Assembly: GCA_015521765.1 (NCBI GenBank)
Contig: WANO01000041.1
Location: forward strand, 1 to 36,586
Direction: 5' to 3'
Length of the DNA: 36,586 nucleotides
From: Desulfurococcales archaeon
GTDB taxonomy: Archaea; Thermoproteota; Thermoprotei_A; Sulfolobales; AG1
Shown in pieces: positions 1-36,586 of the stretch. Both the position numbers and the translations under genes were made by a program. Within the stretch, counting starts at the first letter, position 1. Each line of letters opens with the position of its first letter. The notes beneath the pieces were generated by a model. The model was given only the letters and a program-made list of their open reading frames with translations, made no database searches and was not told the DNA's origin.

Positions 1-172
1 CAATATGTATATATTGTATCAAAAGAAAAAAATAAAGCTATTATAGCTAGCATTGTTCTACAATATAAACCCCTATTCCACGACTTAAAATAAAAGTTTT
101 AAGCTCTGAGTGATTCAGATGATTATGGGTTAATCCAAGCATAACAACCAAAACCCCATCAACAATACATGT

Positions 173-245
173 GCCGGGGTAGCTCAGCTGGTAGAGCGCC
201 GGGCTGTTAACCCGGTGGTCGGAGGTTCGAATCCTCCCCCCGGCG
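173..245 (+). tRNA. tRNA-Asn (anticodon GTT)
   Basis: Acceptor GCCGGGG/CCCCGGC, anticodon arm CCGGG-CTGTTAA-CCCGG, T arm GGAGG-TTCGAAT-CCTCC. Confidence 0.96.
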
Positions 246-355
246 CATAATACTGGGTTTGGGCTCTATAGGCTTTCTGCTCATATGATTCATGATCGCT
301 ATTTTAAGTTTATATTTACTTTTTTATAACTATTTTAATTAAGGGTGCTGTAAAC

Positions 356-1402
356 ATGGTATTTCTTTTAGATCCAGTAGCCATCGCTGCCTACATGCTG
401 GGATACGTAGTTATGATAGCCTTAGCTTCTACTGTGGCGCCGAAGGTAGCTAACAAGGTATCTGGCAGGTTCTCGCTGTATGCATCAATGGCTATTTTAT
501 CTGTTTTAATAGTGGCTCTTACCGCCAGCGTTATATACGTAATATTAAGCATTGTCGGATTAAGCTATATAAGTATAACTGGGCTCATTATTTTCGTGAT
601 TATAGCTAATATTATAATGTATCTAGTGTCACCATACATGATCAACGCTATGTATGGAGCAAAACACGATCCATCACTACAGATGATCGTTAATAACGTG
701 GCCCAAAGACTAGGATATAAGAAACCACCTAAAGCCGTAGTAGTTAACGGCCCGCCAAACGCGTTTGCATATGGAAACATAATCTCAGGAAAATATGTAG
801 CTGTAACCAGAACAATGCTGAGGTTAACCGATAGAAAAGAGCTAGAAGCCGTAATAGGCCACGAGATAGGCCACCACATGCATAGAGACAACGCCATAAT
901 GCTACTTCTAGGCATACTGCCCTCAGTAATCTACTACCTAGGGATAAGCTTAATACACCTAACCCTCTGGGGAGGCAACAGAAGAAACGGTAATCCAGGA
1001 GTACTAATAGCGGTAGGGATACTAGCCATAATAGTATCGTTCATAGTTCAGATACTGGTTCTAGCATTCAGCAGATTGAGAGAATACTTCGCCGACATAG
1101 AGGGGGCAAAAGCAGCAGGAAAGGAAGCAATGCAGAAAGCCCTAGCTAAAATACATATATACTACTCGAGAGACCCAGAAGCGAAAGAGATTGTTAGCGA
1201 AAGCAAGTTCAGAACGCTATTTATATATGCACTAGTTGAGAGCGTAGCCAACCCCTTCTATAATATAGGTAGAAGCGAAATAGAAAGGCTGATGAGAATG
1301 AAGATATCGCCGGTAGCTGAGATCCTATCAACACATCCACCAATACCTAAAAGATTAAAATTCCTTGAAGATCTGGAGATAGGTTACTATAAGGTATACT
1401 AA
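356..1402 (+). CDS. htpX: HtpX-like membrane zinc metalloprotease (M48)
   Basis: HEIGHH motif between transmembrane segments; GGGTG upstream of ATG. Confidence 0.93.
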   Translation: MVFLLDPVAIAAYMLGYVVMIALASTVAPKVANKVSGRFSLYASMAILSVLIVALTASVIYVILSIVGLSYISITGLIIFVIIANIIMYLVSPYMINAMYGAKHDPSLQMIVNNVAQRLGYKKPPKAVVVNGPPNAFAYGNIISGKYVAVTRTMLRLTDRKELEAVIGHEIGHHMHRDNAIMLLLGILPSVIYYLGISLIHLTLWGGNRRNGNPGVLIAVGILAIIVSFIVQILVLAFSRLREYFADIEGAKAAGKEAMQKALAKIHIYYSRDPEAKEIVSESKFRTLFIYALVESVANPFYNIGRSEIERLMRMKISPVAEILSTHPPIPKRLKFLEDLEIGYYKVY

Positions 1403-1512
1403 AATATAGATTAAAACCAGTTTTTATAGTTAAATAATTTTTAATAATATTACTGTATAGTCATCGATATTAATCACCATACCATATAATTTAACACGAG
1501 GACTGATAATCT

Positions 1513-2724
1513 TTGTCGCAAAACAAACCAATCAATCACATAAACCCCGTAATTTCGGAACTTAAAGGAGAAAAAGGCTTCCTCTATATAGAGCGGGCAA
1601 AGCAACTTGCATCTAAAGGGTACAAAGTAATAAGCTTCGGCGTAGGACAGCCAGATATACCTACACCAGACCATATAATAGATAAAGCCAAAGAGGCATT
1701 AGACAACAAAGTAACGGGATACACTGAAACAAACGGGATCAAGGGGCTGAGAGAAGCAATAACAGAGTATCTAAACAACAGATACAATGCACAGGCAGAT
1801 CCAGATGACATTATAGTTACCACGGGAGCAAAGACAGCGCTTTTCCTAGCTATAGCGTCCTATATAAAGCCAGGAGACAAGATACTGATACCAGAACCAA
1901 GCTATCCAGCATATGGTGAGGTAGCTAGATTTCTAGGGGCCCAGCCAATCTACATAAAAATGGATTTCGACCAGTATAACGGATTTAGAATAGATATAGA
2001 TAAGCTGGAAGAGGCCATCGATAGCAGAACAAAGATGATCGTGCTTAACAACCCACACAACCCCACAGGAAAAGTATTTACTTGGGAAGAGGTAAAAGAG
2101 ATATTCCAGCTAGCTGTAGACAACAACATGCTAATACTTGCCGACGAGATATACGACAACTTTACGTATGAGAAAACCTTCAAGAGCATATTATCGATAC
2201 CGGAATGGAAAGACTATGTACTATATGTCAACGGCTTCAGTAAGACGTTCTCGATGACTGGATGGAGACTTGGATACCTAGCGGTTAAGAAAGATATAGC
2301 GCGATCACTAACCAGGCTAGCAGTCAACATATATAGCTGCGCCCCCAGCTTCGTGCAGGTTGCAGGTATAGAGGCCCTAAAAGGCGATTGGGACCCCATC
2401 TATAAGATGATTGAAGAGTTTAGAGTGAGAAGAGACACTCTATATAACGAGCTAAGTAATATACCCGGGTTCAAGGTGTGGAAACCCGAAGGAGCATTCT
2501 ATATGTTTCCAAAGATAGACGAGATTCTAAACAGTATAGAGATGGATGTAGAGAGATTCGTAGAATACCTACTAGACAAGCACCACGTGGTAACGCTACC
2601 TGGAACAGCTTTTCCCGATAAAGCAGGCGACACCTTCATCAGGTTCAGCTATGCAACATCGGTAGAAGACATAAAAGAGGGAGCCAAAAGGATAAAGAAA
2701 GCAGTAGAGGAGCTACTTAAATAA
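1513..2724 (+). CDS. PLP-dependent class I/II aminotransferase (aspartate aminotransferase-like)
   Basis: NNPHNPTG and GFSKTFSMTGWRLGY PLP-lysine motif; TTG start. Confidence 0.93.
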   Translation: MSQNKPINHINPVISELKGEKGFLYIERAKQLASKGYKVISFGVGQPDIPTPDHIIDKAKEALDNKVTGYTETNGIKGLREAITEYLNNRYNAQADPDDIIVTTGAKTALFLAIASYIKPGDKILIPEPSYPAYGEVARFLGAQPIYIKMDFDQYNGFRIDIDKLEEAIDSRTKMIVLNNPHNPTGKVFTWEEVKEIFQLAVDNNMLILADEIYDNFTYEKTFKSILSIPEWKDYVLYVNGFSKTFSMTGWRLGYLAVKKDIARSLTRLAVNIYSCAPSFVQVAGIEALKGDWDPIYKMIEEFRVRRDTLYNELSNIPGFKVWKPEGAFYMFPKIDEILNSIEMDVERFVEYLLDKHHVVTLPGTAFPDKAGDTFIRFSYATSVEDIKEGAKRIKKAVEELLK

Positions 2725-2742
2725 TAATCGCTCCAGAACCAG

Positions 2743-3768
2743 GTGGTCACAATCAGAAAGCCTAAACTATATATAACTAGAGAGCTATTCGAGGAAGCAG
2801 TAAAAAGGCTTGATGAGGTATATGACTACGAAGTATGGGACCGGTATGAGCCGCCGCCATATGATTATCTACTGAAAAAGCTACCTGAATACGATGCTGT
2901 TGTAACGCTTCTGTCCGATAGGATAGACTGCAATCTCATTGAGAGAATCTCACATAGAACAAGAATAATATCCCAATACGCTGTAGGATACGACAATATA
3001 GATATAGAATGCGCAACAAGAAAAGGAATATACGTAACCAATACACCAGGAGTACTAACCGAAGCCACAGCAGATCTAACCTTTGCCCTACTCCTATCAG
3101 TAGCCAGAAGAATAGTGGAATCAGACCACTTCGTTAGATGGGGGGAATGGAAGAGAACAAAAACAGGGTGGCATCCACACATGATGCTGGGAACAGAGGT
3201 GCATGGGAAAACCATAGGTATAATTGGGTTTGGGCGAATAGGGAGAGAAGTCGCTAAGAGAGCTAGAGGTTTCAACATGAAAATACTCTATTACGACCCC
3301 GTTAGAGCACCGGAAGACCTCGAAAAAAGTCTTAACGCGAAATACGTAGATCTGGATACGCTACTATCTAAAAGCGATTTCATAACGATACATGTACCTC
3401 TATCAAAAGAAACCAGACACATGATCAACGAAGACAAATTCAAGAAAATGAAGAGAGGCGCAATACTAATAAATACCGCGAGGGGAGGAATAATCGATAC
3501 AGACGCATTAGTAAAGGCGCTTGAAGAAGGAATACTTGCTGGTGCTGGTCTAGACGTGTATGAGGAAGAACCATTAGATCCCAACCACCCATTAACTAGA
3601 TTCAAAAACGTGGTTCTGGTTCCCCATATCGGGTCTGCTACTAGAGAAACGAGACTAGCCATGGCCAACCTAGTTGTCGATAACCTACTGGCATTCGCAA
3701 GGGGGGAGGTCCCTCCTACACTGGTAAATAGAGAGGTCACCAATATAAGGAAACCTGGATTTTCATAG
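2743..3768 (+). CDS. D-2-hydroxyacid dehydrogenase (glyoxylate reductase-like)
   Basis: [16 protein letters not shown] Rossmann motif, [25 protein letters not shown]. Confidence 0.92.
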
Positions 3769-4326
3769 ATCTTTTTCCATAGATAGTTTCTCTAGCTCGT
3801 CAAAGAGATCATATATAACGTCTGCATCATCGATCATGCAGCTACTAGCATAGGGTTTAGCTGATACTCCAATATCACATCTATATCTACACAGCACGCC
3901 AATCTTAACCCCGCTTTTATTCCTATAGATATATAGATCCAGATCTCTAACAAAATATCCGACACACGCTATACACCATGAGCCAGAAAAACACCTGTAT
4001 ACCCGATCACCATATAGTTGTTTAAGGGCGTCGACATCCACACCAATAATATAGATATATACCTCTAGGCTAGATACCTGATCATCCAAAACAGCTTTAA
4101 TACAGTCTATTTTACCGATCTCTCTACGGTAACCACCTCTACCAATTCTAAGCTCCAGCTCCACATAGTTGAGCTCAAGATTACTTCGAACCTTATCAAC
4201 CCTACATCTCTTAGCTACACTCCTAGCTATCCTACTTATTGAGACGCCATCTCTAGGCGTGATCATGAGTCTAGCTACAACCTCTTTAAACATACAGTCA
4301 TCAACACCCTGAGATAGATGCTCCAT
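3763..4326 (-). CDS. Hypothetical Cys-containing protein
   Basis: 187-aa ORF filling a convergent gap; no family recognised. Confidence 0.6.
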
Positions 4327-4417
4327 AAATATTAGTTATGAACCTACCTTAAAACACGATAGAACCTTATTTTATATAAATTCCTGCCATACTATAAATT
4401 CAGGGTGCATATTTAAA

Positions 4418-6346
4418 TTGTCAAAACAGGTTCTAGAACAATTGCTGTGGACAGAAAAATATAGGCCGCGCAGCCTAAAAGATGTAGTTAACCAAGACGA
4501 AATCGTTAAAAGACTACAGGTGTTTGTGAAAGAAAAAAACATGCCCCATCTACTGTTTGTGGGACCTCCAGGTGTAGGGAAAACAACTGTTGCTCTGGCT
4601 CTTGTGCAAGATCTATATGGCGAGAACTACAGGAGATATGTGCTTGAAACAAACGCTTCTGACGAGAGAGGAATAGATGTGATAAGGACAAAAATAAAGG
4701 AGTTCGCCAGGGCCGCCGTGGTGGGGGAGATACCGTTTAAGGTTGTTATACTAGATGAGGCGGACAATATGTGTCTTCATCCAAAGACGAAGGTGCTGGT
4801 GGGGAGGCTAGACGATCTAGAGATTAAAACATTAGAAGAGCTGTATAGAGAGTATGGCGAACAGGATTTCGATATACCATCGCTAAACCCCGAAACGTTA
4901 AGCCCTGAAAACGACAAGGGACATATAGTGGATTCAGGGGAGGCAGATCTATACGAAATAATACTAGAGGACGGAAGCAGAGTTCTAGCATCTCCAGAGC
5001 ATCCTTTTTTCATAATAAAGAATAGGAGAATAGAAGTTGTTAGAGTTAAAGATCTAAGAAAAGGAATGGAGATAGCAACATTTAAAGATAAAATATCTAG
5101 ATGCGCTAGCTGCGGCAAAATATATTATAGCGCAAGTATCCATGAGGTCCCCTACTGCAGGGCATGTATGGAGAGAAAAAGAATTGTGAGGGCTAGTGTT
5201 AATGTGTCTAGCCATATAAGCGCCTTATCTAGCAGCTCTAAGAAGAATAGTACTGAAAAGATCTATTATCCGAGATCAACACCCCTAAAAACACTTAAAT
5301 CACCTGTATACATTAAAGTAGCTACTGTACTTAGGGAAAAGATCTATAGAAAAATACGGAGTCTAGGTGTAAAAGCATCATGTCACGGCAACGATTCACT
5401 GGTGCTACATGTAACTAGAGGAAATCACATATATATTAAAATAAAGGATGTTGGAAGCCAAACAGCAAACATATTGGATCCAGGCATCGAACACTATGGA
5501 AAAACTGTCTACATAGATGTCTATCCCTACATCGAGAGGCAGAAAGATATATACAGATATATCTATGAGGCTACAGGAATTTCAGGCAAGAAAAGTCTAG
5601 ACGTAAAACACGTAAAGATCATATCGATAAGGTACCTAGGAAAACACAAAGTACTTAATATATCAATGAGAAAAAACAAAAACTTCTTCTTAGCCAACGG
5701 GATACTAACGCACAACACTTCAGATGCACAGCAAGCGCTGAGAAGACTAATGGAAATGTATGTTGAAACAACACGATTCATACTTCTAGCTAATTACCCG
5801 TCTAAAATAATCGATCCCATACAAAGCAGGTGCGCGTTATTTAGATTTACCCCATTGAAAAAGGAAGATATAGTAGAAAGACTAAAGTACATAGCCGAAA
5901 ATGAAAAGGTATCATACGATATTGATGCGCTGGAAACCATCTATGAGATCTCTGAAGGTGATATGAGAAAGTCGATAAATATACTCCAGGCAGCAGCAGC
6001 TCTAGGTAAAGTGACTGTTTCAACTGTATATAGAGTTGTAGGTCTTGCACATCCAAAAGAGATCAGAGAAATGATACAGCTAGCTCTCAACGGAAAGTTC
6101 GTTGAGGCAAGAGACAAGCTTCGGCGAATAATGGTGGATTACGGCCTTTCAGGTATAGATGTTATTAAACAGATACATAGAGAGATATTTTCTCCAGACA
6201 TAAAGATTCCTGAGGATCTTAGAGTATACATAGCTGACTATACAGGCGAGATAAACTATAGGCTTGTCGAGGGCGCGGATGACGAAATACAGATAAACGC
6301 TCTACTGGCAAGACTCGTTATCCTAGGAAAGAAGCTTATGGGGTGA
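4418..6346 (+). CDS. rfcS: Replication factor C small subunit precursor containing an intein
   Basis: LLWTEKYRPRSLKDVVNQ, GPPGVGKTT, DEADNM | intein | TSDAQQALRRLMEMY; TTG start. Confidence 0.96.
   Translation: MSKQVLEQLLWTEKYRPRSLKDVVNQDEIVKRLQVFVKEKNMPHLLFVGPPGVGKTTVALALVQDLYGENYRRYVLETNASDERGIDVIRTKIKEFARAAVVGEIPFKVVILDEADNMCLHPKTKVLVGRLDDLEIKTLEELYREYGEQDFDIPSLNPETLSPENDKGHIVDSGEADLYEIILEDGSRVLASPEHPFFIIKNRRIEVVRVKDLRKGMEIATFKDKISRCASCGKIYYSASIHEVPYCRACMERKRIVRASVNVSSHISALSSSSKKNSTEKIYYPRSTPLKTLKSPVYIKVATVLREKIYRKIRSLGVKASCHGNDSLVLHVTRGNHIYIKIKDVGSQTANILDPGIEHYGKTVYIDVYPYIERQKDIYRYIYEATGISGKKSLDVKHVKIISIRYLGKHKVLNISMRKNKNFFLANGILTHNTSDAQQALRRLMEMYVETTRFILLANYPSKIIDPIQSRCALFRFTPLKKEDIVERLKYIAENEKVSYDIDALETIYEISEGDMRKSINILQAAAALGKVTVSTVYRVVGLAHPKEIREMIQLALNGKFVEARDKLRRIMVDYGLSGIDVIKQIHREIFSPDIKIPEDLRVYIADYTGEINYRLVEGADDEIQINALLARLVILGKKLMG
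4772..5716 (+). other. Intein (about 315 aa) in RFC-S, inserted at DEADNM^CLHP...ILTHN^TSDAQ
   Basis: N-terminal Cys (CLHPKTKV), block B-like GSRVLASPEHPFFI, C-terminal NGILTHN followed by Thr; the flanks join into a continuous RFC sequence. Confidence 0.94.
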
Positions 6347-6353
6347 ATGATTT

Positions 6354-7784
6354 ATAAGTATACCGAGAACACGATACGCCAGAAAGGTACCATGGATCAT
6401 AAAGTACCGACCCAAGAAGCTAGATGAATACATAGATCAGGAAAACGCTAAGAACATATTGATCCAGTGGCTAAAAAAGTTTCCCAATGTGGAGAAAAAG
6501 GCAGTATTGCTGTATGGACCTCCAGGTGTAGGGAAAACAACCCTGGTAGAGGTGTTGGCTCGGGAATTTGGATACGATCTAGTCGAGATGAACGCAAGCG
6601 ACTTTAGAAGGTCGAAGGATATAGAGAGAATAGCCATTTTGGCGTCGGATAAAACAAGCCTATTAGGGAAGGGAAAGATAATACTGTTGGATGAAGTAGA
6701 TGGCATACACGCTAGATCTGACGCTGGAGGCATTGAAGCGATACTGAGATTAATAAACATAACTAAGCAACCTATAATTATGACAGCTAATGATCCCTGG
6801 TCTCAATCCCTTAAAGAGCTAAGAGAAAACGCGATAATGGTAGGGCTAAAGAAGCTAGGTACAAGAGACATAATGAAGTTATTGAAGAGAATATGTGAGC
6901 AGGAAAACATTGAGGCTGACGAGGAAGCCCTGAGATTTATTGTCGATAGATCTGAAGGTGATCTAAGATCGGCAATAAACGACCTTGAAGCAATAGCTGA
7001 AGGATACGGCAAGGTAGATATCACAACGGTGAAGACCCTACTTAGGCAGAGAGACAAAGAGCAAGATCCGTTCGAGACGCTAAGGAGACTATTCACCGCA
7101 AAATACGCGTGGCAAGCAAAGCAGGCATTGAGCAATAGCCAATTGGACTATGAGATGGCTATAGAATGGCTGAATGAGAACTTGCCAATACAGTTGGAGG
7201 ATCCTGAAGATCTCTGGCGTGCGTACGAATCGCTAAGCAGGGCATCAATATATCTAGGGAGAATAATAAAGAGTGGCGAGTGGGACCTCCTATCCTATGC
7301 TATGGATCTAATGGGTCCCGGCGTGGCCTTTTCAAGAAGAAACAAGAAGTGGAAGTGGGTAAAATATAGATTTCCAGAACGAATAAAGCTTCTATCAAAA
7401 ACCAAGGAGACTAGAGAACTAAGAGAGATGCTAGCTAGAATCATAGCTGAACACACTAAAACATCCAGAAAAATAGCTAAGTCAGAAACACTACCATTTC
7501 TTAGAGTCATATTTGAATCGAATATCGAGGAAGCCGCAAAATTATCTCTAGGGCTAAGACTGCCCGATAACATGATTAGGTTTCTAGCCGGTAATAATGC
7601 GTCTTCAATAATAAAGCTTGTTAACAAGTACGAAAAAGAACTTTCTAAACTTAAGGGGGCTGAAGAGATACCGGTGGAGAAGGAGCAGGAGATCAGGAAA
7701 GAAAAAAGTAGGAGGAAGTCTAGAGAAACAGAGAGGTCTAAGGAAACTAGGAAGATGGGTTTAGACAGGTTCTTTAAAACGTAA
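6354..7784 (+). CDS. rfcL: Replication factor C large subunit; true N-terminus lies upstream of the listed TTG at 6459
   Basis: Frame open from 6351: ISIPRTRYARKVPWIIKYRPKKLDEYIDQENAKNILIQW..., containing the conserved PWxxKYRPK region; GPPGVGKTTLVE; C-terminal MGLDRFFK PIP-like motif. Confidence 0.9.
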   Translation: MSIPRTRYARKVPWIIKYRPKKLDEYIDQENAKNILIQWLKKFPNVEKKAVLLYGPPGVGKTTLVEVLAREFGYDLVEMNASDFRRSKDIERIAILASDKTSLLGKGKIILLDEVDGIHARSDAGGIEAILRLINITKQPIIMTANDPWSQSLKELRENAIMVGLKKLGTRDIMKLLKRICEQENIEADEEALRFIVDRSEGDLRSAINDLEAIAEGYGKVDITTVKTLLRQRDKEQDPFETLRRLFTAKYAWQAKQALSNSQLDYEMAIEWLNENLPIQLEDPEDLWRAYESLSRASIYLGRIIKSGEWDLLSYAMDLMGPGVAFSRRNKKWKWVKYRFPERIKLLSKTKETRELREMLARIIAEHTKTSRKIAKSETLPFLRVIFESNIEEAAKLSLGLRLPDNMIRFLAGNNASSIIKLVNKYEKELSKLKGAEEIPVEKEQEIRKEKSRRKSRETERSKETRKMGLDRFFKT

Positions 7785-7825
7785 CCCTATAAATCAGCAG
7801 TAATAATATATTTTTCAAGGAAGAG

Positions 7826-8356
7826 ATGAAGACAGAGAGTAAATGTCCAAAACTATTAGTTACAGCATACACAGGTAAAGCTAAAGTTGCTATAAGGGAG
7901 CTTAGCGATCTAATATACATATATGACAATCAGGCAGAAATATTTGAAACCAGGTATAGGGATGTTATTCTAGTATATACTAAAGCTGATGCAGACAAGA
8001 TCTATAACCTCATAAGGCGGAGAACACCAACCGGAGTGGCAAGGGTAGTTAAGATACAGAGTTGTGTTGAAGCCAGGCCTGACAGAATATCTGAGGAAGC
8101 TATAAAGCTGTTTGAAGGTTATAGAGGATCAAAATTCTATGTGGACTGTGTAAGGAGAGGTAGAGCTATTAGGAGCAGTTGGGAGCTGGAGAAGTATGTT
8201 GGAGCAAAGATTCTTGAAAGAGGTCTTGGAAAGGTTGATTTTGAGGATCCAGATATAGTTGTTAAAATAGAAATCATAGATTCCCTGGCTTTAATATCGA
8301 TAATGGATAAATACGGAGATAAAGTAGATAACCGAAAGTTTCGGCCACCCCTGTAA
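7826..8356 (+). CDS. THUMP-domain protein (Tan1-like, RNA-binding)
   Basis: Archaeal THUMP-like sequence (PTGVARVVKIQSCVEA...YVDCVRRGRAIRSSWELEKYVG). Confidence 0.7.
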   Translation: MKTESKCPKLLVTAYTGKAKVAIRELSDLIYIYDNQAEIFETRYRDVILVYTKADADKIYNLIRRRTPTGVARVVKIQSCVEARPDRISEEAIKLFEGYRGSKFYVDCVRRGRAIRSSWELEKYVGAKILERGLGKVDFEDPDIVVKIEIIDSLALISIMDKYGDKVDNRKFRPPL

Positions 8357-8399
8357 AATATTAAATATAGGAGATCTATATATATTGGGACAGTAGGCA

Positions 8400-9629
8400 T
8401 TGAGTGCTAGAAGGATAATAGAGGACATATTTACAAAGCCAACAGTATTTAGAAGAAAAGACGTTCTATACCCAGAATACATACCATCTTACCTACCACA
8501 TAGAGAGAAACAGCTAAAAAAACTAGCCGAAATATTTAGAAATCTAATCCTTAACCCGGGCGAAGTAAGCCAAAGAGCACTAGTGGTTGGGGACATCGGT
8601 ACAGGCAAAACCGTTACAACAAGATCATTTGGAAAGGAGCTTAAGGGTATAGCTAAAGCCAAAAATATAGATCTTAAATACATCCATATAAATTGCCATA
8701 AAGATCGAACATTGTACGAGGTGGTGATAGACATAGCGAAGCAGGCAGAGGTCCCAATACCATCAAGAGGGTTTTCGGCACAGGAGGTGTTCGAGTACTT
8801 CCTAAAATATCTCGAGAGAAACAGATCATACGCCTTAATAGCTCTAGATGAATTCAACTACTTCATCGAAACTGCAGGAAACGATGCGGTATATTTTCTA
8901 ATAAGAATATATGACGAGAATCCAGAGCAAGTTAAAAGAATAAACTATATATTTATAGTGAGAAACCTATCTACACTATATAAGCTGGACACAGCAACAT
9001 ATAGCTACCTTATAAAAAATATAGTAGAATTCAAGCCCTACACAAGCTCCGAGCTTATAGATATTCTGAAAATGAGAAGTGAAGAGGCATTCCATCCTGG
9101 CTCGATTGATGATAAGGTCATAAAATATATAGCGGATCTTGAAGGCTATGATCGTGGGGGAAGCGGAAACGCCAGAGTAGCTATTGAAACCCTCTTATTG
9201 GCTGGTGAAGCTGCAGATCAAGAAGGATCTAAAACCATAACGCTAGAACATGTGAGAAGAGCCAGAGGGTTATTAAGCAGCGATATAGTCAACATCTCGG
9301 ATTCTCTATACTATCTAAATCTCCATGAACTTCTACTTCTCAAATCCATAATAAATGTGCTAAAGAAAATAAAGACCCCCTATACCACGATGGGTAGTGT
9401 GGAGAAGGAATATATGCATTTATGCTCGATCTACGGCTACACACACAGAAAACACACCCAGGTATATGAGTATATAATGAATATGAGTAAAATGGGCATA
9501 ATCGAAACGAGACCCAGCGGCAAAGGAACTAGAGGGAGAACAACACTAATAGGGATAGGCGAGGTCCCCCTTGAACCACTAGAGCAGAAAATAGATGAGT
9601 TACTAAAGGTGAAGTCGGATACAAGATAA
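8400..9629 (+). CDS. cdc6: Orc1/Cdc6 replication initiator AAA+ ATPase
   Basis: GDIGTGKTVTTR Walker A, LIALDEFNYF Walker B, GGSGNARVAIETLLLAG sensor 2, C-terminal winged helix. Confidence 0.93.
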   Translation: MSARRIIEDIFTKPTVFRRKDVLYPEYIPSYLPHREKQLKKLAEIFRNLILNPGEVSQRALVVGDIGTGKTVTTRSFGKELKGIAKAKNIDLKYIHINCHKDRTLYEVVIDIAKQAEVPIPSRGFSAQEVFEYFLKYLERNRSYALIALDEFNYFIETAGNDAVYFLIRIYDENPEQVKRINYIFIVRNLSTLYKLDTATYSYLIKNIVEFKPYTSSELIDILKMRSEEAFHPGSIDDKVIKYIADLEGYDRGGSGNARVAIETLLLAGEAADQEGSKTITLEHVRRARGLLSSDIVNISDSLYYLNLHELLLLKSIINVLKKIKTPYTTMGSVEKEYMHLCSIYGYTHRKHTQVYEYIMNMSKMGIIETRPSGKGTRGRTTLIGIGEVPLEPLEQKIDELLKVKSDTR

Positions 9630-9897
9630 GGAACCGCAGCTAGAAAATATACTGAAATCAAGAGGAAGACTAAAGATACTGAAATACCTAGTTTTTCATG
9701 GCGACGCCAATATAACTAAGATATCAAGAGAAACCGGGATACATCACCAGATAGCCAAAAAGTATCTGGAGGAATTCATAAGGGCAGGTATTGTTGAGGA
9801 AATAAAAATAGGCAGATTAAGAGTGTATAGGCCAATATGGACGGAGCAAAGAATTAGAGTACTAAAAGAATTATTTGAAATGGATGAAACAGCATGA
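9619..9897 (+). CDS. Small winged-helix/HTH protein, not in the ORF track (no ATG/GTG/TTG start)
   Basis: Open frame (I/M)QDKEPQLENILKSRGRLKILKYLVFHGDANITKISRETGIHHQIAKKYLEEFIRAGIVEEIKIGRLRVYRPIWTEQRIRVLKELFEMDETA*; AAAGGTGA 6 nt before ATA; stop overlaps the moaC start. Confidence 0.75.
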   Translation: MQDKEPQLENILKSRGRLKILKYLVFHGDANITKISRETGIHHQIAKKYLEEFIRAGIVEEIKIGRLRVYRPIWTEQRIRVLKELFEMDETA

Positions 9898-10337
9898 TGG
9901 TAGAGATATCATCAAAACCCGATGTTCTGAGAATCTCTACAGCTTCAGGGAGATTAAAGATAAAGAAAGAAACAGCAGAGCTAATAAAGAAAGGATTGAT
10001 CGAAAAAGGAAACGTTATTGAGGCAGCTAAAATAGCCGCTATTCAAGCTATAAAAAACACGTACCATCTAATTCCAATGACGCACCCTATACCGATAACC
10101 GGCGCTAATATAGAGATCCATATTGGCGAGCAACATATAGATGTTAAAGCAACAGTAAAAACAGTATATAAAACAGGTGTAGAGATCGAAGCATTGGTAG
10201 GCGTAGCTACAGCGCTTATAACTATATGGGATATGATCAAGAAATATGAGAAAGATGAGAAAGGAAATTATCCGCAAACTTATATAGAGTATATAAAGGT
10301 TGATGAAAAAATTAAAGATACAGGCATCAATTTTTAA
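9894..10337 (+). CDS. moaC: MoaC, molybdenum cofactor biosynthesis (cyclic pyranopterin monophosphate synthase)
   Basis: IPMTHPIPITG and GVEIEALVGVATALITIWDMIK. Confidence 0.93.
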   Translation: MMVEISSKPDVLRISTASGRLKIKKETAELIKKGLIEKGNVIEAAKIAAIQAIKNTYHLIPMTHPIPITGANIEIHIGEQHIDVKATVKTVYKTGVEIEALVGVATALITIWDMIKKYEKDEKGNYPQTYIEYIKVDEKIKDTGINF

Positions 10338-10377
10338 AATATAAGCCCAGTAGTTTATACATAAACTCGGTGATACT

Positions 10378-10599
10378 ATGCCAATGTTCATGATTGGGGT
10401 TAATGCTAAAGGGCATAGGGGATGGTACACCTATAGATGCGATATATGTAATAGGAAATTAAGTGTAGGCGATGACCCTATATACTATTGTCAAAAATGC
10501 GTTAATTCAAATACAAACGCTAGATTCTGTCTAGCCGATGCGCGACGTCTACATTTTAGGTGTCCATACTGTGGATCGGAACTTACACTCTACCACTAA
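10378..10599 (+). CDS. Small zinc-ribbon protein
   Basis: CDIC...CQKC...C...CPYC pattern. Confidence 0.7.
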   Translation: MPMFMIGVNAKGHRGWYTYRCDICNRKLSVGDDPIYYCQKCVNSNTNARFCLADARRLHFRCPYCGSELTLYH

Positions 10600-10993
10600 C
10601 AGATATGAAACAGAAAGAGTTAACAAGCGAATAACTAAGATCAATATAGATAATGGAAAAGAAATAGCTGTTATAGAAGAGGATGAGCTAATCATATTTT
10701 CTATAGATCTAAAACCACAAACATGTAGAGAATTTGATTCCTCCAATAATAAGAGCACTATACTCAATATAGATATAGATGATAAAAACATGCTAGGTTC
10801 CATAGGTAAGATGCTTAACCTAGATATATATAAGATCTCTTTGCTCTGTATAAACTATGAGAACACTAAAGATCTAATAGATCTAAAGGTATTTATGTAT
10901 AAGAATAAGCTAGAAGACACAGATATAGAGAGAGTAGCCACTAATATAGCGAAAAAGATTAATGAGATATTAGGTATGATCAGAAAAAGCTAG
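10571..10993 (+). CDS. Hypothetical protein; start uncertain
   Basis: Listed ATG at 10538 overlaps the previous gene by 62 nt; GTG at about 10571 is an alternative. Confidence 0.5.
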   Translation: MDRNLHSTTNRYETERVNKRITKINIDNGKEIAVIEEDELIIFSIDLKPQTCREFDSSNNKSTILNIDIDDKNMLGSIGKMLNLDIYKISLLCINYENTKDLIDLKVFMYKNKLEDTDIERVATNIAKKINEILGMIRKS

Positions 10994-11010
10994 CTATTTG
11001 AAGTGGTAAT

Positions 11011-11553
11011 TTGGGTAATACGTTTCAGAAGCTATATAGAGTCGTAGATGCTGAGTGGTGTAGCAACAGTAACTATAGTAATTACGATGCCTCAGTAGCT
11101 ATAATATATATAGAACAGCTGGACTCAATAATATTTATCGAGAGGACCGAAAAACCTAATGATCGATGGTCAGGACACATAGCTTTTCCAGGCGGATTCA
11201 GAAAAGGACACGAGTCCAGTCTAGAAACAGCTATAAGGGAGGTTAATGAGGAGCTTAATATAGATCTTAATAGATCAATGCATCTAGGCGCCATAAAGCC
11301 ATTGAGAACTAGATTAAGAAACATAGTTATAGTTCCACACATCTTCCTGCTAAAGAGCAAACCAGAGACCTTAAAGGCTAACAGCATGGAAGTGTCGAGG
11401 GTATTCATTGTAGATGTAGGCTCAATATCAATGGGTCAATGCCCTAGCTATATACCCTATCCACCATGCTTCCTATTTCCAGAGATCTCCAAAGGCAAGG
11501 TGGTGTGGGGACTGACCGCTAGAATACTGTCCTTAATACTAGACAGCAATTAA
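11011..11553 (+). CDS. Nudix hydrolase (CoA pyrophosphatase-like)
   Basis: GHIAFPGGFRKGHESSLETAIREVNEEL Nudix box. Confidence 0.9.
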   Translation: MGNTFQKLYRVVDAEWCSNSNYSNYDASVAIIYIEQLDSIIFIERTEKPNDRWSGHIAFPGGFRKGHESSLETAIREVNEELNIDLNRSMHLGAIKPLRTRLRNIVIVPHIFLLKSKPETLKANSMEVSRVFIVDVGSISMGQCPSYIPYPPCFLFPEISKGKVVWGLTARILSLILDSN

Positions 11554-11798
11554 CCTATATTGAAGCCTTTATTAGTTATAACAATATAAACCCATTCATC
11601 ATCCTCATAGCCATCTACAACTGAAAGACCAAACTTTATACACTCTCTTGTAACTCTATTTACCAGTTCAACATCCGTAATCTTCATTTTGAGCTCTGCA
11701 TACTCACCGATCCCTAGCCTTGCTGATAGATCCTTAATACTTTTAACTATATTTACGTTACTGATTTCGATGCTGTATTTAGGTCTATAGCTAAAAAT
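11550..11798 (-). CDS. Small hypothetical protein (about 82 aa) with a non-canonical start (ATT or CTG)
   Basis: Open frame (M)FSYRPKYSIEISNVNIVKSIKDLSARLGIGEYAELKMKITDVELVNRVTRECIKFGLSVVDGYEDDEWVYIVITNKGFNIG*; no ATG/GTG/TTG in its first half. Confidence 0.5.
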   Translation of the reverse strand: MFSYRPKYSIEISNVNIVKSIKDLSARLGIGEYAELKMKITDVELVNRVTRECIKFGLSVVDGYEDDEWVYIVITNKGFNIG

Positions 11799-11862
11799 CA
11801 GTCACCACTAATGTTAGTGCTCCTAATTAATAAAGTTAAGTATTGCATCGTTGAGTAAAATC

Positions 11863-11985
11863 TTAGCTTGCTGGCGCACCTATAGAGTATAGGGTTTCCA
11901 ACTCTAATTTTAGATCATCATGATCATATTTCTCTTTATTTCCTAACTTAAATATTTCTCTAGTCAATTGCATTATGGATAACAT
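11863..11985 (-). CDS. Possible 40-aa small protein
   Basis: ATG preceded by GAGGTAG; MLSIMQLTREIFKLGNKEKYDHDDLKLELETLYSIGAPAS*. Confidence 0.35.
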   Translation of the reverse strand: MLSIMQLTREIFKLGNKEKYDHDDLKLELETLYSIGAPAS

Positions 11986-12042
11986 AGTTGCTACCTCTAA
12001 TTAAATATATGTATTGTTTAGATATATAAATACTAGCCCATA

Positions 12043-12318
12043 TCAACTTAGGCAATAGTCTAACTCATTCTCTAAGCATTCATACAGCTTATAGACCTTG
12101 TTAAAGTCGCTCAGTATCTCTCTCACGATCCTGGCACACTTAAGATTACTCTTCATCATTTCTCTATATATTTTCAGTATAACTTTTCTACCCTCGCTGG
12201 TGGGTGTTAAGTTCCGATCAAACAATTCGGCATTGTAGATATCTCTAAGGAGACTGTCCAAGGCCGTCAATATAGATCTATATTCCTCGCATTGTTCACG
12301 AGACATAGATAGCTCCAT
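12043..12318 (-). CDS. Hypothetical 91-aa helical protein
   Basis: ORF with ATG, divergent from the metallophosphoesterase. Confidence 0.55.
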   Translation of the reverse strand: MELSMSREQCEEYRSILTALDSLLRDIYNAELFDRNLTPTSEGRKVILKIYREMMKSNLKCARIVREILSDFNKVYKLYECLENELDYCLS

Positions 12319-12351
12319 AAGTAGATTTAGATGATAGGGAGATATATAATA

Positions 12352-12371
12352 CTATTATATTAGTATAATAG
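12352..12371. promoter_or_regulatory. Perfect inverted repeat CTATTATA-TTAG-TATAATAG in a divergent promoter gap
   Basis: Read directly; lies between genes starting at 12318 (-) and 12403 (+). Confidence 0.45.
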
Positions 12372-12402
12372 CTAATCATAAACAGTAGGTGACGCAATAG
12401 GG

Positions 12403-13155
12403 ATGAGCCATCAACCTATAAGAATTAAAATGATAGCTGTAAGCGATGTTCACGCACCTAGATACTTTCCGCTGATGTCGTCATCGATTAATTCGCTTTT
12501 AGGATTTAAGCCAGATCTAATACTGCTTGGAGGCGACATAGTGGAGAAAGGGAATGTTGGCTCCTTCGATATAGTTAGGAGATTTCTGAGAAATAAATAT
12601 GGCGATGTCGATATAGTTTCTATATTTGGAAACGAGGAGTACTTCGATAGAATTGGCGATTTTAAAGCTAGATATAAGGATGTGATATGGCTAGATGACT
12701 CATATGTCGAGCTGGCTAAAAACGGTTTGAAAATATGTATATATGGCTCAAGAGGATCTCTAGAAAAATTAACCTCGTGGCAAAGCAGGAATATGCCGCA
12801 GCTGAAGGAAATATATAGGAGAAGGCTTGTTAATATAAAGAATGAGTTGAAAAGCCTTAAGAATAGATGTGATATAACTATTCTGCTTATGCACTACTCG
12901 CCAACGTATCAAACTTTGAAAGGGGAACCCCTGAATATATATCCATATCTAGGGCATAGAGGATTCGAAAAAGTTATCGCTGAGGCTAAACCTGATCTTG
13001 TTCTACACGGGCACGCGCATGGATCATTAAAGCATGAAGCTTACATCTCAGGAGTCCCGGTCTTCAACATAGCTTTGCCAGCTGTAAAATCCGTGACTAG
13101 AATAACTATGACGTATTCTGGAAAAGAAAGGATATCTATAATTAGAGAGATATAG
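12403..13155 (+). CDS. Metallophosphoesterase
   Basis: SDVHAPRY, LGGDIVEKG, FGNEE, HGHAHG. Confidence 0.9.
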   Translation: MSHQPIRIKMIAVSDVHAPRYFPLMSSSINSLLGFKPDLILLGGDIVEKGNVGSFDIVRRFLRNKYGDVDIVSIFGNEEYFDRIGDFKARYKDVIWLDDSYVELAKNGLKICIYGSRGSLEKLTSWQSRNMPQLKEIYRRRLVNIKNELKSLKNRCDITILLMHYSPTYQTLKGEPLNIYPYLGHRGFEKVIAEAKPDLVLHGHAHGSLKHEAYISGVPVFNIALPAVKSVTRITMTYSGKERISIIREI

Positions 13156-13234
13156 CGTTATTTGGCCATAAATAATCATTAATAACTGCCCTAGCAAATA
13201 GAGAAGATAGAATAAGACATTAGCGGCCGCAAAG

Positions 13235-14245
13235 ATGAGGAGATGCTACCTACAGACGGTTTCAAGAATACATATAGCCCTTATAGATCTATCTCTTAAA
13301 CATAAGAGGATAGATGGAGGAGCCGGTATAGCACTAAACAACCCCAATCACTATATAGAGATAACGAAAACAGCACAATGCACCAATAAAGCTAGAAAGG
13401 TAGGTAGCAGCTGCTTTGAGATAAATATGGATGTTGACGAGAAAGTGGTTAGATGTGTAGAGAGGACTATAGAGTATGTTGGTGCTGAAGATGTATGCTT
13501 GAGGATCAATATACTACACAGCTACGAAAAGCATATAGGTTTAGGAAGCATAACCCAGATGTGTCTCGGGATCTCAACTGGCATAGCTAGACTTCTGGGC
13601 CGTGATCTAGATCCCATAACCGCGGCGAAAATATGTAGCAGGGCTGGCACATCGGGTATAGGGCTGTATTCATTCATGTATGGGGGATTTATAGTTGATG
13701 GAGGACATAGGCTAGGGCTAAAGAAGACAAAACCTCTGCCATCAGATAGCATAGTTGATATTGATATACCACCGCTGATAGCTAGAAAACCAATACCGGA
13801 AAAGTGGAGGTTCATCTTGATAAGGCCCCTAAAAGCTAGAAAGATATATGGCAAGTATGAGGAGAAAATATTCGCTACATACACACCCATACCGTTTGAG
13901 GAGGCATCCAATGTAGCGTACCATATATTAATGGGCCTTCTTCCAGCCATAATAAGCAACGATATTGAAGAATTCAACTATAACTTGAGAGCTATACAAG
14001 ATCTAGGATTCAAAAAGGTTGAGTGGAGCCTTCAAGATCCACTTGTGATAAGCCTAAGAAAAGTGCTTGATGAACACAACATAGCATACGGGCTAAGCAG
14101 TATGGGTCCCACTGTATATATACCATGCACACTAGACGAGTTGCCCGAACTAGAAAACAAACTAAACAGTATACTGGATACCCGAAAATACATGACACAG
14201 ATAGCCAAAGGCAGCAATCAAGGCTCACAGATAAGATGTAGCTAA
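13235..14245 (+). CDS. Beta-ribofuranosylaminobenzene 5'-phosphate synthase-like GHMP-family protein
   Basis: RIHIALIDLS...GGAGIALNNP, HIGLGSITQMCLGISTGIARL, SRAGTSGIGLYSFMYGGFIVDGGH. Confidence 0.85.
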   Translation: MRRCYLQTVSRIHIALIDLSLKHKRIDGGAGIALNNPNHYIEITKTAQCTNKARKVGSSCFEINMDVDEKVVRCVERTIEYVGAEDVCLRINILHSYEKHIGLGSITQMCLGISTGIARLLGRDLDPITAAKICSRAGTSGIGLYSFMYGGFIVDGGHRLGLKKTKPLPSDSIVDIDIPPLIARKPIPEKWRFILIRPLKARKIYGKYEEKIFATYTPIPFEEASNVAYHILMGLLPAIISNDIEEFNYNLRAIQDLGFKKVEWSLQDPLVISLRKVLDEHNIAYGLSSMGPTVYIPCTLDELPELENKLNSILDTRKYMTQIAKGSNQGSQIRCS

Positions 14246-14306
14246 CGCAAGATTAAAGACAGCTAAAAAAATAAAATTAACCGGAAACGAATACAGAACA
14301 CGAAAC

Positions 14307-14372
14307 GCGAGATGTTGAATCGCGCAGGCACTGAAAATAAATCAATGATGATGGCTCGTGTTTCTGAATCGC
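14307..14372 (+). ncRNA. C/D-box sRNA (2'-O-methylation guide)
   Basis: GCGA-g-ATGTTGA(C)-12 nt-CTGA(D')-10 nt-ATGATGA(C')-12 nt-CTGA(D)-a-TCGC; terminal stem GCGA/TCGC. Confidence 0.82.
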
Positions 14373-14387
14373 TTGGTGAATGAGTGT

Positions 14388-15077
14388 TTAAAGGATCTCA
14401 ACCCTATCAATAGCATATAGCCCCCACCCAGAATTACTCCACATCACACGACCCATAGGCTTCAATCTATTTTTAAGCAGTGGGGACTCAACAACATACG
14501 ACTCGAATTCTCCACCTTCACCATTAGGTGAGAACCCATACTTTCTAGCTAGACTAATCAACTCACGCGCGTCATCAGACGTGCTAATTACTTTTCCAAG
14601 CCATTCTTTACCTAGACCATATGCTTGGACCGCAGTGATCATGAATGATATTTTGAGCTCCTCTACTTGGTATAGTAGAAGTTCCTCGGGGTCCCTTCCC
14701 CATAGAGGGGAGTAGTGATCTATACCGATACTATTAGCTATTTTATCTATTCTAGATTTCTGATATCTACTCGCTATAGCCCCGGTGACTATAACGCTAA
14801 TGCCTTCGGTAGCAACCAGCTTCTCTAAATACCTCGATAGCTCATCCACTTCTTTTTCCTTGATACCGCTGACATTAACGCTGAAGTATCTATACCCCAT
14901 AAGCTGGGCGTGGAGAGTAGCCCACTTAATGTTGTATGTGTGAAACATATATGACTCAGGATCACCGCTTTCAACGATTAAGAGACCAGCAGGCCTATAG
15001 GGTGTATCCCTGAGTGTTAGCATCAGCGCGGAATGACTGTCTTTCCCCCCAGTATATAGAACAACGAATTTCTTCAT
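14388..15077 (-). CDS. PP-loop ATPase, Dph6-like diphthine-ammonia ligase family (DUF71)
   Basis: KKFVVLYTGGKDSHSALML, VVTGAIASRYQKSRI, GEGGEFESYV. Confidence 0.88.
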   Translation of the reverse strand: MKKFVVLYTGGKDSHSALMLTLRDTPYRPAGLLIVESGDPESYMFHTYNIKWATLHAQLMGYRYFSVNVSGIKEKEVDELSRYLEKLVATEGISVIVTGAIASRYQKSRIDKIANSIGIDHYSPLWGRDPEELLLYQVEELKISFMITAVQAYGLGKEWLGKVISTSDDARELISLARKYGFSPNGEGGEFESYVVESPLLKNRLKPMGRVMWSNSGWGLYAIDRVEIL

Positions 15078-15733
15078 GAATCCTGACCTTCATTTATCTT
15101 TAAGATGATTTCAGCTATAAAATCCCACACACACTTCTCCGCATCTAAACATGAGTTCTTTGAGCCTCCTGAAATACAGATCATTTTATCCTTAGAAGCA
15201 TACGATGTTATTATAGATCCAAGCTGGCTACCGGATATATCAATGTCAGGGTTTCCACTGGAATCCAATAGATAGACGCCTTTGCTGTCGTATAGCATTA
15301 TTATGGCTCCATCACAGCCGTATCTAATCACCGAGTCCCTTATACCCAGAACACCGTTTCTCTCTACTACGCTTACACCCACTCTGTAGTCTATACAGGT
15401 AACCGATATATGCTCCCATACTATTAGCTCGTTTCTAACTCCACTATAGCATTTGCTGAACCTAACAATAGATCTCCAAAAATTAACGAGATCTCTACCT
15501 TTCTCCGTTATATATGCGCCAGCTACAGGATCTATATTGACCAGGGATAAATCCTTCATCTTCCTAATCAATCCTCTAACCGAGCCCTCACCTATATTGA
15601 GCGTCTTTGATATCAGCTGTCTGCCTAGAGGTCCCTCCTCAATCAATAACGATAGGAGCTTAAGCACATGGTATATGGAGTAGACGGGATTGTACCTCTC
15701 TTTCCAGCTGTATATCTGCTTTAACGCCTCCAA
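15074..15733 (-). CDS. Winged-helix transcriptional regulator-like protein (DUF4443-like)
   Basis: N-terminal HTH (LLIEEGPLGRQLISKTLNIGEGSVRGLIRKMKDLSLV); overlaps the PP-loop gene. Confidence 0.65.
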   Translation of the reverse strand: MEALKQIYSWKERYNPVYSIYHVLKLLSLLIEEGPLGRQLISKTLNIGEGSVRGLIRKMKDLSLVNIDPVAGAYITEKGRDLVNFWRSIVRFSKCYSGVRNELIVWEHISVTCIDYRVGVSVVERNGVLGIRDSVIRYGCDGAIIMLYDSKGVYLLDSSGNPDIDISGSQLGSIITSYASKDKMICISGGSKNSCLDAEKCVWDFIAEIILKINEGQDS

Positions 15734-15773
15734 ATGAGGATCCCATTAATTTAATATCAAGAATATTTTAATA

Positions 15774-16934
15774 TTAGCTAACACCCGAATCAGAACCGTA
15801 ACCCCTTCTTAAAGACTCACTAATATACCTGGATATCGGATTCTTAAATGAACAATCATCACATAAGCCTAGGTTCCTAATTATATTGCATGGTGGAGGT
15901 AGATACAAATCGTTTTTCTCACGTTTCTCTAGCAGGAAATCTATCTTGCGCAACAGCAACTCATTATTTGTATTTAATAGCTTAATTATTTGATCTCTAT
16001 TCAAGCCTATCGAAACTAGAAACGTGAGAGCTAAATACACATATATATGCCAAAGCATATCACTACTGTTTACTTCACCGATTCTCTCTATAGATCTAGC
16101 TATACAGGGCGGTAGATCATTAACCCCAACACTCCTATTCGAGTATTTAGACGCTATCTCTAGTTCTTTAGCCGTGATCCTAGCCAGCCTAAACCAATCA
16201 ATCTTGGGTCGAGTAGCTAGAACCTCTCTGTTAGCCAATATATATTCATACAGTAATCTATCTCTGTACTTCTTGATCGAGGTAAAAACATCATTAGCTA
16301 TATCACTCTCAACAAGCTTAGATACAGCCTCCCTTACCTTACCCAGAAAAATATCATATATCAATTTATCTAGCTTGCTTCTCTCGGTATAAACCCTCCC
16401 CCTATACAATGAGCTCTCAACCAGAAAATCCAGAAGGTTTCTTTGGCTTATTGTTTTTTCCCTTACCAGATCTAGAAACCTCAAAGATATATTGAGACAT
16501 CTTTCTGAAATTATCCTTCTTCTGGTATTCATATATCTAAAACAAACCATATTATCGCTTTTTTCTTTCACATCTATACCTACGCCTTTAAGTATAGCCA
16601 ACGCCTCACTGATACTAGACCTTCTAAATCTATCTATAGCTAACCCGATCTCCCTACTTATATACTCATCCAGGAATCTTCTTTGACCAGTAGAAGCAGT
16701 AAGCATGATGCCTAGATAAAAAGTTACTACTCGAGTTACCCTATCGATGGAATCGAGATCAAAAACCTCTCTATCTATAAGGAGCTTCTTAACCCTTCTA
16801 TATGCATCATCCATATATGGTGTCTCCACTAAAACAGAGATATCTATCCCTTCGCCAATCTCCCTTTTTAGGAACTCGTTAAAGTCTACTAGGAATGGAT
16901 AGTAGCTTAAATCACTTATATTTGGCTGAGACAT
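15774..16934 (-). CDS. priL: DNA primase large subunit PriL
   Basis: PriL-like helical N-domain; C-terminal LPPPCNIIRNLGLCDDCSFKNPISRYI matches the Fe-S cluster region. Confidence 0.88.
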   Translation of the reverse strand: MSQPNISDLSYYPFLVDFNEFLKREIGEGIDISVLVETPYMDDAYRRVKKLLIDREVFDLDSIDRVTRVVTFYLGIMLTASTGQRRFLDEYISREIGLAIDRFRRSSISEALAILKGVGIDVKEKSDNMVCFRYMNTRRRIISERCLNISLRFLDLVREKTISQRNLLDFLVESSLYRGRVYTERSKLDKLIYDIFLGKVREAVSKLVESDIANDVFTSIKKYRDRLLYEYILANREVLATRPKIDWFRLARITAKELEIASKYSNRSVGVNDLPPCIARSIERIGEVNSSDMLWHIYVYLALTFLVSIGLNRDQIIKLLNTNNELLLRKIDFLLEKREKNDLYLPPPCNIIRNLGLCDDCSFKNPISRYISESLRRGYGSDSGVS

Positions 16935-17016
16935 ACCCTATCCACTTATATACTTTAGCCAGATAAAATACCCTTTATATTTTTCTATAAATATAACCTT
17001 TTAAGGTGCCTTAACT

Positions 17017-18741
17017 TTGGGTAAGTGGGTTGTAGCATCGGCATGGCCCTACATCAATAGCGTGCCCCATCTTGGCACTATAATCCATCTTTTATCTGCT
17101 GATGTATATCACAGGTTCCTAAGTCTTATGGGCGAGGACGTTATATCTGTAAGCGGCTCTGACGAGCACGGGACCCCTATAGAGGTTGAAGCAAGGAAGA
17201 GAAATATAGATCCAAAGATCTTGACAGACGAGGCACATAAATATATAGTTGAGCTCCTGAGAAGACTTGACATAAATCTAAGCAACTACTCTAGGACGGA
17301 ATCCAAGTACCACAAGGAGTTTGTGAGAAGCTTTATGCTCAAGCTTGAGGAGAACGGCTATATATACACAAAGGAGCAGGTTCTTCCCTACTGCACCAAG
17401 GATGGGATATTTCTTCCAGATAGGTTTGTTGAGGGTACATGTCCTAGATGTGGCTTTCCGAGAGCGAGAGGAGATCAATGTGATAATTGTGGAACGCTAC
17501 TGGATCCTATAGATCTAATTAATCCAAGATGCGTTTTCTGCGGCACCAAACCAGTATATAAGGAAACCATGCACTGGTTCTTCGATCTTAGAAAAACACA
17601 AGATAAACTAGAGAAATGGCTGAAAAGCAATCCCAACCTAGATGACCGTGTTAGAAAATACTCGTTATCCTGGATCAGAGAAGGGCTCAAGCCAAGATCC
17701 ATAACCAGAGACGTAAAATGGGGTATAAAGGCGCCATTTAAAAACGCTGGCGATAAAACTATATATGTATGGATCGAGGCCCTATTAGGGTATCTATCGG
17801 CTTCAAAAGAGGTGTTAGAAAAAAAAGGCAGAAAGTTCGAGGAGTTTTGGCATGATCCTGAAACAAAAACGGTCTACTTTATAGGTAAGGACAATATACC
17901 GTTCCACGCGGTTATACTTCCAGCGATGCTTATAGCTAGCGGCGAGCCGTATCCTCTACCGTACTCTATACCATCAACCGAATATATACTCTACGAAGGA
18001 GAGAAATTTAGTAAAAGCAGAAGGGTTGGGCTATGGATCGATGAGGCACTGGAACTAATAGATAACCCGGACTACTGGAGATACACCCTCATAAGAATGA
18101 GGCCTGAGGAGAGAGATTCTAACTTCAGCTGGTCCGAGTTTGCCAGAATAATTAATTCAGAGCTTAACGATCATATAGGCAACTTAGTTCATAGAGTTCT
18201 AAGCTTCATAAAGAGATTCTTTAAGTCTAGGGTGCCAGAGCCAGGAAAACTCGACAGTATAGATGAAGACTACTGGAAAGGCATCAATGATAACTATATA
18301 AAATATATCGACAAGATGTATTCCCAAAAACTGAAGCAGGCATCTGAGCATATATTGAGTATTGCTAGAGCGAGCAACGCCTACATCAACAGGAAGGAGC
18401 CTTGGAAACAGATCAAAGAGAATCCAGAAGACGCATCAACAACCATATATCTCACAAGTAACACCGTTGCCTTGATCTCACTAATGCTATACCCCATAAC
18501 GCCTAGATCCAGCAAGAAGATATGGAAAATGCTAAATCTAGATAAACACTACGGGGAGATAGAAAACATGAGACTAAGCAAGCATGAAGCAAAACACCTA
18601 GTTAAGCCCGGAATAGAGGTAGGTGAGATAGAGGTGCTCTATAGAAAAATACCCGAGGAGTTTATAGATAATATAGACAGACGCATTAAGAGTGTCAGAG
18701 AAAAAATAAATAGTAGAAGGCCAGAGGTACTTAGATTCTAG
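17017..18741 (+). CDS. metG: Methionyl-tRNA synthetase
   Basis: AWPYINSVPHLGTI (HIGH-like), zinc knuckles CPRCGFPRARGDQCDNCG, EKFSKSR (KMSKS-like). Confidence 0.96.
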   Translation: MGKWVVASAWPYINSVPHLGTIIHLLSADVYHRFLSLMGEDVISVSGSDEHGTPIEVEARKRNIDPKILTDEAHKYIVELLRRLDINLSNYSRTESKYHKEFVRSFMLKLEENGYIYTKEQVLPYCTKDGIFLPDRFVEGTCPRCGFPRARGDQCDNCGTLLDPIDLINPRCVFCGTKPVYKETMHWFFDLRKTQDKLEKWLKSNPNLDDRVRKYSLSWIREGLKPRSITRDVKWGIKAPFKNAGDKTIYVWIEALLGYLSASKEVLEKKGRKFEEFWHDPETKTVYFIGKDNIPFHAVILPAMLIASGEPYPLPYSIPSTEYILYEGEKFSKSRRVGLWIDEALELIDNPDYWRYTLIRMRPEERDSNFSWSEFARIINSELNDHIGNLVHRVLSFIKRFFKSRVPEPGKLDSIDEDYWKGINDNYIKYIDKMYSQKLKQASEHILSIARASNAYINRKEPWKQIKENPEDASTTIYLTSNTVALISLMLYPITPRSSKKIWKMLNLDKHYGEIENMRLSKHEAKHLVKPGIEVGEIEVLYRKIPEEFIDNIDRRIKSVREKINSRRPEVLRF

Positions 18742-18751
18742 AGTCTTTGAT

Positions 18752-19636
18752 CTATAAGCTCCATACAAGAAACGTAATAACCCCCGTACCTAATGATATC
18801 TTGGTTAAAGATCTTACTTTACGCGCGGTCGATATGGCAGATCTATATTCTATAGAATTCATATATATAAGTATAGATGATACGAAAGCCAAAGCCACAG
18901 TTACCTGAGATAGAACCAGGTATGCTATATTAAATTTAATGTACATAGGGATCAGAGTTAATATCCACAAAACTATACTCAGTAATATACTTAGTATAGA
19001 GGTTTTTCTAACACCTATCGATATAGCAAGAGTCCTTACGTTTTTAGCTTTATCCCCCTCAAGATCTTCTATACCCTTTAATAACTCCCTTATTAGGCTA
19101 AGCAAAACAGCAAAAACCATGGGTATAAGTGATATATATATTCGGGAGTATGGTAGATCATATAGCTCTACTAAGGCTAGCGACCCATATATAATTGTAT
19201 TTGCGCTAGAAAATGAGACAGCTAGATTACCTATAATGCCGTATTTCTTAAGGTAAGCATTATATAGTAGAACCAGTATTGAGTTCAATGCCACGAAAAT
19301 AAAGGTGTATATGCCTATAAAAATGATCGAGTATATCATTGACGATATAAAAAATATGTATGCTACCAGTAGTGCTGATCTAGCTGAAATATATCCTTTA
19401 ACTAGGGGCCTCCATGGCTTGCTTATCTTATCTGACTCTAGGTCATATATATCGTTAGATATGTAGCCTGCTGAAGCAACCAGAATTACAGGAACAGAAA
19501 GAAACAATATATTATATATGATGTTGACATCCAGATCTGATGCAACTATAAGTACACCTATAGATACGCCGAGAATCGATATAGCTAGATTATGCGGCCT
19601 ACTCATTATAACTAATGCTTTTAGCGGACGTAACAT
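18752..19636 (-). CDS. UbiA-family prenyltransferase (digeranylgeranylglyceryl phosphate synthase-like)
   Basis: NDIYDLESDKISKPWRPLVKG Asp-rich motif plus about 8 TM segments; second motif KGIEDLEGDKAKNVRTLAI. Confidence 0.88.
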   Translation of the reverse strand: MLRPLKALVIMSRPHNLAISILGVSIGVLIVASDLDVNIIYNILFLSVPVILVASAGYISNDIYDLESDKISKPWRPLVKGYISARSALLVAYIFFISSMIYSIIFIGIYTFIFVALNSILVLLYNAYLKKYGIIGNLAVSFSSANTIIYGSLALVELYDLPYSRIYISLIPMVFAVLLSLIRELLKGIEDLEGDKAKNVRTLAISIGVRKTSILSILLSIVLWILTLIPMYIKFNIAYLVLSQVTVALAFVSSILIYMNSIEYRSAISTARKVRSLTKISLGTGVITFLVWSL

Positions 19637-19675
19637 AGCTATACTCCATAATGGGCTAATTGAAGGTGGCGAACA

Positions 19676-20692
19676 TTAAAACCTATATTCTTTTTGTGTA
19701 TACTCTGAATCACCCATCCACTTCCAAAGAACCCTAACTATTATGCTGGAATCCTTAACGCTTGTCTTTATCGGTAATTTAGCTACCAGCTCTTTATCTT
19801 TGGGGTTATTTATAGTTGATCTACCGATAACACTACCTCTATATATAGCTACAATATGCAGCTTGTCCGGCGATAAATCACCGAGATTTTGTATTCTAAC
19901 TAGTAGCTCTGTGTCGGATGATTTGTCGATAGCTACATCCTCTATGATGTATTTTGGTGCTTGAAATCTGTTTTTGACGATTGCCATCCAATTGATCTTT
20001 ATATATGTACGGGAAACATTCTCTATGGATATCTTTTTAATGTCTCCCGAAGCTATTTTTAGCGCATACTCTATAGGGGCTCTAAACTGAACTCTATAGC
20101 TGTTGCTATCGTTAATTTTTAACTCTATATTTGATGGGCCCAGATTACTGGGTGTAGACACAAATAGCTTTATGGTGGATTCTTTAGCCTTATCGTCTGG
20201 TTCGATATCAAGCGATATTCTCGATCTAGAATCAAGTATGGCTGGCCCAATAAATATATCGGTTGTAGAGCCATTGGTTTGTGACGCGTCCAGTATAGTT
20301 GCTAGAGTTATCTGATCTATATATATGTCCTCTGAACCAGCATATATGACCTCCAATATATTTCTGTTATTAAGTATCTTGGTTATTGGAGTTAGATCAT
20401 AGATGAATATAGCGTGGTGCGTATCCTTAGCAACCATGCTCGAGTAGGGTTTGAGAAGCCTGGTTATGGTGAAGTCATTAAGCGAAATTTTCCATCTAGC
20501 CTCTTTAGATATTTCATCCCAGGACCTAAACGATGAGGTGGATATAATTAAAAAACTACTGGTGATCCTGCTCTGCCCATCACTATCTATTATCATTGGG
20601 ACTCTAATTTTGTTTCTTACTGATGTGAGCTTCTCTAATATATCGTATGTTGATGTATAGAGATCACCTTTACTCCGTAAAAGGTGCTTCAA
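19676..20692 (-). CDS. Hypothetical beta-rich protein
   Basis: 338-aa ORF, TTG start; no family recognised. Confidence 0.6.
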   Translation of the reverse strand: MKHLLRSKGDLYTSTYDILEKLTSVRNKIRVPMIIDSDGQSRITSSFLIISTSSFRSWDEISKEARWKISLNDFTITRLLKPYSSMVAKDTHHAIFIYDLTPITKILNNRNILEVIYAGSEDIYIDQITLATILDASQTNGSTTDIFIGPAILDSRSRISLDIEPDDKAKESTIKLFVSTPSNLGPSNIELKINDSNSYRVQFRAPIEYALKIASGDIKKISIENVSRTYIKINWMAIVKNRFQAPKYIIEDVAIDKSSDTELLVRIQNLGDLSPDKLHIVAIYRGSVIGRSTINNPKDKELVAKLPIKTSVKDSSIIVRVLWKWMGDSEYTQKEYRF

Positions 20693-20725
20693 TCACGCTA
20701 TCCCCTAATAATTATTTTATAGAAT

Positions 20726-21901
20726 TTATAATCCATACTCTCTTGCTAGGGAGGCGAGACTTCTAAGCAGTCTCAGCTTATCGCGATCCCCTAGCTTAGC
20801 CCTATTAACGGCATCTTCTAGGGTAACTATTGTATTCTCAAGCAATCTCCTATTTACTCTATATGGCACGCCGTCTTTGCCTCCATGTGCGAATGAGTAT
20901 TTAAATGGTTCAATTGGATGGGTAACCGGATCTCTATTAGAGGGTCTATACCCATATATCAAGTCTGCAATCAGTGCCAATGCCCTTATAACGCTGGGGC
21001 CTACACCGTCTATAGATAAGACCTCTATGATCCTTTCAGCCCCGTACAGCTGAATTTTATTTATAGTATCTATTAGATGTCTAGAGATCTTTATTGGGCT
21101 ATAGTATCTAATTGCATCTATATATTCTTTATTTAATGCTTGATGCCCAATACCGCTAGCTGTATTTTTAGCGAATGTCAACAGGGAGGAGTTATTTTTA
21201 AGAATCGAATTCACCTGCCTTATATATCTAATTATCCTTGATACTGGCTCAACAACAATGTCCTCGATGATCTTCACAGTTTCTCTAGAGCCGCTATCAG
21301 TTAGATTGAGGGGCTTAACTATGTTGCTTGATGCAACACCGCTGTGGGGATTCAGTAGTTTTTCGTTAAACATATTCTTTGATAGATGGTATCTTCTAGC
21401 CATTCTTATCGATGTATTCATCCCCTGCTGTATAATTGTCCAGTTGCCTTTCTCAGATACGATTATTGAGTGGTGATATAGGCTGTATCCATCCTGTAGC
21501 AGTACATTATCTATTTTTGCTCCCAGCCTGCTCATCCTAGCTATATATCTAGACGCATCATCATCTAGATCGAGCTTCTTGGCGGCGTACTCAACTTCAT
21601 TAGGTATATTTAAGCTATGCTCGCCTTTGCCCCCCAATACCACGAAACCATAGTTGTTATCCCACGTTATCTTCTTCAATATCGCTATAACCACTGTGGT
21701 GCTTCCACTGCTATCCCAATCCATACCTATAGCATTGTTGAATGCCTGGAACCATAGAGGGTCTGAAAACCTATATATTATCTCTTCAGTTCCATACTCC
21801 TCTACCAGAACATCTATTATGGCTTTACCAATCCTCTCCATGTAGCTCAGTAGCCATTTGGGGACCTCGCCGCTGTGGAGGGGTAGATCTGCTATACCCA
21901 T
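20726..21901 (-). CDS. DUF763 family protein
   Basis: MGIADLPLHSGEVPKWL...NNAIGMDWDSSGSTTV...GKGEHSLNIP. Confidence 0.85.
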   Translation of the reverse strand: MGIADLPLHSGEVPKWLLSYMERIGKAIIDVLVEEYGTEEIIYRFSDPLWFQAFNNAIGMDWDSSGSTTVVIAILKKITWDNNYGFVVLGGKGEHSLNIPNEVEYAAKKLDLDDDASRYIARMSRLGAKIDNVLLQDGYSLYHHSIIVSEKGNWTIIQQGMNTSIRMARRYHLSKNMFNEKLLNPHSGVASSNIVKPLNLTDSGSRETVKIIEDIVVEPVSRIIRYIRQVNSILKNNSSLLTFAKNTASGIGHQALNKEYIDAIRYYSPIKISRHLIDTINKIQLYGAERIIEVLSIDGVGPSVIRALALIADLIYGYRPSNRDPVTHPIEPFKYSFAHGGKDGVPYRVNRRLLENTIVTLEDAVNRAKLGDRDKLRLLRSLASLAREYGL

Positions 21902-21964
21902 ACCTAATCTCTATATAGTGTTAGAGAGGCGGTTTATTTTAATTTTATAACGTTATTTATAGCG

Positions 21965-22345
21965 CTATACTAGGAGTAGTACTATAAGTATCGCTATCAG
22001 GATCAGTGAAGCTAGAATGCTTCCATGAGTATCCTTGGCCATATAGTATGCAATAGCGGAATACATAGTTACTATTATAGGTGTCGCAAGCAATATGAAC
22101 ACGCCTATCGAAGCTATCTTAAGGCCTATGCTTTGCTGACCCTTAAGTATGGATAATAAGTGTGTCTCACCACCCCTATATATCTCTGTAAATAGGGAGT
22201 CTGCCTCTTGATCTATAAAGACATATATTATAAGCCCTAGAAGCAAGGTGCCGAGAGCTAGAGCTGAACCCGCTAGAGTTATCCTATATATCGCGTTCTT
22301 TGATCTTTCGAGCACCTCGCTACCACTCATTTCGGTCTCCACCAC
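21965..22345 (-). CDS. DUF1634-like membrane protein
   Basis: Three TM segments; adjacent to a TSUP transporter. Confidence 0.65.
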   Translation of the reverse strand: MVETEMSGSEVLERSKNAIYRITLAGSALALGTLLLGLIIYVFIDQEADSLFTEIYRGGETHLLSILKGQQSIGLKIASIGVFILLATPIIVTMYSAIAYYMAKDTHGSILASLILIAILIVLLLV

Positions 22346-22367
22346 AGATAAGCTTGGTCACACCCAC

Positions 22368-23153
22368 TCAATATAGCCCCTTCATTATCATTTGGATTCC
22401 AAGAACCCATATTAACGCTGTAAATATATATCTTAGGGTCCTTCCTCTCAGCCTAACCATGATTCTAGATCCTGTTAAGGACCCCAATATTATTCCTGGT
22501 ATGGTAAACATTATTATTCTAGGATCCACAAGACCCTCTTTGATATACAGTATCCCTCCAGTAACCCCCGTGAGACCTATTATAAAGGTGCTTGTTGCTG
22601 TAGCCATTCTGAGGGGTAGGAGAAGGATATATTCCATGATCAATACATTGAATGCTCCGGCACCTATGCCCAGCAGTCCTGAGATGAATCCTGCGCTAAC
22701 CATTAATATGGATGCGAGATAGATGTTTTTAGAGCTTATATTTTTCCCTGCTGTAGCTTGGGTTCTTGAGGCTCTTCTCTCCCTTATAAACCCCACTATG
22801 GGTGCTGAGATCAAGACCACACCAAATATTATGAATATTATTCTTGGATCTATCAGCAGGTTCGTCTTAACGCCGATTATTGAACCCAGCATAGCTGTTA
22901 GAGCAATGGTAAAGCCTATTTTAACATTGGTTAAACCCTCCCTAATGTATTTAGAGGTGCTAGTTATGCTGGTTGCCACAGTGGCTATTATGCCAGATCC
23001 TATAAGAACCCTTATGGGTAAACCCAATGTAGCCACAATTATAGGGTTCATGATAGCGCTACCGCCAAGACCCGTTATGGATCCCAGCAGGCCACCTATA
23101 AATCCAGCACCAACAAGTATTATTGCATCCAAAATATAGTTATCCAACTTCAA
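22368..23153 (-). CDS. TSUP/TauE-SafE family permease
   Basis: Repeated GxxGxxxGIGAGAFNVLIMEY-like halves. Confidence 0.88.
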   Translation of the reverse strand: MKLDNYILDAIILVGAGFIGGLLGSITGLGGSAIMNPIIVATLGLPIRVLIGSGIIATVATSITSTSKYIREGLTNVKIGFTIALTAMLGSIIGVKTNLLIDPRIIFIIFGVVLISAPIVGFIRERRASRTQATAGKNISSKNIYLASILMVSAGFISGLLGIGAGAFNVLIMEYILLLPLRMATATSTFIIGLTGVTGGILYIKEGLVDPRIIMFTIPGIILGSLTGSRIMVRLRGRTLRYIFTALIWVLGIQMIMKGLY

Positions 23154-23197
23154 CTACCATTAGAGATGGCTAAGTGACTATAAAAAATAACCTGCTT

Positions 23198-23593
23198 TTA
23201 CCCTCTTCTAGCAGATCTAGCCGTAAGTATCCCTAAAACAATAACTAGGACAATAAGTATAAATGCATTCATCCTGTGGAGCGACTCCGGCAACCCCAAT
23301 GGATTATTCATAAACGTATTTAAGCCGCTAACAACCTGCACAACGCCAGATAGTAGTGCCAGATACGAGAACACCTTAACGATCATTTGAGATCCTGCAG
23401 ATTTATATGCTAGATACCCTATCAAGGCAACGCCAACAATACCCATGGTCATATGTATATCGATAAAAAACCTCGGAAGCCTATGAAGCATCTCACCCAA
23501 ACCAAACTGTATAAAAATACCCACACCCACAATAATACTAACAATGGCTACAGGCTTCAAAAACACCACCCATGAAAAATTAAAAACCTTCAT
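23198..23593 (-). CDS. Small four-TM membrane protein
   Basis: Hydrophobic 131-aa ORF. Confidence 0.6.
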   Translation of the reverse strand: MKVFNFSWVVFLKPVAIVSIIVGVGIFIQFGLGEMLHRLPRFFIDIHMTMGIVGVALIGYLAYKSAGSQMIVKVFSYLALLSGVVQVVSGLNTFMNNPLGLPESLHRMNAFILIVLVIVLGILTARSARRG

Positions 23594-23623
23594 AAGATAA
23601 TAAATAAAATGGCGGGGCTGGGC

Positions 23624-23745
23624 AGCGGGGTAGGGCAGCCTGGTAGCCCGCGGGAGATCAGCGGCCTATAAACAAAAATTAGAGGCCGCGATCCGCGAAG
23701 CTCATAACCCCGAGGTCCGAGGTTCAAATCCTCGCCCCGCTACCA
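23624..23745 (+). tRNA. Initiator tRNA-Met (CAT) with a 45-nt intron, CCA encoded
   Basis: AGCGGGG...CCCCGCT-A-CCA, D arm GGGC/GCCC, anticodon arm CGGG^G-CTCATAA-CCCCG, T arm CGAGG-TTCAAAT-CCTCG; intron 23655-23699. Confidence 0.93.
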
Positions 23746-23817
23746 AACAAAACCCCGCCACCAAAGATTTCTATCTTCTAGCTAAGTGATGGAAAAAGAG
23801 CTATAGTTAGACCTTAT

Positions 23818-24180
23818 CTATTTTCTTATAGAGCCGATAATCAAGCCTGTAAAGAATCCAGCCGAGATAGGCCCTATAGTTAGAATCCCTATCGCGGCAA
23901 CAAAGTTTATTAGAAGCTCCCTCACCTCGACAGCCTGTATAGCTAGCGATTTGAGTGTTTTATCAACACTTCCTCCTAGGCTCCATACATTTAGGGCGAC
24001 ACCTACAGCTATTATTCCTATAAACGCTAGGATATACTTGATCATTTTAGACATCACATAGCCTAAAGCCGCGCCAAGAACAAACTGTATACCCATAGCT
24101 ATTGCTGTTTCAGGGCTGGATGTCATGGACGATATAATTTCAACAGTTGAAGGTATCTCTACAGGTGTATCGCTCGACAT
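23818..24180 (-). CDS. Small membrane protein
   Basis: Hydrophobic 120-aa ORF. Confidence 0.55.
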   Translation of the reverse strand: MSSDTPVEIPSTVEIISSMTSSPETAIAMGIQFVLGAALGYVMSKMIKYILAFIGIIAVGVALNVWSLGGSVDKTLKSLAIQAVEVRELLINFVAAIGILTIGPISAGFFTGLIIGSIRK

Positions 24181-24266
24181 ATTGCGTCTCCCCGCGCAAT
24201 CTAACGTATATTTTTTAGTTACTAGATTAAGCTAATAAAGGTAATTCGATCCCGATAAGGGACCCC

Positions 24267-24533
24267 CTATGATTTTCTCTCTATATATTTCTTTATAAAG
24301 GCCCGCTCAACATCGATGTTGAGTAAATTAGCGATCGAAACAAGCCACGCTAGAACATCAGCTATCTCCTCCTCGATAAGCTCACGATCACCTTTAAGAA
24401 GAGCCTCGGCGAGCTCACCGACCTCCTCCACAAACCAAGCAAATGTAGGGAATAGACCTCTAGCGTTGTCCCTCTCAAAATACTCGCTATAGATTATGTT
24501 CTGAATCTCCTTGATATCCAATATACCACCCAT
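24267..24533 (-). CDS. MazG-like nucleotide pyrophosphohydrolase
   Basis: FVEEVGELAEAL...EEEIADVLAWLVSIANLL. Confidence 0.88.
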   Translation of the reverse strand: MGGILDIKEIQNIIYSEYFERDNARGLFPTFAWFVEEVGELAEALLKGDRELIEEEIADVLAWLVSIANLLNIDVERAFIKKYIERKS

Positions 24534-24537
24534 ATTA

Positions 24538-25629
24538 TTAGTTATGCTGCAGCATCCTCTTTACTCTAACGTACCCGCCAGACCAGTTGATCAAGGCTTT
24601 CCTAGAAAGATCGCTTAAACGCTTAAACGTGTAATCATCGAGATTAATATCTACAGCAACAACATTATCTTCTAAATGTTCGATTCTAGTTGCTCCTACA
24701 ATAGGGATAACCGTTACACCGCTAACCTCAGAAACCTTAAATATCCAAGCCAGAGCAAGCTGCGAGTCACTTATACCAAGCTCACTAGCTATATTGTGAA
24801 ACTCCTTCAGAACCTCTATAGTTTTCGGAGTAAGATACCTCCTAGAGATCTCATCCACGTAAGCGCCTCTAGAGCTAGGCGGTATACCCGATAGGTACTT
24901 CCCGGTTAAGACGCCCTGGGCTAGAGGGATATATGCAGCGATCCCTAAACCCAGCTCTTTAGCTACGGGAAACACTTGGTTTTCAGTCTCATATACCTCC
25001 CCATAGTGTCTCTCTAACCAGTTATAGGGCTCCTGCAAGACTATATATGGTATATGTAGATCCCTACAGTATCTATAGATGTATCTTACATCATCAGGGT
25101 GAAACCTACTTGTCCCGAAGTAGTGGACTTTACCAGATCTAACAAGATCCGAAACAGCCTCCAAAGACTCCTCTACAGGGGTGTCGGGATCCGGCCTATG
25201 GAAATAGTATATATCTACATAATCCAGCTGAAGCCTCCTAAGACTCTCCCTAATCTGCCACATTATATGCTTCCTTGAAAGCCCCTCACCATTGGGGTGA
25301 TCAGCCATCCTAAACCTGACCTTAGTAGCTATAACCAGGCTCTCCCTATCATAGCCCTTTATAGCCTCACCCAGAATCCTTTCCGACAAGCCGACGTGAT
25401 GAATATCAGGTATATGCTGTGTTCCATGATAAATGTTTGCTGTATCAAAGAAGTTTATACCAAGATCAATAGCCCTATAAATAATCTTTTTGGCGAGACC
25501 AACATCAACATTGTATACGCCGTATTCATCCTTCACAGAGGACGCAGGCAGATGCCACAGACCTAGAGAAAGCTTAGAAACTTTAAGACCGCTAGCCCCT
25601 AAACTAACATATTTCATAGAAGTCATCAA
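24538..25629 (-). CDS. Aldo/keto reductase
   Basis: LGASGLKVSKLSLG, FFDTANIYHGT, DYVDIYYFHRPDPDTPVEE. Confidence 0.93.
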   Translation of the reverse strand: MMTSMKYVSLGASGLKVSKLSLGLWHLPASSVKDEYGVYNVDVGLAKKIIYRAIDLGINFFDTANIYHGTQHIPDIHHVGLSERILGEAIKGYDRESLVIATKVRFRMADHPNGEGLSRKHIMWQIRESLRRLQLDYVDIYYFHRPDPDTPVEESLEAVSDLVRSGKVHYFGTSRFHPDDVRYIYRYCRDLHIPYIVLQEPYNWLERHYGEVYETENQVFPVAKELGLGIAAYIPLAQGVLTGKYLSGIPPSSRGAYVDEISRRYLTPKTIEVLKEFHNIASELGISDSQLALAWIFKVSEVSGVTVIPIVGATRIEHLEDNVVAVDINLDDYTFKRLSDLSRKALINWSGGYVRVKRMLQHN

Positions 25630-25822
25630 CTGAATATTAGCTTACGCATCAAATATGTATTCCATAAACCCATTATTTTCTCTAACCCCTCAACAATAGA
25701 TCTAATAACGCGATAACTTAGAGCCATCGCGATCCCCCAAACCTCCAGCCAGATCTAGGATAAAGCCCACAAGAAATCTTCATGAAACAGTTTGCTCACC
25801 TCAGCATGCATGAAAATAGGAT

Positions 25823-26908
25823 TCAGCAGATAGACAGCTTTCTAGGGCTGGAAGGCTCAACTTCAACAACAGCATGGGAACTTATATCTCTCCCATCCAG
25901 ATAGCTTATGATGGCCCCGACTATAGACTCGAGCATTCTAGCCTGGGTAGAATAAACCATAGCACCTATATGTGGGGTTAAAACAACTTTATCCATCTTA
26001 AGCAACCTATGATCCCTGGGCAAAGGCTCCTCCTCAAACACATCTAAACCAGCATAACTCACAATACCATTCTCGATTGCCCAGATAAGCGAGTCTGTAT
26101 CTATTATCTCTCCACGAGCTGTATTAACTAGAATAAGTCCTCTCTTAGCAACGCTCAATACCTCTCTATCGATCATGCCCCTAGTCTCGCTAGTTAGCGG
26201 CACATGGATACTTACTATATCGCATGTAGCGAACAGCTTTTTAAGACTATCCACAATCTCTGCATTTAAGGCTTTAACTCTTTCAGGATCTACATAAGGA
26301 TCATAAACAACAATCCGGGCATTAAATCCTTTAGCAAGGATCTCAGCCACCCTAGACCCTATATTACCAAAACCAACAATACCTACAGTCATTGAGCTCA
26401 AATCCTTAGGTGGAGCTACGCTTCTAACCAGATCAGAATCGTATCTAGAGATCTCAACTCTACCGGACCTCACATATCTATCGGCAATATTGATCCTGCG
26501 CAACGAAGCAAGCATTAGAGCTATAGTGTGCTCAGCAACAGAATCCCTCTCAACGCGGTTAGGAACCCTAATAACATATATACCCTCCCTGGCTGCCGCA
26601 TCGAGATCGATATTATCAACACCAATCCCATGCCTCGCAATGAGCGTTAAGCATCTATTCAACCTAAAGAACTCCGCTCCATAATAGGGTCTAGTAGACG
26701 TTATAATGAAATTATAGCCTCCAAGAAGATCAGCCAACTCCCTATCCGAAACATATCGTGCAACATCAACAAAATCTATAGATACACCCCTCTCAACAAG
26801 CCTATCTAGGATCCTTCTAAAACACTCAATATCCTTCATAAAACCATAATTAACCACAGCAAGCTTATACATAGCTACACTATAACCAAAAATTAAAATC
26901 CACAACAA
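25823..26908 (-). CDS. D-3-phosphoglycerate dehydrogenase-like 2-hydroxyacid dehydrogenase
   Basis: VGIVGFGNIGSRVAEIL, NTARGEIIDTDSL, LTPHIGAM. Confidence 0.9.
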   Translation of the reverse strand: MLWILIFGYSVAMYKLAVVNYGFMKDIECFRRILDRLVERGVSIDFVDVARYVSDRELADLLGGYNFIITSTRPYYGAEFFRLNRCLTLIARHGIGVDNIDLDAAAREGIYVIRVPNRVERDSVAEHTIALMLASLRRINIADRYVRSGRVEISRYDSDLVRSVAPPKDLSSMTVGIVGFGNIGSRVAEILAKGFNARIVVYDPYVDPERVKALNAEIVDSLKKLFATCDIVSIHVPLTSETRGMIDREVLSVAKRGLILVNTARGEIIDTDSLIWAIENGIVSYAGLDVFEEEPLPRDHRLLKMDKVVLTPHIGAMVYSTQARMLESIVGAIISYLDGRDISSHAVVEVEPSSPRKLSIC

Positions 26909-27133
26909 AATAAATCATTATCTCCTATAACTAAGAATAAGGAACCAGAGCCGCAGACAGCTAAGAAGCGGAAAGACAAAAAGAAACCACGTATGATAAA
27001 ACCTTACACAAAGGTAGCTATCGTATTCACTTTAAATTTCCCTGCTAGAAACTCTCTTGAGACCCTGTAGATCTGTAAGTTTGTTAGAGGGTTTGGTCTA
27101 TATAGGCGTGTCTGTGTATACATATGGATCGTG

Positions 27134-27544
27134 TTATTCTTGTTTATAGGGAATTACCTCTAGACCTCTTATTCTCTTAAAGTGTTTAACGTTTCCTGTG
27201 AGGACTGCATAGCCGTTCTCGCGCGCTATTATCCCTATTAATAGGTCTCTGAGTTCTATTGTTTGTCCTATAGATGATAGATAGGCTATCTCCATTCCAA
27301 CCTTTATGGCTTCTTCTACCTTTAGGCTTAAAATCATTAATGCCTCCACCAGATCTTCAACTTCTCTAACTCTCCCAAGCCTATAGGCACCCCAAGAGAG
27401 CTCAAATACGTTAACCACTGTAGTAGCTAGAGATACCTTAGAATCTATCATCTTACTGATCTTATCGACTGCATACTTCTTTCCCCGTAGAAAATCTACT
27501 AACACATCTGTATCTACCACTACTTTATCAGCTTCATACCCCAC
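27134..27544 (-). CDS. vapC: VapC-like PIN-domain toxin
   Basis: VVDTDVLVDFLRGK, SLATTVVNVFEL, LRDLLIGIIARENGYAVLTGNVKHF. Confidence 0.9.
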   Translation of the reverse strand: MGYEADKVVVDTDVLVDFLRGKKYAVDKISKMIDSKVSLATTVVNVFELSWGAYRLGRVREVEDLVEALMILSLKVEEAIKVGMEIAYLSSIGQTIELRDLLIGIIARENGYAVLTGNVKHFKRIRGLEVIPYKQE

Positions 27545-27762
27545 CTAGACCAAGCCTCTTTAATCTCTTTAAATACCTCATAGAGATCTTCATCGCTTAC
27601 GTCCCGCCACACACCTGCTAAGTCTATTAAGCTACGGTGTTTTCTCACTAATCTTAATATAACGTCTGAAAAGCTTTCTCCAGGCTTTTTAATGCGTAGC
27701 AAAGCTTCATAGGCTTCAAGTGATATAGTTATTGTCTTTACACCCATACTATAACACCACAT
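27520..27762 (-). CDS. vapB: VapB-like antitoxin
   Basis: MGVKTITISLEAYEALLRIKKPGESFSDVILRLV; overlaps the PIN toxin. Confidence 0.87.
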   Translation of the reverse strand: MWCYSMGVKTITISLEAYEALLRIKKPGESFSDVILRLVRKHRSLIDLAGVWRDVSDEDLYEVFKEIKEAWSRWGMKLIK

Positions 27763-28153
27763 TTATAAGTGTATGTACACACTTATAAATGTATAATACT
27801 TAAACTCCAATAAAAATAAGAAAGAAGGGCAACCTAATAATTCATTTGGGAATAATGCTTTAAGCAATTTAACTGATCTCCTTTATCCTAAAGAGTGAGA
27901 GTTCTTGGTGTTGCTAGTGTGAGGAGGAAGCCGGCTATCACACCCTCAACATTATGTTTTTCATCACCTAGATGATAACTAAATACATGATAAAATAAAT
28001 TAAATATAGTTGTAATGGAATGCCATAACGAGGAGACATAAGGTGTAGTGGAGTATTATGGTATCGTCTTCAACCATGGTATTCGTTAAAATAAACTTAA
28101 TTACCTAATATTAATAATGGTTTTGTCGGATCCAATAGCGGGCCTGTCCAGGT

Positions 28154-28187
28154 GATTTGAACCCGGGACCTCCGGCTCCGCAGGCCG
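28154..28187 (-). repeat. tRNA-Arg 3'-part direct repeat, copy A (partial tRNA-like sequence)
   Basis: 34-nt perfect identity GATTTGAACCCGGGACCTCCGGCTCCGCAGGCCG with 30774-30807 in intact tRNA-Arg(GCG). Confidence 0.9.
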
Positions 28188-28604
28188 GCACTTAAATGAT
28201 TCTGTTCCAAAATATTATTCTTGGGGGCAGATAGGTATAGATTTCATAATCTACCACCTAGTATGTGAGACAGCTGTTTAGGTTTTGATCCAAATCCCTT
28301 CAGGAAGGTTATGGAGATCAATGAATCATCTAATTATTTGAAGCAAGCTACTGAATTTAAATATTCTTAGCTTGTACTATTTGATTGGAGATCTAAAAAG
28401 ACGTTGTGGGAAACAGTCTTGTGAGGGGGTGTTTATAGATAACTAAGACTCTCTAGGTGCTTTAAGATCGCTAACGAGATAGAAGATGTGAAGCTCCGGA
28501 AACTGACCAGTAGGGGGTAATGTTGATATTAGAAACTAGGATTAGACTCCTACTTCAAAGCTGAAGATATAAAAGGCACTGTTCTAAATTAATGTTGTTT
28601 AGCG

Positions 28605-28853
28605 GTGGCTGGTATGGCTCTCTTACCCGGCTATAAGTGGCTTGAAATTGTGCCAGGTAGGCGTGGTGGTAGGCCTACTGTGAAGGGTACAAGGGTATCA
28701 GTTGATGACATCCTAGACATGCTCGCGGCCGGCTGGAAGCCCGAAGAGGTTGCTGAGGAATTTGATATACCGTTGGAAGCTATATATGAAGCATTAAGGT
28801 TTGCATCTAAGACGCTAAAGAGGATTACAGTCATTGCTGAGACTTCTGGCTGA
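28605..28853 (+). CDS. DUF433 antitoxin-like HTH protein
   Basis: GRRGGRPTVKGTRVSVDDILDMLAAGWKPEEVAEEFDIPLEAIYEALRFA. Confidence 0.92.
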   Translation: MAGMALLPGYKWLEIVPGRRGGRPTVKGTRVSVDDILDMLAAGWKPEEVAEEFDIPLEAIYEALRFASKTLKRITVIAETSG

Positions 28854-29187
28854 CGAAAACATACCTAGAAAGCTGGCAACCCTTCTGAGGCGGCATGGCG
28901 TAGATGTTGCCCGTCTACAAGACCTGGGTACCCGAGGTATTGGTGATAGAGAATTAATCAATATGGCAAACGAACTTGAGAGAACAATACTGACAAGAGA
29001 CGCCGACTTTACAGCACCAAGTCTCTTGCCTCTGATAAGGCATGGAGTAATCTATATCTCCTACCAGCCCTCTAAGAACGAGATACAAAGGCTAGCTAAG
29101 AGAATAGCTTCAATAGCCAACCAGCTAGAGCCTAAGCTCGGGCTACTTATAGTTATAGAGCATGAATACACAGAAGTATATGACTAG
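28834..29187 (+). CDS. DUF5615 PIN-like toxin
   Basis: LRLLADENIPRKLATLLRRHGVDVARLQDLGTRGIGDRELI...ILTRDADF; overlaps the DUF433 gene. Confidence 0.9.
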   Translation: MLRLLADENIPRKLATLLRRHGVDVARLQDLGTRGIGDRELINMANELERTILTRDADFTAPSLLPLIRHGVIYISYQPSKNEIQRLAKRIASIANQLEPKLGLLIVIEHEYTEVYD

Positions 29188-29400
29188 CGCTCAATTCACT
29201 AGTTCGTAGCTATGTCTAAGTGCAATGGTCTGAATCCAGGAAAACATAGCGTATATGAACTAATCAATAATAAGTAGTAATTAATAACACCATAATTATA
29301 CTATGAGCCACTGACCACATACACCCATACATAATAAGTGTTACCGTATAGCTCTCCAAAATAAATGGAAAAACATTAAAAGACCACATACGTGGCAGGC

Positions 29401-29435
29401 CCCGCCGGGATTTGAACCCGGGACCTCCGGCTCCG
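29401..29435 (-). repeat. tRNA-Arg 3'-part direct repeat, copy B (anticodon region reads CCG)
   Basis: 35-nt perfect identity CCCGCCGGGATTTGAACCCGGGACCTCCGGCTCCG with 30766-30800; the tRNA 5' half is not recognisable. Confidence 0.9.
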
Positions 29436-29597
29436 GAGGCTGGCCCTTATAAGCTAACGTCCCGCTAAGATACATTGTTTGGGGCGATTAGGTAAAGTTT
29501 TTTATCTACAAATCTATCAGCTGGGAGAATAACTTGTGATGGAGAGTCGCTGCATGACAACGCGGATTTTGCGCTAGTATGACTCTACTTATTTCCA

Positions 29598-29620
29598 CAT
29601 TATAATGGTTCATTATAATG
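29598..29620. repeat. Two copies of the perfect palindrome CATTATAATG, 13-nt period
   Basis: Sequence CATTATAATGGTTCATTATAATG. Confidence 0.7.
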
Positions 29621-29963
29621 GGGATTAGACCGAGTGGGCGGGAAAATGGTATGCAAGAGTCTTATCCTAAAATAATCAAGCTACCTGGGAGGTCTAAGGA
29701 AATCTTTGAGGTATGATACAATATTACTGCGGAGAGGGACAAAGAGCAGTGACATTAGATGAGACCCCGTGCACACCCACACCAGGGATGTACACGCTTG
29801 ATCAGTCGGGAGGGGGCATAGGTGGTGTCTGTCTATCGGCTCTTATTGGTGCCTGTCTCCTTGCTAGTATTCCCTGGTATGCCTCCATGAGAGCTCTATT
29901 AGAGTCCGGTATAGAGGACGTGTATAGCCATGGCTGCTTACATTTTTCTCTACATAGGCTTTG

Positions 29964-30464
29964 CTACTTCTCTCCTAGGTCTCTTAGGAGACTATCTACC
30001 AGGTTGTTGTTGATGTAGAATCCCTTCTCCTTGAGCCTCTCTATTGCGGGTTTAACCTCTCTTATCAGGCCTTTCAGCTTCAAGGTTTTTAGGAGACCTA
30101 GGGTGCCTATGATTCTTAGACCTAGTCTTCTTGCTAACTTTCTTCCCTTGAAGTCGTCTATTACTAGTAGGCTACCCTTCTCCAGGGCTAGCGCTATTGC
30201 ATCAGCCTCACCTTCGTCAACAACAGTCTTCAGCACGATGACGAGTCTCTCGTCGCGAGGCTCCTCCACAGACAGAAAACCAAGGCTCTGAAAATACTTT
30301 TTCTCCTTGACGCTGAGCTCTCTCATGACGCTCGGTGGAACAACTATCCTCTGGAATAGCTGGCTGAGCTTCTCCAGTAGCCCTGCGTGCTTGAGGGCTA
30401 TGAGGGGAGAAGTATTTGAGACCGCGATACTAGCCTCCTGTCCTTCCCGCGAGTTTTTCTGCAA
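29964..30464 (-). CDS. DUF3368 PIN-like toxin
   Basis: AVSNTSPLIALKHAGLLEKLSQLF...VDEGEADAIALALEKGSLLVIDDFKGRKLARRLGLRIIGTLGLL. Confidence 0.92.
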   Translation of the reverse strand: MQKNSREGQEASIAVSNTSPLIALKHAGLLEKLSQLFQRIVVPPSVMRELSVKEKKYFQSLGFLSVEEPRDERLVIVLKTVVDEGEADAIALALEKGSLLVIDDFKGRKLARRLGLRIIGTLGLLKTLKLKGLIREVKPAIERLKEKGFYINNNLVDSLLRDLGEK

Positions 30465-30723
30465 TCTTCAGCTCCTCCTCCAGCTCCTTCTCGTCTAGAT
30501 TGATTATGCCGACTTTTCTCCTTGAGAGCTCCCTCATGAAGTCCTCGACGCAGAGACTGGCGAGTTCGGCAGCTTGCTTGAGGGTTAGCCTACCCTCGCG
30601 GTAAAGTTCGACAGCTAGGAGGAGCCTAGCTTCAGCCTCATCTAAAGCGATGTGTTCAGGTATGCTTATTTTCAAAATCCTGGCCCTGGCATAGCTCAAC
30701 TTTGTAACCCCCATATAAGCCAT
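30430..30723 (-). CDS. UPF0175 antitoxin
   Basis: LLLAVELYREGRLTLKQAAELASLCVEDFMRELSRRKVGIIN; overlaps the DUF3368 gene. Confidence 0.9.
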   Translation of the reverse strand: MAYMGVTKLSYARARILKISIPEHIALDEAEARLLLAVELYREGRLTLKQAAELASLCVEDFMRELSRRKVGIINLDEKELEEELKIAEKLAGRTGG

Positions 30724-30761
30724 GTATGCTAATCCTAAAAATATTGATAACTGTAATGTGA

Positions 30762-30836
30762 CGGGCCCGCCGGGATTTGAACCCGGGACCTCCGGCTCCG
30801 CAGGCCGACGCCCTTTCCAGGCTGGGCTACGGGCCC
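30762..30836 (-). tRNA. tRNA-Arg (anticodon GCG)
   Basis: Minus strand GGGCCCG-TA-GCCC...GGGC-GTCGGC-CTGCGGA-GCCGG-AGGTC-CCGGG-TTCAAAT-CCCGG-CGGGCCC-G. Confidence 0.94.
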
Positions 30837-30881
30837 ATAAACCCTTACTCCTCCTAGTTTATTATGGTTGGTTCTGTCTAT

Positions 30882-31376
30882 TTATGCTGTTTCTTCTATT
30901 ATTTTGAAGTATTTTATGTCGGTTATTGATCCTTTTCTCTCCTCCTTGAATACAGGCTTTACCTTTGCTCCCTTCCTAATTTTATTTAGGTCGTTGGGGT
31001 CTATATAGTGTAGCAATCCGCCCAACACGTTCTTGAACCTCACTAAAGCTAGTATCTGTGGGCTTTTGAGTCTTTCTCCATTATCGTTTCTATATATTAC
31101 TGTGTAATGATCTATATATCCAACCTGGTCTATATCCACAAGCTCCTCAACCTCGGAGTAGCAGGTTGGGCAGTATATTTTGGGAGGTATAAACAGTGTA
31201 CCGCCACACCTATGGCATTTAGCAGCCTTTATGACCCCTTCTCTAAGGGCCTCAAGCCATTTGGTTCCTAGGGGTCCCGCTGTGTATATATAGCGATCAA
31301 TCTCCATATCAACCTCAAAATGCCTGAGAGAGCCTATAGAACCCACCTTCTTAAACCCGGTAAAGCTCAACCTCAC
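30882..31376 (-). CDS. DUF35 zinc-ribbon/OB-fold protein
   Basis: CHRCGGTLFIPPKIYCPTCYSEVEELVDIDQVGYIDHYTVIY. Confidence 0.9.
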   Translation of the reverse strand: MRLSFTGFKKVGSIGSLRHFEVDMEIDRYIYTAGPLGTKWLEALREGVIKAAKCHRCGGTLFIPPKIYCPTCYSEVEELVDIDQVGYIDHYTVIYRNDNGERLKSPQILALVRFKNVLGGLLHYIDPNDLNKIRKGAKVKPVFKEERKGSITDIKYFKIIEETA

Positions 31377-31903
31377 ACCACCTCAAAGCACTCAATATCA
31401 TTTATCGAGCCGGTCCTCTTCTCCTTAGGAAGCCATCTAGCCCTAACCCTCGCATCAAAGATCCTCTGAGTCTTAACGTCCTCGTCAGAGGCGTTGCATA
31501 TTCTATGCATTATACCAGGGAACCTGTAGTTATCAAACCTATAGCCAGGAACGTCGAGCTTTATAACAGCAACAATCTCAGGCTTATCCAGAGGCTTAAC
31601 ATCGGCAGATATATAGCTAGCTACAGCAGTGAAAACCTTACCCTCACCACTCGACTCAACCCATCTAGATACAGACCTAAAGCAATATGGGCAATAGATC
31701 TTTGGCGGAATAAACACCATACCACAGGAATCACATACAGTACCAAGAATAACACCGTTCTTTAAACCCTCAAAGAACCTGCTGTAAGCCTGCCCAGCAG
31801 TCATCGAATACCTCGCTCTAGGCTCGGAGGACTCCTTAACAATCTCCCTAAACTCACGATCACTAAGGGAGGTCCCACCTCTCAACCTAAACATCCCCAC
31901 CAC
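31373..31903 (-). CDS. DUF35 zinc-ribbon/OB-fold protein, second copy
   Basis: CDSCGMVFIPPKIYCPYCFRSVSRWVESSGEGKVFTAVAS. Confidence 0.9.
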   Translation of the reverse strand: MVGMFRLRGGTSLSDREFREIVKESSEPRARYSMTAGQAYSRFFEGLKNGVILGTVCDSCGMVFIPPKIYCPYCFRSVSRWVESSGEGKVFTAVASYISADVKPLDKPEIVAVIKLDVPGYRFDNYRFPGIMHRICNASDEDVKTQRIFDARVRARWLPKEKRTGSINDIECFEVV

Positions 31904-31906
31904 ACA

Positions 31907-33088
31907 TCACCTTCTTAAAATAATAACTGTACCCGCCTGCATGAGGTCCCCCCAAGCCTGAGCCAGACCAGTAACGGGATCATTTTTAACCTGCCTAGCA
32001 CCAGCCTCACCCCTAAGCTGCCAGAATATCTCGGCAACCTTCATAAGGCCAGCAGCAGCTATGGGGTTTCCAACACCAAGCAAGCCGCCGCTGGGGCATG
32101 TTGGGAGGTCCCCATCCCTAGCTGTAACACCCTCACGGGTTAGTTTAGCCGCACCACACCTTGGGGCTAGACCTAAACCTTCGAGATGGTGGAGCTCCTT
32201 ATAGTCGAAGGGATCGTATGGCTCAACAACATCTATAGACTTCACGGGGTTATCTATACCAGCCATCCTATAGGCCATTTCAGCGGCGTTCCTAACATAG
32301 ACAGGGAAAGACAGCTCCCTATTGGTCCACGATGTCGTATCGAGAGTAAAGCCTATCCCGGCAACCCATATGGGGTTGTCTGTATATCTTCTAGCCCACT
32401 CCTCAGAAACCATAACCAATGCGGCAGCGCCGTCACTCACCGGAGATATATCCAGCCTGTTAACTGGGTAGACAAGCATGGGGCTGTTGAGGACATCATC
32501 GACAGTTATGTCTGCGGCCGCTTGGGCTGAGGGGTGGTCTAGAGCGTTTCTCTTATTCTTAATGGAGACCAGAGCTATATCCTCCTTTGAAACTCTGCAT
32601 TTATGCATGTATCTATGCATCTCTAAGGCAAAGATCCATATGAGGTTGGGGTTCAAAGGCTTCTCAACAAGAGGATCCCATATATGCCTGAAAACAGCCT
32701 GGGGATGAGGCTCTGCAGCACTACTCATCTTCTCCTCAGCAACAACAAGAGCCCTCCTACAGAGACCGGACGCAACATACCACCACGCGGCTACAGGGAC
32801 AAACACGCCGGTACCTCCACCAACATAAACCCTTATATGGGGCTTTCCAACTACACCGGCACCCTCGGAATAGTACTCACCCTTAAGATGTACGCCATCG
32901 AAAGCATCTGGAGCGCTACCGCTTATAACGCAGTCTATATCCCTGAAATCGAGTCCAGCTTGCTCGAGAGCTCTTGAGGCAGCGATCCACACCATCTCTT
33001 GAGGCGTTTCCAGAAGCCTCCTCCTAAATAGAGTTAGCCCAGCACCTATAACAGCTACCCTATTCTTAACCCTCAAATTAAATCTCAT
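31907..33088 (-). CDS. Thiolase-like (SCPx/lipid-transfer/Ltp2-type) protein
   Basis: VAVIGAGLTLFRRR...SDGAAALVMVSEEWARRY...CPSGGLLGVGNPIAAAGLMKVAEI. Confidence 0.85.
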   Translation of the reverse strand: MRFNLRVKNRVAVIGAGLTLFRRRLLETPQEMVWIAASRALEQAGLDFRDIDCVISGSAPDAFDGVHLKGEYYSEGAGVVGKPHIRVYVGGGTGVFVPVAAWWYVASGLCRRALVVAEEKMSSAAEPHPQAVFRHIWDPLVEKPLNPNLIWIFALEMHRYMHKCRVSKEDIALVSIKNKRNALDHPSAQAAADITVDDVLNSPMLVYPVNRLDISPVSDGAAALVMVSEEWARRYTDNPIWVAGIGFTLDTTSWTNRELSFPVYVRNAAEMAYRMAGIDNPVKSIDVVEPYDPFDYKELHHLEGLGLAPRCGAAKLTREGVTARDGDLPTCPSGGLLGVGNPIAAAGLMKVAEIFWQLRGEAGARQVKNDPVTGLAQAWGDLMQAGTVIILRR

Positions 33089-33094
33089 GAATCA

Positions 33095-34249
33095 TCACCT
33101 GGATAAAACAACTATACTAGATGTAGCTGTAGCAAACCCCCGCCATCCATGAATAATTGCGTTTTCAGCATCATCTATCTGAGCCGAGCCAGCCCTCCCC
33201 TTTAGCTGCTCATATCCTGAAAGCAATCTAGCTAAGCCATGTGCCTCAAGAGGGACCCCCTCGCTCAAGGCTCCTCCACCTGGGTTGACTGGTATTGCTC
33301 CAGATCTGTTGAACACGCCGGATTCAAGATCCCTAGCTATGTCGGGGCCGGCCAAACCTATAGATATTAGGGTTTGTAGGGCTTTATAGCTGTATCTCTC
33401 ATCGAGCTCGACGACAAGGTTTCTAAGTGACTTTGGGGAGTCGATACCAGCCATCTTATAGGCTTTATCAGCGGCTATTCTAGCTGAACGATCTATTGAA
33501 AGATCCCTGAAAACATAAGTGTATATGTCACTCGCAAAGCCTACACCCCTAACCCACACAAGATCGTCTGAATAACCCCTAGCCACGGTATCGGATGCTA
33601 AAACAGCGACAATCGCCGCATCCGAGAAGGGTGCTATATCATGCTCCGATAAAGGATCAGATACCATATCTGACTTCATGTATGTGTCGAGATCTATTTC
33701 AGAGGCGTGGGAGGCCCTTGATGATCTAAGTCCGTTTCGCCTAGACATAACTACATAGAGCCCTAAAGCCTCTTTAGATATATTGAAGCTATCCATAAAG
33801 GCTCTGGCCTCAATAGCCTGTAGAGCGTGGATGCTAGCTAGATCTAGGGGCCTCACATATATAGGATCAAATGAAAACCTAACTATATCACTAAGTGTAG
33901 AGATCTCGCTAGGTTTACCATGAGCCTCAACAGCGACAACATCAAACGCTCCAGATTTAATCATGGCTACAGCACTAGCAATGCACTGAAGCCCATCGCC
34001 GGCAACTGTATATACGGGCTTTAAAACGCCACCGATCTGTTCAGGAGCGAATTCATCCGATATAGATACACCTTCCCAGAAGTCCTCCTGACACGAGACA
34101 AATGCATCGATATCTCTTCTAGGATCAATATCGCCAGCATCAATATAGGCTCTTTTAGCCGCTTCATAAACCATCTCACGGAAACTTAAGTGTGGGGTGG
34201 AAGGTGAAAAGCCAGAGTAGCCCATTCCAATTACCGCTACTTCAACCAA
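33095..34249 (-). CDS. Thiolase-like protein, second paralog
   Basis: VAVIGMGYSGFSP...APFSDAAIVAVLAS...VNPGGGALSEGVPLEAHGLARLL. Confidence 0.83.
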   Translation of the reverse strand: MVEVAVIGMGYSGFSPSTPHLSFREMVYEAAKRAYIDAGDIDPRRDIDAFVSCQEDFWEGVSISDEFAPEQIGGVLKPVYTVAGDGLQCIASAVAMIKSGAFDVVAVEAHGKPSEISTLSDIVRFSFDPIYVRPLDLASIHALQAIEARAFMDSFNISKEALGLYVVMSRRNGLRSSRASHASEIDLDTYMKSDMVSDPLSEHDIAPFSDAAIVAVLASDTVARGYSDDLVWVRGVGFASDIYTYVFRDLSIDRSARIAADKAYKMAGIDSPKSLRNLVVELDERYSYKALQTLISIGLAGPDIARDLESGVFNRSGAIPVNPGGGALSEGVPLEAHGLARLLSGYEQLKGRAGSAQIDDAENAIIHGWRGFATATSSIVVLSR

Positions 34250-34372
34250 CTAGAAGACCCCTTTAACTATTTGATTAAGAGCCCATAAATATAGCTCTAC
34301 CCTACCCTATCGAGCGTCCTATAAGGTTCTATTTATATGAAGCAATGACTATATCATCCTGGTGGTGATATC

Positions 34373-35551
34373 TTGGATTCGTGGATCGGTGATGTGAGAT
34401 CCAGAATCTCTATTACCAGCAAGAAAATCTATCTGGATAATGCTGGGGCGGGACCTCTCACCAAGGATGTTATTGATTCTATAGAGAGTTTCCTGAGGAT
34501 CTGGAACGATGAGGGGGAGCCTTGGGACGAGGTTTTGGAGCATATAGTTGAATCTAGAAGGCTATTTGGAAGCCTTATAGGGGGTAAGCTGAACGAGATA
34601 GCGGCTGTGCCCGGAGTCAGCTTCGGTCTGAATGCTCTATTGTCATCGCTGAAGCTGGATAAAGGAACGAATGCTGTGGCGAGCTCTCTGAACTTTCCTA
34701 CTGGATTCTATACGCTTCATGCACTTAGATCTAGAGGAGTGTTGTCGGAGGTGAGGATAGCGGAGCATAGTGATGGCTACGTCTCTCTTGATACATATGA
34801 GAGGCTTATAGATGACAAAACATCTATTGTGCTTGTTGATTATGTGTCATGGATCACTGGGTATAGGGAGAGGATAAGGGAGATAGCCTCTATAGCTCAT
34901 GAGCATGGAGCGATAGTTATAGTGGACTCGTTCCACGCCACCGGTGTGGTACCCATAGATGTTAAGGCAGACGACATAGATGCTCTAGTATGTGGCATGT
35001 ATAAGTGGCTTATGGGCCCCCATGGGGCTGGCTTCGTTTATGTTAGGGAGGAGCTTATAGATGATCTGGAGCCAATGCTCTCAGGCTGGATGGCTATTGA
35101 GGACTCAGTGATTAAAAGGATGCTTAGAGGAGAGAGGCTTTTTGAGAGGCCCTTCAACATATATGAGTTTAAGCCTGCTAGAGACGCAACCATGCTTGAG
35201 TGGGGCACGTGGCCCGCTATAGCTTTTGAGGGTGCTCTAGCCGCCCTTAAGTTTGCTATTAGATTCGATATGCCAAATAGGTATGGGTCACATACGTCGA
35301 AGATCGTGAGGAGGCTAATGGATCTTCTGGAATCTAAAGGATATAAGCTAGTAACACCTAGAAGTAGCTATGCAGCCATAGTGAGCTTTAGACATGAAAG
35401 GCCATATGAACTAGCCTTCCACCTAAAGAGTAGAGGCATTATAGTGTCTCCAAGGCCAGGGATCATAAGGGTTTCACCCCACTTCTACAACACCTTTGAG
35501 GAGATTGAGAAATTCGTGGATAGTGTAGTAGAGTTCGACAATAAGCGCTAG
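34373..35551 (+). CDS. Class V aminotransferase / cysteine desulfurase-like PLP enzyme
   Basis: YLDNAGAGPLTKDV, VDSFHATGVVPIDV, GMYKWLMGPHGAGFVYV. Confidence 0.88.
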   Translation: MDSWIGDVRSRISITSKKIYLDNAGAGPLTKDVIDSIESFLRIWNDEGEPWDEVLEHIVESRRLFGSLIGGKLNEIAAVPGVSFGLNALLSSLKLDKGTNAVASSLNFPTGFYTLHALRSRGVLSEVRIAEHSDGYVSLDTYERLIDDKTSIVLVDYVSWITGYRERIREIASIAHEHGAIVIVDSFHATGVVPIDVKADDIDALVCGMYKWLMGPHGAGFVYVREELIDDLEPMLSGWMAIEDSVIKRMLRGERLFERPFNIYEFKPARDATMLEWGTWPAIAFEGALAALKFAIRFDMPNRYGSHTSKIVRRLMDLLESKGYKLVTPRSSYAAIVSFRHERPYELAFHLKSRGIIVSPRPGIIRVSPHFYNTFEEIEKFVDSVVEFDNKR

Positions 35552-35565
35552 CTTGATCTCTGTAT

Positions 35566-36586
35566 CTATTCCAGTATATCTAGATATCTTCTTACCCTAT
35601 TAATAATGCTGGGCTCTATGCCGTATAGCTCGATGATACTGAGATCTATGTCGTGCTCTATAGATTCAAGATCCCTGCTGGAGCACCCGCTTGAGAAGCA
35701 TCTGTGAGCCTCGATAGAGAGTTTAGAGAGCTCTCTATGTATGCTGTCCCTATGGTTGTATCTAGGTAGATTAATGTAGCTTAGTAGATGAACCGACATC
35801 TGGGTCTCGACACCTATGAGCCTCATTAAAAGCCTTACTGGTGATGAGTTTAGGAAAGCGCTTATATAGTGGGCTTCATCGTGCCTGTCTGTTGGTATAT
35901 ACATTAGCTTGCAGTCTAGCACAGGTATTTTATGGGTGCTTGTTTTGGGATCGTAGATCTCGCTTATGACTGCTGTGTAAAACGATTTAGTTATGTATCT
36001 CCATGCAACCTTATATCGGCTAAAGATGTTCTTTGTGTTAAATATATAGTAGAAGGGGACCTCACGCCCTGATCCTACGTCTACAGCCTTATCTATATAG
36101 CTTGCTCTATCCAGCTCTACATGATCCACGATTTTCCTCCAGGAGGCTAGTGAAGATCTATACGGTTCGCCCCCTCTATTGCTGAGCTCATACATGTATC
36201 TCGCGAAATACCTGTATGCGTTTGGGTACTTTAAGACCATTTCGTCTAGAGATATAGGCTTTCCATCGCTCCTAGATGGAACAACTATATGGTGGCTGTG
36301 TCTGAATCCCCACTTGAACAGATCACGCCCCCTAACCAGCGGGTATACCAGCTCTTTCTCGATATATGCCTCTATGGGTGTAACCTTAGTCTTACCTGCA
36401 GCACCGAGGTTGATGACCTTAACTACCTTCCCGAGGTCCTCTAAAACACTAACCCAGTAAACAGAGTTCATAGATGTTACTAGTCCTGAGTAAGCTCTGT
36501 AATCTGATCTCCCAACCATTTTTCTGTGCAGGATCCTTATGTCGCTGGGGATGGTTAGCCATACACCTGTTGATTTAGAGATTGGG
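35566..36586 (-). CDS. C-terminal part of a DNA methylase-like protein (TaqI-like specificity region), truncated at the window edge
   Basis: Frame is open upstream of the listed ATG to the window end (PISKSTGVWLTIPSDIRILHRKMVGRSDYRAYSGLVTSMNSVYWV...LVYPLVRGRDLFKW...). Confidence 0.65.
   Translation of the reverse strand, partial: PISKSTGVWLTIPSDIRILHRKMVGRSDYRAYSGLVTSMNSVYWVSVLEDLGKVVKVINLGAAGKTKVTPIEAYIEKELVYPLVRGRDLFKWGFRHSHHIVVPSRSDGKPISLDEMVLKYPNAYRYFARYMYELSNRGGEPYRSSLASWRKIVDHVELDRASYIDKAVDVGSGREVPFYYIFNTKNIFSRYKVAWRYITKSFYTAVISEIYDPKTSTHKIPVLDCKLMYIPTDRHDEAHYISAFLNSSPVRLLMRLIGVETQMSVHLLSYINLPRYNHRDSIHRELSKLSIEAHRCFSSGCSSRDLESIEHDIDLSIIELYGIEPSIINRVRRYLDILE

Follow-up and report, generated by a model that had tools for sequence, protein, structure and literature searches.

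The window, i.e. the whole stretch of DNA analysed here, comprises 36,586 nt and corresponds to positions 1-36,586 of the forward strand of contig WANO01000041.1 (assembly GCA_015521765.1). An intact tRNA-Arg(GCG) gene, which presumably serves as attachment site and anchors the array described below, is located at 30762-30836 on the minus strand (30760-30837 in the ARAGORN call), and its orthologues in genomes G003 and G001 are 97-100% identical. A BLASTN search of the window with this tRNA gave exactly two additional matches, both on the same strand and located 1.3 and 2.6 kb downstream of the tRNA 3' end. The nearer match, fragment B, covers 29401-29440 (39/40 nt, E = 6e-16 within the window) and is unbroken for 35 nt from 29401 up to a mismatch at the first anticodon base; the farther match, fragment A, is identical over 34/34 nt at 28154-28187 (E = 3e-14 in the same search). 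In both fragments the matched part extends from the anticodon stem-loop to the T-arm, and more diverged homology continues to the 3' end. A profile of the tRNA-Arg 3' half, also used to scan other loci, was applied with nhmmer and extended fragment B to about 29398-29444 (minus strand, E = 2e-12) and fragment A to 28138-28189 (minus strand, E = 2e-10). The arrangement proposed in the first-pass annotation, an intact tRNA-Arg(GCG) gene with two same-strand partial copies downstream, is confirmed, as is the 34-nt identity of copy A.

The 35-nt identity of copy B, claimed by the same annotation, is confirmed; its origin from the adjacent gene is not. The anticodon loop of fragment B is CTCCGGA, which is of the CCG rather than the GCG type, and its best matches are tRNA-Arg(CCG) genes; therefore, this fragment was not derived from the neighbouring tRNA-Arg(GCG). 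Fragment A is of the GCG type and would represent the oldest boundary of the array. Fragment B, the putative att core, is adjoined by a weak, degenerate inverted repeat, CGCCCCA..GCGGGACG (29458-29486, minus strand), and the position and resemblance of this imperfect repeat suggest that it is the counterpart of the GTCCCA/TGGGAC class present at other cassette ends.

The tRNA gene and the two fragments delimit two segments, each with an attachment-site layout, namely an intact tRNA at one end of the array and a same-strand 3' fragment at the other. Cassette 1, between the tRNA and fragment B (29398-30761, minus strand, 1.36 kb, without integrase), encodes a candidate UPF0175 antitoxin (30430-30723, minus strand; PF03683, E = 1e-17) and a candidate DUF3368 PIN-like toxin (29964-30464, minus strand; PF11848, E = 6e-13). 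Cassette 2, between fragments B and A (28138-29397, minus strand, 1.26 kb), encodes a candidate DUF433 antitoxin (28605-28853, plus strand; PF04255, E = 2e-18) and a candidate DUF5615 PIN-like toxin (28834-29187, plus strand; PF18480, E = 9e-20). The Pfam scores of all four proteins are far over the cut-off, both pairs form two-gene operons of known type II toxin-antitoxin (TA) families, and TA activity is predicted for them. The pair of cassette 1 is parallel to the tRNA, and that of cassette 2 is antiparallel, which is the usual orientation elsewhere. One TA pair per segment had been proposed previously and is supported by Pfam; a further pair is located just past fragment A, composed of a VapB-type antitoxin (VAPB_antitox; 27520-27762, minus strand; PF02697, E = 1e-17) and a VapC-type PIN toxin (27134-27544, minus strand; PF01850, E = 1e-7), which sits in a flank common to the window and G001. 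No integrase was found in either segment by the ORF list or Pfam, and because they lack an integrase of their own we term these segments non-autonomous rather than full integrative elements.

Fragment-bounded arrays in one archaeal order

The window tRNA was initially searched against the window's genome and 40 relatives, where pairs of intact and partial tRNAs 1-2 kb apart were found in several families. Using the tRNA-Arg 3'-half profile, we scanned about 90 tRNA-Arg neighbourhoods, in which an NCG locus was counted if the sequence continued for 1 kb or more downstream (n = 79); the surveyed hits carry the names "Desulfurococcales" or "Acidilobaceae" and represent one archaeal order. Fragments were detected at 22 of the 79 NCG loci versus 0 of 13 CCT/TCT loci, and their positions within 8 kb are strongly asymmetric: 34 are downstream and on the tRNA strand, none is upstream, and one is on the opposite strand. 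Families f1, f2, f3, f4, f5, f6 and f10 are fragment-positive, and no fragments were found by the profile scan in families f7, f8, f9 and f11. The largest arrays have five or six segments, with at least five fragments at the tRNA-Arg(CCG) of G029 and six at the tRNA-Arg(CCG) of G019. G029 is a closed genome of 1,669,696 bp, which argues against an assembly artefact. In a control with non-Arg tRNAs (G019 and G029), a few tRNA-Val and tRNA-Thr fragments were found, some with TA genes close by; tRNA-Arg is therefore the dominant but not the exclusive target. Fragment-bounded TA arrays are an order-wide feature and not a local oddity.

The density of TA-family genes is 1.10 per kb within the arrays versus 0.038 per kb outside, a 29-fold enrichment that is somewhat inflated since the TA profiles were derived from array proteins. 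A TA gene is present in 37 of 41 segments (36 counted directly plus segment 5 of L038x, which is truncated by the locus end). The Pfam families include PIN with AF2212-like, UPF0175/DUF3368, DUF433/DUF5615, DUF2283/DUF4258, TumE and PIN_2, and most of the operons are antiparallel to the tRNA; other TA pairs within the same type of boundary, for which a search had been suggested, thus exist in the relatives. Segment sizes peak at about 1 kb (17/41 at 0.9-1.2 kb). Several 2-kb segments contain two TA pairs, separated in L054 and L096 by a still recognisable decayed core, so that at least two such segments are in fact two cassettes. The more distant fragment is the weaker one in 25 of 34 within-array pairs.

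The DUF5615 toxin of the window was compared with 84,980 species genomes, yielding eight close homologues (65-84% amino acid identity), all in metagenome-assembled genomes named Desulfurococcales or Acidilobaceae. Seven of the eight are located within tRNA-Arg-fragment arrays, and the remaining one is on a contig of 3.2 kb; three distant homologues (30-36%) are outside such arrays. The observation that had been named as contradicting a cassette, i.e. these TA pairs in relatives without tRNA fragments, was hence not made among the close homologues.

Could the fragments represent the 3' halves of tRNAs that are split or contain introns, or else local tRNA duplications, with TA genes adjacent by chance? 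Split tRNAs are known in this order (PMC4390854), and a TATA-like stretch precedes many fragments. Yet up to six fragments per array, many of them degenerate in the T-arm, accompany an intact tRNA; they end at the anticodon stem-loop; and chance adjacency is at odds with the TA enrichment between them. The first anticodon base is the same as in the adjacent tRNA in 29 readable fragments and different in about 12 (13 were scored, one being a deletion artefact). Anticodon bases of another isoacceptor argue against local duplication of the neighbouring tRNA and fit a crossover just 3' of the first anticodon base, with the 5' side supplied by the incoming element. Together with the same-strand downstream pattern at NCG loci and a hybrid fragment at a site of cassette gain or loss (G018/G028, see below), these bases led us to reject the split-tRNA or intron explanation, and we consider any version of this reading extremely improbable.

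Gain, loss and spread of cassettes

Two comparisons within genera revealed gain or loss of cassettes with breakpoints in the fragment cores; the first-pass annotation had suggested a search for empty sites. Genomes G018 and G028 are 93% identical beyond the array. In G028, the tRNA is followed by a segment, fragment 1, a 3.0-kb segment with two TA pairs, and fragment 2; in G018, the tRNA and a segment are followed by a single hybrid fragment, the upstream side of which corresponds to fragment 1 and the downstream side to fragment 2, with the switch point within CCTCCGGAGCCA. The G028 segment missing from G018 aligns with the TA pair of window cassette 1 at 75% over 722 nt, and the two have the same orientation. 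In the second comparison, the window and G001 (96% identical over one core region) have in common fragment A and 1.5 kb past it (94.6% nucleotide identity). Between the tRNA and fragment A, G001 carries one AF2212/PIN cassette and the window carries two different ones; the identity ends at the anticodon loop of fragment A, and the DNA on its tRNA side differs.

Cassettes have also spread horizontally. Related cassettes (75-84% nucleotide identity) are found in other families next to tRNA genes of different isoacceptors. For the TA region of window cassette 2, matches in other loci at CCG and TCG tRNA-Arg sites show 73-83% nucleotide identity; those at a CCG site in G019 and at a TCG site in G009 stand at 80-83%. 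Both genomes belong to another family, and their core DNA is at most 64-66% identical to that of the window or gives no match. Likewise, segment 1 of L028 (G000) and the second half of segment 3 of L096 (G009), which occupy different array positions in different families, are 80% identical over 925 nt, nearly end to end.

Such exchanges might be attributed to homologous recombination among near-identical tRNA-Arg 3' sequences, which would need no site-specific enzyme. The cores share 45-50 nt, this process was proposed for module exchange between tandem archaeal elements (PMC8371274), and segments 2 of L050 and L096 are alike in their left part and TA genes but differ in their right ends. However, both same-genus breakpoints fall at the anticodon-loop end of the core, only the NCG genes among the tRNA-Arg genes are used, inverted repeats at a fixed distance are conserved though unnecessary for homologous recombination, and the first entry at a tRNA requires integration anyway. 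We regard this explanation as improbable, although better than that of split or duplicated tRNAs.

Integrase elements and a proposed mechanism

PF16795 integrases are encoded directly behind tRNA-Arg genes in G004, G005, G007 and G008. Locus L115 contains a 14.9-kb element extending from tRNA-Arg(CCG) to a perfect 45-nt fragment, and L114 contains a 9.5-kb integrase element followed by three integrase-less segments, each with TA-type genes. Both autonomous elements use the same 45-nt core as the cassettes; the first-pass annotation had suggested looking for a full-size integrase element of this kind. The L114 integrase matches structures 3UXU, 3VCF and 4DKS, labelled by their depositors as probable integrase, which we take to be structures of the SSV1 integrase; PHROG integrase 5127 is matched by all four integrases tested, and the L106 integrase has a clear N-terminal HTH. 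No relatives of the L114 integrase or the DUF5615 toxin were found in IMG/VR contigs.

In the integrase elements of L114, L115 and L116, one and the same inverted repeat recurs close to both ends (TGTTTCA, GTTCACG). Of 41 right ends, 16 have a perfect inverted repeat of 7 bp whose centre is 25-33 nt away from the core, compared with a mean of 0.33 and a maximum of 3 in shuffled right ends, the shuffles being mononucleotide and the right ends related rather than independent. The termini are common to unrelated TA families. In G004, two integrase-less segments, segment 4 of L114 (AF2212/PIN) and segment 2 of L037 (no recognised gene), have at both ends TGTTTCA, the repeat of the integrase element of this genome, which makes them, as judged from their termini, the best candidate match of a helper and its satellites. 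Counting against the cassette reading proposed below, the left ends are of several types, most without an obvious inverted repeat, and the arm repeats are degenerate in the window and imperfect in most right ends. We did not adopt a reading of the inverted repeat with its TATA-like stretch as a TA promoter: it is also found beside fragment B, at the end opposite to the start of the TA operon, and integrase elements bear the repeat at both ends. A double role is possible.

We propose that the segments are small non-autonomous integrative TA cassettes, serially integrated by an integrase supplied in trans; the first-pass suggestion of serially inserted mini-elements with a TA pair as main cargo is supported in this respect by the relatives, the gain and loss events, the shared att core, and the lack of any indication that the fragments are tRNA genes. 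This is the probable reading of the data. Each cassette would comprise an att core, corresponding to the last 45-50 nt of a tRNA-Arg gene (anticodon loop through CCA end), an inverted-repeat arm that often adjoins the core, and a single TA operon. A circular cassette and an intact tRNA-Arg(NCG) gene would be recombined by a tyrosine integrase encoded elsewhere, with the crossover within the anticodon loop, where IntSSV1 exchanges strands (PMC8371274). Insertion would restore the tRNA and displace its former 3' part downstream, and a subsequent insertion would enter between them, giving a tandem array with the youngest cassette at the tRNA. The likely source of the enzyme is the PF16795 (SSV1-like, HTH-bearing) integrase of the full-size elements, because these use the same core as the cassettes and carry terminal inverted repeats of the same kind, to which the HTH may bind. 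Movement of cassettes as 1-kb units by this route is likely. An intact PF16795 integrase was found neither in the window's genome (a 64%-complete assembly with one degenerate copy, C57) nor in G001, and a helper is presumed for the former. The TA pair probably aids persistence of the cassette via addiction and may serve defence.

The main rival explanation is that full-size integrase elements were reduced to their tRNA-distal TA pair and an att core, the TA pair resisting deletion, so that the arrays are layered scars, and no mobile 1-kb units exist. This reading recalls the CIMEs, which are integrase-less, att-flanked and stacked one after another behind a target gene that full elements also occupy; in Streptococcus the most decayed ones are farthest from that gene (PMC7563491), much as the distant fragments here are the weaker ones. 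Window-type segments are likewise integrase-less, att-flanked and stacked, and integrase elements occur at the same sites: at L114, segments with att sites but without recombination and transfer genes stand in tandem with a full element, although the window itself has none. Further support comes from an AF2212/PIN pair at the distal end of the 9.2-kb integrase-bearing segment of L106, from a short integrase remnant in segment 4 of L096, and from some segments of large size (3-9 kb) or without any TA pair; such segments fit decay of larger elements and count against TA cassettes. On the other hand, the ends of the L106 segment differ in repeat class, so that it may be two elements. Moreover, sizes peak at about 1 kb per TA pair rather than being dispersed, copies of one cassette occupy different positions in the arrays of different families, and unrelated TA families share termini. 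As to whether the cassettes derive by deletion from an ICE or IME and moved by accretion, the evidence points both ways: the size peak and the cross-site copies favour unit mobility, and L106 and L096 favour decay. We consider layered remnants less likely than mobile cassettes.

Relation to known cassette systems

The nearest known kinds of element, by analogy, are CIMEs, integron cassettes and pdif modules. The archaeal arrays differ from CIMEs in a near-uniform cargo of one TA pair, in units of about 1 kb, in termini common to unrelated TA families, and in spread over isoacceptor genes and families, with no conjugation genes seen. They resemble integrons and superintegrons in having a single anchor site followed by a tandem row of short cassettes, each of which has one recombination site; TA pairs are common in large integron arrays. 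In contrast to integrons, the cassettes are delimited by tRNA 3' fragments instead of attC hairpins, and the anchor is a working tRNA gene. Archaeal integrons have been reported via IntI/attC searches (PMC9668308). We put forward, tentatively and with less confidence than the cassette reading itself, an archaeal system parallel to integrons, in which TA cassettes of about 1 kb are independently mobile between NCG tRNA-Arg genes and between species through HTH-bearing SSV1-like integrases that act in trans and recognise their att cores and arm repeats, and the tRNA gene serves as a growing, time-ordered TA archive. This would be an integron-like solution based on a tRNA gene. If mobile in trans, the TA cassettes would be, to our knowledge, among the smallest protein-coding integrative elements.

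Archaeal tRNA-targeted elements with SSV1-type and pNOB8-type integrases also leave an intact tRNA and a 3' fragment and integrate in tandem at one locus (PMC8371274). The cassettes share this layout and the crossover in the anticodon loop, but are about 10 times smaller and lack an integrase. Tandem integration, module exchange and the strand exchange of IntSSV1 are already known (PMC8371274); the terms "non-autonomous" and "toxin" are absent from that review. Searches of open full texts gave no description of archaeal TA cassettes bounded by tRNA fragments. The arrays account for the tRNA fragments dispersed through such genomes. Through site-specific capture at tRNA-Arg, they also provide a concrete route by which chromosomal TA systems could accumulate and spread in hyperthermophilic archaea; the PF16795 integrase and the TA cassette constitute a testable helper-satellite pair.

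The dif modules of Acinetobacter are discrete, have no recombinase of their own, very often carry a TA pair, and are singly gained or lost (PMC13141974), as are the recombinase-less TA cassettes. Whereas pdif modules are plasmid-borne with alternating inverted sites and rely on host Xer (XerCD), the cassettes are chromosomal, with tRNA-derived sites that are all direct and on one strand, and their presumed enzyme is an element-borne SSV1-like integrase. The host Xer/dif system was also considered as the recombinase and set aside, since the segment boundaries are unlike dif.

Cassette ends and repeated fragments

Cassettes behind tRNA-Arg that carry unrelated TA genes have a common left-end sequence (L038, L046, L050, L051, L096 and L106), conserved 3' of the CCA with the approximate consensus CAAACC..AACCATCATTAAC..GAATRTATCGRTWACCGAGACC..GGCCGAG. 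A TATA-like stretch (TATTTATAGC, TTATAAGT), located between the inverted repeat on one side and the att core on the other, lies upstream of most of the tRNA 3' fragments (e.g., L038:7276-7290) and might serve as a promoter for transcription to either side. At the tRNA locus L039, the downstream flanks of two successive fragments (2382-2480 and 3335-3430) are identical over at least 50 nt. This points either to a tandem event that happened very recently or to an error in the assembly, which has a run of N close by.

Cargo of the full-size integrase elements

Large proteins matching PHROG DNA-methyltransferase families are encoded in SSV1-like integrase elements at tRNA-Arg (L114:2071-5070 and L115:1599-5318). 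These proteins are restriction-modification-like, and their presence gives the full-size elements the look of mobile defence islands.

Other tRNA genes

The cassette system is not confined strictly to tRNA-Arg: in the related genome G019, TA-like genes, such as DUF2283/DUF4258-like ones, lie between tRNA-Val(CAC) or tRNA-Thr(TGT) and downstream 3' fragments of these tRNAs (L139:6209-7992 and L148:4329-5314). The same genome contains two same-strand tRNA-Asp(GTC) halves (L145:3616-3674 and 4200-4260), resembling a split tRNA or a gene with a very long intron; the halves end in the mutually complementary CCTCCGCCCC and GGGGCGGAGG. In the window, an intron-containing tRNA-Met-like gene (23624-23745) was detected only when introns were permitted in the search.
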